From: a virus
Reading direction: 5' to 3' (one strand)
Virus record (IMG/VR): IMGVR_UViG_3300008266_000423
Span: 1,087 to 41,673 of that record
Length of the DNA: 40,587 nucleotides
The notes below the pieces were generated by a model, which saw nothing but the letters and a program-made list of their open reading frames with translations, ran no database searches and had not been told where the DNA came from. The translations under genes were made by a program, and so were the position numbers. Positions 1 through 40,587 of the stretch are shown in pieces. How positions within the stretch are numbered: the stretch's first letter is position 1; every line of letters begins with the position of its first letter.

Positions 1-1089
1 ATCCGCGAAGAAAAACAAGACTTGAAGCGGATAGCGGAAGAGAAAAAGCGCAACGAACGCGCGACGCGCGACGCGCAAGAACAAGAACGCGTTCAACGCG
101 AACAAGAAGCGCTTGCGCGTGAACAAGCGGTACGCGACGCGGCCGCGGTAACGCCTATTGAAGAAGCAACAAACATACGCGCGTATACGCCGGACCAAAT
201 CGCCACGTATATCGAAGAACGATTCAAACGCGTAGACGCGGAAGCCACGCGCTTGACGCAGGAATATATACAAGCGAAGACGGATATGGACGCCGCGCAG
301 AGCGCTTTGGATAAGTTAAATGCGGTACCTATGAGCGATATAGCGAGCATGACGTCAGCTCAAGCCGCGCGACATCGTCAGAAGATAAACGACGCGCAAA
401 CGCGATTAAACGACGCGCAGACGCGTTGGGAGCAAGCATCGCAAGCGGCCGCAACGGCTAGTATAAGCCTAGCGGACGGAACGGCGCATGGCGAAGTATT
501 TTTGGACGTGCTTAAAAAACTTGAGCATCCAAATCCTACGCGGTTGAACGTAACGGTAGACGCGTCAATTTCAACCGCGAGCGGCGCCACAATTAGCCAA
601 TCTGTCGCGCTTATGCAAGCGGTGTATGGTATGTTCCCAAGCGGCCGTGGAGATGGATATTTGACGCTTGGATATCATCCAACGCGCGGTGTTTACAATC
701 ACGCGAAATTAAGAGTCAATACGGACGGCCGCGGCGTACGATTACGAGACGTTGTTGTTCACGAGACGTTACACGCAATACAATTCAGATATGGAGCTAA
801 CGATGCGGTGAACGCTCGCGCGCAACAATGGGCGGCCGGCCGTATAAAAGGAGAACGAAAACGGAAGTTGAGAGCGCTAACCAGCGATAACAGATATGGC
901 GCCGATGAAGTTGCATACCGCGATAAAGTAGATGACCCATACACGCTTAAACAGTACAAACGCGAGACGCGCGCAAACGGCTTTTTAGAAGTATTGACTA
1001 TGGCTTTCACCGGATTGGGAAGCGCGCATACGCGAGCTGATAAAGAGCTTCTGCGCGTAGGCGTTGAAATGATTTTAGCGCAAGGATAA
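1..1089 (+). CDS. Phage virion-associated protein with C-terminal zinc metallopeptidase domain (5' end missing)
   Basis: The frame is open from base 1, so the true start lies outside the window; the TTG at 22 is not a credible start. The first half is a highly charged Arg/Glu/Ala-rich coiled coil. The second half carries HETLH at nt 760-774, a zincin HExxH motif, and a downstream GFLEVLTMA stretch that probably supplies the third zinc-binding Glu. HExxH followed by E-V-x-(S/T)-M is known from metallopeptidase domains of phage minor head and large polyvalent proteins. It lies in the head gene block, with portal and minor head genes at the far right end of the window and the prohead protease downstream. 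I infer the C-terminal part of a virion or injected protein; the substrate is unknown. The gene that starts at 40551 may be its other end, but the frames do not join directly. Confidence 0.6.
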   Translation: MREEKQDLKRIAEEKKRNERATRDAQEQERVQREQEALAREQAVRDAAAVTPIEEATNIRAYTPDQIATYIEERFKRVDAEATRLTQEYIQAKTDMDAAQSALDKLNAVPMSDIASMTSAQAARHRQKINDAQTRLNDAQTRWEQASQAAATASISLADGTAHGEVFLDVLKKLEHPNPTRLNVTVDASISTASGATISQSVALMQAVYGMFPSGRGDGYLTLGYHPTRGVYNHAKLRVNTDGRGVRLRDVVVHETLHAIQFRYGANDAVNARAQQWAAGRIKGERKRKLRALTSDNRYGADEVAYRDKVDDPYTLKQYKRETRANGFLEVLTMAFTGLGSAHTRADKELLRVGVEMILAQG

Positions 1090-1094
1090 CGAAC

Positions 1095-1328
1095 GTGATT
1101 CAGATTGAAACACAAGCCGGAGCGATAGCGACGGCGAACAACGACAATGTTTGTACCGGAGACGCCGCCACGTGCAATTTTTTGCTTTATATCGTGAATA
1201 TGATGCCATATAGCTCCGGAGATAAACATATGGCGGCCGCGTCGTATTTCAAAAAGAATCCTCAGCTGAAAGTGACCGTGATAAAAGCTGAAATGATGGA
1301 GGATTACGACGGTGACACAATCTATTGA
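1095..1328 (+). CDS. Small hypothetical protein
   Basis: A 77-residue frame with a GTG start six bases after the preceding stop, behind an AGGATAAC stretch. It is not recognised. The middle contains C-T-G-D-A-A-T-C and a short hydrophobic stretch (FLLYIVNMM), too short and polar at its edges for a clear membrane segment; the C-terminus is acidic. Its end overlaps the next gene by 17 bases, which implies translational coupling. Its place between the metallopeptidase protein and the DNA-modification genes suggests co-transcription with the late head genes. Confidence 0.5.
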   Translation: MIQIETQAGAIATANNDNVCTGDAATCNFLLYIVNMMPYSSGDKHMAAASYFKKNPQLKVTVIKAEMMEDYDGDTIY

Positions 1329-1539
1329 TGAACGGCCGTTGAACGAAAAAGATATTGCCGGCCGATGTACGATTTGCAATTATGAGTGTACCGCGGAAGA
1401 AGTAGCGCTTGCCGCGTACATCGGTATGTTTTTAGTACGATTCTGCGAGACGTGCTATGTGCCTATGTACGCGCTGTTTACAAAGTTATTAGAAGACGAT
1501 AAAACGGACAACGAAGAACGATATGCCGATGATGAGTGA
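1312..1539 (+). CDS. Small zinc-ribbon protein
   Basis: A 75-residue protein started by GTG at 1312 behind a good GGAGG site at about 1299. It has two CxxC knuckles, CTIC near residue 19 and CETC near residue 46, the spacing of a small zinc ribbon or treble-clef finger. A short hydrophobic stretch (VALAAYIGMFLVRF) lies between them and the tail is acidic. It overlaps the amino acid:DNA transferase-like gene by 17 bases, so the two are probably coupled. A DNA-binding or protein-docking accessory to DNA modification is possible but only an inference from position. Confidence 0.5.
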   Translation: MTQSIDERPLNEKDIAGRCTICNYECTAEEVALAAYIGMFLVRFCETCYVPMYALFTKLLEDDKTDNEERYADDE

Positions 1540-2527
1540 TTTTATAGATTACCGCGCCAAGGAACACCGGCGCGCCGGCTTCGTAAAATATTTTATGTGG
1601 GAAGTAGTATTCAACGACGTTGACACGGCCACTTGGTTGTGTAATTACATAAACAACGCGCTTGAATACGATACTGAAAAGCGCTTCTGGTTTGCTTGGC
1701 TATACGGTACGACATATCACGCCGCGGCCGCTTGGGTAATCCTCAACGCGTTCCCAAATTTTCACGAGATAAATATCAACGAGATGATACAGTGGAATAG
1801 CGAGAATTACAAGCGGCTTCGTTATCAGACGGACACAAAGTATAACAAAGGATTTTTGCCGCCAATGTACGCATCGTATAAGCGATTCATAGGAGACGGA
1901 ACGCAACAAAAAATGTTTGAATCGTTATACGCGGATAATGAAGAAAAAACGTTCAACATTATCTGGACGGCCGTCAATATGAATATTCATAAGTTTGGCC
2001 GCATGATGACGTGGATTTATCTTCAACAGCTAAAGCATACGTGCGCGGTACCGCTTGAACCAACGTCTATGTTTTTGCGCGATTACGGCGGCTCACGTCA
2101 TCACCGGAACGGCTTATTGCTCGCGTTAGGTATGGAAGACTTAATTGATAAGCGGCTTAGCGAAAAACAATATGCGGCGCTTGAATACGAAGCGCAGAAG
2201 ATTATTCACGAGACTCGCGAGCGCTTCCCAGCGCACGCATATAAAGCGGATTTGTTTTGCTTAGAATCCGCGCTATGCGGATATAAAAAAATGTGGCGCG
2301 CTAATGATAGCCGGTATTTTGGGTATGCGTTGGATAGACAAGCGGAAGAGATAACGCAAGTACAAAACGACGGTTGGAGCGGTATTGATTGGAGCTTACT
2401 ATGGCGAGCGCGCGAAGACGTAATTGACGCGCGATTAACGCCAAATAAAGTAATTCTCAAGGATAGGTTCACGTGGTTCGTCAATCACGGCTATATGGGA
2501 AGAGAAGAATGGCTACAAGACAAATAA
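1523..2527 (+). CDS. Amino acid:DNA transferase-like protein (alpha-glutamyl/putrescinyl thymidine pyrophosphorylase type)
   Basis: A 334-residue protein. The order of conserved segments matches what I recall of the family in thymidine-hypermodifying phages: EKRFWFAWLYGTTY near residue 52; a WxxEN...YQTD..Y.K stretch at about 90-110; KFGR then a hydrophobic helix at about 156-165; RNGLLLALG near 195; ESALCGYKK near 247; and GYALDRQAEEI near 264. In known pathways these enzymes displace the phosphate placed on 5-hydroxymethyl-uracil in DNA and install an amino acid or amine. The next gene, overlapping by 19 bases, encodes the expected kinase, which strongly supports the call. The exact clade and donor cannot be told. 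No PLP enzyme, radical SAM enzyme or acetyltransferase for later tailoring is seen nearby. Starts at 1523, 1529 or 1532 are all possible. Confidence 0.65.
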   Translation: MPMMSDFIDYRAKEHRRAGFVKYFMWEVVFNDVDTATWLCNYINNALEYDTEKRFWFAWLYGTTYHAAAAWVILNAFPNFHEININEMIQWNSENYKRLRYQTDTKYNKGFLPPMYASYKRFIGDGTQQKMFESLYADNEEKTFNIIWTAVNMNIHKFGRMMTWIYLQQLKHTCAVPLEPTSMFLRDYGGSRHHRNGLLLALGMEDLIDKRLSEKQYAALEYEAQKIIHETRERFPAHAYKADLFCLESALCGYKKMWRANDSRYFGYALDRQAEEITQVQNDGWSGIDWSLLWRAREDVIDARLTPNKVILKDRFTWFVNHGYMGREEWLQDK

Positions 2528-3051
2528 TCGCAATAGGCGGCCGGCCGGCTTCCGGTAAGACGACGTTGATGCGCGCTATCTTATCGCGATACAAGAACGA
2601 GCTATATGAGCCGGTACGCGGATTATATTGTCACGCCGTTCCGGAGATAAACGCGGCCGTGATAGGCAAATACGATACGCCGGAGCTATACGCCGGAACG
2701 GATAGACTGAGCATGAATATTCAACCGGCCGCGCAAACGTTCGTTCGCGATAGCTCGCTGAATATTCTCTTTGAGGGTGACCGGCTTTTTAATCTCTCAT
2801 TTTTACGATTTTTGCACGCGTTGCCGGATAGCCGCGTGAGTGTGATATATTTAGACGCGCGCGACGAGATTTTGAAAAATCGTTATGAGGAGCGCGGCTC
2901 AAATCAATCCGCAATTTTTCTAAAATCGCGCGCAACGAAGTATCACAATATTTTGAAGAGCTTACCGGCCGTGCAAATTTTTAATCACAACACGCGGATT
3001 CAAAGCGATTCAATATTGAAACTTATCGAAGAATATATATTGAAAAATTGA
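2509..3051 (+). CDS. 5-hydroxymethyl-dU DNA kinase (HMUDK), P-loop kinase
   Basis: A 180-residue P-loop kinase. Walker A is GGRPASGKTT at residues 10-19. GTDRLSM at 63-69 and FEGDRLF at 88-94 are the strings I associate with phage 5-hmdU DNA kinases; an Arg-rich lid region follows (about 118-135). The reaction in the family is phosphorylation of the hydroxymethyl group of 5-hmdU within DNA, creating the leaving group used by the amino acid:DNA transferase. The ATG at 2509 is preferred to the upstream GTG at 2473 because the fold starts immediately after it and a GGAAGAGAAG stretch precedes it. It is the last gene before the AT-rich repeats at 3.05 kb. Its hydroxylated substrate would be made by the TET/JBP gene at 34.4 kb. 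Confidence 0.8.
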   Translation: MATRQIIAIGGRPASGKTTLMRAILSRYKNELYEPVRGLYCHAVPEINAAVIGKYDTPELYAGTDRLSMNIQPAAQTFVRDSSLNILFEGDRLFNLSFLRFLHALPDSRVSVIYLDARDEILKNRYEERGSNQSAIFLKSRATKYHNILKSLPAVQIFNHNTRIQSDSILKLIEEYILKN

Positions 3052-3055
3052 AAAT

Positions 3056-3300
3056 ACTCTATACAAGAAAACTATTCACGATAATACTATTCACGATAAT
3101 ACTATTCAATATAGCGAAGTTTACTATTCACGGTAATATTCTCTAATAAATACTATTCTATATAGTACTGCTCTGATAAATACTATTCAATATAGTAAGC
3201 TCCGCTATATTTGGTAGTAAGATTTACTATATTGAATAGTATTACTACAAGTAGCGAAGATTACTATTGACTTTAGTAATGATTATTATTGAGCGTAGTA
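3056..3300 (+). repeat. AT-rich iterated noncoding region (left)
   Basis: No gene is credible here. The stretch is built from imperfect repeats of the words TACTATTCA, AATATAGTA and CTATATT, some inverted: ACTATTCACGATAAT recurs near 3072 and 3088, and TACTATTCAATATAGTA near 3181 is partly palindromic. A similar iterated block on the other side of the long inverted repeats lies at 26005-26112. It could be an iteron-type origin, a centromere-like site or a regulatory hub. Confidence 0.6.
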
Positions 3301-3309
3301 AGAGGAAGC

Positions 3310-3590
3310 CGTTGAGGATTTTTTTCAAAAAAAATCGTAAATAATTTGTATTTTTTCTTGAGCAACGATTTACGTGTTTATAATCAATTAAAACGGCTAT
3401 AAAATAGACATTACAAAATACATTTACTCTGACATCAAATATTTTACAACCGGACCATATAAAACGGCTTAAAAACAAAACACAAAAACAACGACGTTGA
3501 ACCCAAATGATAGGTTATGTGTAAAATGGGGTGAAATGGCTTAAAATGGCGCCTATTGGCAAATAGGCACTATTCTGGAATTACAAAAAT
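3310..3590 (+). repeat. Long noncoding repeat, left copy 1
   Basis: About 280 bases with no credible gene. It starts with A-tracts and ATCGTAAATAATTTGTATT, continues AT-rich, then has AACAACGACGTTGA near 3487, GGGGTGAAATGGC near 3528, and ends with the dispersed hairpin whose core GCCTATTGGCAAATAGGC lies at 3551-3568. Copy 2 follows in the same orientation; two further copies lie in inverted orientation at 25.4-26.0 kb. A short open frame at 3556-3744 crosses both copies and is not supported as a gene. Confidence 0.75.
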
Positions 3591-3639
3591 GTGGATTTTT
3601 CTCCATTTTCAGTATTATCCGGCCGGAGCGCAAAAATGG

Positions 3640-3893
3640 AAAAAAATCGTAAATAATTTGTATTTTTTCTTGAGCGCTAATTTATGTGATTCTAATCACG
3701 TATTATTGTATAAATATAGATATTATTATATTATTTTACTCTGATACAAAGAATTACCATTATTGACCATATAAAACGCATAAAAAACAAAATACAAAAA
3801 CAACGACGTTGATGTCCACTGATAGGTTATATGGAAAATAGGGTGAAATGGCTTAGAATGGCGCCTATTGGCAAATAGGCACTATTCCATATT
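3640..3893 (+). repeat. Long noncoding repeat, left copy 2
   Basis: A diverged direct repeat of copy 1 with the same order of landmarks: the A-tract and ATCGTAAATAATTTG at 3643, AACAACGACGTTGA near 3800, GGGTGAAATGGCTTAGAATGG near 3841, and the hairpin core at 3863-3880. It ends shortly before the prohead protease gene. No protein is supported. Confidence 0.75.
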
Positions 3894-4067
3894 TTGCGAT
3901 TTTTGTATAAAATACGGCGCTTGACAAGCGGTAAAATGACGAGTATTGTGTTGTTATACGAGTGCGAAGCGGCCAAAAATCGTCGCAAAATCGCTCGCGA
4001 CGAGCGCCGCCGGCCGTCAGATTTTCAAGACGCGACGACAAGCGCGCTATTACTTCCGGAGAAAAAA

Positions 4068-4511
4068 ATGCTCACGATAGTCAAAAATAAAGCCGGCAAA
4101 TACCGTTGGGTTGCGGTAAGTAGTACCGCTCACCGCGATGAGGATAATGAAATTGTAAGCCGCGCGGCGTTAAAAAAAGCGGTTGAACGCGCAAAATCAA
4201 GACGCGATTTTGGGCCGCTTCGATTTTGGCACGAAGCCGGCTTGGATTTAGGTTCAACGGATTTTATGGAATTGACCGATGACGGCAAATATCTCGTTGA
4301 ATCCGGCCTGATATACGATAACGATATTGCGCTCAAGATAAAAAATGCGCTACAATCTAGCGAGTGGCAGATGTCCATAGGCTTTAGGCATCCGCGTACT
4401 GAGCCTGACCACGAGCGCGTGTATCATAATATTGATATATTTGAGCGTAGTATCGTGCCGTATGGAAAAGCGGCAAACAGGCTGACATCGTTTAATATGA
4501 AAGGCAGGTAG
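4068..4511 (+). CDS. Prohead serine protease
   Basis: A 147-residue protein that would mature the capsid by cleaving scaffold and capsid precursors. The ATG at 4068 is chosen because GGAG lies 6 bases upstream; an in-frame extension to 3894 would run into repeat sequence. Residues near 52 (FWHEAGLDLG) give the likely catalytic His and MSIGFRH near 113 the likely Ser, the order seen in HK97/herpesvirus-type prohead proteases. ERSIVPYGKAAN near the C-terminus also fits the family, where a similar segment precedes the end of the fold. It is followed 3 bases later by the scaffold-like gene and then the capsid gene, the usual order. The third catalytic residue is not assigned. Confidence 0.8.
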   Translation: MLTIVKNKAGKYRWVAVSSTAHRDEDNEIVSRAALKKAVERAKSRRDFGPLRFWHEAGLDLGSTDFMELTDDGKYLVESGLIYDNDIALKIKNALQSSEWQMSIGFRHPRTEPDHERVYHNIDIFERSIVPYGKAANRLTSFNMKGR

Positions 4512-4514
4512 TGT

Positions 4515-5189
4515 ATGCCCACTTTACGGAGCGATAAGCTCAAAGCGCTTAAGGAGCTAATTGGAGAAGACGCGGCCGGCGTGTTGTTGTCTTCATTGAA
4601 AGAGCGCGACACGGCCGCGAACAATCTCAACGTTGGCTTTAAATCCGCGGACGGCTTATCAGACGAACAACAGACGGCTTTGATGGACGCCGTGATTGGC
4701 GCTATCTCTGAAGACGTCGCAACGGAGAAGTGTACACCGGGCACAAAAGACGGTAAATACATGGCGACAAAAGAAGATGGCGAAGAAGATATGAGCGAAG
4801 AAGCTGATGGCGAAGAGGATATGAGCGAAGAAGAATCAGACGGTGATGAAATGTTGCTGTCTGGCGCGGACGTAAAAGCGATTGCAACGGCCGTCGCCAA
4901 AGCGCTCGCCGCGTCTATGTCTGAAATGAAAGCCATCATGCGTCAAAAATCGTCTCAACCTGATTTTATTGAATCGTTGAAAGAATATACGGCCGCGCAA
5001 AATGAATTTGCTGAGCGGTTAGTTTCAACGATGGAAGAATTGCTCACGCGCGTTAAAGCGATTGAAGAAGCGACGGACGCTGGTCACGTTCCAAGCCAAA
5101 GCTCCGCGAACGCGTTGAAAAATATGCAATCAGTATATGGAGCAACGCCGGAACAACACGTGGCTGATTGGTTGTTTAATAACCGCTAG
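4515..5189 (+). CDS. Capsid scaffolding-like protein
   Basis: A 224-residue, strongly acidic protein between the protease and major capsid genes. Residues about 85-110 are a low-complexity acidic region with the nonapeptide DGEEDMSEE occurring twice, encoded by a local DNA duplication at about 4776-4830. Around it the sequence is predicted helical, with an Ala-rich segment (ADVKAIATAVAKALAAS) and a C-terminal coiled-coil-like part. Position, acidity and helical character fit a scaffold that organises procapsid assembly and is then removed by the protease. It has no enzyme motif. Scaffolds diverge fast, so the call rests mainly on context. Confidence 0.65.
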   Translation: MPTLRSDKLKALKELIGEDAAGVLLSSLKERDTAANNLNVGFKSADGLSDEQQTALMDAVIGAISEDVATEKCTPGTKDGKYMATKEDGEEDMSEEADGEEDMSEEESDGDEMLLSGADVKAIATAVAKALAASMSEMKAIMRQKSSQPDFIESLKEYTAAQNEFAERLVSTMEELLTRVKAIEEATDAGHVPSQSSANALKNMQSVYGATPEQHVADWLFNNR

Positions 5190-5200
5190 CGAGGATGAAA

Positions 5201-6655
5201 ATGCAATTAAGCGCTGAAGAGCTTAGCTATTTGCGTCAGTTGATGCAACAAGAACGTCTGAAGAACGCCGGAAGCAATCCGGGCATTCCGCCAACTGGTC
5301 CGGGTGGCTTGTTTAATGTGCCCGGCCTGAATCCGTATGTGTCCACAACGTTTATTCCCACTGAAGGATTGGAAGACGTATTGATGGCGCAGGGCCACGT
5401 CTTTACGTCCATTGAAGAACAACCGCTGTTCGGTATTCTTACCGGTCAAACAGCGTCTTCCGGAGAAGAAGCCACGGCATCATGTGATGAGAACGTACGC
5501 ACACCCGGATATTTGAAAATGTGTGAACAAGTGTTTAAGTTTGGTCAATTCACTATGAAGACCAATCCCATTGACTTGTCACAAGCCGGCCGGATTACTA
5601 ACCGCGCAACGCCGCTTGATACTCAACTTATTAATGACCCATTCAATCAGGAGCTAGCCAATCAGCTCGCGCCGCAAAGTCAGAGCGATTTTATGCGAAG
5701 CTCCGTGGCTAAAGCTATTACTGAGCTTGCGAACGATTTTAAGCGTGATTACGCTCACGTATTCTGGGATGGTAATCCAAGCAATACAACCGGCTCAACC
5801 GGTTATATTGAATACAAAGGCATGAATCAAATCATCAATACCGGTTATACCGATGTAAACACCGGCGTTGCCTGTCCGGCCGCGGATAGTCTCGTGAAAG
5901 ATTTGAATTATGCTATCATTCAGAATAATCCTACAGCAACGCTTCGTATGTTCGTGGAAGTTTACCGTGACCGGCGTTTGCTCGCTTCTCAGCTTCGCGT
6001 TCCGGCCGTAAATTACGCGTGGGTGATGCGTCGTCAACTTTTCTTGGCGCTTACTGAAATTTGGCCTTGTGCGTACTATACATACCGCTGTTATGCTGGT
6101 TCGCCTAACGGTAACGCTATGGTCACAGTAAGTGGTACGGAACAAGCGATGATGCGCGACGATATGCGCGCCAATCAGTATCTTCTTATTGACGGCGAAC
6201 GCGTACCGGTTATTATCGACAACGCCATGGCTGAAGTTAACCATTCAAACGGCAATTTCAGTAGCGACGCATACTTGGTACCGTTGTCTGCACCCGGAAG
6301 CGGATTTGCCGACACCCAAGGCAAGCTTACGTATATTGAGTATTTCAATTACCGTAACAGCTTTGGCTTCCAAGGAGAATTGGAGCGGCTTGGTATCGCG
6401 ATGAATGGGCAATTCCGTACCAGCCCAGACGGCCGCTATATTGTGATGTTGCCGGCGCCAACGGCGTTCTGCGTACAGGTGATGATGCGTACCAAGAAGC
6501 GTATTATTTGCCGCACGCCGTTCTTAGCCGCTCGCATTAGCAACGCGCAGTACAACGTTTACATCCACGAGCGTGACCCACTGCCATCATCGTCGTTCTA
6601 CGTCAATGGCGGCAACACATCGTATATTCAGACGTCGTACCCACCGTCAAATTAA
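5201..6655 (+). CDS. Major capsid protein (HK97-type by context)
   Basis: A 484-residue protein straight after the protease and scaffold. The ATG at 5201 is preferred over 5195 because GAGG at 5191 is properly spaced only for the second ATG. The N-terminal 40 residues (helical, then Gly/Pro-rich) could be a flexible arm. The middle is rich in Asn, Gln and aromatic residues and ends in a beta-rich part (PAPTAFCVQVMMRTKKRIICRTPFLAARISN), consistent with a capsid fold. No catalytic motif is visible. It is the largest protein in the head block that fits a coat role. Codon use favours C-ending codons more than its neighbours do, as often seen for highly expressed virion genes. Fold assignment is by gene order, not by recognised residues. 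Confidence 0.75.
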   Translation: MQLSAEELSYLRQLMQQERLKNAGSNPGIPPTGPGGLFNVPGLNPYVSTTFIPTEGLEDVLMAQGHVFTSIEEQPLFGILTGQTASSGEEATASCDENVRTPGYLKMCEQVFKFGQFTMKTNPIDLSQAGRITNRATPLDTQLINDPFNQELANQLAPQSQSDFMRSSVAKAITELANDFKRDYAHVFWDGNPSNTTGSTGYIEYKGMNQIINTGYTDVNTGVACPAADSLVKDLNYAIIQNNPTATLRMFVEVYRDRRLLASQLRVPAVNYAWVMRRQLFLALTEIWPCAYYTYRCYAGSPNGNAMVTVSGTEQAMMRDDMRANQYLLIDGERVPVIIDNAMAEVNHSNGNFSSDAYLVPLSAPGSGFADTQGKLTYIEYFNYRNSFGFQGELERLGIAMNGQFRTSPDGRYIVMLPAPTAFCVQVMMRTKKRIICRTPFLAARISNAQYNVYIHERDPLPSSSFYVNGGNTSYIQTSYPPSN

Positions 6656-6691
6656 CGGTATTTTTCGTTGTTGTGTCTAGATTGTTTCAGC

Positions 6692-6745
6692 GCCACGGCA
6701 GACTATCAGGTTGATAGAATATACAGCAAGACGGCCTGCCGTGGC
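6692..6745 (+). promoter_or_regulatory. Hairpin downstream of the capsid gene, with degenerate dispersed element
   Basis: GCCACGGCAG (6692-6701) pairs perfectly with CTGCCGTGGC (6736-6745). Inside, CTATCA and TGATAG can form a second small stem. It is followed by TTAAAATGGCAAATAGACAC, a worn copy of the dispersed intergenic element. The 168-base gap to the glycosyltransferase gene holds nothing else. It may be a terminator after the capsid gene or a processed 5' leader. Confidence 0.5.
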
Positions 6746-6823
6746 TTAAAATGGCAAATAGACACAATATTGTATTCTTAGCAGAACGGAGAAGCCGCGC
6801 AAGGAGCGGCGCGGCCTATCAAA

Positions 6824-7915
6824 ATGACACTGATTTCAATCGTAATTCCATATCACTTAGCGCACGCGACGGTATGCCGGCAGGCCGTCGCGTCCGTGTT
6901 ATATCAGACGGTATCTGATTTTGAAGTAATCGTGGTGAATGATTCTAGTCTTCCAAATTACCGTTTTAAAGATAGCCGCGTGCGTTGCGTATCTTCTCAC
7001 GGCTTAAAGCTTGGGAAAAATCGCGCGGCCGTTGCGCGTAACTTTGGAACGGAACACGCCGTTGGCGATTTTGTAGTATATCTTGACGCTGATGATTATC
7101 TCCTACCGCGAGCGCTGGAGATTTTGTTGCGCGGCCACGTAAATCATGATAAAACATACACGTATAGCAGTCACTACAACGGCGCGTATCATATGCGGCC
7201 GCCGGATTACAATCAGGAGACGTACAAATCATTCAATATTCATCCAATAACGTGTTTGATACCAAGAAAAGCGGTTATTGATGTTGGAGGATTTGACGAA
7301 GACGCGGCCGGTTGGGAAGATTGGACGCTATATTTGCGATTAGCAATCGCCGGTTATTGTGGTGAATTCCATCGCGGACCAATATTTGTGTACCGCGATG
7401 AATATTCAATAAATCATGTGCAAGACGTTGCCGGTGGAGCGGAGCTGATGGAGCGCGTTGTCGCTCCGTACAAAGTAAAAGGAGCTATCAATATGGCGGC
7501 TTGTTGTGGTGGTGGAGATAAGAGCGGCGTACAACGGATTGTCACGGCGATGTCGCCGGTTGAACCGTTGCCAGATGGTATGATTCTATTGGAGTATACC
7601 GGCGATATGTTAGGCACAGCGACATGGCGCCATCCTAAATCCGGCCGGATTTATCGCGCCGGCCGTAATCCAGCAAACAGGTTCATCCGCGTTCCGGCTG
7701 AAGACGAGGAATGGCTGACGCAATTCCGCTTCCGTCGCGCTATGCCTGAACAACCGCTTACGCCGGCGCCGGCGCTCGCGGAGACGATTGAAATTGCCGT
7801 GGAAGAAGCTCCGGTTGCGGAAGCGTTCGTTGAAGATACTGAAACGGACGTACCAACAACGCCGTTGTCGGATTTTAAAGAGCAGGTGAAGCGTGGCAGA
7901 CCAAAAAAGAATTGA
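6824..7915 (+). CDS. GT2-family glycosyltransferase with C-terminal phage domain and AT-hook-like tail
   Basis: A 363-residue protein. Residues 1-220 are a GT-A fold, family 2: SIVIPYHLAHATVCRQAVASV at the start, the nucleotide-sugar loop VVVND, the metal-binding DADDY at 88-92 and a GWEDWTLYLRL acceptor-site segment near 163. After about residue 240 comes a short domain, YTGDMLGTATWRHPKSGRIYRAGR, resembling small domains I associate with phage virion proteins. Then follows a Pro/Glu-rich linker and KRGRPKK at the very end, which resembles an AT-hook. It lies just after the capsid gene, so glycosylation of virion proteins is plausible. Because the phage carries a TET/JBP enzyme, glycosylation of hydroxymethylated DNA is the alternative. 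It overlaps the next gene by 23 bases. No good ribosome binding site sits before the ATG. Confidence 0.75.
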   Translation: MTLISIVIPYHLAHATVCRQAVASVLYQTVSDFEVIVVNDSSLPNYRFKDSRVRCVSSHGLKLGKNRAAVARNFGTEHAVGDFVVYLDADDYLLPRALEILLRGHVNHDKTYTYSSHYNGAYHMRPPDYNQETYKSFNIHPITCLIPRKAVIDVGGFDEDAAGWEDWTLYLRLAIAGYCGEFHRGPIFVYRDEYSINHVQDVAGGAELMERVVAPYKVKGAINMAACCGGGDKSGVQRIVTAMSPVEPLPDGMILLEYTGDMLGTATWRHPKSGRIYRAGRNPANRFIRVPAEDEEWLTQFRFRRAMPEQPLTPAPALAETIEIAVEEAPVAEAFVEDTETDVPTTPLSDFKEQVKRGRPKKN

Positions 7916-8549
7916 ACTGAACGTAGTGATGCCGGTATACGGCCGCGAACATCAATCAATAGCCGCAATAAAGCAGTTACGCGCCACGGCCGGTTATGAA
8001 GCATCTTGGACGGTGATTGGCGGATTAAACGAAGCCGGAACGCTTAATATGATGCCAAATACGTGTCGTAGAATTACGGCCACCCACGATACGTTGACAT
8101 ATTGGCAAGCGCTCGCGTTAGCGACGCAATACACTGAAGATGATGTTTATATTGTGAACGTTGCTAGCGATGTTTTAGGTGTCAATGGATGGTTAAAACG
8201 CGCGGCTGATTATCTTACCGCGCGGCCGGACGTCGTATTTGGATTCAATGGAGACGGCTACGAGGATTATCACGCGTGCCACTTCGCGATTCAAATGCGA
8301 AAAATCCGTCAATACGGTGGTTGGCCGCAATGGTATTACCACAATTTTGGAGACACGGAGATTATTCAACGAGCTATCGCTGAGAGCGCGTTTCATAAAG
8401 ACGCGTGGGCGATTCTTTTTCATAATCATCCGTACGTAGCCGGAGCGGATTCTGACGACGTCTATCAGCGCGGTAATTCCACATACGAACGCGATATGTT
8501 ATTGTACGAGCGGAGGAGACGAGCAAATTGGACATTTATGCCAACCTAA
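7893..8549 (+). CDS. Second glycosyltransferase-like protein (GT-A fold)
   Basis: A 218-residue protein with GTG start at 7893 behind AGGTGAAGC. The opening, NVVMPVYGREHQSIAAIKQL, is typical of GT2 enzymes, followed by VIGGLNEAGT. YIVNVASDVLGVNGWL near residue 87-102 sits where the DxD metal site would be, but it is not a clean DxD. FGFNGDGYEDYH and GDTEIIQRA resemble the acceptor and catalytic base regions. It is probably translated by coupling with the preceding glycosyltransferase, so the two may act in series or as a complex. Substrate is unknown: capsid protein or modified DNA base. Confidence 0.55.
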   Translation: MADQKRIELNVVMPVYGREHQSIAAIKQLRATAGYEASWTVIGGLNEAGTLNMMPNTCRRITATHDTLTYWQALALATQYTEDDVYIVNVASDVLGVNGWLKRAADYLTARPDVVFGFNGDGYEDYHACHFAIQMRKIRQYGGWPQWYYHNFGDTEIIQRAIAESAFHKDAWAILFHNHPYVAGADSDDVYQRGNSTYERDMLLYERRRRANWTFMPT

Positions 8550-8806
8550 TTGTATGGGCGCTCATTGTATATCGTATATCTGATGATATCGCTCATCTAG
8601 ACGGCCCATTTGATATTTTTTCTATTCTTCGCGGATATAGTTATCACCATATCGTTCCGGCTTGGATAACGAACGGCATACACTGCCCTATTTGTATTAG
8701 TTGGTGGCTATCGCTTTGTTTGGTAGCGTATTATGGTGATATACGATATTTTTGCGCGGCCGGCGTTACTACGTTGATTGTACGTTTTACGCTGAAGTAT
8801 GACTGA
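8528..8806 (+). CDS. DUF1360-like small membrane protein
   Basis: A 92-residue protein with TTG start at 8528, supported by GGAGGAGA about 8 bases upstream. The pattern ANLIVWALIVYRISDDI, then FSILRGY, then HCPICISWWLSLCLVAYY matches DUF1360 proteins of phages, which combine two or three membrane helices with a CPxCxSxW motif. A third hydrophobic segment (CAAGVTTLIVRF) ends the protein. The role of this family is unknown. It overlaps the preceding gene by 22 bases and lies among head-tail genes. Confidence 0.6.
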   Translation: MDIYANLIVWALIVYRISDDIAHLDGPFDIFSILRGYSYHHIVPAWITNGIHCPICISWWLSLCLVAYYGDIRYFCAAGVTTLIVRFTLKYD

Positions 8807-8826
8807 CGGTTAGAATTGAGGATTGT

Positions 8827-10062
8827 ATGGCCGTATCGCTAAATAAATGGCTTTACTACATGAGTATGCACCCGTGGCATTCATATCAGCTAGCCGGAAG
8901 CCTAGTGCCGCTTGAATCAAAATGTAACGCGCTTGTATACGAGCGTTCTTGGCAAGGCGCGGAACGCGCCGGCCGCGCGGATATACGCCGCGCAATCGCG
9001 GACGCTGAACAAATGTTCTACAACGTTACCAATTACGCGCCGCGTCTTACTTATCGCGAAGTCACCGTGCCTTGGCCGGTTATGGGCGATTACAGATTCA
9101 ACAATTATACAAGTCTAGATACACGCAATCATTGGTTAGGATTGAACGCGCCAGACGGATATATCAAGGCGTTAGGCTATGAACATACTACCGCGGCCGT
9201 GTCCGCGGCGCTTACGTACAGCGACGATGATGGTGATGGTATATACGAGACGGCAACGGCCGTCGCGAACGTACCGGCCGGAACGACAAACGATGAGGTG
9301 TATGTTACATTTAGCGCCGGAGATTATTTATACAACGACGGTATTGTGATTCAGCCGCGCGCCGTCTCTATCGTCGCGAACGTCGCAACGATTACGTTTG
9401 ATGCGTGGACGTTGGTCCGGCCTATCGTATACACCGTTGCGCGGCCTATGCCGCTGGACGTAAGCGATATGCCGCCAAGCGCCACTAGTCCATACGCCGC
9501 TTCTGTGGACGTATCGCGAAAATATTGCGACGGTACCGGAACGACGTTGGACACTGCTCAAGCTGTTCTTATATGGGAATCAGCGCCATATCCGTCTTGG
9601 GCTATTCCGTACACGTTCGCGGTAAACGCTCCTGACCCATCGGCCGTTGCATACGCTATCGCGCGCGCCGGTATACGCGACGCGCGAAGCGGTATTGTGT
9701 ATGCTGGCGAAGCGATATATAATGCGAGTAGCAACACGTGGACAGGCCGCGTAGATTTTTCTCAGTACCGGCCGCCGGATAGAGTGAAATTGCGTTATTT
9801 AGCCGGCCGCGATGAAGAGTACATTGATGTTGCTATTGCGCGTTTGGCGGCCGCGGTTATGGCGCGGCGTATCTGCGCTTGTGAAAGCTCAAACAAAGAG
9901 ATTTATGAGTGGCAGATAGATTACGCGCGGTTGGGCGCTACCACTGAAACGTATGCGCAACCATCGGACATGACCAACCCGTTTGGTACGCGTAAAGGAC
10001 ACGTGTATGCGTGGAGAGTAGCACAACAAACACAACGGCTAACCGGTATCATAGCAGGATGA
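8827..10062 (+). CDS. Virion protein, probable head-tail connector
   Basis: A 411-residue protein beginning at ATG 8827 behind GAGG. The N-terminal part has a helix-rich segment (RADIRRAIADAEQMF) and the C-terminal part another (YIDVAIARLAAAVMARRICAC), both similar in character to small head-tail adaptors. The long middle is beta-rich and contains DDDGDGIYE near residue 136, a calcium-loop-like acidic motif. The place between capsid and tail tube genes fits a connector with a large inserted beta domain. A decoration protein or baseplate component is possible. No enzymatic motif is visible. Confidence 0.45.
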   Translation: MAVSLNKWLYYMSMHPWHSYQLAGSLVPLESKCNALVYERSWQGAERAGRADIRRAIADAEQMFYNVTNYAPRLTYREVTVPWPVMGDYRFNNYTSLDTRNHWLGLNAPDGYIKALGYEHTTAAVSAALTYSDDDGDGIYETATAVANVPAGTTNDEVYVTFSAGDYLYNDGIVIQPRAVSIVANVATITFDAWTLVRPIVYTVARPMPLDVSDMPPSATSPYAASVDVSRKYCDGTGTTLDTAQAVLIWESAPYPSWAIPYTFAVNAPDPSAVAYAIARAGIRDARSGIVYAGEAIYNASSNTWTGRVDFSQYRPPDRVKLRYLAGRDEEYIDVAIARLAAAVMARRICACESSNKEIYEWQIDYARLGATTETYAQPSDMTNPFGTRKGHVYAWRVAQQTQRLTGIIAG

Positions 10063-10070
10063 GGTGAACG

Positions 10071-11585
10071 ATGAACTTTGATTCTGACGAGCTTATCAAA
10101 AATGGTAATGTACGGACGTTCGCGCAATACGGCGGCGCCGGTACAAAAAAGTATTTTTATGGAGACGGCACTCAGTATAACTTTATTGAATCGCCGGAGA
10201 TACCCACCAACGGTAGTATTGACCCAATCTACATGCCATCGCCGCGCCGCGCTAACCGGTATGAGCTAGTTGGCCGTCAAATTGGCGCGCCATCGCTTCC
10301 CAAAGCGAAGATTACATTCAGCGAAAAGTGGGATGGTATTCCGCGTATGCTGATGGCGCCTAAATGCCCTATGAACTTTTATGAAGTACATAGCCGTTGC
10401 GGCGATTTTAGCGATTTCAACCGCGGTTGGGAAGGATATATCAATATTTATTCCCAATTTATGCCTACTGATACCATTGATTTAGGCAACCGGAACAATC
10501 AGACGGCCGATGAAATGTTGATGGACGGCGTTAATTTCACCGGCGTCGCGCTCTATCCGGTTGGTCAGTTATCGTTTGGCGAAGAAGCGACAACGCAGGT
10601 GGTAATGGAAGTCATTGATGCGGTGTACGGAACACAGATTCAATGCTCAAATTGCGGCGTTCCAAACGACGGTTCACAATTCATTTACGCGGTAACGCGC
10701 GCCAACGTTGGTTCGCCAAGCGCACCCGGACAGCTCGTGTATACGCTTGACGGCGGCGATACGTGGAACACATCACTGATTACCGGTATTGGAACAACCA
10801 ATTCTCCTACGCTGATTGATATCGCCGGTAATGTGCTGTTTGTCGCGGCTGGTTCGTCTTTGTTTTACACGGTATTGAATAGTACTACCGGCGCGCCGTC
10901 AACATGGTCTAGTCTTACGACGCCGGCCGCGTTTACGGACGTATACGTGCGTTCCGCCAATGAGATTTATTTTGTTGGTACCGGTTCAACTAATATCTAC
11001 CGTACCACAGATATTACCATTGCGGCATCTTCGATTGATTACGGCTCAAGCGCTAATCTCCATCGGATTACCGGCTATGATTCTACCATCATCGCCACCG
11101 GCAATAGCGGTACCGTTCGATATAGCACCAACGCCGGCGTAACGTGGACAAACGCCGTCGCGCCGGCCGCGTCGCTTACTCACGCGGTTGCCGCGCGTCG
11201 CGGTTATTGGATTGTTGGGAACAACGCCGGTAACGTCTACGTGAGCCGCGATAACGGCAATTCATGGACTTTGGTACAATTCCCAAATTACGGTACCGGA
11301 AGCGTGACGGATATTGTTATGGTTACCAACGAAGTTATCTGGATTGCTCAAAACGTTAGCAACGTTGCGTATCTCGCAACGACGATGGACGGCGGCGATA
11401 CGTGGGCAAGTAATTCAACCGGCAGTATGCGTATTGTAAACTTCCCAACGTTTCAGTCTATTTCGCGTATGGCGGCGCCTATTGACGCGGACGCGGCTGT
11501 GGCGGCTAACTATCTCACGTTGGGCGGCTTAGCAACCGGCGGCGGCGATGGCTTTTTGATTAGCGCTTCGCCAACTTTGGTATAA
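10071..11585 (+). CDS. Tail tube protein with C-terminal Asp-box beta-propeller
   Basis: A 504-residue protein with GAGGTGAACG before its ATG. Residues 1-190 are unlike the rest and lie where the major tail protein is expected, before the tail assembly chaperones and tape measure. Residues from about 220 carry repeated Asp-box/BNR-like motifs: LDGGDTWN, STNAGVTWT, SRDNGNSWT and MDGGDTWAS, spaced roughly 40-70 residues apart. Such motifs form beta-propellers as in sialidases and Ycf48-type proteins. I infer a tube protein whose surface is decorated with a propeller, perhaps for glycan binding. The catalytic Arg triad of sialidases is not evident, so binding is more likely than cleavage. Confidence 0.65.
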   Translation: MNFDSDELIKNGNVRTFAQYGGAGTKKYFYGDGTQYNFIESPEIPTNGSIDPIYMPSPRRANRYELVGRQIGAPSLPKAKITFSEKWDGIPRMLMAPKCPMNFYEVHSRCGDFSDFNRGWEGYINIYSQFMPTDTIDLGNRNNQTADEMLMDGVNFTGVALYPVGQLSFGEEATTQVVMEVIDAVYGTQIQCSNCGVPNDGSQFIYAVTRANVGSPSAPGQLVYTLDGGDTWNTSLITGIGTTNSPTLIDIAGNVLFVAAGSSLFYTVLNSTTGAPSTWSSLTTPAAFTDVYVRSANEIYFVGTGSTNIYRTTDITIAASSIDYGSSANLHRITGYDSTIIATGNSGTVRYSTNAGVTWTNAVAPAASLTHAVAARRGYWIVGNNAGNVYVSRDNGNSWTLVQFPNYGTGSVTDIVMVTNEVIWIAQNVSNVAYLATTMDGGDTWASNSTGSMRIVNFPTFQSISRMAAPIDADAAVAANYLTLGGLATGGGDGFLISASPTLV

Positions 11586-11598
11586 CGTAGACGGATTG

Positions 11599-11640
11599 GT
11601 GTCTATTTGCCAATAGGCGCCATTCTAAGCCACGATACAC
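11599..11640 (-). repeat. Dispersed intergenic hairpin element (inverted orientation)
   Basis: TCTATTTGCCAATAGGCGCCATTCTAAGCC at 11602-11631 (20-base limit applies: core CTATTTGCCAATAGG) is the same element as at 3.55, 3.86, 19.62, 25.43, 25.75, 31.60 and 37.11 kb, read from the other strand. The flanking CCACGATACA is also shared with other copies. It lies 14 bases after the tail tube gene, so termination is the simplest role. Confidence 0.6.
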
Positions 11641-11702
11641 CATTGAGCTGTATATCGTATTGGACCAGACTATTACGAAGCGGCTAAAACACGCGTAAAC
11701 AA

Positions 11703-11758
11703 CCTGTATGGATAGCAGACGTGCGACAAGCGCCTAGCTCCAAGCGCTTCCATACAGG
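11703..11758 (+). promoter_or_regulatory. Nested hairpin in the leader of the tail assembly chaperone gene
   Basis: CCTGTATGGA (11703-11712) pairs with TCCATACAGG (11749-11758), and inside it AGCGC (11729-11733) pairs with GCGCT (11744-11748). The gene starts 33 bases later behind AAAGGAG. It may be a terminator/attenuator or RNA processing site between tail tube and chaperone genes. Confidence 0.5.
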
Positions 11759-11791
11759 CCTATGGAGCATTTTATATGGTAAAGGAGCTAT

Positions 11792-12292
11792 ATGACCACT
11801 AATCAGATTACATTACCGGTGAGCGGCGTCACGCTTACGGTACGACGGCAACCGATGGACATTATGCTTATGCTTCAATCGCGAGCGCGCGCGCTCCACG
11901 AAGCTCCGGCGATACCGCAAGTCACGGAAGAGATTGGCCCCAATCAGACGATTACGCGTGATGATACGAGTAATCCGGATTATATCCGCGCTTTAGCTGA
12001 ATATGAACAAAAATGGACAACGAGCTTTGGCGAGATGCTTATCACCGTTTTAGCGCGTACGTGTATTGTAAAAGACGCGACATTTGAAAAGCATATCGCA
12101 GACGCTCGCGACGTTCAGCAAACGTACAAGGATTTAGGCGTTGAGGTACCGGAAGATATAAATGAATTTGCGATTAAGTTCATTATTGCGGTATCAGCGG
12201 AAGATATCAATTATTTGATGATGGAAGCGTTCGGCAAGTCTATGCCTAGTGAGGGGCAGGTGGCGATGCGCGCCGCGATGTTTCAAAGTTAG
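11792..12292 (+). CDS. Tail assembly chaperone, gpG-like
   Basis: A 166-residue protein directly before the tape measure block, behind AAAGGAGCTAT. It opens with a beta-rich stretch (ITLPVSGVTLTVRRQPMDIMLM) and continues helical, as tail assembly chaperones do. The stop TAG at 12290-12292 overlaps an in-frame-shifted continuation that runs to 12515 and ends at the tape measure start, the classic G/GT arrangement. These chaperones coat the tape measure protein during tail assembly and do not stay in the virion. Identification is by position, size and the overlapping second frame. Confidence 0.65.
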   Translation: MTTNQITLPVSGVTLTVRRQPMDIMLMLQSRARALHEAPAIPQVTEEIGPNQTITRDDTSNPDYIRALAEYEQKWTTSFGEMLITVLARTCIVKDATFEKHIADARDVQQTYKDLGVEVPEDINEFAIKFIIAVSAEDINYLMMEAFGKSMPSEGQVAMRAAMFQS

Positions 12293-12515
12293 GTATAAAC
12301 GGCGCGACATACGGTATTTTAGAATGCCGGCCGGTTCAATATCTTACTCGTTTGAATATCTTTGCCGCGAAGCCGCGCGTTGGTCTTATTATACATATGT
12401 ACAATTTTGTCGTTTGCCTGTTGAAGAACAGGCGGCGATAATCGCGCACTATGAGCTAGCGCATAAGTTAGAATATCTAACCGCGCGCGACGCTCAGAAA
12501 AGGCAGAACAAATGA
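12291..12515 (+). CDS. Probable frameshifted extension of the tail chaperone (gpT-like) or separate small protein
   Basis: The frame open across the stop of the preceding gene is reached by a +1 or -2 shift. At AAAGTTAGG a ribosome reading AGT and then slipping would continue with RYKRRDIRYF. The part from 12324 (ATG) gives 63 residues with REAARWSYYTYVQFCRLPVEEQAAIIAHYE, similar in style to the second half of phage tail chaperones. No perfect -1 heptamer is present, which weakens the frameshift claim; independent start at 12324 lacks a clear ribosome binding site, which favours it. The last four bases overlap the tape measure ATG (ATGA). Confidence 0.5.
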   Translation, partial: RYKRRDIRYFRMPAGSISYSFEYLCREAARWSYYTYVQFCRLPVEEQAAIIAHYELAHKLEYLTARDAQKRQNK

Positions 12516-15343
12516 GTAATTTACCAAAAGCCGGTGTTCAGCTCGTCGCTGAAAACTTTAGCGCGTTCTTGTCTACGATGGGGCAAGCTAATAAGAGCGT
12601 TACTGATTTTGCCGCTGACGCCGGTAATTCTATGGCGCGCGTAAATACGGCCGTAAACGGCGTTCAAACGGCCGGCGCGGTTGGTCAGATAGACGATATG
12701 GGCCGCGCGATGGATAGGCAACACGCGCCGGCGTCGCGCTTTGACCAAATTTTATCCGGCGCGTTTATGAACATCGGTATGGCAATCACCGGTAAGCTTA
12801 TGCAAGGCTTTAGCGCCGTAAGCGGTTGGTTGCTAAGCGCTCCGCAACACGCGGCTAGCTTCGCGGATAAGATGAACCGGTATTTCGCCGTTGCGGATAA
12901 AGCGGCCGCGGATATGGGAACGGAAGTTGAATCACTTATTTTAAAGCTAGGCCAAGAGCTTCCGGTGTCCGCAAACGATGTTGCGGATGCCGCTATTGAG
13001 CTTGCTAAAGGAGGATTGACCGCGGCTACGCTTCAGGCCGGAGCGCTAAAAGACACAATCAACTTCGCGACGGCTTCCAATTTAGGCCTTGCGGAAGCTT
13101 CAAACATTGTAATTAAACAAATGGGTACGTTTACGGCCGTTGGCGCGTCCGCTTCTGACCAAGCGTCGTTTATGGCAACGTCCATGGATTTACTTACTAA
13201 AGCCGCCAACACGTCTTCCGTTGATGTCGGAGAATTGGCGCACGGATTACTACAAGCTGGCGGTACGGCTAAAGCCGTTGGCGTTGATTATAAAGATTTT
13301 GTGATGATAATGGGCGCGTTATCGCCGGCGTTCAGTAGTAGCTCAGAAGCCGGTACGAGCTTCAAAAACTTCTTGTTGCGTTTACAACCAACGTCAGATA
13401 AAGCCTATGAACAAATGGCTGATTTGGGCTTAATATCGCGCGATACTACCAAAATGCTTAATTACTTAAGCTCAGTTGGATTAAAGCCGGCCGGCGATGA
13501 CGTCAGTACACTATCGCAACAGATAGCCGGCTATCTTAAAAATACGCAAGGCCTAAAAAATAAAGACATAGAAAAGTTTTTCAAATTTGAATTGAGTACA
13601 AACACGTTATACGACGCTAATGGTCAGTTGAAGAGTATGGCGGAAGTTTCCGGCATTCTCGCAACCGCAACGGCCGGATTAACTGACCAACAAAAATCAT
13701 TAGCGTTTGCGACGATATTTGGGAACGACGCGATGGGCGCGGCCGTTCAGCTCGCATCGTTAGGTAAGAACGGTGTTGAAGCGTTTTCAAATCAGATGGC
13801 CGGCGCGAACGGCGTTCAAGAGATGTACGCCGCAACAATGAAAGGAGCGGAGCTTGCCGCGAGTAATTTTGAAGGCACTATGGATACGCTACAAACGAGT
13901 ATTGGAACGCATTTTTTGCCGCTTATGGAGCAATCGTATAATTTGGGCAATAGCGTTGCTTCTGTTTTTCTTAATATCTCTCAGGCACTTCGCGGCGATA
14001 CGGAAGCGATGAAAAAGTTGGGGCCATCCGGAAAAGCGGTATTGACTTTTTTACAGGATAGTATCACAACATATAACGAGCTTAAAACGGCATTCACCGG
14101 ATGGTGGACCACACAAACGTCTACCACCGGCGGCCTAACGCAAACATACAATGCCGTATCGTCTTCCGCTCAGAAGCTCGTTGGCTTCTTGGCGTCTTTA
14201 GGGCAATATCTTACGCCATTAACGCAAGAATGGGCGTATTTGGACACGACGTTGCGTCAGATAGCAACGGAAGCCATGCCGATGTTAAACGATTTTATGA
14301 GTATATTTGGAAGTAATCTGAACGGTGAATCGCAGGTGATAACGTCCGTTTTCGCGACGGCCGTTGATATTATTGCGTTTTCTATCCGGTATATAGTACA
14401 AACGGTTGGTAACGGCGTGTTATCTATCATCCGTATTTGGAATGAAATATCGCCGGTAGTAGTACCGTTGTTGAAATATATTTATAACAACGCATCGGCA
14501 ATTTTTTCTAGCTTACTTGAGGTTGGTAGACTTGCGTTGGCCGGCCTACGCGCGGTGTTCACCGGAGATACTACCGCGTTGGTTGAAGCGTGGCAATCGT
14601 TTGGAACGCGTATGACTGAAATTTGGTCTACGTGGCTGAATACTACTATTAACATATTTGCGCCTATCGCGCAGGATTTAGCAAAACGGTTCAACGCGTT
14701 TATCAACGAGCTTCCGCAAATGATATTACGCGCCGCGTATAACGCCGGCGTATACGTCGCGCAGACGCGTAACAACATCGTCAAAGGATTTACGGAAGCG
14801 TGGGACACGGCGACATACGTGTTTAAAAATGCGTGGCCGATGATGTTAGGCGCGTTGTCGTCTTTTCCAAGTAATATGACAAATTGGATTAAGTCAACGT
14901 GGACGTTTGTTGAACGTCAATTTAATAACCTATGGCGATGGGATAACGTGGGCAAGAACATGACGGACGGCTTTATCAAGGGCATATTTGATAATATAGG
15001 CAAAGTATGGTCAGCAATGGTAGCGTTCGCGACAAAAGTATTAGAAGCATTTAACGCCGGCGTTGAATCCCAATCGCCAAGCCGCGCATTTATGCGCGCC
15101 GCGAAAAATGTGACGGACGGCTTTATTGTCGGAATTGACAAGCAAGATTCTAAAGTATACGATGCGATAAGCAAGCTTGCTACCGGCGTTGTTTATACCG
15201 CGAACGGAAGCATTGACAAGGCGCGCGTTGTGAATAATTACTATAGCACGAGTAGTCAAACGGCCTACAATCTAGGCGTAACAACGGCCGCTTCCGCTCC
15301 GGACGTTGTCGCCAACTTTAATCTCTTACAGGTGATGACATGA
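12512..15343 (+). CDS. Tape measure protein
   Basis: A 943-residue protein that sets tail length and is ejected with DNA. It begins with Ala-rich helical sequence; residues about 120-470 match the TP901-type phage minor tail domain in style (LGQELPVSANDVADAAIELAKGG; VDVGELAHGLLQAGGTAKAVG; GTSFKNFLLRL; LATATAGLTDQQKSLAFATIFG). Hydrophobic helices lie near residues 620-650 and 660-690, as usual for tape measures. The C-terminal segment has SQSPSRAFMRAAKNVTDGFIVGI, a common ending in this family. At 943 residues, a tail of roughly 140 nm would be expected from the usual 1.5 Angstrom per residue; that is an estimate. ATGA overlaps join it to both neighbours. Confidence 0.9.
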   Translation: MSNLPKAGVQLVAENFSAFLSTMGQANKSVTDFAADAGNSMARVNTAVNGVQTAGAVGQIDDMGRAMDRQHAPASRFDQILSGAFMNIGMAITGKLMQGFSAVSGWLLSAPQHAASFADKMNRYFAVADKAAADMGTEVESLILKLGQELPVSANDVADAAIELAKGGLTAATLQAGALKDTINFATASNLGLAEASNIVIKQMGTFTAVGASASDQASFMATSMDLLTKAANTSSVDVGELAHGLLQAGGTAKAVGVDYKDFVMIMGALSPAFSSSSEAGTSFKNFLLRLQPTSDKAYEQMADLGLISRDTTKMLNYLSSVGLKPAGDDVSTLSQQIAGYLKNTQGLKNKDIEKFFKFELSTNTLYDANGQLKSMAEVSGILATATAGLTDQQKSLAFATIFGNDAMGAAVQLASLGKNGVEAFSNQMAGANGVQEMYAATMKGAELAASNFEGTMDTLQTSIGTHFLPLMEQSYNLGNSVASVFLNISQALRGDTEAMKKLGPSGKAVLTFLQDSITTYNELKTAFTGWWTTQTSTTGGLTQTYNAVSSSAQKLVGFLASLGQYLTPLTQEWAYLDTTLRQIATEAMPMLNDFMSIFGSNLNGESQVITSVFATAVDIIAFSIRYIVQTVGNGVLSIIRIWNEISPVVVPLLKYIYNNASAIFSSLLEVGRLALAGLRAVFTGDTTALVEAWQSFGTRMTEIWSTWLNTTINIFAPIAQDLAKRFNAFINELPQMILRAAYNAGVYVAQTRNNIVKGFTEAWDTATYVFKNAWPMMLGALSSFPSNMTNWIKSTWTFVERQFNNLWRWDNVGKNMTDGFIKGIFDNIGKVWSAMVAFATKVLEAFNAGVESQSPSRAFMRAAKNVTDGFIVGIDKQDSKVYDAISKLATGVVYTANGSIDKARVVNNYYSTSSQTAYNLGVTTAASAPDVVANFNLLQVMT

Positions 15344-17937
15344 GCAATATTCTTCCGTCTTTACCATCTATCAATCAGCCTAGCGCGTACAACGCGTGTA
15401 AAGGAGCGTTGTCCATTATCGCTCCGCAAACGGCTATCAATCTTTGTACTAATCCGTCTTTTGAAACAGGATTGAATAATTGGTGGTCTGGCGCATTTTC
15501 TGCGAGCTTTAATTCCGGCGTTGCTCTTATTTACGGCGGCGCGCCATTTATTAGCGCGACGGCCGCGCAGATGCTATGCGTTAGTTTTTATATCTATAAT
15601 CAAACGACGGCCGCGAAGACTTATACAATCAATCTTTTTCGTTCAGGATTAGCGACGCCGGTTGCAACGTGGACGCATACCGCGCCATCTAAAGTATGGC
15701 GCCGTTTTAGCGGCGTGGCGTTAATACCTGTTACATCGCAATATTTTTTTCAGATTCTTGGAACGGATTTTTATATTGACGCGTGTCAAGTTGAAGTAGT
15801 ATCTGGACATCAGGCAACAACGTATTTTGACGGAAGTTTTACCGGTAATATATCGCAGAATCAGTTAGCGGCGCCGTTATACTCTTGGCAAGGCAAGGCG
15901 CATAATAGCCCAAGCGTCCGGAGCGCTAACGCGGCGAACGGCGGCCGGCTAGTAAACTTATACAACGAGCTAGGATTCATTATTGTCGGAATAACCGGCG
16001 CTGATATGCCGGTATACGATAATCAAACGGTTGAATATTACGGTACGGACGGCGCGGCCTTGCAAGATATTATCACGCCGCCGCGTCAGGTGAATATTAT
16101 AGGCCGGATATACGGAACGACACGCGAAGATTTACACAGAAAAATATCGTTGTTTACTGAATATTTTTCGCGAGATACGACGGCGTTCAAACAACCAAAA
16201 TCGTTTCAATTTCAACACTTAGACGACGATGGCAATGCGGTAGGCATACCGCTAAGTTTTAGCGGCGTAATACAAAACACATTTCAAATACCGTTAGGCA
16301 ACGATATAGGCGTGCAGGCCAACATTCAGCTTCAGATGATTGACCCATACTTTTATGGGCACGATGAATCTACCGTATTTGAAAACGCAAATACAATACT
16401 TCAAGCTACGTTCTCATACGTTCCTGAATATACCGCGCAAACGGCGTTAAATTGGACAACGTATATCCAAGCGGCCGGTCAAGTTAATTCAACCATAACT
16501 TCTATTGCCATAAGTCCAAACGGTATCGTATATTTTGGCGGCACGTTTACTCAGGTAAACAGTATTGGTATGAATTATATCGCGTCATATAATCCTATCA
16601 CCGGAACGTTTGCCGGATTAGGCGCAACGCCGTCTACCGTGTTGAACGGTAGTGTTAGCGGCTTAGCCGTAACGCCGGACGGCGCGCACTTAATTATCGT
16701 TGGTTCTTTTACGACGGCCGCCGGAGCGGCCGCCAATCGCGTCGTTGGATATAACATTGTGGCCAATACGTTTTTTACATTAGGCGCCGGCGCCGGCGGC
16801 GGCGTAAATAACTATTGCTCAGCCGTGGAGATACGCACAAGACGATTTACCGGCGGCGTATATCCGTATCAGATTTTCATCGGCGGCGCGTTCACGGCTT
16901 CAACGTCCGGAACGGCGATGAATCGTATGGCGTATTTAGATACTACAACCGGTAATTGGACGGCGTTTGGTACCGGAAGCGGCATGAACAACGAAGTCTT
17001 TTGCCTTGCGTATAATAACAATCTTGACCGGATTTATATTGGCGGTAATTTTACAACAAGTCAAGGCGGCGCGGTAACGCTCAATTATATCGCGTACGTT
17101 AATTTAACGGCCGCCGGTACCACGGTACCTATGTATATTGGCTTTAACAACGCCGTATACACGATATATACAGACGACGTTGACAACGCGCTCTATGTTG
17201 GCGGAAGCTTTACCGCGTTGGCCGGCGGCGCCGTTGCTATGTTACGCGCGGCTTCGTATACCGGCGTTGTTTGGAATCAGTTAGATGCCGGCGTTGATAA
17301 TAATTTAGTATACGATATTACGAAGTACAAAAATGGATTTTTAGTCAGCGGAACGTTTACGAGCGTCAACGGCAACGCGTTTCAGGCGCGCGGCGCGGTA
17401 TGGTACAACGGTCAATCATTTTATCCGGTGGGCTTTGATTCTCGTTCCGCGAACGGATATTATACCGCGCGACAAAACGCGGACGGCGTCTTGTATCTTG
17501 GTAGCATCGGAGCTTCTCCAACGCTTGAACGCGGTACGGCTTCGCTATCGCTCGTCAACAATAGTAGTACCGCGGCCGCGATTATGCGTTGGCAATTCTA
17601 TACAAACGCTGATGTGTCGGATTTTTATATTCACGCGTTAATGAACGCGACGCAACAAACACAAATATCGCTTAAATATCTAAACGTTCAGACGAACGAG
17701 ATTGTTGTTGTAGACGCTAAATATGGCAATATCGCTTCTGATATTTTTGGAAGTCAAACGCGGTATTTATTAGGCGCTTCAGGTATAACCACGATGCGCG
17801 TGTTGCCTAACAAGAATTATTTGGTTGCTTATTTTTCTGTTACCACAACGTCTTTTGGGCCGTCAATTACCGCTCGTATAACGGCTATTTGGACGCAAAC
17901 GTTCAATACGATTTTTGATGGAATTAACGCCGTATGA
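15340..17937 (+). CDS. Distal tail protein (Dit-like) with N-terminal carbohydrate-binding-like domain and inserted beta-propeller
   Basis: An 865-residue protein after the tape measure. Residues about 35-175 read as a jelly-roll carbohydrate-binding module (NPSFETGLNNWW start, IDACQVEV and YFDGSF end). Residues about 200-345 look like a Dit N-terminal domain (LHRKISLFTEYFS, then QANIQLQMIDPYFYG). Residues about 375-720 hold repeated propeller blades with the recurring phrase (Y/F)xGGxFT: YFGGTFTQV, IVGSFTTAA, FIGGAFTAS, YIGGNFTTS, YVGGSFTAL and VSGTFTSVN. The last 130 residues may be the Dit galectin-like domain. The protein probably forms the tail-tip ring and doubles as a glycan binder. 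Domain borders are approximate. Confidence 0.65.
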   Translation: MSNILPSLPSINQPSAYNACKGALSIIAPQTAINLCTNPSFETGLNNWWSGAFSASFNSGVALIYGGAPFISATAAQMLCVSFYIYNQTTAAKTYTINLFRSGLATPVATWTHTAPSKVWRRFSGVALIPVTSQYFFQILGTDFYIDACQVEVVSGHQATTYFDGSFTGNISQNQLAAPLYSWQGKAHNSPSVRSANAANGGRLVNLYNELGFIIVGITGADMPVYDNQTVEYYGTDGAALQDIITPPRQVNIIGRIYGTTREDLHRKISLFTEYFSRDTTAFKQPKSFQFQHLDDDGNAVGIPLSFSGVIQNTFQIPLGNDIGVQANIQLQMIDPYFYGHDESTVFENANTILQATFSYVPEYTAQTALNWTTYIQAAGQVNSTITSIAISPNGIVYFGGTFTQVNSIGMNYIASYNPITGTFAGLGATPSTVLNGSVSGLAVTPDGAHLIIVGSFTTAAGAAANRVVGYNIVANTFFTLGAGAGGGVNNYCSAVEIRTRRFTGGVYPYQIFIGGAFTASTSGTAMNRMAYLDTTTGNWTAFGTGSGMNNEVFCLAYNNNLDRIYIGGNFTTSQGGAVTLNYIAYVNLTAAGTTVPMYIGFNNAVYTIYTDDVDNALYVGGSFTALAGGAVAMLRAASYTGVVWNQLDAGVDNNLVYDITKYKNGFLVSGTFTSVNGNAFQARGAVWYNGQSFYPVGFDSRSANGYYTARQNADGVLYLGSIGASPTLERGTASLSLVNNSSTAAAIMRWQFYTNADVSDFYIHALMNATQQTQISLKYLNVQTNEIVVVDAKYGNIASDIFGSQTRYLLGASGITTMRVLPNKNYLVAYFSVTTTSFGPSITARITAIWTQTFNTIFDGINAV

Positions 17938-19028
17938 TTACAATATCGTTACGAGTAGCGACGCCTGAAAATGCTATTTTAGGATTTATCAATAATTACC
18001 GTGACTTGCGCTACGTATTGCGCGGAGACGGTAAAATTGCCGCTTGTGAATTCACGGTACCTAATAGTTATTATGATTGGTTCAATCCGGACAATACTGA
18101 CTTCCGGATTACGATATGGAGAAGCGTCAACAATCAAATAAGTTTGCTTGAAGGACAAACGGAATATTTGACGGCTATATTCAAGATTACAGACACGGAT
18201 ATAACCGTGACGGCCTACTCGTTGATAGAGCTTACGCGCCGGCGCGTCAACGCCTATCCGGCGAACGATACTACATACTCCAAATTTACTTCCGCGTATA
18301 CCGGTAATATCATGAAAGCGCTTGTCCGTACAAATATGACCGCGAGCTATAACGCGCTCAGAGACGGCGACGATTCATATGTGGTAGTACCTAATTTAAC
18401 GGTAGACGCGAACGCTAATGACGGCGTTGTTACTACCATAAGTTGTTCGCGCAATAACGTTTACGATACTATACAAACGCTTGCCGCTAATTCTCAGCAA
18501 GCCGGAAGTTGGCTTGTAGGTACGATTATCAGTAACGGAAGCGCGTGGACATTCAAAACGTTTGCGACGGCGTTTGGCGTAAATCGTACCGGCGAACAGG
18601 CGTTGAGTATGGATAACCGGAATATTGAACAAATTGAATTGACGTACGATTTTGGAGATGAAGTCAATTTTGCAATAGCGGCCGGCTCAGGCTCTGACAC
18701 CGCTCGTTTTATAGGTACCGCGAGCGGAACGTCAATCACGCGTTCAATCTACGCGCGGCGTGAATCGTTGTATAGTAATCCTCAGTTGCGTACGCAAAAC
18801 GCTGTTGACGCGGCCGCGACGGCCGTTGTACGCATATCGCGGCCGGCGTTTAGCTTCAAATGTAGTCTTCTTCAAACGCCGGATTTTATCCGCGGAATAA
18901 ATTACGACGTTGGCGACATATTGAACGTGTTATTTATGGGCCGGACGTATACCACGCGGCTAGACGTTATTGAAGTGAGTATAGATTCTTCCGGTATAAA
19001 CGAAAAAGCGGAATTGAGGTTGATATGA
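17934..19028 (+). CDS. Tail hub protein, Siphovirus ReqiPepy6 Gp37-like
   Basis: A 364-residue protein overlapping the distal tail gene by ATGA. The pattern LRYVLRGDGKIAACEFTVPNS near residue 26, followed by a mid-protein NVYDTIQTLAANSQQAGSWLVG and a C-terminal YDVGDILNVLFMGRTYTTRLDVIEVSIDSSG, fits the Gp37-like baseplate/hub family, which resembles the gp27/Tal hub fold. In the virion it would close the tail tube and link to the receptor-binding tip. No endopeptidase or lysozyme domain is fused, unlike many Tal proteins. It is coupled to the next gene by an ATGA overlap. Confidence 0.65.
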   Translation: MITISLRVATPENAILGFINNYRDLRYVLRGDGKIAACEFTVPNSYYDWFNPDNTDFRITIWRSVNNQISLLEGQTEYLTAIFKITDTDITVTAYSLIELTRRRVNAYPANDTTYSKFTSAYTGNIMKALVRTNMTASYNALRDGDDSYVVVPNLTVDANANDGVVTTISCSRNNVYDTIQTLAANSQQAGSWLVGTIISNGSAWTFKTFATAFGVNRTGEQALSMDNRNIEQIELTYDFGDEVNFAIAAGSGSDTARFIGTASGTSITRSIYARRESLYSNPQLRTQNAVDAAATAVVRISRPAFSFKCSLLQTPDFIRGINYDVGDILNVLFMGRTYTTRLDVIEVSIDSSGINEKAELRLI

Positions 19029-19519
19029 TTGATTTTTTTCGTCAGAATCAAATATTTCAATCGCGAACGCGAGACGCTACGAACGTTGAATTGCCTGATG
19101 CGTGTATATCGCTCCGGCGTACCGCTATTGTCGCGCTAACGGCTAACGCGTGGACAAATATTACGTGGCAAGCGCAAATCCGCGGTCAACAGATTACGTG
19201 GAACGGTACCACAACAATTACGCTTCCGGCCGATGGATATTATCAACTCAGCTTATCGTACGCGACGAGCGCAACAACCAATACCGTCGTTGGCTTAATC
19301 ATCAACGCCACGATTTTTCAAAATATGGGCGCAATAACCGCTACCACGATACCGACAACGGCGTATCACGCGAGTATGACGCGATATTTTAGCGCCAACG
19401 ATACCGTCGCTATACGCGTGTACTCAACCAACGCCGTTAATCTTAACGCCGTCGCTGAAAATAGCGCATTTGAGTCTCCTATCCTCCACGTCATTCAGCT
19501 AACGCGTACCGCGTTATAG
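19025..19519 (+). CDS. Small jelly-roll (C1q/TNF-like) tail tip protein, candidate receptor binder
   Basis: A 164-residue protein, last of the tail operon. From about residue 35 it alternates beta strands with the pattern of C1q/TNF-like trimeric heads: AWTNITWQAQI, TITLPADGYYQLSLSY, VGLIINATIFQNMG, SMTRYFSANDTVAIRVYS and a closing SPILHVIQLTRT. The ADGYYQLSLS strand matches the AGxYxxxxx strand of that fold. Such small trimeric heads often end phage tail tips and contact receptors. Position after the hub supports this. The N-terminal 30 residues may anchor it to the hub. Confidence 0.55.
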   Translation: MIDFFRQNQIFQSRTRDATNVELPDACISLRRTAIVALTANAWTNITWQAQIRGQQITWNGTTTITLPADGYYQLSLSYATSATTNTVVGLIINATIFQNMGAITATTIPTTAYHASMTRYFSANDTVAIRVYSTNAVNLNAVAENSAFESPILHVIQLTRTAL

Positions 19520-19554
19520 CAAATATACAAATATACGCAATATAACAAAATATA

Positions 19555-19644
19555 AGCCACGAGACGATATTGAGCTGATAAAAGATACAGCTGAATGTCG
19601 TCTCGCGGCTTAGAATGGCGCCTATTGGCAAATAGGCACTACTC
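19555..19644 (+). terminator. Bidirectional terminator-like hairpins between converging operons
   Basis: AGCCACGAGACGA at 19555-19567 pairs with TCGTCTCGCGGCT at 19598-19610 with one mismatch, and inner GAGCTG and CAGCTG also pair. The dispersed element follows directly, core GCCTATTGGCAAATAGGC at 19620-19637. The tail operon (plus) and the ArdC operon (minus) converge here; the element runs into the last codons of the ArdC gene. Neither hairpin is followed by a strong T tract. Confidence 0.65.
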
Positions 19645-20496
19645 TGTCGCGATAATCTCGTCAAGATAGCGGACGGCCGCGGCGGCGTTCTTTACGGCTT
19701 CGCGGATATACGATTTGTCTTGCTCAAGCGCGGTAAGCCAATTTGCGATATACGACAAGTGGTCATCGCGTATGGCGTCGTACGATACATTGAGCTTGGC
19801 GCATAGCATCGTCGCGCCTATCTCCGCACATAGCTCCTCTTTAGCGCGGATTTGTATATCATCGCCGGAGCGGATAAGCGTATCACGATTGAGACGGCTA
19901 GCCGCTCCTGTCCAATGGATAAGCTCGTGCGATAACGCGCTGTAATAAAGCTCCGGAGATACAAACGAGTGAAATGGCGGCATTTTGATAATATCCTTAC
20001 GGCGGCTATAAGCCGGATTATCCGGCCATTCAATAATCTCCGCTCCAACGCGTTCAATCCAGCGTTCAATATCCGGTACCGGCGCGCCGGCGTTCCCAAT
20101 CTCTTCAACCGCGTACGCTTCTCCGGCTTCGTTCCGGACGTCTTCCGCGTTAAATACGTGATATGCGCGCGGCGGCCGCTCTGAAAGAATCTCGTTGCCG
20201 TTCGCGTCAATATCGCGTTTAGTCAACGGTGGCGAGTATACCGCAACGCCGCTATGCTTTACCGGATGATATCCAAGCTTATTCCACTGATTGAACGTGC
20301 CCCATACCGGCGTGGCGCGCATCTGAAACACCAACACAATCACGTTCGTTCCGCTGTACGCTTTTTCAGAATCTACGTTGTACGGTAAGAAAATCTTGTG
20401 CGAGCGACGGTATTTGCCGTCAGATTGATGCGCGCTAAGCTCCGCAATAAGCTTCTCAGATAGCTCGTCAATTACTTTGTCGTACGCGTTCGTCAT
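19639..20496 (-). CDS. ArdC-like antirestriction protein (ssDNA-binding domain plus metallopeptidase domain)
   Basis: A 285-residue protein. Residues 1-130 match the ArdC N-terminal DNA-binding domain in style: Y....DKVIDELSEKLIAEL, YSGTNVIVLVFQ, FNQWNKLGYHPVKHSGVAVYSPP with AYHVFNAEDV. Residues 165-285 are the metallopeptidase-like part with HELIHWTG (zinc motif HELIH at 190-194) and EELCAEIGA at 220-228, which supplies the third ligand. ArdC and related TraC-type proteins bind single-stranded DNA and counter restriction. Here it would act early after entry, fitting the apparent GATC avoidance of this genome. It is the last gene of the minus-strand operon fed by the promoter at 22.8 kb. The start is ATG behind GGAGACG. 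Confidence 0.85.
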   Translation of the reverse strand: MTNAYDKVIDELSEKLIAELSAHQSDGKYRRSHKIFLPYNVDSEKAYSGTNVIVLVFQMRATPVWGTFNQWNKLGYHPVKHSGVAVYSPPLTKRDIDANGNEILSERPPRAYHVFNAEDVRNEAGEAYAVEEIGNAGAPVPDIERWIERVGAEIIEWPDNPAYSRRKDIIKMPPFHSFVSPELYYSALSHELIHWTGAASRLNRDTLIRSGDDIQIRAKEELCAEIGATMLCAKLNVSYDAIRDDHLSYIANWLTALEQDKSYIREAVKNAAAAVRYLDEIIATE

Positions 20497-20513
20497 CGTC
20501 GTCTCCTTTACGA

Positions 20514-20539
20514 TACCGGCCGCCGTTCCGCGGCCGGTA
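20514..20539 (-). terminator. GC-rich hairpin
   Basis: TACCGGCCGC (20514-20523) pairs perfectly with GCGGCCGGTA (20530-20539) across a 6-base loop. It lies between the ArdC gene and the small gene before it. The same hairpin occurs at 22416-22441, and related ones at 27531-27553 and 31543-31569. Lack of a T tract suggests partial termination or RNA processing. Confidence 0.55.
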
Positions 20540-20551
20540 CGGTCAAATTAT

Positions 20552-20791
20552 CTACTTAGCATCTAGCCGGTTGGTTGATGGATTAAAATACCGTACCGTT
20601 TCAGTAAACGGACAAGGATGGCCGTAAATGGTCTGCGGATTACGGATTGGCGCCGCTATCCTGTACCGGCCGTCCGCGCAAGGCGTTACGGTAAATTCAG
20701 CGAGCGTCTGGCCCCATAGCGCCAAATTTTTTTCGCTGAAATAATACGGTTCAGTATCTTTCGTAGCGTTCTTGATATCCTCAATGTTCAC
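20552..20791 (-). CDS. Small hypothetical early protein
   Basis: A 79-residue protein with GTG start at 20791, supported by GAGGAGACGAAC just upstream. It is not recognised. It is rich in Thr, Pro and aromatic residues, with ADGRYRIAAPI in the middle, reminiscent of the GRYRIHNG segment in the gene before it; the likeness is short. It is part of the minus-strand operon of small genes that precede ArdC, so a role in host takeover or anti-defence is possible. Confidence 0.6.
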   Translation of the reverse strand: MNIEDIKNATKDTEPYYFSEKNLALWGQTLAEFTVTPCADGRYRIAAPIRNPQTIYGHPCPFTETVRYFNPSTNRLDAK

Positions 20792-20803
20792 GTTCGTCTC
20801 CTC

Positions 20804-21265
20804 TTATAATCCGTCAGCGGCCGTATCGTTTAACAACATCGGATAATCGTATACATCAGCGACAACCATGCCCTCATTTTTGTAATCCATCAACGGCTCA
20901 ACCATTACGTATTGTGTAAAGTATCTGTACCAAATTGATACATCTTCCGTTCCCATCTCTTCGCTCATATCGCTCGCGACGCGACGCGCTTGAAGAAGCG
21001 TACCTATCAATTCAATCTCGCGATTTGGTCCGCGTACGAAGTAGCGCACGCCGTCTTTTGTCGCTGTCCGGTAGTGGCGAGACTTCGCAAACCAATAACC
21101 GCGCAACCACACAAGGCATTCCGTAATCGTACCGGTGAACGCTTCGTTGCCGCCGTGAAAATCGTTAATCAGGCCGTTGTGAATGCGGTACCGGCCGTTG
21201 TAGTGATTCAGCGTAAGCTCCGGATGCGCTTTCAAGTTTGTCTTCAACGTTTCAAGCTTGCTCAT
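20804..21265 (-). CDS. Early protein with duplicated small domain (paralogue of the gene at 28254)
   Basis: A 153-residue protein using the ATG at 21265, which has AGAGGAGACGAAC before it; an upstream in-frame ATG at 21298 lacks such a site. The first 60 residues (LKAHPELTL, GRYRIHNG, ITECLVWLRGYWF) match the gene at 28254-28460 (MIEGHPELCI, GRMVYKIHRG, ARECIIWLYGYR). The remainder is unrecognised, with an acidic C-terminus (MLLNDTAADGL). Function is unknown. The paralogue lies in the opposite-strand early operon at a roughly mirror-image position. Confidence 0.65.
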   Translation of the reverse strand: MSKLETLKTNLKAHPELTLNHYNGRYRIHNGLINDFHGGNEAFTGTITECLVWLRGYWFAKSRHYRTATKDGVRYFVRGPNREIELIGTLLQARRVASDMSEEMGTEDVSIWYRYFTQYVMVEPLMDYKNEGMVVADVYDYPMLLNDTAADGL

Positions 21266-21276
21266 GTTCGTCTCCT

Positions 21277-21606
21277 CTAAATCTCTGATACACGACAATA
21301 TCCCAAAAATGCGCCGTCATCCATATAGTTAGCGGAAGTGTACACAACAAACACGTCTTCTTCTTCCGCGGCGCACGCATCCGCGATAACCGCGCCGGCG
21401 CTATCTAGCGCGCGGCCGTTCAGAAGCTCCGTGATGTTCGATACGCTCGTCAACATACCAAATACAGCGGCGTCTTCCGCGGCCGCCGCGCGATACGATA
21501 CGCGCACCGGTAATCCGCTATCAACATACTCAACCACGCCATCGGTTGACCGGCGCGATACCGGTTGAACCAACCATTTCAGCTTCCGTCGTTCGCTCTG
21601 TCTCAT
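21277..21606 (-). CDS. Small hypothetical early protein
   Basis: A 109-residue protein with ATG start at 21606 behind AGAGGAGATTGCG. The N-terminus is basic (RQSERRKLKWLV), the centre acidic with Ala-rich stretches and DACAAEEEDVFVVYTS. It is not recognised. It lies in the minus-strand operon between two other small genes with 11-base and 29-base gaps. Confidence 0.6.
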   Translation of the reverse strand: MRQSERRKLKWLVQPVSRRSTDGVVEYVDSGLPVRVSYRAAAAEDAAVFGMLTSVSNITELLNGRALDSAGAVIADACAAEEEDVFVVYTSANYMDDGAFLGYCRVSEI

Positions 21607-21635
21607 CGCAATCTCCTCTTTGTACTACTCGCTGG

Positions 21636-21950
21636 CTATTTGGCGCGTTTGGCGCGCTCGTTGGCTACGTATTCAGAAAACGGCATTTGAAGCATAGCGG
21701 CTGATACATACATATAACTAAGAACGCCGCCGCGGATAACGTACGTGATTGGCGCGTCGTTCTTGATATGCTCGTTCACGTTGTCCGCGATAATCGCCAA
21801 CATATAACGGCCGCCATCGGCTTCGCGTATCCAGATATGACCGCGGATGGAGCTTTCAATCCGCGAGTATACCGGCGCCGTTTCAATACGAACGGCGCCG
21901 CCGCTCTTCAACCAATAAATCTCTCCGCATACCACGTCTTTGCTTTTCAT
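21636..21950 (-). CDS. Small hypothetical early protein
   Basis: A 104-residue protein starting at ATG 21950, with TAGACAGGAGCAACGAT before it. The sequence starts SKDVVCGEIYWLKSGGAVRIE, which has the look of a small beta-barrel, and ends in a basic tail (NERAKRAK). It has no recognised motif. It belongs to the minus-strand early operon. Confidence 0.6.
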   Translation of the reverse strand: MKSKDVVCGEIYWLKSGGAVRIETAPVYSRIESSIRGHIWIREADGGRYMLAIIADNVNEHIKNDAPITYVIRGGVLSYMYVSAAMLQMPFSEYVANERAKRAK

Positions 21951-21964
21951 ATCGTTGCTCCTGT

Positions 21965-22357
21965 CTAGCGATATTTATGGCTATTACAAAGGATTACTTT
22001 GCGCGAGCTAACGCTGAAGCGCTCGTCAGAATTAGCCATTCCCTTGCGAACGCAAACCAACTTAAAAATAACGGCCTTCACGACGCCGTCAAGACGCCAA
22101 ACACCTGTTTCAACGTCAAAATAATCCGTATCGCCGATGATTGCGCGAAACATCCAAAAATCGCCTGTTTTGTACTTACGCGTATCAAACACGTACGTTT
22201 TGAGCGCGCGTACCGCTTCGTTGAATGCGATATCGTCGTCAAAGCTCGTGCGCGCCGTTTTTGGCGTTAACGTCTCTGCGATGTAATAGCGTAATTCACC
22301 GTTGACGGTTGCGCCCACTTCGATTGACGCCGCAAATTGTTCGGGCATTGTTCCCAT
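21965..22357 (-). CDS. Small hypothetical early protein
   Basis: A 130-residue protein using the ATG at 22357, which has GAGGAGCTAACGCG before it; the longer frame to 22390 has no better site. It is not recognised. It contains GELRYYIAETLTPKTAR and ETGVWRLDGVVKAVIFKLVC. Its leader (hairpin, then a spacer ending in GTTGTCTAGT and GAGGAGCT) is a near copy, on the other strand, of the leader before the gene at 27614, although the two proteins are not obviously alike. Confidence 0.6.
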   Translation of the reverse strand: MGTMPEQFAASIEVGATVNGELRYYIAETLTPKTARTSFDDDIAFNEAVRALKTYVFDTRKYKTGDFWMFRAIIGDTDYFDVETGVWRLDGVVKAVIFKLVCVRKGMANSDERFSVSSRKVILCNSHKYR

Positions 22358-22415
22358 CGCGTTAGCTCCTCTCATTACTAGACAACTCATTCAGGCCGGC
22401 TATCCGTTCCGGCGA

Positions 22416-22441
22416 TACCGGCCGCCGTTCCGCGGCCGGTA
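22416..22441 (-). terminator. GC-rich hairpin, copy of the one at 20514
   Basis: TACCGGCCGC (22416-22425) pairs with GCGGCCGGTA (22432-22441) across a 6-base loop. It is identical to the stem at 20514-20539 and lies between the first and second genes of the minus-strand operon. Full termination would silence the operon, so attenuation or processing is more likely. Confidence 0.55.
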
Positions 22442-22452
22442 TTTCGTTGCGG

Positions 22453-22755
22453 CTATTTGTTGCGAAGATACATACCGCGCGCCGTATCTTTGACCAGCTC
22501 GCGCGTCTTTTCGTCCAAAATCTTTGGGCCGTGGAAGTTCAAGCGGAACGATGTGTCAGGCGCTATCACTACCACTTCGTGCCAGAAGCACTTTTGGCCG
22601 TGGTTATCGCCGCCGTGGATGCGGCTTCCGGTTACGCAGAGCTGATGCCATTCAATCGTTACCTGCGCGCCATCGGCTTCAAACGCGATTGGTTGGTTGG
22701 CGGCCTGAGCTACTGCGCGAGTGGCGGTGGCGCCGTGGTTCGTCTGTTCCATCAT
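22453..22755 (-). CDS. Small hypothetical early protein, first gene of the leftward operon
   Basis: A 100-residue protein with ATG at 22755 (or 22752) behind TAGGAGCATTGAG. It has QTNHGATATRAVAQAANQPI at the start, then a His-rich middle (GSRIHGGDNHGQKCFWHE), and a charged C-terminus. It is not recognised. It is the promoter-proximal gene behind the strong sigma70-like promoter at 22807-22835, so it is probably among the first proteins made after infection. Confidence 0.6.
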   Translation of the reverse strand: MMEQTNHGATATRAVAQAANQPIAFEADGAQVTIEWHQLCVTGSRIHGGDNHGQKCFWHEVVVIAPDTSFRLNFHGPKILDEKTRELVKDTARGMYLRNK

Positions 22756-22806
22756 CTCAATGCTCCTATCATCTACGATTAACAGCTATATACTAGCTTG
22801 AGACCA

Positions 22807-22835
22807 ATCATAGCGTATATTATAATATTTGTCAA
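22807..22835 (-). promoter_or_regulatory. Sigma70-like promoter for the leftward early operon
   Basis: On the minus strand, TTGACA (22830-22835) and TATGAT (22807-22812) are exactly 17 bases apart. The spacer contains the 12-base palindrome ATATTATAATAT, a possible operator. A near-identical promoter lies on the plus strand at 26923-26951, sharing the spacer and the TTGGTCT after the -10 box. Confidence 0.8.
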
Positions 22836-22868
22836 TAGGGGCAAAGATTAGAATTAAATTAACAAAGC

Positions 22869-22907
22869 GTACGTCAAATTGGTACGTCAAATTGGTACGT
22901 CAAATTC
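22869..22907 (+). promoter_or_regulatory. Three tandem 13-bp repeats, probable operator
   Basis: GTACGTCAAATTG at 22869-22881 and 22882-22894, then GTACGTCAAATTC at 22895-22907. They sit between the leftward promoter and the RHH gene. RHH repressors commonly bind short direct repeats, so autoregulation by the product of 22983-23207 is a natural guess. Origin iterons are the alternative, but better ones lie inside the O-like gene. Confidence 0.65.
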
Positions 22908-22942
22908 AGCGATTATACCTATGCGCGGCCGTTCTATTATCC

Positions 22943-22948
22943 TATAAT
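22943..22948 (+). promoter_or_regulatory. -10 box for the replication operon
   Basis: TATAAT at 22943-22948, 35 bases before the ATG at 22983. There is no good -35 box 17 bases upstream, so activation or a weak promoter is possible. The tandem 13-bp repeats end 35 bases upstream. Confidence 0.5.
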
Positions 22949-22982
22949 CATATTGTATTAACTTTATACAAGGAGACGCGGA

Positions 22983-23207
22983 ATGCCTGCACGATTACAA
23001 ACGGATGAGCGGCCTGTTATTGCGAGCATCACTATACTACCGACACAAAAGACGTGGTTGGAGAATCGCGCGCGGCGCTTATCGCTTCGCTATGGTAAAC
23101 ATATTTCAGTATCAACGATAATCCGGACGTTGATTGATAATTACGCGGTAGAAGCGGAAGCGGAAGCGGAAGCGAACGAAGCGCCGTTGTCGGAGATTGT
23201 CGGATGA
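22983..23207 (+). CDS. Ribbon-helix-helix type DNA-binding regulator
   Basis: A 74-residue protein behind AAGGAGACGCGG. The pattern VIASITILPTQKTWLENRARRLS followed by ISVSTIIRTLIDNY fits the strand-helix-helix of RHH repressors. The C-terminus holds an (EA)n tract (AVEAEAEAEANEA) encoded by a GGAAGC repeat. It is the first gene of the replication operon and probably represses it or the divergent leftward operon through the three 13-bp repeats at 22869-22907. It overlaps the O-like gene by ATGA. Confidence 0.6.
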   Translation: MPARLQTDERPVIASITILPTQKTWLENRARRLSLRYGKHISVSTIIRTLIDNYAVEAEAEAEANEAPLSEIVG

Positions 23208-23917
23208 GCTTCACGGCGATATCTAATCATTTCATTGATAACGATATGAACGGCTTGTCAGCGTCCGCGGTTGTCGTTTATATCGCTATTTGTCGGAAGA
23301 CGAGCGGCTGGCAGAAAACGCATGATATCATCGCGGCTTCGCAATTTACCGCGATGACCGGATTGACGAAGCCTACCGTGATACGAGCGATACGCGAGCT
23401 TGTAGCGCGCGGCGTGATAAACGTTACAAGCTCCGTGGCCGGCAACGCGTACGCGCTTTCAGATACGATAACGATTGACCGGCCGTCTTGTTGCGAAGCG
23501 AACGAACAAACGCGTATGTTCTCCGGTAAAGATTCTTTACCGGTAGACGTTGAAGCCGGTAAAAAATCTTTACCGGTACCGGTAAAAAATCTTTACCAAC
23601 AAAAGAAACAGAAAAAAACAAATAACAAGACGCACGATGCGCGTCTTGAGACGTGGCCGTTTGTCGTGTATAGACGGCTTACGCATCTCAACGTTCCGTT
23701 TGCGTATCGCGACGCCGTCGCGGAGCTTACGAACGAAGCGGCATGGACGGCCGCGATTACAAAATGGATAGGCCGCGGATATAGGCCAAACGCGATTCAA
23801 GGAATGCTTGAATGGTATGAAAAGGAGCGCCGTGATGGACGACAAGTCAGACAAGATGATGGCCGGCAATCTACACTCAAAGAGTACATCGAAGCCAACC
23901 AACACTTCATGGAATGA
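23204..23917 (+). CDS. Replication initiator, lambda O-like
   Basis: A 237-residue protein. Residues 1-90 match the phage O N-terminal winged helix: FIDNDMNGLSASAVVVYIAI, CRKTSGWQKTHDIIAASQF, TGLTKPTVIRAIRELVARGVI. A linker of low complexity follows (about 100-145), encoded by DNA containing three 21-bp iterons and an A-rich stretch, as in the lambda origin. The C-terminal part (about 150-237) would recruit the helicase or its loader. It would bind the iterons inside its own gene and direct the DnaC-like loader encoded next, which overlaps it by 83 bases. No phage helicase or polymerase is seen, so host DnaB and replisome are presumably used. Confidence 0.85.
   Translation: MSFTAISNHFIDNDMNGLSASAVVVYIAICRKTSGWQKTHDIIAASQFTAMTGLTKPTVIRAIRELVARGVINVTSSVAGNAYALSDTITIDRPSCCEANEQTRMFSGKDSLPVDVEAGKKSLPVPVKNLYQQKKQKKTNNKTHDARLETWPFVVYRRLTHLNVPFAYRDAVAELTNEAAWTAAITKWIGRGYRPNAIQGMLEWYEKERRDGRQVRQDDGRQSTLKEYIEANQHFME
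23523..23640 (+). other. Replication origin inside the O-like gene: three palindromic 21-bp iterons plus A-rich tract
   Basis: Iterons of the form CCGGTAAA...TTTACCGG lie at 23523-23543, 23556-23576 and 23579-23599 (the last ends CCAA). Each is an interrupted palindrome. They are followed by an A-rich stretch at about 23600-23635 suited to unwinding. Iterons followed by an AT-rich unwinding tract within the O gene is the lambda layout. Confidence 0.8.
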
Positions 23918-24716
23918 GTATGATTTGGCCGGTATTACGACACCGGATATGACGTATGATGAGCGCTTCCGCGCCGTGGCGCGGTATTGGGCAGAACGGA
24001 ACAAGCGGACCAAAACGCGGACGGCCGTTGAATACAAGACGCCGGCGTTGACGTCCGGTTGTAATTGCGATGGAAGTGGTTGGTATATGCTAGAAACAGC
24101 GCCGCGCAAATTTGAGCTTACTAAATGCACGTGCGGCGCGGCCGGAGCTTCGCGGAATGAGCGGCAATTATCTCGCGAGCTTGATATGCTCGCCGGTAAG
24201 ACGTTTGACAATTTCAACGTTCAGCGAGCGTACCGCGATTTGCCGGACGCAAGCGCGAAGCTTCAAGCGCAAATGGTTCAAATAGCATACAACAAAGCGC
24301 GACAATACGCGGAAGCGCCGCGCGGATGGTTATATATTCACGGACGTCCGGGTGTCGGCAAATCGCATCTCGCGGCCGCCATCGCTAATCGCAATAGACA
24401 TATGAGCGTTATTTATCGAAGTATGCCGGCGTTCTTGGATATTATCCGCGAACAATCCAACGCGCTTGAAACGTTAATGACGCAGATAGCAACCGCTGAC
24501 TTAGTTATTATTGACGATATAGGAGCGGACAACCGGCCGTCAGAATGGGCAGAAGCGCGGATATTCAGCGTGATAAACAACCGCGTTGATAAGCCTACCG
24601 TGTACACATCAAATTACGACGTTCAAGAGCTTCCATACGGCGAACATATCCGCGATAGATTGAACGCAAGCCGGCGTTGTTGGATTAACGCGTCAAGCGC
24701 GAGACAGGAGACGTAA
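23835..24716 (+). CDS. Helicase loader, DnaC/DnaI-like AAA+ ATPase
   Basis: A 293-residue protein using ATG 23835 with AAGGAG 10 bases upstream. It has a four-Cys zinc site (C76, C78, C98, C100 in CNCDGSGW...KCTCG), as in DnaI and some phage DnaC-like loaders. Walker A is GRPGVGKS at 170-177, Walker B LVIIDDIG at 223-230, with sensor-1-like VYTSNYD at about 257-263 and an Arg-rich end (RDRLNASRRC). It would open or deliver host DnaB at the origin marked by the O-like protein. It overlaps the O gene by 83 bases. IstB-type transposon helpers share this fold, but context decides. Confidence 0.85.
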   Translation: MDDKSDKMMAGNLHSKSTSKPTNTSWNEYDLAGITTPDMTYDERFRAVARYWAERNKRTKTRTAVEYKTPALTSGCNCDGSGWYMLETAPRKFELTKCTCGAAGASRNERQLSRELDMLAGKTFDNFNVQRAYRDLPDASAKLQAQMVQIAYNKARQYAEAPRGWLYIHGRPGVGKSHLAAAIANRNRHMSVIYRSMPAFLDIIREQSNALETLMTQIATADLVIIDDIGADNRPSEWAEARIFSVINNRVDKPTVYTSNYDVQELPYGEHIRDRLNASRRCWINASSARQET

Positions 24717-24997
24717 TGTTGTATATTGTGTTATCCGGATTACTGAGCGCGATTATCGCGGCCGCGGCCGTTCATCGCTACTATACGCGTGGTTATATCG
24801 TAAAGGATAGCGTGACGCGGCCGGATGGTATTTTGGTAGAAGAGCTTAAGATATACCGTGCTATGACTTCGTATCGTATGACGTGTTCTAAAGACGGCAA
24901 GGTGATTTTTGCCGGTGATAGTTGGTTATCGCGTGGAGACGCTTGCGATGAGTATCGCAAATTTATGAAAGGATATAAAGATGGAACATCACGGTAA
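24716..24997 (+). CDS. Small membrane-anchored hypothetical protein
   Basis: A 93-residue protein whose ATG overlaps the stop of the loader gene (TAATG). The first 20 residues are a hydrophobic helix (LYIVLSGLLSAIIAAAAVH) followed by RYYTR, giving a probable inner-membrane anchor with the rest in the cytoplasm or outside. The remaining 65 residues are unrecognised, with two Cys. It is the third gene of the replication operon; membrane tethering of replication or superinfection exclusion are possible roles, neither shown. Confidence 0.55.
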   Translation: MLYIVLSGLLSAIIAAAAVHRYYTRGYIVKDSVTRPDGILVEELKIYRAMTSYRMTCSKDGKVIFAGDSWLSRGDACDEYRKFMKGYKDGTSR

Positions 24998-25412
24998 TTT
25001 GCGTATATCGTCTAACGACAACGTCGCGCTCTTATGGGTAATGAACGATACGGAGCAATTATTGCTTTATGATGCTTTCCCGGTTCAATGTATAGTCAAC
25101 GTTTTGAACGTTCCGTTGATAAAGTTTAATATGTATTTTGAATATGAGCAGATAGCTGAAGGCACGTTCAAGACAAATCCGGCTCATCCGCTCGTCGTTC
25201 AAACGAAGCACGCGGTGTTAGCCACGGAGCAAATAATGAAAAAAATCTTCAGCGCGGAAGATTGGCAGAAGATTTTTATACTTTACGCGGCGTTGCCGGA
25301 CGTTGAAAAAACTAATCAAAACAATCCTATAGTAGAAGAGTATACAAGAGAAAAATCAAAATTGAACGACGATATTGAGCGATTTTTAGACGACGCAGAA
25401 GACCAAAATTGA
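24981..25412 (+). CDS. Hypothetical protein, last gene of the replication operon
   Basis: A 143-residue protein starting at ATG 24981 behind AAAGGATAT and overlapping its neighbour by 17 bases. It resembles no family I know. It opens with beta-rich sequence (VALLWVMNDTEQLLLYDAF, IVNVLNVPLIKFNMYFEYEQ) and ends in a charged, helical coiled-coil-like stretch (EEYTREKSKLNDDIERFLDDAEDQN). The dispersed hairpin begins 8 bases after its stop and probably ends the operon. Confidence 0.55.
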   Translation: MEHHGNLRISSNDNVALLWVMNDTEQLLLYDAFPVQCIVNVLNVPLIKFNMYFEYEQIAEGTFKTNPAHPLVVQTKHAVLATEQIMKKIFSAEDWQKIFILYAALPDVEKTNQNNPIVEEYTREKSKLNDDIERFLDDAEDQN

Positions 25413-25420
25413 AAAATCTG

Positions 25421-25740
25421 GAATGGTGCCTATTTGCCAATAGGCGCCATTCTAAGCCATTTCACCCCAATATACACATAATCTAGCAGGTGTGTTCAAC
25501 GTCGTTGTTTTTGTGTTTTGTTTTTTCATTGTTTTACGTGGTCCGGTTGTAAAATATTTGATATCAAAGTAAATGTATTTTGTATTGTCTATTTATACGG
25601 CGATTTAATTGATTAGAATCACATAAAACAATCATGTGAAAAAAATACAAATTATTTACGTTTTTTTTGCGTTTTCTCGCTCCGGCCGGAAAAGCGAAAA
25701 AAACAGCAAAAATACGCAAAAATCCACTTTTTACAGATTT
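25421..25740 (-). repeat. Long noncoding repeat, right copy 1 (inverted) with best hairpin
   Basis: Reverse complement of the repeats at 3.3-3.9 kb. It opens with the dispersed hairpin at 25421-25452: GAATGG, one T-G pair, GCCTATT, loop TGCC, then AATAGGC and CCATTC, a 14-bp stem. Then come CTAAGCCATTTCACCCC, CAACGTCGTTGTTTTTGTG, GTCCGGTTGTAAAATATTTG and ATACAAATTATTTACG, the same landmarks as on the left in reverse. No gene is supported. Confidence 0.75.
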
Positions 25741-25743
25741 ACA

Positions 25744-26003
25744 GAATAGTGCCTATTTGCCAATAGGCGCCATTCTAAGCCATTTCACCCCATTTTACAC
25801 ATAATCTAGCAGGTGTGTTCAACGTCGTTGTTTTTGAATAAAAAAATAATCCAAAAATACGTGGTCCGGTTGTAAAATATTTGGTATCAAAGTGAATGTA
25901 TTTTGTTTTATCTATTTTAACAGCGATATTATTGGTCTATACCACATAAAACATTGATTCAAAAAAAATACAAATTATTTACGATTTTTTTCAATAAAAA
26001 ATA
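25744..26003 (-). repeat. Long noncoding repeat, right copy 2 (inverted)
   Basis: A second inverted copy with hairpin at 25744-25775, CAACGTCGTTGTTTTTGA near 25820, GTCCGGTTGTAAAATATTTGG near 25862 (listed in part) and ATACAAATTATTTACGATTT near 25967. It is arranged in tandem with copy 1, mirroring the left pair. Confidence 0.75.
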
Positions 26004-26004
26004 A

Positions 26005-26112
26005 TGCCGGCCGCTCTTTACTATTTGGTATAGTAAAGCTTACTACTGCTCATAGCGAAGCTCGCTATATTGAATAATATTATTTGGTATAGTAAAGCTT
26101 ACTATAACAAAT
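26005..26112 (+). repeat. AT-rich iterated noncoding region (right)
   Basis: Repeats of ACTATTTGGTATAGTAAAGC (near 26019 and 26080) and GCTCGCTATATTGAATA, using the same words as the left block at 3056-3300, partly inverted. No gene is credible. It borders the 15-bp tandem array. Confidence 0.6.
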
Positions 26113-26277
26113 AGTATTACGGCGCTAAGTATTACGGCCGGTAGTATTACGGCCGGTAGTATTACGGCCGGTAGTATTAAGGCACTAAGTATTATGGCGC
26201 TAAGTATTACCGCTGATAGTATCGTTGCCGGTAGTATTACCGCTGATAGTATCGTTGCCGGTAGTATTACCGCTGAT
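26113..26277 (+). repeat. Tandem array of eleven 15-bp units
   Basis: Units start AGTATTAC or AGTATCG and end CGGT, GCTA or TGAT; the commonest are AGTATTACGGCCGGT (26128, 26143, 26158), AGTATTACCGCTGAT (26203, 26233, 26263) and AGTATCGTTGCCGGT (26218, 26248). Five units lie inside the C-terminal coding region of the RHH gene and six lie beyond its stop. The period equals five codons. Candidate binding array for the adjacent RHH protein. Confidence 0.85.
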
Positions 26278-26442
26278 AGTATTTTTCAATAGAAAATCTT
26301 CAATAATATAGCGAACAAGTTCAGACACCGTAATTTTTTGCTGAATCCGTTGAGATGCGTACGCCGCATAATTTTCTAACGCTTTCAGTTGATGCTCGCT
26401 CAAAGAGAAGCTATGAGAGATATAACGACGATTACCGCGCAT
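26200..26442 (-). CDS. Ribbon-helix-helix-like protein with repeat-encoded tail
   Basis: An 80-residue protein, ATG at 26442 behind TGGAGTAACAA. Residues 1-54 fit an RHH/CopG-like fold: RRYISHSFSLSEHQLKALENYAAYA then ITVSELVRYIIEDFL. Residues 55-80 are repeats of TISGN and TTGND, encoded directly by the 15-bp tandem array; the stop falls inside unit 6. Other RHH proteins (ParR, omega, CopG) bind iterated sites next to their genes, so this protein could bind the same array that encodes its tail and serve as repressor or partition protein. It lies 3 bases after the VRR-NUC gene. Confidence 0.6.
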   Translation of the reverse strand: MRGNRRYISHSFSLSEHQLKALENYAAYASQRIQQKITVSELVRYIIEDFLLKNTISGNTTGNDTISGNTTGNDTISGNT

Positions 26443-26445
26443 TTG

Positions 26446-26838
26446 TTACTCCATATATATAGATAAGCCGTATTCATCCGGAGCTATCCCAAAATATTGA
26501 CACGTGAGCGCCGCGGCGTGAGTCCAATCGTATACGACGTATGCGGACCAATCCTGCGTATGTAAAAATTGAATCCAAGCCATTTGCGCCGCCGTTGGCT
26601 TGTTCTTCCCATACTTAAGCTCTATAGCAAGGCCGTTGTATCTTCCGTCCGGCGATTTTACCGGTATCAGAACATCCGGAACGCCCATGCGCGTTCCCAT
26701 CGCTTTAAGCCGCGCGGCCGTTTGTCTAGCTCGCACGCCGCCGTTAGGCGTATGGAACGCGTAGGCGATAGACGGAACGCGCGCCTGTAGAACATCGTAA
26801 AAACGGAAGAGCGATATTTGTTGAACGTCTTCAGACAT
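26446..26838 (-). CDS. VRR-NUC domain nuclease
   Basis: A 130-residue protein with ATG at 26838 behind GGAGGATTCT. It matches the stand-alone VRR-NUC pattern of phages: HTPNGGVRARQTAARLKAMGTR (partly listed), GVPDVLIPV with the first acidic residue, then LAIELKYGKNKPTAAQMAWI giving E-x-K, and a final Tyr/Val-rich strand. It is a PD-(D/E)xK nuclease; stand-alone members resolve branched DNA or act in repair and packaging. It heads a two-gene minus-strand operon with the RHH gene. The promoter at 26859-26888 drives it. Confidence 0.85.
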   Translation of the reverse strand: MSEDVQQISLFRFYDVLQARVPSIAYAFHTPNGGVRARQTAARLKAMGTRMGVPDVLIPVKSPDGRYNGLAIELKYGKNKPTAAQMAWIQFLHTQDWSAYVVYDWTHAAALTCQYFGIAPDEYGLSIYME

Positions 26839-26858
26839 ATAGAATCCTCCACCGCGTT

Positions 26859-26888
26859 ATTATAACAAACGGCCGCGCCGGTTGTCTA
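26859..26888 (-). promoter_or_regulatory. Sigma70-like promoter for the VRR-NUC/RHH operon
   Basis: On the minus strand TAGACA (26883-26888) and TATAAT (26859-26864) are 18 bases apart; the start codon is 21 bases beyond. It diverges from the plus-strand promoter at 26923. Confidence 0.65.
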
Positions 26889-26922
26889 GTTTTTTTCTAA
26901 TCTAATTTTAATGTTGTAGGTA

Positions 26923-26951
26923 TTGACAAATATTATAATATCGCTTATGCT
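26923..26951 (+). promoter_or_regulatory. Sigma70-like promoter for the rightward early operon
   Basis: TTGACA (26923-26928) and TATGCT (26946-26951) with a 17-base spacer holding the palindrome ATATTATAATAT. The sequence is nearly the same as the leftward promoter at 22807-22835, including TTGGTCT after the -10 box. The two point outward from the replication genes and are probably controlled together. Confidence 0.8.
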
Positions 26952-27003
26952 TGGTCTACGCTGTAAAAAGCGGTGATACAAGCAGAACGCAAAGGAGACG
27001 GTC

Positions 27004-27516
27004 ATGAAGTTTTCAGATTTGGTGGTTGGTACGGCGTATCGCACGAAGCGCTTCAACGACGTGGTAGTGGTAGACAAAGAGCGCTGGGCAGAAGAATCCG
27101 TGCGTAAACAGAATGAGTTAACCGGCCGCTGGTACCGCGAAATGGAGTGGCGCAAGAATCCCAAGGGGATGTTCATCCGCGGTCAGGTGATTAACACTAA
27201 CGCATCAAAGGAGACAGGCGAGATTGTTCTGACGGATAATTTTGCGTTCATCCGGATTACGCAGTTTGAAAAGACGTTCGCTGATTGGATTGAAGATTGC
27301 GAGCGCGCCGCGAAGATGGTTGAATGGCGCCGCAATACCGCGATGGCGGTTGAAAGCGCTCGCGAACGTCTCGTTGACGCAATCAAGATAGCCACCGGCC
27401 GCGATTACATCAGCCAATATACGTTCTGGAGCAACGCGGAGCTTATGAACGAGCTGACTGACGTGCTGATTCAAATCACCAAAGACGTCGCCACGGTAGA
27501 CGCCAAAGAAGCTTAG
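27004..27516 (+). CDS. Hypothetical early protein, first gene of the rightward operon
   Basis: A 170-residue protein behind AAAGGAGACGGTC. Residues 1-95 are mixed alpha/beta (KFSDLVVGTAYRTKRFNDVVVV; GMFIRGQVINTNASKE), the rest helical (DWIEDCERAAKMVEWRRN; ESARERLVDAIKIATG). It is not recognised. Its position right after the strong promoter, plus frequent C-ending codons, suggests high early expression. Confidence 0.65.
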   Translation: MKFSDLVVGTAYRTKRFNDVVVVDKERWAEESVRKQNELTGRWYREMEWRKNPKGMFIRGQVINTNASKETGEIVLTDNFAFIRITQFEKTFADWIEDCERAAKMVEWRRNTAMAVESARERLVDAIKIATGRDYISQYTFWSNAELMNELTDVLIQITKDVATVDAKEA

Positions 27517-27530
27517 CCGCAACGAAACAT

Positions 27531-27553
27531 CGGCCGCCGTACCGCGGCGGCCG
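27531..27553 (+). terminator. GC-rich hairpin
   Basis: CGGCCGCCG (27531-27539) pairs with CGGCGGCCG (27545-27553) across a 5-base loop. It is followed by a leader that closely matches the one at 22360-22415 read on the other strand (GGAACGGATAGCCGGC, then GTTGTCTAGT, then GAGGAGCT). Confidence 0.6.
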
Positions 27554-27613
27554 GTGTCGCCGGAACGGATAGCCGGCTTGAATAAGTTGTCTAGTGTAGA
27601 AGAGGAGCTTGCG

Positions 27614-27976
27614 ATGGAAGCGAAGAAGAAGACGAGACGAACGCCGCTGTTGCCGCTGACGCCGCGTTGGATGGAGAAAATGGCGCGCGTTTATCCGGAA
27701 TGGGAAGAAGCCTTGCGTTGCGTACGGATTATGAAAACGGTATCGAAGCGGTCAATGGTATATTACGCCGTACAATATACCGCGGTTGTCGCTTGTGTCC
27801 GCGCGTTGTTGACCATGCCGCGGTACAGCTTAGAGGAGATTGAAGACCAGCGTGAGTGGGAGCTTATCAACAATATGCGAGATGCCGTGAATTACACGCG
27901 TGAATTCAAGTATGACGTGCTGACCGGTTATCTGAACGCGTTCAGCGCAAATCCGTACCGCGGCCGGTTAGATTAG
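27614..27976 (+). CDS. Small hypothetical early protein
   Basis: A 120-residue protein. The ATG at 27614 is preferred to GTG 27554 because GAGGAG lies 8 bases upstream and the 27554 start would lie in the conserved leader. It begins with a basic patch (EAKKKTRRTP), then helices (WMEKMARVYPEWEEALRCVRIM) with a mildly hydrophobic central stretch. It is not recognised. Most of it is probably helical; a DNA-binding or host-protein-binding role would be a guess. Confidence 0.6.
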   Translation: MEAKKKTRRTPLLPLTPRWMEKMARVYPEWEEALRCVRIMKTVSKRSMVYYAVQYTAVVACVRALLTMPRYSLEEIEDQREWELINNMRDAVNYTREFKYDVLTGYLNAFSANPYRGRLD

Positions 27977-27985
27977 GAGACGACG

Positions 27986-28261
27986 ATGAGCATGACGAAG
28001 ACGATGAGCGAAGCGATGTCCAAGACGCCACCGGCGCCGCCGGTACGCGAGGAATGGTGTATCGCATTCCAAGAGACGGTATTCACGGTATACGATTACC
28101 AAGACGCGTGCGAACAGGCGCGCCGGTTATCGCTGATGGCGCACGTGGTGGATGTGTACAGCGTAAAGCGCGGATTCAACGGCGCGGTATATCTGAATAC
28201 GGAAGCGACGTATTTGGCCGGCGTTTGTATGTACGGTAAAGACGGAGCGGCCAATGTCTAA
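27986..28261 (+). CDS. Small hypothetical early protein
   Basis: A 91-residue protein behind AGGAGACGACG. The first 20 residues are Met/Thr/Pro-rich and probably unstructured; the rest (EEWCIAFQETVFTVYDYQDACEQARRL, HVVDVYSVKRGFNGAVYLN) looks like a small alpha/beta domain. Several in-frame Mets make the exact start uncertain. It is not recognised. It overlaps the next gene by 8 bases. Confidence 0.55.
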   Translation: MSMTKTMSEAMSKTPPAPPVREEWCIAFQETVFTVYDYQDACEQARRLSLMAHVVDVYSVKRGFNGAVYLNTEATYLAGVCMYGKDGAANV

Positions 28262-28460
28262 TCGTAAAAATCTGGAGCTGATGATTGAGGGCCATCCGGA
28301 GCTATGTATATCAAAGCAATCGTTGGGCGGCCGGATGGTATACAAGATTCATCGCGGAAGCGGTTGGAGATTCTATGAACAGGATGGCTTGTTTGTCGGA
28401 AGCGCTCGTGAATGTATCATCTGGTTGTACGGTTACCGCACGCGCGGTTGGACCAATTAG
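28254..28460 (+). CDS. Small early protein, paralogue of the N-terminal domain of the gene at 20804
   Basis: A 68-residue protein starting at ATG 28254 within the end of its neighbour, behind CGGAGCGGCCA. It shares with the minus-strand gene at 20804-21265 the order HPEL, G-R-(Y/M)-x-(I/V), and ECxxWLxGY. A stand-alone copy of about 60 residues in both early operons implies one small fold used twice. Its function is unknown. Confidence 0.6.
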   Translation: MSNRKNLELMIEGHPELCISKQSLGGRMVYKIHRGSGWRFYEQDGLFVGSARECIIWLYGYRTRGWTN

Positions 28461-28476
28461 CTGAAAGGAGCTAAGC

Positions 28477-29172
28477 ATGAAGAAGAGCGTATACAAGTAT
28501 GTGATGGGTTCAACGCGTTACGCGGCCGCGCAGAACGCTATCAACGACGCGCTCGTCAAAGTCAATTTGGCGATGTCGGAGACGACGCGCCACGCCGTAT
28601 GGGAACATCCGGAGCAGAGCGAGCTGTACCACATTGACTACGCGGCGCTGAACAACGCGCGGAGCAATCTGGTCATCGCTAGCTCGTATTTGCGGTTGGC
28701 GGTTATCCGGACGCTACAACGCCGTATGCAACGCGTAGCGGATTGGTGCTTGCGTCGCGGTAACGCCGCCGCGGCCGGACGTTGGAGCGATTTGCACGCC
28801 AATCTTCACGATGAGCATTTTTGGTGGGTTGACCGGATTAACAACGAGCGTTCATATGAGATAGAGCGCGCGAACGTCAAGCCAAAGCCGTACTATGCGC
28901 GGCCGTTTTTAGTAGTGGAAGACGGTAAGCCGCTCAATAATGTGTTCAACGTCTTCCAGCTTGTTCGTCAGGTATTACGGCGCGCGGATTTACGGCCGCA
29001 AGCGATAGAATGCGGCCGGCGCTTGCTGAATTGTTCTTCCGATGAGCAAGCGATAGCGATGCTGTTGAGCTATGTTGAAGTGTTATACGCGAGCGCTGAA
29101 AACGGTACGCCGGAGACGCTAGACGCGTACAACGCGGATTACATCGTGAAAGGAGACGTTGATGAAGAGTAA
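28477..29172 (+). CDS. Hypothetical helical protein
   Basis: A 231-residue protein behind AAAGGAGCTAAGC. It is mostly helical and rich in Arg, Ala and Tyr: YAAAQNAINDALVKVNLAMSE, NNARSNLVIASSYLRLAVIR, RRMQRVADWCLRRGNAAAAG and a C-terminal helix set with an acidic end. It is not recognised. The likely role is unknown; it lies in the rightward early operon and overlaps the next gene by 11 bases. Confidence 0.65.
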   Translation: MKKSVYKYVMGSTRYAAAQNAINDALVKVNLAMSETTRHAVWEHPEQSELYHIDYAALNNARSNLVIASSYLRLAVIRTLQRRMQRVADWCLRRGNAAAAGRWSDLHANLHDEHFWWVDRINNERSYEIERANVKPKPYYARPFLVVEDGKPLNNVFNVFQLVRQVLRRADLRPQAIECGRRLLNCSSDEQAIAMLLSYVEVLYASAENGTPETLDAYNADYIVKGDVDEE

Positions 29173-29467
29173 TCCACATCAGATTTTGTTGCGGAAGACG
29201 GTATTTGGTATGGACTTTGCGACGTGTACACCCGGATGGATTGGGAATGACGAGCGCAATGTTGGTCCGGAGCGACGCGGCTATCAGTTTTTGCTTCGTC
29301 AGTTTACGTTCAACGAACGCTCCGGCTTGCCTACGTATTTGTGCCGCGTCGTCTTTGAGGATGGTAGTAGTGATTCAACGTTCGTCTATAGTATCCGCGC
29401 GGCCGTTGAGTATTTTGAATCATTTGTATACAACAGCGAAGTAGTAGTGGAGGGCAACAGAGTATGA
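29162..29467 (+). CDS. Small hypothetical protein
   Basis: A 101-residue protein using ATG 29162 with AAAGGAGACG before it (TTG at 29159 is the next codon upstream and is not needed). It is beta-rich (YQFLLRQFTFNERSG, YLCRVVFEDGSSDSTFVY) and then helical. It is not recognised. It overlaps the annealing protein gene by ATGA, so the two may be made in fixed ratio. Confidence 0.55.
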   Translation: MKSNPHQILLRKTVFGMDFATCTPGWIGNDERNVGPERRGYQFLLRQFTFNERSGLPTYLCRVVFEDGSSDSTFVYSIRAAVEYFESFVYNSEVVVEGNRV

Positions 29468-29988
29468 GCAACCGTTATCAACAACCGGCCTATATGGAAG
29501 ACTATAACACGGTGGCTGACCGGCTTCGTATGGCCAAAGACGCGATTCAGGAAGTGATTGTGTCTGAGCCGCGATTACTGAACGGCGTTCTGGGAATGAT
29601 TCAGGTGACGGTTATCTTGAAAGACGGCCGGCGCGCTAGCGGCACGGCTTCGTTCCGGACGGATAGCGAAAAAGGAGCGCAGAAGAACGCGCCGTTGGAA
29701 GACGCTGAAACAAGCGCGCTAGGCCGCGCGCTAGCGTTCTTGGGATATAGCACAAGCAAATCTATCGCATCTCAAGACGAGATTGAAGTGGCGAAGCGGC
29801 GCGAAGCGCAACCAACGGTTGCGTCGCGAGAAAAGATTGAGCGCGCCATAGGTACGATGATGGACACGCTAGACGCGGCCGGCTTAGAATACGAACGGCC
29901 GGTGAGCGATTTGACGACAATCTCGTATGATGCGTTGGTAGATTTAGGCCGCCGGTATAAAGCGCTGTTGACCGGCGCAAACGAGTAG
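29464..29988 (+). CDS. Single-strand annealing protein candidate, ERF/DdrA-like
   Basis: A 174-residue protein. The pattern YNTVADRLRMAKDAIQEVIV near the start, GMIQVTVILKDGRRASGTASF as two strands, and NAPLEDAETSALGRALAFLGY near residue 78-98 matches Rad52-superfamily annealing proteins (ERF, DdrA, Sak-like), where the E-(K/D)-A-E-T-x-A-(L/V)-G-R-A-L stretch is the best mark. Its C-terminal third is helical. It would anneal complementary single strands during replication or circularisation. No exonuclease partner sits next to it; the VRR-NUC protein at 26.4 kb is the only nuclease of that sort in view. Confidence 0.65.
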   Translation: MSNRYQQPAYMEDYNTVADRLRMAKDAIQEVIVSEPRLLNGVLGMIQVTVILKDGRRASGTASFRTDSEKGAQKNAPLEDAETSALGRALAFLGYSTSKSIASQDEIEVAKRREAQPTVASREKIERAIGTMMDTLDAAGLEYERPVSDLTTISYDALVDLGRRYKALLTGANE

Positions 29989-29997
29989 GAGACGCGC

Positions 29998-30399
29998 ATG
30001 ACACTATTGTTAGCTTTGATTTTGCTAGCCGTAAGTCCACACGACGCGTACGCGGCCGTTGCGATAGCGACGTGCGAGAGCGGCGACACGGTAACGTTTG
30101 GAACGTACGATTGGCGAGCGCGTAGCGCTACAGCGGACGGCGGCGCATTTCAGTTTAACGATAGTACATGGCGGTATATCGTAGGAGACGGCCGCGCGGA
30201 TTACGCGGCACCATTGGCGCAAACAGACGCGTTTGTAGTGTTGTTCGAACACGGAGACGGATTACAACATTGGTCAGCAAGTGGAGCGTGCTGGTCAAAA
30301 TGGATTGATACGGCCGGTAATCCGGTAGACAGAATACACTACAGCGCGTTTGTGAGAGCATATTGGCTATTATCAGTAGATTATGGAGCAAAACAATGA
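29998..30399 (+). CDS. Exported transglycosylase-like (Rpf-type) muralytic protein
   Basis: A 133-residue protein behind GGAGACGCGC. Residues 1-19 form a hydrophobic signal or signal-anchor (TLLLALILLAVSPHDAYA). CESG at 26-29 with E27 as likely catalytic acid, then GGAFQFNDSTW, and QHWSASGACW match the compact lysozyme-like Rpf/transglycosylase-like domain. It would cut peptidoglycan outside the membrane. Only seven residues separate the hydrophobic stretch from E27, so it could stay tethered as an inactive signal-anchor protein until membrane collapse; that is inference. It is well separated from the amidase/holin set at 31.7-32.8 kb. Confidence 0.65.
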   Translation: MTLLLALILLAVSPHDAYAAVAIATCESGDTVTFGTYDWRARSATADGGAFQFNDSTWRYIVGDGRADYAAPLAQTDAFVVLFEHGDGLQHWSASGACWSKWIDTAGNPVDRIHYSAFVRAYWLLSVDYGAKQ

Positions 30400-30869
30400 A
30401 ACGTCTGAACATCGGTTGGGGCACATGGATTCTGGTAGCGCTCTGCGTGGTTGGGGCCATATTCCCAAAAGAACCAACATCAGCGCCAACGAGCGCTGTG
30501 GTAACGCCGTCTGCTGTATCTTCTATCACGCCAACAGCGCCGGATGCGACTGAGACCATCCTATTGGCAACCGCGCCGGCTTGTGACGAGACGTATTACA
30601 ACGTGGTAGTAGATACCGTGAAGAAACTTGACGAAGCCGTCGCGCTATCCGCGGTAGACGCGCTGATTGAACGGTACGACGCTACTGAGATGCCGTATGG
30701 TTGCGGCCGGAACGACGCGCTGTTGAATATGACGGATTACTCAATGCGTATCGCGCTTGGCGAGCGTCGCACAGCGCTGATGAGCGATAACGCGGAGCAA
30801 CACGCAATAGCTTCTAAGATTAACGGCAACGAAGCGCTGAAGACGATTGTGGAATGGCGCAATGAATAA
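30396..30869 (+). CDS. Membrane-anchored protein with Thr/Pro-rich linker
   Basis: A 157-residue protein whose ATG overlaps the preceding stop (ATGA). Residues 7-23 (GWGTWILVALCVVGAIF) are a single membrane helix; residues 25-50 are a Ser/Thr/Pro/Ala-rich linker; the rest is a mainly helical soluble domain with two Cys. Coupled translation with the exported transglycosylase-like gene suggests an envelope role such as spanin or accessory lysis protein, but there is no lipobox and no clear family. Confidence 0.55.
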   Translation: MKRLNIGWGTWILVALCVVGAIFPKEPTSAPTSAVVTPSAVSSITPTAPDATETILLATAPACDETYYNVVVDTVKKLDEAVALSAVDALIERYDATEMPYGCGRNDALLNMTDYSMRIALGERRTALMSDNAEQHAIASKINGNEALKTIVEWRNE

Positions 30870-31173
30870 GCTAAAGTTGAGCGACGCGCAAATGGCGATT
30901 CTTCGCGATACTACGTTGTCATCACGACAAGCCGCGAAAAAGCTATATATGGCGTCAGCAACCGTACGATACCATCGCATAAAGTTAGGTGTTCACACTA
31001 AAGCGCGGCTTGTGTACGGTATCGTAAAGCGGTTGGCGCTATCCGCGGACGGCGCGGCCGTACTACGAACGCCGGTCAAGGAGCTAGCGTATATACATGG
31101 ATGTAGTGAAACAGCAATAAAACGCGTACGCGCATTAGTTAAACAAGGAGCGAACGATGGACAATCAGAATAA
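30862..31173 (+). CDS. Helix-turn-helix DNA-binding protein
   Basis: A 103-residue protein from ATG 30862, overlapping its neighbours on both sides. It has two HTH-like segments: LSSRQAAKKLYMASATVRYHRIKLG at about 18-43 and TPVKELAYIHGCSETAIKRVRALV at about 70-93. The doubled arrangement suggests a transcription regulator of the phage, perhaps governing the switch to the lysis and late genes, whose promoter region is 0.5 kb downstream. The family is not identified. Confidence 0.65.
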   Translation: MNKLKLSDAQMAILRDTTLSSRQAAKKLYMASATVRYHRIKLGVHTKARLVYGIVKRLALSADGAAVLRTPVKELAYIHGCSETAIKRVRALVKQGANDGQSE

Positions 31174-31528
31174 CGCCGCGGCCGTCGCGGAAGCGCTAGA
31201 ATCAATCAAAGCGAAGCAAGCGCAAATCAAGCTTATCGAAGCGGAAGTGGCGTTGTTGCGCGACGTCGTCACGGATTATCTGGACGAACACGGCGTATAT
31301 CAGTCAGAGACGGTCAAAGCGATTATGACGGAACCAGCCGTTGTGGTAACGTACGACAAGAACGCTATCAACGCGATTATCAAAGGATTGGAGATGGCTA
31401 TTGACGTCAGCCATACGGCCTACGATACGCGGCTCAGCGCGTTCTACAAGAAGTATTATGACGAGCTTATCGCGGCGCGCCGCGAGACTAACCGCGAACC
31501 AACGTTGCGTATATCGTTCAAAATCTAA
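31157..31528 (+). CDS. Coiled-coil hypothetical protein
   Basis: A 123-residue protein behind AACAAGGAGCGAACG. Residues 5-45 form a clear coiled coil (AVAEALESIKAKQAQIKLIEAEVALLRDVV). The C-terminal half is basic and helical. It is reminiscent in layout of small coiled-coil proteins such as phage Gam-type nuclease inhibitors, but I cannot support that identification. It is the last gene before the terminator-like hairpins. Confidence 0.55.
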   Translation: MDNQNNAAAVAEALESIKAKQAQIKLIEAEVALLRDVVTDYLDEHGVYQSETVKAIMTEPAVVVTYDKNAINAIIKGLEMAIDVSHTAYDTRLSAFYKKYYDELIAARRETNREPTLRISFKI

Positions 31529-31542
31529 CTAAACGGAACGAA

Positions 31543-31612
31543 CGGCCGCCGGTATTACGCCGGCGGCCGCTTCTATTTACAGATAGCATCCTATTTGCCA
31601 ATAGGCGCCATT
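31543..31612 (+). terminator. GC-rich hairpin followed by dispersed element
   Basis: CGGCCGCCGG (31543-31552) pairs with CCGGCGGCCG (31560-31569), followed by CTTCTATTTA, the most T-containing tail of this hairpin family. The dispersed element core CCTATTTGCCAATAGG follows at 31590-31605. It ends the rightward early operon. Confidence 0.7.
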
Positions 31613-31692
31613 CTAAGCCACGAGACAACAAACAGCTGTATATCGCTCTGGCCATATTCTAAATCAGTGTATATTTTCGCGGCTGGTTAGAC

Positions 31693-31698
31693 TATAAT
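31693..31698 (+). promoter_or_regulatory. -10 box for the lysis and late genes
   Basis: TATAAT at 31693-31698, 30 bases before the ATG at 31728. No clear -35 box is seen in the TTTCGCGGCTGG region upstream, so activated transcription is possible. Confidence 0.45.
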
Positions 31699-31727
31699 GA
31701 ACACAATACGACGATATGAGGCGAGCT

Positions 31728-31988
31728 ATGGAAGATTCACAATCAACGCGCGATTTACTCGTGGAGCTAAAAGTGACCGTGGAGCATTTGACGCGTCGCG
31801 TTGAAGATGCGTTTCAACGAAGCGATACGCGGATTGAGCGGCTTGAAATTCAGGTACGCGACGATATGAAAGAGCTTGAAAAACGCGTACGGATAATTGA
31901 ACGGTATTTTTGGTTGGCCGTTGGCGGCTTAGCGATTCTCAACATACTTCTTCCGTATATACATGATTACTTGAGAGGATTACGATGA
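31728..31988 (+). CDS. XhlA-like coiled-coil membrane protein
   Basis: An 86-residue protein using ATG 31728 behind GAGGCGAGCT. Residues 5-55 are a coiled coil (LLVELKVTVEHLTRRVEDAF, RIERLEIQVRDDMKELEKRV) and residues 60-80 a membrane helix (YFWLAVGGLAILNILLPYI). This layout is that of XhlA-type lysis accessory proteins. It overlaps the holin gene by ATGA. Confidence 0.6.
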   Translation: MEDSQSTRDLLVELKVTVEHLTRRVEDAFQRSDTRIERLEIQVRDDMKELEKRVRIIERYFWLAVGGLAILNILLPYIHDYLRGLR

Positions 31989-32260
31989 CAAGCGACATGA
32001 TTTTGCGAAGCTCCGCGGCCGCGCTTTATTTGAAGTTACTTATTGACATTTGGCGCTATTATAACAAGCGGAACGAGATTGATGTGCCCGGATTGTTCTA
32101 TGCCGTCGCGTCCGTCGCGCTAGGATTTATATTGGCCGTTCTTGTAGAGCTAGCGCAAGGAGCGATTATGACGCCGCAATCGCTCGCGTATTGTTTTCTC
32201 AGCGGTATCGTATCAGCGGCGCAAGCCATCGGCGTTACGGAGATTCAGAAGCGCGTATGA
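31985..32260 (+). CDS. Probable holin
   Basis: A 91-residue protein with two or three hydrophobic segments: LRSSAAALYLKLLIDI (weak), LFYAVASVALGFILAVLVELA and LAYCFLSGIVSAAQAIGV. Small size, membrane character and tight packing between the XhlA-like and amidase genes (ATGA overlaps on both sides) fit a holin that times release of the amidase. Family assignment is not possible from motifs. Confidence 0.65.
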   Translation: MTSDMILRSSAAALYLKLLIDIWRYYNKRNEIDVPGLFYAVASVALGFILAVLVELAQGAIMTPQSLAYCFLSGIVSAAQAIGVTEIQKRV

Positions 32261-32817
32261 GCGATTTTAAGAGCGATATTCAGCATTGGCCAACGCACGA
32301 GCGCTTCGCGGCGCATCTCGCTAAACATGACCCAATCGTTTGTAATTGGGTGAAAGCCGTCGTTATTCATCATACGTGGAAGCCGGTTGCGAGCGGTTGG
32401 CGCGGCTTAGCGTCCGTTGAATCGTTGCGGCGTTTTTATATCGCTAAAGGATGGACATCAGCGCCGCATCTTTTTATCTGCGCCGGCGCTCCTAATCCGG
32501 CGCATGACGGTATCTTTCAACTAACGCCGCTCAATCTTACCGGTACGCACGCCGGCGCGGTATGTAATCGTACGACGATTGGCATTGAAGTAATAGGAGA
32601 TTACGACGACGCGCCGTGGCCGGATAACGTCGCAACGCTCGTATCGTACGCGCTCGCGCATTTTATGGAATGGCGTTCGCTAGGCCGTAACGCGATAATA
32701 GGCCATCGGAATTGTAACAGTCCAAAAACGTGTCCGGGCAAGGCCGTTAGTATAGAACGCGTTCAAAACATGGTATGGACCAAGAGGAGATTGGTATATG
32801 CACACACAGGCTTATGA
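32257..32817 (+). CDS. Endolysin: N-acetylmuramoyl-L-alanine amidase (amidase_2/PGRP type)
   Basis: A 186-residue protein. VVIHHTW at 35-41 gives the first zinc ligand (H38 or H39), GWTSAPHLFI at 65-74 is the conserved strand, TIGIEVIGDYD holds E111, and GHRNCNSPKTCPGK at 149-162 gives H150 and C159. These are the marks of type-2 amidases, which cut the bond between MurNAc and L-alanine. It has no cell-wall-binding domain and no signal, so it depends on the holin. The ATG at 32257 overlaps the holin stop. Confidence 0.9.
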   Translation: MSDFKSDIQHWPTHERFAAHLAKHDPIVCNWVKAVVIHHTWKPVASGWRGLASVESLRRFYIAKGWTSAPHLFICAGAPNPAHDGIFQLTPLNLTGTHAGAVCNRTTIGIEVIGDYDDAPWPDNVATLVSYALAHFMEWRSLGRNAIIGHRNCNSPKTCPGKAVSIERVQNMVWTKRRLVYAHTGL

Positions 32818-33346
32818 TTGGCTAAAAAAGACGCGGCAACGCATATCGTATGGCGCGCCGGTGTTAGAGATTGGAAGCATTGATATAAATGGAAGCGCTC
32901 GCGAGCTTTGGGGCAATCTATCGCCGTATGTAGGCGTTGATATCGTAGCCGGTAAGAACGTTGATTATGTGGTAGACTTCAGCGATTGGAACGTCATAAA
33001 TAATCGCGCTACACACGACGGATTGAAACACGATTTTCGCACAATTATCTGTACGGAAGTGTTAGAACACGTTGACCCAAAGCGGATTATTGCGGCTATG
33101 TATCCGTATATGGCCGATGAGTGTGCCGTCGTTATTACGGCCGCGTCAATAAAGCGGAAGCCGCATTCAGCGGACGGCGCGCCGGAGCTTAAGCCGGATG
33201 AGTATTATAAAAACGTCACGCCAACGCTTCTCCATACGCTCCTCCATGAGTATCCTATCTATTTGCGGCTTGAAGAATGCGATGTTATACTAAACGAAGA
33301 CCATACAGATGTGTATGCGTTCGCGCGGTACGTCCGCGTATTATAA
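32798..33346 (+). CDS. Class I SAM-dependent methyltransferase
   Basis: A 182-residue protein behind AAGAGGAGATTGG. VLEIGSIDINGSAR near residue 22 is motif I with its Gly-containing loop, YVGVDIVAGKNVD near 45 gives the acidic residue binding ribose, and ICTEVLEHV near 87 is the post-II/motif IV region of type 11/12 methyltransferases. There is no DPPY or PCQ motif, so it is not a standard DNA adenine or cytosine methyltransferase. It may methylate a small molecule, a protein or the modified base. It overlaps the amidase by 20 bases. Confidence 0.75.
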   Translation: MHTQAYDWLKKTRQRISYGAPVLEIGSIDINGSARELWGNLSPYVGVDIVAGKNVDYVVDFSDWNVINNRATHDGLKHDFRTIICTEVLEHVDPKRIIAAMYPYMADECAVVITAASIKRKPHSADGAPELKPDEYYKNVTPTLLHTLLHEYPIYLRLEECDVILNEDHTDVYAFARYVRVL

Positions 33347-33363
33347 CAAAAAGCGAAGCGCAA

Positions 33364-33771
33364 ATGAATCCTAAATTGCCGCTACAACCAACGCCGCTCC
33401 TGAACAAAATTAGTATCTACAGCGCCGTGGGCGCTTGGGTATACGTAGACGCGGCCGGCGCCGTTTATCGCGAGACGATAAGCAACGAAGCGGACGGAAC
33501 GTGGGGCATTCACGTATGGCGCGCGGAAGCCGGAGAAGCTCCGGAGCTTCTTTTGTTTGTACCGTCCGTATTAGGTGGTATGGTAATTTACGGCCGCCGG
33601 TTATACGTGTGTTGGGAAGATACGGATGGCAATCAATTCTATCAAATGATACCGTCGTTCATTCATCCGCAAGACAATCAAGAGCTATCGCAAATAGCGC
33701 GCTCTCATCGGTACGCGTTTCAGCTAGATTACTTCACGTTGCCCAAATCGCAAGATATTATCTGGCCATAG
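33364..33771 (+). CDS. Hypothetical protein
   Basis: A 135-residue protein; the ATG at 33364 is used because the longer frame upstream lies inside the methyltransferase gene. A ribosome binding site is weak (AAGCGAAGCGC). It is beta-rich (SIYSAVGAWVYVDAAGAVYRE; TWGIHVWRAE; LLFVPSVLGGMVIYGRRLYVCWE) and may be a small virion or accessory protein. It is not recognised. Confidence 0.55.
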   Translation: MNPKLPLQPTPLLNKISIYSAVGAWVYVDAAGAVYRETISNEADGTWGIHVWRAEAGEAPELLLFVPSVLGGMVIYGRRLYVCWEDTDGNQFYQMIPSFIHPQDNQELSQIARSHRYAFQLDYFTLPKSQDIIWP

Positions 33772-33820
33772 GCCGGTACGCGGCGCGGTGGCGTTCGCGT
33801 CGCCGCGTCAAGGAGGATTT

Positions 33821-34468
33821 ATGACGGAATGGAACAACCGGATAACGCGCTATGCGATGGTATCTCCGGCTGATGTAATTGCTCACGTTCAAAATTACCG
33901 TAAACATCCGGCCGCTCAGCGGCGCGCGTTAGCCGCGACAATCGCGGAAGTAGGATATGTTGCGCCGGTAATCGTCAACGAGCGTACGCGAACGATTGTT
34001 GACGGCCATCTTCGCGTAGACTTAGCGCGTGAACAAAAAATTGAAGCGATACCGGTGATATACATTGACGTTGACGAAGCGGAAGAGCGGAAGCTGTTAA
34101 GCACGATTGACCCAATTACGAACATGGCGACGATTGACCAAGCGATATTTAGCGCGTTGCTTGAGACGGTCAAGACTGAATCGCAGGTAGTATCTGACTT
34201 GTGGGATAGCGTCCGGCGCGAAGCCGATGGCGCTAAAACATCGGATAAAGTGGAATGGAGCAAGGGTGGCTATCATGCGTTTGACGCTAAAGAAGCGGAA
34301 AAATACCTGACCAATACCGTCCGTACTATCGTATTTTATATTCAGAACGACGAGTACATGGAGCTAGTCAAGATTATGGATGAATTACTTGTCGCGACGG
34401 ATACCAAATCATATCAGGAATTATTTGTTCATCTAGTTGGAGAAGCTCATGCAAAAGCTAATAATTGA
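33821..34468 (+). CDS. ParB/sulfiredoxin-like nuclease-fold protein
   Basis: A 215-residue protein using ATG 33821 with a perfect AAGGAGG 6 bases upstream. Residues 10-85 are a ParB N-terminal-type domain: VSPADVIAHVQNYRKHPAAQRRAL, GYVAPVIVNERTRTIVDGHLRVDLA with the GH(L)R motif, and IPVIYIDVDEAEERKLL. The C-terminal 110 residues are helical with no ParB HTH. Phage ParB-like proteins can act as nucleases, CTPases or adaptors for DNA modification. It overlaps the TET/JBP gene by 20 bases and heads a run with terminase, so I infer a role in guiding modification or packaging. Confidence 0.75.
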   Translation: MTEWNNRITRYAMVSPADVIAHVQNYRKHPAAQRRALAATIAEVGYVAPVIVNERTRTIVDGHLRVDLAREQKIEAIPVIYIDVDEAEERKLLSTIDPITNMATIDQAIFSALLETVKTESQVVSDLWDSVRREADGAKTSDKVEWSKGGYHAFDAKEAEKYLTNTVRTIVFYIQNDEYMELVKIMDELLVATDTKSYQELFVHLVGEAHAKANN

Positions 34469-35342
34469 CGCCAAGGATATACGCAAGTTTGATAAAAGTA
34501 GGTACGCGGACAGCGCGAGTGAAAAAGATTTTGACCATCTTATCGTAGAATCAACGCGCGTATATATCCGCGAAAACAACGGCGATGAGGTGTTGAAAAT
34601 CGTCTACGCGGAAGCGCCGGCTGACCCAACGTTGGCGCAAATTGAATCCGTCTTAGATGATGTCAAATACTCAAAAGTCACGCGGCTATCCGGACCAAAA
34701 GCTGAAACGCAAATATTTGGTACACGGCCGGCTCACTCAATGAAAAATAATATGCAATCGTGTAGCTCAACGCGTATGGCCTATACGCAACCGGAGCTTC
34801 ACGCCATTATCGCGTCCGGCGCGGAAGTCATCGCGCGTACCTATGAGCGATATAATCCGGAGCTATACCTGAAGCATAGCGCAGAGACGAAAACACACGT
34901 GCGCGAAGAATATCATATGGAAGAGACGGCGTTCACGTCCGGTATTATCAACAAAAACAATCCGCTAGGCTATCACTACGACAAAGGCAATTTTGCGAAC
35001 GTATGGAGCGGAATGATTGTATATAAACGCTTTATTGAGGGTGGATTCTTATCGTGTCCGGAATATAATATTGGCTTTGAGCTTAAGAATCGCTCAATGC
35101 TCCTCTTCGATGGACAAGGAATTATCCACGGCGTTACACCTATAACGAAGCTCCATCCCACGCTATCGCGCCGCTATAGTATCGTGTATTACTCGCTTCA
35201 TAAGATGTGGAATTGTTTACCCATTGAAGACGAGATTAAACGCGCTAATGAGAAGCGTACGACGATGGAACGCGCGCGGACGGAAGCCGGATATGAGGAG
35301 CGCTTCCGCGCGGCGCAAATAGCGCCAAAATTGACGGAATAG
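34449..35342 (+). CDS. TET/JBP-family 2-oxoglutarate/Fe(II) dioxygenase (thymine or 5-methylcytosine hydroxylase)
   Basis: A 297-residue protein; ATG 34449 follows GGAG, while the TTG at 34437 adds nothing. Iron ligands are H176 and D178 in GYHYDKGNF and H227 in GIIHGV; R241/R242 in SRRYSIVYY would bind 2-oxoglutarate. NNMQSC near 100-105, TSGIINKN near 163-170, WSGMIVYKRFIEGGFLSCPEY (split here: WSGM 186-189, GGFLSCPEY 198-206) and LLFDG 218-222 match the TET/JBP family rather than AlkB. JBP enzymes hydroxylate thymine in DNA; some phage TETs act on 5-methylcytosine. The phage kinase acts on 5-hmdU and no cytosine C5 methyltransferase is seen, so thymine is favoured. It is followed 9 bases later by the small terminase gene. 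Confidence 0.85.
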   Translation: MQKLIIDAKDIRKFDKSRYADSASEKDFDHLIVESTRVYIRENNGDEVLKIVYAEAPADPTLAQIESVLDDVKYSKVTRLSGPKAETQIFGTRPAHSMKNNMQSCSSTRMAYTQPELHAIIASGAEVIARTYERYNPELYLKHSAETKTHVREEYHMEETAFTSGIINKNNPLGYHYDKGNFANVWSGMIVYKRFIEGGFLSCPEYNIGFELKNRSMLLFDGQGIIHGVTPITKLHPTLSRRYSIVYYSLHKMWNCLPIEDEIKRANEKRTTMERARTEAGYEERFRAAQIAPKLTE

Positions 35343-35351
35343 GATGTTGAC

Positions 35352-35780
35352 ATGAGCGCTGGACGTAAAGAGCTAAAGACGGAACGCGTACAACGCGCGT
35401 TTGAGCTACGCAAGGCCGGTAAGACGTACCGGCAAATTGGTGAGATGCTAGGATATAGCCACGAAGCGGCGCGCAAGGATATTGCGGCCGTGCTATCGTC
35501 TATAATCGCTGATACGAAGAACAACGCTGAAGAGCTTCTGGCCGTTGAATTATCGCGGCTAGACGATTTACAATTTGGCGTATGGGCAGAAGCGCGCCGT
35601 GGAGATAAACGCGCGATTGATAGCGTGCTAAAGATTATGGAGCGCCGCGCGCGGTTACTAGGCTTAGATATTACGCGCAATCTCAACATTACGGTAACGC
35701 CGGAAGAGATTATGAAAATGAATGACGAGGAGCTTCATGAGCTTGTCGCCGCTGTCAGCAAGGGTGTTGGCGCTAGCTGA
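35352..35780 (+). CDS. Terminase small subunit
   Basis: A 142-residue protein behind AATAGGATGTTGAC. Residues 8-45 form an HTH (RVQRAFELRKAGKTYRQIGEMLGYSHEAARKDI, given here in part: KTYRQIGEMLGYSHEAARKD), followed by helical segments for oligomerisation and an acidic end that would contact the large subunit. It recognises phage DNA for packaging. It overlaps the large subunit gene by 44 bases, as usual for this pair. Being next to the TET/JBP gene, its binding could read modified DNA; that is only a suggestion. Confidence 0.8.
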   Translation: MSAGRKELKTERVQRAFELRKAGKTYRQIGEMLGYSHEAARKDIAAVLSSIIADTKNNAEELLAVELSRLDDLQFGVWAEARRGDKRAIDSVLKIMERRARLLGLDITRNLNITVTPEEIMKMNDEELHELVAAVSKGVGAS

Positions 35781-37059
35781 GATTGAGCGCCGCCGCCGTT
35801 CCAAAAAGCTCGTCACGCCGTCGTTCCGCGGCGCGGCCGCGGATATTCAGAACAATACCGCGGCTGAATGTATAATCTCCGGCCCATCGGAGACGGGCAA
35901 GACGTTCGCGTTGTTGTATAGCGTCCATAATTTGTTGATGCGTTATCCTAACGCGCGCGCCACGCTCGTTCGTAAAGTGCGCGCGACGATATACGGAACG
36001 GTATTGGAGACGTACAAGCGCGTCATTGAATACGGTGATATGGCCGTAACGCCGTATGGCGGCGTGAATCCGTCTATGTATCTTTACGCGAACGGCGCGC
36101 GGCTTTACATAGGCGGCATGGATAATCCGGGCAAAATCCTATCTGGCGAACGCGATGTAATAGTGGTAAATCAAGCGGAAGAGCTAGACGCGCAAGATTG
36201 GGAATATCTCATCACGCGTACTACCGGCCGCGGCGCCGTTGTACCATATCCGGCAACGATTGGTGACGCTAATCCGGCCGCGCCTGAACATTGGATTCTA
36301 AAAAGAGCGGCCGCTGGAACGCTTAAGCTATTGAAAAGCTATCATGTGGACAATCCGTCGCTCCACGATGGTACGGATTGGACGGAACAAGGCCGCCGCT
36401 CAATAAGCCGGCTTCAAGGATTAACCGGCGCGCGGTACGCGAGATTGTATCAAGGAGAATGGGTGGCCGATGACGGTGATGACGCGTTCTTGCCTAGTAT
36501 CGCGTTGTGGGATAATTGTGTTGCGGACGTCGCGCCGGCAACGTCTCATCAGCCGGTAATAATTGGGCTAGACGGCGCCGTGAGCGGCGATACGTTCGCG
36601 GCCGTCGCGGTGAGCCGCAATCCGGATATCGACAACGCGATTGTTGTGCGCGACGTCCGCGTGTGGTCTCCTACAGACAAGCCGCTAGATTACGGCGCGA
36701 TTGAAAATGAGATACGCGAGATGCTTGACACGTTTAACGTGGTTCAAGTCACGTATGACCCATTTCAGTTGCACTACTTAGCGCAACGGCTTAGCGGCGT
36801 GGTATGGTGTAAGCCGTTTATTCAAGGCGCGGATAGATTAGAAGCGGACGCGCAGTTGCGTTCGCTAATCGTACAACGGCAAATCGCGCACGATGGTACG
36901 GCCGCTGTATTGCGCGCTCATCTAGGCAACGCGGATGCAAAGATGGATGAGAGCGGCCATAAGCTCCGGATGGTAAAGCGGCACGCGGCCGCGAAGATAG
37001 ACGCCGCCGTGGCGTTAAGTATGGCGAGCTATCGCGCTTTGGAATTGAATCTGTATTAG
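35737..37059 (+). CDS. Terminase large subunit
   Basis: A 440-residue protein using ATG 35737, with GAGGAG 6 bases upstream inside the small subunit gene. Walker A is SGPSETGKT at about 49-57; VIVVNQAEEL near 141-150 is the Walker B region. The nuclease domain shows GLDGAVSGDTFAAVAV near 268, VTYDPF near 336 and KRHAAAKIDAAVALSMA near the end, giving the acidic metal ligands. It pumps DNA into the prohead and cuts it. The dispersed element and the portal gene follow directly. At 440 residues it has the usual size. Confidence 0.9.
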   Translation: MSLSPLSARVLALAEIERRRRSKKLVTPSFRGAAADIQNNTAAECIISGPSETGKTFALLYSVHNLLMRYPNARATLVRKVRATIYGTVLETYKRVIEYGDMAVTPYGGVNPSMYLYANGARLYIGGMDNPGKILSGERDVIVVNQAEELDAQDWEYLITRTTGRGAVVPYPATIGDANPAAPEHWILKRAAAGTLKLLKSYHVDNPSLHDGTDWTEQGRRSISRLQGLTGARYARLYQGEWVADDGDDAFLPSIALWDNCVADVAPATSHQPVIIGLDGAVSGDTFAAVAVSRNPDIDNAIVVRDVRVWSPTDKPLDYGAIENEIREMLDTFNVVQVTYDPFQLHYLAQRLSGVVWCKPFIQGADRLEADAQLRSLIVQRQIAHDGTAAVLRAHLGNADAKMDESGHKLRMVKRHAAAKIDAAVALSMASYRALELNLY

Positions 37060-37100
37060 AGATTTGGCCCAGAGCGATATACAGCTGAACATTGTATCGT

Positions 37101-37124
37101 GGCTTAGAATGGCGCCTATTGGCA
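37101..37124 (+). repeat. Dispersed intergenic element, 3' half replaced by the portal ribosome binding site
   Basis: GGCTTAGAATGGCGCCTATTGGCA matches other copies (core GCGCCTATTGGCA), but the sequence then changes to AGGAG, the portal ribosome binding site, instead of completing the hairpin. The upstream CAGAGCGATATACAGCTG at 37072-37089 is shared with the copy at 31.6 kb. Confidence 0.6.
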
Positions 37125-37135
37125 AGGAGAATGGA

Positions 37136-38725
37136 ATGACGGAAGATATGAACGTGTTAAAGAAGAGCGTCACGGCCGATGACGGCAATACCGCTCGCGC
37201 TAATGGGCCGGTCAGCGTCTTCGTTGGCCCATCCAATTTATCCGCATTCTGGAATGGTTCCGGCGGCATCATAGGCCATATCGCCGGCGCAACCGGTCTA
37301 CCATACAACGGTAGCAAGCGAGCGGATATTATTTTGTCAGAATCCGTTCTGGTTGAGGATATGTGGTCAAGCGCGATTTTCAAGGCCGTAAGTAAACAGA
37401 CGGCGCTTGGCTTTACAATCGCGGATAAAACTGAATCAACGCGACGTATACGGCAAGCGCAGGAGCTAATGCTGAATTACGACGGCGGCTATGAACACGG
37501 CTTATCGCGGCATCTGCGCGATTTTCTTTGCACGGACAACGGCGCGTTTATAGAGATTGTGCGGCAATCCGGCGCGGCCGGCAGTAAAGTGATTGGCTTG
37601 CGTCATTTGGATAGTCTTCGTTGTTATCGTACCGGTGACCCACAACGGCCGGTTGTATACGTTGACCGCGCCGGCGTCCAGCACTTACTTCGCGCCGATG
37701 ACGTGATATATTTTTCTGATATGCCATCGCCGCGTATGGAGATGTACGGCGTTGGTATCTGCGCGGCGCGGCGCGCGTTCGCTACGATTCTCAAAGTGGT
37801 AGCGATGGAGACGTATTTCAGAGAAAAAGTCAGTGGCTCAAGAAGCCTAGCTATACACATCGTGAACGGTATTACAGCGCAACAACTTGAAGGCGCTCTT
37901 AACACAGCGGAGACGGCTCAGCGCGGAAAAGGATTTGTGGTATACCGCGGTTCAACGCTTATACCGATGCTCAAAGATGAGCCGCCGGCGCTCGTAACCA
38001 TTCCGCTTGCTGAAATTGCGGACGGCTTCAACGTAGAACAGGAGCGCCGCAACGCGTATCTTACATACGCAAACGCGATTGGCGTATTTGTTGGCGAGAT
38101 TCAGCCGTTGTCGCAACAAGGATTAGGTACGGGCACGCAATCCGTCGTTCTATCCGACATCGCTGAGGGCACCGGCCTAGCGGCGTGGCGGAAGCTCTTC
38201 ACGAACGCGATTACACACCGCGTAATGCCTGAAACAACCGTTTTCTCCTTTGCAACCAGCGATTACCAAGACAAATTACAGCGCGCGGACGGCTTAAACA
38301 AGATGGGCGCCGCGTTGAAGACGCTTATTGACGCGCAAGTGATTACGAACACGCAAGCGCTAAACGTCTTGGTTGACGAACAATATTTGCCGCGTGAATT
38401 CTTACAAACAGACGAGACGGCCGGCGGCGCCGTGGTAGATACGGACGCCGTAACAAACGAGACGGCCGCGCCGGAAGCGCCGGCGCAAGCGGACACTATC
38501 AATGGTCAATCGTTCGATATTGAAGCGCAACCGGTATTGCGCGAGAAGCTCCGGCGCGTAAAAACATCATTCAAGGCGCTTCAAAAGAATCTCCTGCTGA
38601 ATAGCGATACGTGGTCAGGTACGAAGCCGGAAGCGACGTTGAGCGAAGATGAAATATTGTCTATGTTACGGCCGCGCCGCGTAGAAGCGCGCCGGCTAGC
38701 GAAGCGCGCGCAGGAGCGATTATGA
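37136..38725 (+). CDS. Portal protein
   Basis: A 529-residue protein; ATG 37136 follows AAGGAG, and the frame open upstream to 37064 lies in the dispersed element. Sequence features fit a phage portal: an early FKAVSKQTALGFTI, GAFIEIVRQSG, VIGLRHLDSLRCYRTGDPQRPVVY (given in part: HLDSLRCYRTGDPQ), IYFSDMPSPRMEMYGVG, and a long helix in the middle. It forms the dodecameric ring at the capsid vertex through which DNA passes. The C-terminus is basic (MLRPRRVEARRLAKRAQERL). It overlaps the minor head gene by ATGA. Confidence 0.85.
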   Translation: MTEDMNVLKKSVTADDGNTARANGPVSVFVGPSNLSAFWNGSGGIIGHIAGATGLPYNGSKRADIILSESVLVEDMWSSAIFKAVSKQTALGFTIADKTESTRRIRQAQELMLNYDGGYEHGLSRHLRDFLCTDNGAFIEIVRQSGAAGSKVIGLRHLDSLRCYRTGDPQRPVVYVDRAGVQHLLRADDVIYFSDMPSPRMEMYGVGICAARRAFATILKVVAMETYFREKVSGSRSLAIHIVNGITAQQLEGALNTAETAQRGKGFVVYRGSTLIPMLKDEPPALVTIPLAEIADGFNVEQERRNAYLTYANAIGVFVGEIQPLSQQGLGTGTQSVVLSDIAEGTGLAAWRKLFTNAITHRVMPETTVFSFATSDYQDKLQRADGLNKMGAALKTLIDAQVITNTQALNVLVDEQYLPREFLQTDETAGGAVVDTDAVTNETAAPEAPAQADTINGQSFDIEAQPVLREKLRRVKTSFKALQKNLLLNSDTWSGTKPEATLSEDEILSMLRPRRVEARRLAKRAQERL

Positions 38726-39342
38726 ACGAAGACGATTTGGAAGCGCTCCAAAATATGTTAGAGGAGCGTATCAAACAAATAACTGATAATCTGCTCGCGT
38801 CCGGAGAAGCCGTGACGCCGGCCGCGGTAGACGCGTGGGAACGCGCGATGATAAAAGCGCTTGCGGAATATCATCAGGCCGCGGCCGTTATCGCCGGTCA
38901 ATCGTTAGCAGATGCCCAAGAAGATGCCTATAAACAACTCAGCGCCACGATAGGATTACAGCTTGGATATTTACGCGATTTTGCAAATCAGATGCGGCAG
39001 AGCGCGTCTGATGGCCAATTAGGTATCGCGGTAGAATCTCCGGCCGCCGGTTATCAATCGCCGGCGCAAATCGCGGCGCGCGCTCAGATGTACGCCGGAG
39101 CGCTTCGCGGAACGTATTTTGCGGCCGCAACGTATGGATTACCGTTGCCGGCTATGCCGTGTGAGGGCACGTTATGCCATTCTAATTGTAAATGCTCATG
39201 GGAAATAATTGAAATAGACGACGCGGCCGGTGATTACGACGCGTATTGGCGGCGCGGCGCTAAAGATAGCTGTCAAACGTGCCGTATACGTGAATCAGAA
39301 TGGTCTCCGGTACGCATACGCGGTGGTATACTTGAGATATGA
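38722..39342 (+). CDS. Minor head protein with Cys-rich zinc-binding end
   Basis: A 206-residue protein right after the portal. The N-terminal 130 residues are helical. The C-terminal part has CEGTLCHSNCKCSWEI followed by AYWRRGAKDSCQTC, a pattern I know from phage minor head/morphogenesis proteins (LPxxPGDG-T-C-x-N-C-x-C-x-W, then CxxC). The Cys residues probably bind zinc. It would sit at the portal vertex and may help prohead assembly. Confidence 0.65.
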   Translation: MNEDDLEALQNMLEERIKQITDNLLASGEAVTPAAVDAWERAMIKALAEYHQAAAVIAGQSLADAQEDAYKQLSATIGLQLGYLRDFANQMRQSASDGQLGIAVESPAAGYQSPAQIAARAQMYAGALRGTYFAAATYGLPLPAMPCEGTLCHSNCKCSWEIIEIDDAAGDYDAYWRRGAKDSCQTCRIRESEWSPVRIRGGILEI

Positions 39343-39350
39343 GGTGATAT

Positions 39351-39830
39351 ATGGAATTCAAAGCCGTTGTACCGGCCGGATTAACGGATGCGGCCACGCT
39401 ACAAAAGATAGTAACCAATCAGATGCGTATGGTAGCAAAATCCGTCGCGGTAGACTTTATTGCCACGACGTATACGTGGAAGCGCCGGCCGGATTTTGTA
39501 ATCAACGAGATTGACGTTGAGACGATTACGATTGGAACGGATAACGATATTTGGAAGATGATTGACGTAGGTACGCGGCCGCACGTAATCCGCGTGAAAT
39601 ACGCCAAGGCGCTTCGCTTTCAGTGGGGCGGCTTTGGTTCGTATAAAGCCAAAACAATTCCGCGTCAATTCCGTTCAAACAAAGGCAAAATATCCGGCCC
39701 AATAAACTATCGAAAATCAGTGAAGCATCCGGGCTTTGTCGCTCGCGATTTTACTGACGCGGCCGCGGTAAAGTATCAGAGACTTTTGCCGGGCATTATT
39801 CAGCGCGCTATCAATTCAGCAGTGAGGTGA
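39351..39830 (+). CDS. Head-tail completion protein, HK97 gp10-like
   Basis: A 159-residue protein behind GAGGTGATAT. The layout DIWKMIDVGTRPHVIRVKYAKALRF (in part here: WKMIDVGTRPHVI), then KHPGFVARDFTDAA near residue 125-138, matches gp10/tail-completion and minor capsid proteins, in which a HPG-(F/T)-x-x-x-x-F motif is common. It is basic overall. Its position after the minor head gene supports a neck or completion role. Confidence 0.6.
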   Translation: MEFKAVVPAGLTDAATLQKIVTNQMRMVAKSVAVDFIATTYTWKRRPDFVINEIDVETITIGTDNDIWKMIDVGTRPHVIRVKYAKALRFQWGGFGSYKAKTIPRQFRSNKGKISGPINYRKSVKHPGFVARDFTDAAAVKYQRLLPGIIQRAINSAVR

Positions 39831-39833
39831 CGT

Positions 39834-40421
39834 ATGCCGTTTGAATCGCAAGCTCAGTGGCGTTGGGCGTTTGGTACTGACCAGCCGTTTGCGCGACGTT
39901 GGGCAAAACTTACGACGGGTGGCAAGCGTAAATACGCGTTGTTGCGCAAACGCGTAGGTACGAAAAAAGCGTTGGAAGCGTTGAAGCAAGACGGATTCAC
40001 GCCGCCTCAATCCGTTCGCGAAGCCGCGCGGCGCGGCTTAGAATTACGCTCAAAGTTTAACCGCGGCGGCACGGCCGTTGGTATCGCGCGCGCTCGCGAT
40101 TTAAGCAACGGCAAATCCGTGTCCGCGTCTACAATCAAACGTATGGTATCTTTTTTCGCTAGGCACGCGGTAGACAAGCGGCCTGATTGGGGCAATCCTG
40201 ATAAGCCTACCAACGGATATATCGCGCATATGTTATGGGGTGGCGACGCCGGCCGCGGTTGGGCCAATAAAATCGCGCGCGGATTAGACAAGGAGAAGAG
40301 TATGGAAGAGCAGATTGTTGTTATGAAAGCGCTCGTGGAGCGTTTAAAACACGGCAAACATGACCAAAGCACGCACGGACGGAAGCGCGGCGTTGCGCGA
40401 AGAAGTACAGCCGCCGGTTGA
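39834..40421 (+). CDS. Phage virion-associated protein with KHGxHDQxxHG motif
   Basis: A 195-residue protein behind GAGGTGACGT. It opens MPFESQAQWRWAFGTDQPFARRWA, continues with a segment (VSASTIKRMVSFFARHAVDK; PTNGYIAHMLWGGDAGRGWA) that I recognise as a recurring small domain of phage genes, and ends with LKHGKHDQSTHGRKRG. The KHGxHDQxxHG string is common in phage minor head and large polyvalent proteins and may mark a processing or docking site. The gene ends 129 bases before the start of the next, partial gene. Confidence 0.65.
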   Translation: MPFESQAQWRWAFGTDQPFARRWAKLTTGGKRKYALLRKRVGTKKALEALKQDGFTPPQSVREAARRGLELRSKFNRGGTAVGIARARDLSNGKSVSASTIKRMVSFFARHAVDKRPDWGNPDKPTNGYIAHMLWGGDAGRGWANKIARGLDKEKSMEEQIVVMKALVERLKHGKHDQSTHGRKRGVARRSTAAG

Positions 40422-40550
40422 TATGGTATTTTACGCCGGTAATGCCCATAATAGCCAATAGGACAATATCAGTGCCATAATAGCTCCGTTCGCTGTATAA
40501 TCTAACAAGCGGCGTATCTATCTTGGCGCTGAAACAATCTAGGTGGCAAT
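40422..40550 (+). promoter_or_regulatory. Intergenic region with degenerate dispersed element and a -10 box
   Basis: AATAGCCAATAGGAC near 40450 is a worn copy of the dispersed element. TATAAT at 40496-40501 lies 49 bases before the next ATG at 40551, and AGGTGGCAAT precedes that ATG as ribosome binding site. No -35 box is clear. Confidence 0.45.
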
Positions 40551-40587
40551 ATGAAACAACGCGATTGGTTAACGTATAAAGCTGACG
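40551..40587 (+). CDS. Start of a gene running off the window
   Basis: ATG 40551 behind AGGTGGCAAT opens MKQRDWLTYKAD and is cut by the window end. By gene order it may be the beginning of the long coiled-coil metallopeptidase protein whose end lies at 1-1089. Joining base 40587 to base 1 puts it in a different frame from that protein and meets a stop after about 140 bases, so either sequence is missing or they are separate genes. Confidence 0.5.
   Translation, partial: MKQRDWLTYKAD

Follow-up and report, generated by a model that had tools for sequence, protein, structure and literature searches.

A phage TET/JBP dioxygenase as the probable entry enzyme of a thymine hypermodification pathway

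RESULTS AND DISCUSSION

A TET/JBP dioxygenase gene stands between a ParB-fold gene and the terminase genes

The stretch of viral DNA analyzed here (the window, 40,587 nucleotides) spans bases 1087 to 41673 of the IMG/VR record IMGVR_UViG_3300008266_000423 (G000), which is linear, 41,673 bases long and perhaps incomplete. At 34449..35342, its plus strand holds an open frame of 297 amino acids that starts at an ATG preceded by a GGAG motif and ends with a stop at 35342; the opposite strand carries many stops. The gene encodes a TET/JBP 2OG-Fe(II) dioxygenase (TET), as a preliminary description of this DNA had proposed. Pfam Tet_JBP (PF12851) matched residues 115 to 249 (E = 1.1e-9; 38.2 bits against a cutoff of 34.9), and comparison of an AlphaFold model (mean pLDDT 87.8, pTM 0.83) with 350,542 PDB chains returned only TET-family structures (CMD1, CcTet, TET2, and NgTet1) at ranks 1 to 26, followed by FTO and AlkB. 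Profile searches against PDB sequences gave TET2 (5.6e-7), NgTet1 (6.5e-4) and CMD1 (0.005); a profile was needed, as a single-sequence search of the PDB yielded P2X noise only. The PHROG and RefSeq name “queuine tRNA-ribosyltransferase” for this TET family was rejected as an annotation error.

In an alignment of the TET with 19 relatives, which was too diverse to serve as a pattern for scanning, N168, H176, D178, P204, H227, G228, T230, R242, S244, V246, and Y248 were invariant. The HxD...H triad and 2OG arginine of the window protein lined up with those of TET2 and NgTet1, and every TET among the 148 loci read had the same Fe/2OG residue set where the region was complete. Judged by alignment, H176, D178, and H227 are the iron ligands and R242, not R241, the 2OG arginine; the previously listed site, which had left the arginine as R241 or R242, is narrowed accordingly, its histidines and aspartate being retained.

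Directly upstream, a ParB-fold gene (33788..34468, plus strand; weak Pfam ParB_N match, PHROG ParB-like families) overlaps the TET start by 20 bases. Downstream on the same strand lie a gene for an HTH protein (35352..35780; HTH_38 at E = 9.6e-4, below the cutoff), which is likely the terminase small subunit, directly before TerL and outside the proposed pathway, and the neighboring terminase large subunit gene itself (TerL, 35722..37059; PF20441 and PF04466). All seven of the nearest metagenomic relatives likewise have a ParB-fold gene directly 5′ of TET, as do 12 of the cultured-phage loci and, among the 51 other TETs linked to genes for an amino acid:DNA transferase (ADDT) or a kinase, 24; it was found in none of 61 informative loci of the type that carries a cytosine C5 methyltransferase (C5-MTase). 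The ParB-TET pair precedes the terminase genes also in the metagenomic contigs L004 to L008, L097, and L100 and in actinophages. As a guess, the ParB-fold protein might be a DNA-binding or targeting partner of TET. In contig L111 (1-3626), a close relative by its terminase (76%), no TET was found at the ParB-TET place; the neighborhood instead contains one ORF resembling a DNA methyltransferase and another that has a ParB-like motif. The site therefore seems to be one where phages exchange modification cassettes.

Overlapping ADDT and kinase genes are located far from TET on the contig

The same record encodes an ADDT (1523..2527, plus strand; PF18724, E = 3.7e-20, 73 bits against a cutoff of 26.2), of a Pfam family that phages M6 and ViI also carry, and a P-loop kinase (2509..3051, plus strand; PF18751, a weak 28.5 bits against a cutoff of 27) whose ATG at 2509 lies inside the end of the ADDT gene, giving an overlap of 19 bases up to the ADDT stop. 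Some 31 kb of the contig separate the two genes from TET; on a circular genome the distance would be about 8 kb. For the kinase, the predicted role is phosphorylation of 5-hydroxymethyluracil (5hmU) in DNA. It gave no match at E ≤ 1 to PF18748 (5-hmdU DNA kinases), which the M6 and ViI kinases do match, but profile alignment showed homology to the kinases of M6 (95% probability, E = 2.8e-8) and ViI (E = 1.2e-6), extending over the P-loop, two motifs (“IGKY” and “LFEG”) and a later Arg region. It is a homolog of the 5-hmdU DNA kinases (HMUDK) outside their Pfam family, and HMUDK activity is inferred for it, not assigned by family; the earlier label of 5-hmdU kinase is to be qualified in this sense. 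The names “terminase small subunit” and “adenylate kinase” for this kinase family were rejected as annotation errors. Records phrog_6059 and phrog_800 and many RefSeq phage records list TET/JBP as “queuine tRNA-ribosyltransferase” and the kinase as “terminase small subunit,” both likely misannotations.

Elsewhere in the window, an ArdC-type antirestriction protein (19639-20496, minus strand; ArdcN and MPTase-PolyVal domains) is likely a second antirestriction gene, and behind a probable capsid gene lie two ORFs (6824-8549), one for a GT2 glycosyltransferase and one glycosyltransferase-like, whose products may decorate virion or DNA. A search with the capsid-type protein for a host genome found none.

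TET, ADDT and kinase genes travel together across phages

Scanning IMG/VR with the window kinase gave 334 relatives, from which 80 loci were fetched (a scan with an ADDT pattern found no relatives). ADDT was present in 70 of these 80 loci and TET in 53, on the kinase strand in all 53; among the 27 loci with 7 kb or more of upstream sequence, 26 held TET and 25 held ADDT, although these counts do not equal independent events because the contigs are related to one another. Gene order varies. Contig L100 has ParB, TET, amidotransferase-like, GNAT, ADDT, and kinase genes, each overlapping the next and followed by terminase genes; L097 has an overlapping ParB-kinase-TET-TerL operon; and L059 has the order amidotransferase-like-GNAT-ADDT-TET-kinase. 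The FAD oxidoreductase, GNAT, and amidotransferase-like genes of related operons would be consistent with further modification of the amino acid once attached; none was found in the ADDT-kinase neighborhood of the window.

The window TET falls in a clade (100/100 support) with those of L097, L100, L004 to L007, and actinophages. The nearest contigs, L004 to L008, pair TET with an FkbM-type methyltransferase and lack the kinase, with no ADDT in the longer two (L005 and L006), and ADDT was undetected in the actinophages Nigel, Terij, and Kharcho, all of which carry TET and kinase. Mycobacterium phage Saguaro (L026, 1-6495) shares the ParB...kinase-TerL arrangement of TET phages, but queuosine-type (deazaguanine) genes stand where TET would be; the PF18751 kinase beside them is retained. 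Arthrobacter phage Altadena (L022, 2190-5565) has ParB, TET, a PF20691 TET-associated glycosyltransferase, and a deacetylase, whereas searches for C5-MTase and kinase found neither; its thymine could conceivably be glycosylated in a base-J-like way.

The distance of the window TET from ADDT and kinase, its pairing with an FkbM-type methyltransferase in L004 to L008, and the occupation of its place by a DNA-methyltransferase-like ORF and another ORF in L111 would all suit a dioxygenase acting as a stand-alone counter-defense, for example by oxidizing methylated bases against methyl-dependent restriction, with no link to the other two enzymes. Against this stand the sister TETs of L097 and L100, which share overlapping operons with the kinase and, in L100, with ADDT, as well as the strong general linkage of the three genes, and we consider so isolated a role very improbable. 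Glycosylation offers a second way of uncoupling them: 5hmU could be mainly glycosylated in the manner of base J by the glycosyltransferases of the window, with ADDT and kinase serving otherwise. The genome has a GT2 gene (PF00535, 61 bits) and Altadena provides a TET followed by a glycosyltransferase where a C5-MTase is lacking, but the GT2 of the window resembles glycosyltransferases of the cell envelope and does not match PF20691, and its position behind the probable capsid gene makes capsid decoration equally likely. As the ADDT and kinase genes also overlap each other and are found with TET in phage after phage, glycosylation as the main fate of 5hmU seems improbable.

TS-like enzymes are absent from the TET-bearing records searched, Cr30 excepted

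Pfam searches of the whole 41,673-base record detected no thymidylate synthase-like protein (TS-like, PF00303), no ThyX (PF02511), and no C5-MTase (PF00145). In the 1,086 bases beyond the window, which are partly masked, nothing but the beginning of a virion-type ORF was seen. The earlier statement that neither a C5-MTase nor a dUMP hydroxymethylase is visible is thus borne out for the whole of a linear, perhaps incomplete record. Across 51 whole records, PF00303 was found only in Cr30, M6, and ViI, the last two being TS-type controls, and a further 34 records yielded no match. The Cr30 match was strong and of the ordinary thymidylate synthase type, and Cr30 is the sole TET-bearing record with TS among the 85; M6 and ViI carry a TS-like enzyme, ADDT, and kinase without TET, and two kinase/ADDT contigs (L034 and L089) have neither TET nor TS. 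C5-MTase scored above the cutoff only in Methylophilales phage Melnitz and in L042 among the records searched, the latter being a single record with TET, ADDT, and kinase whose C5-MTase lies far from TET. No C5-MTase was found in the complete actinophage genomes of the window's TET clade, where absence carries more weight than in the many records that are fragments.

Scanning with the Melnitz TET retrieved 71 loci, 65 with both C5-MTase and TET, 27 with a kinase, and none with ADDT. The C5-MTase-linked TETs formed one clade (100/100) apart from that of the window, only Melnitz-type TETs having been sampled for this lineage. In Melnitz (L028, 1011-5091) and 24 of the loci L112 to L182, genes for C5-MTase, TET, an unknown ORF, and a P-loop kinase are consecutive, without ADDT, possibly a route via phosphorylated 5-hydroxymethylcytosine (5hmC) to hypermodified cytosine. 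The kinase by itself is therefore no proof of 5hmU, because it occurs with C5-MTase and TET in the Melnitz type and without TET in Saguaro.

These loci bear on whether the window TET could instead oxidize 5-methylcytosine (5mC) made by a host or an unseen phage C5-MTase, with kinase and ADDT acting on 5hmC. The matched TET-family structures are enzymes of 5mC in DNA, and a kinase of this superfamily beside C5-MTase and TET in Melnitz and 24 IMG/VR loci makes phosphorylated 5hmC conceivable. However, C5-MTase is lacking from the record and from the complete actinophage genomes of the clade, the C5-MTase-linked TETs are a separate clade that is always without ADDT, and ADDTs of this family occur in M6 and ViI, phages that modify 5hmU. 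The active site also differs: 8 residues after the 2OG arginine, TET2 and NgTet1 have His, which was found in none of the phage TETs read; the window has Leu250, most actinophage TETs Leu, most other ADDT-linked TETs Arg, and C5-MTase-linked TETs Asp. This residue sorts the TET groups better than the N181 position does, yet it is confounded with phylogeny and proves nothing, its distribution being compatible with a different base being read. The residue three positions after the iron aspartate (N181 in the window, D in many relatives) was rejected as a thymine/cytosine discriminator since ADDT-linked TETs show both N and D. On balance, we regard oxidation of 5mC by the window TET as unlikely.

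A probable DNA-level entry into thymine hypermodification

We propose that TET would act on phage DNA after replication, using iron, O2, and 2-oxoglutarate to hydroxylate thymine at its 5-methyl group and give 5hmU; that the P-loop kinase encoded with ADDT would then phosphorylate the hydroxymethyl group; and that ADDT would exchange the phosphate for an amino acid, yielding a hypermodified thymine that may shield the DNA from host nucleases. TET would here stand in for the TS-like dUMP hydroxymethylase that opens the pathway in M6- and ViI-type phages. This sequence of TET, kinase, and ADDT, with TET replacing the TS-like entry enzyme, is probably correct. It is favored because the three genes travel together on one strand, because records with TET lack a TS-like enzyme (Cr30, with its ordinary-looking TS, excepted), and because C5-MTase belongs to another TET lineage that is always without ADDT. 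Of the route from thymine through 5hmU and phosphorylated 5hmU to a substituted thymine already outlined in the preliminary description, the comparative linkage is upheld, with the exception of HMUDK family membership for the kinase. Gene content is what points to thymine, rather than 5mC, as the substrate of TET; the substrate, order of steps, and amino acid product are modeled on M6/ViI chemistry and JBP, and protection from restriction is likewise the presumed benefit of the modified base.

We also put forward, tentatively and with some doubt, a second phage route to hypermodified thymine that would act wholly on finished DNA, in which TET oxidizes thymine in place and the ParB-fold partner directs it to target sites. 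The ParB-fold protein is suggested for this part because no methyltransferase chooses the sites and because its gene stands beside these TETs but not beside C5-MTase-type TETs. If the proposed pathway is true, thymine hypermodification would have two interchangeable entry points, the nucleotide pool and the DNA; the DNA route could mark chosen sites and would require no specialized precursor pool or polymerase. Such phages would also be a source of thymine-oxidizing enzymes for sequencing and DNA labeling, and the compact L100 and L097 operons are handy test cases.

Comparison with known systems

The route from TET through kinase to transferase was reportedly proposed from gene neighborhoods by Iyer, Aravind, and colleagues, a 2013 paper of whom is cited in PMC6449724; our literature search found no report of thymine oxidation by a phage TET. 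The closest loci are those of the Cooper/Nigel-type actinophages (Mycobacterium phages Nigel, Prince, and LilMcDreamy; Gordonia, Microbacterium, and Arthrobacter phages; Rhodococcus phage Tonitrus), which like the window have a ParB-fold gene, TET, often ADDT or aGPT-PPlase, and a P-loop kinase near TerL. Their TETs fall in the window's clade at about 24 to 28% identity to its TET; in contrast to them, the window has its ADDT and kinase apart from TET, near the other contig end. Actinophage loci of this make-up have already been annotated as thymidine hydroxylase or Tet-like protein. The Tonitrus locus has been published as a predicted thymidine hypermodification system, with other actinophages described likewise (PMC11955845), and gp2 of Mycobacterium phage Cooper serves as a reference phage TET/JBP (PMC12730594).

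The window shares its ADDT Pfam family and a homologous kinase with the M6/ViI systems, which differ in entering through a TS-like enzyme in the nucleotide pool, in having no TET, and in kinases that belong to PF18748. This thymidine hypermodification was reportedly described by Lee and colleagues in 2018 and 2022 (cited in PMC11955845). Phage cytosine hypermodification by TET and C5-MTase, reportedly the subject of work by Burke in 2021 (cited in PMC12730594), uses a TET/JBP enzyme with the same Fe/2OG residues, but it relies on a C5-MTase, which the window lacks, and has a TET of another clade, no ADDT, and no ParB beside TET. Precedent for the proposed reaction comes from trypanosomatid JBP1 and JBP2, which hydroxylate thymine in DNA during base J synthesis (PMC6449724); there the step is followed by glucosylation, in place of the phosphorylation and amino acid transfer proposed for the window. 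The window locus thus joins an already predicted kind, and its thymine reading is not new; to this, the present analysis adds that entry enzymes alternate, that these TETs are split from the C5-MTase lineage, and that they are associated with ParB. Phage TET action on thymine has been predicted for years, and with these comparisons it becomes a well-defined case that can be tested.
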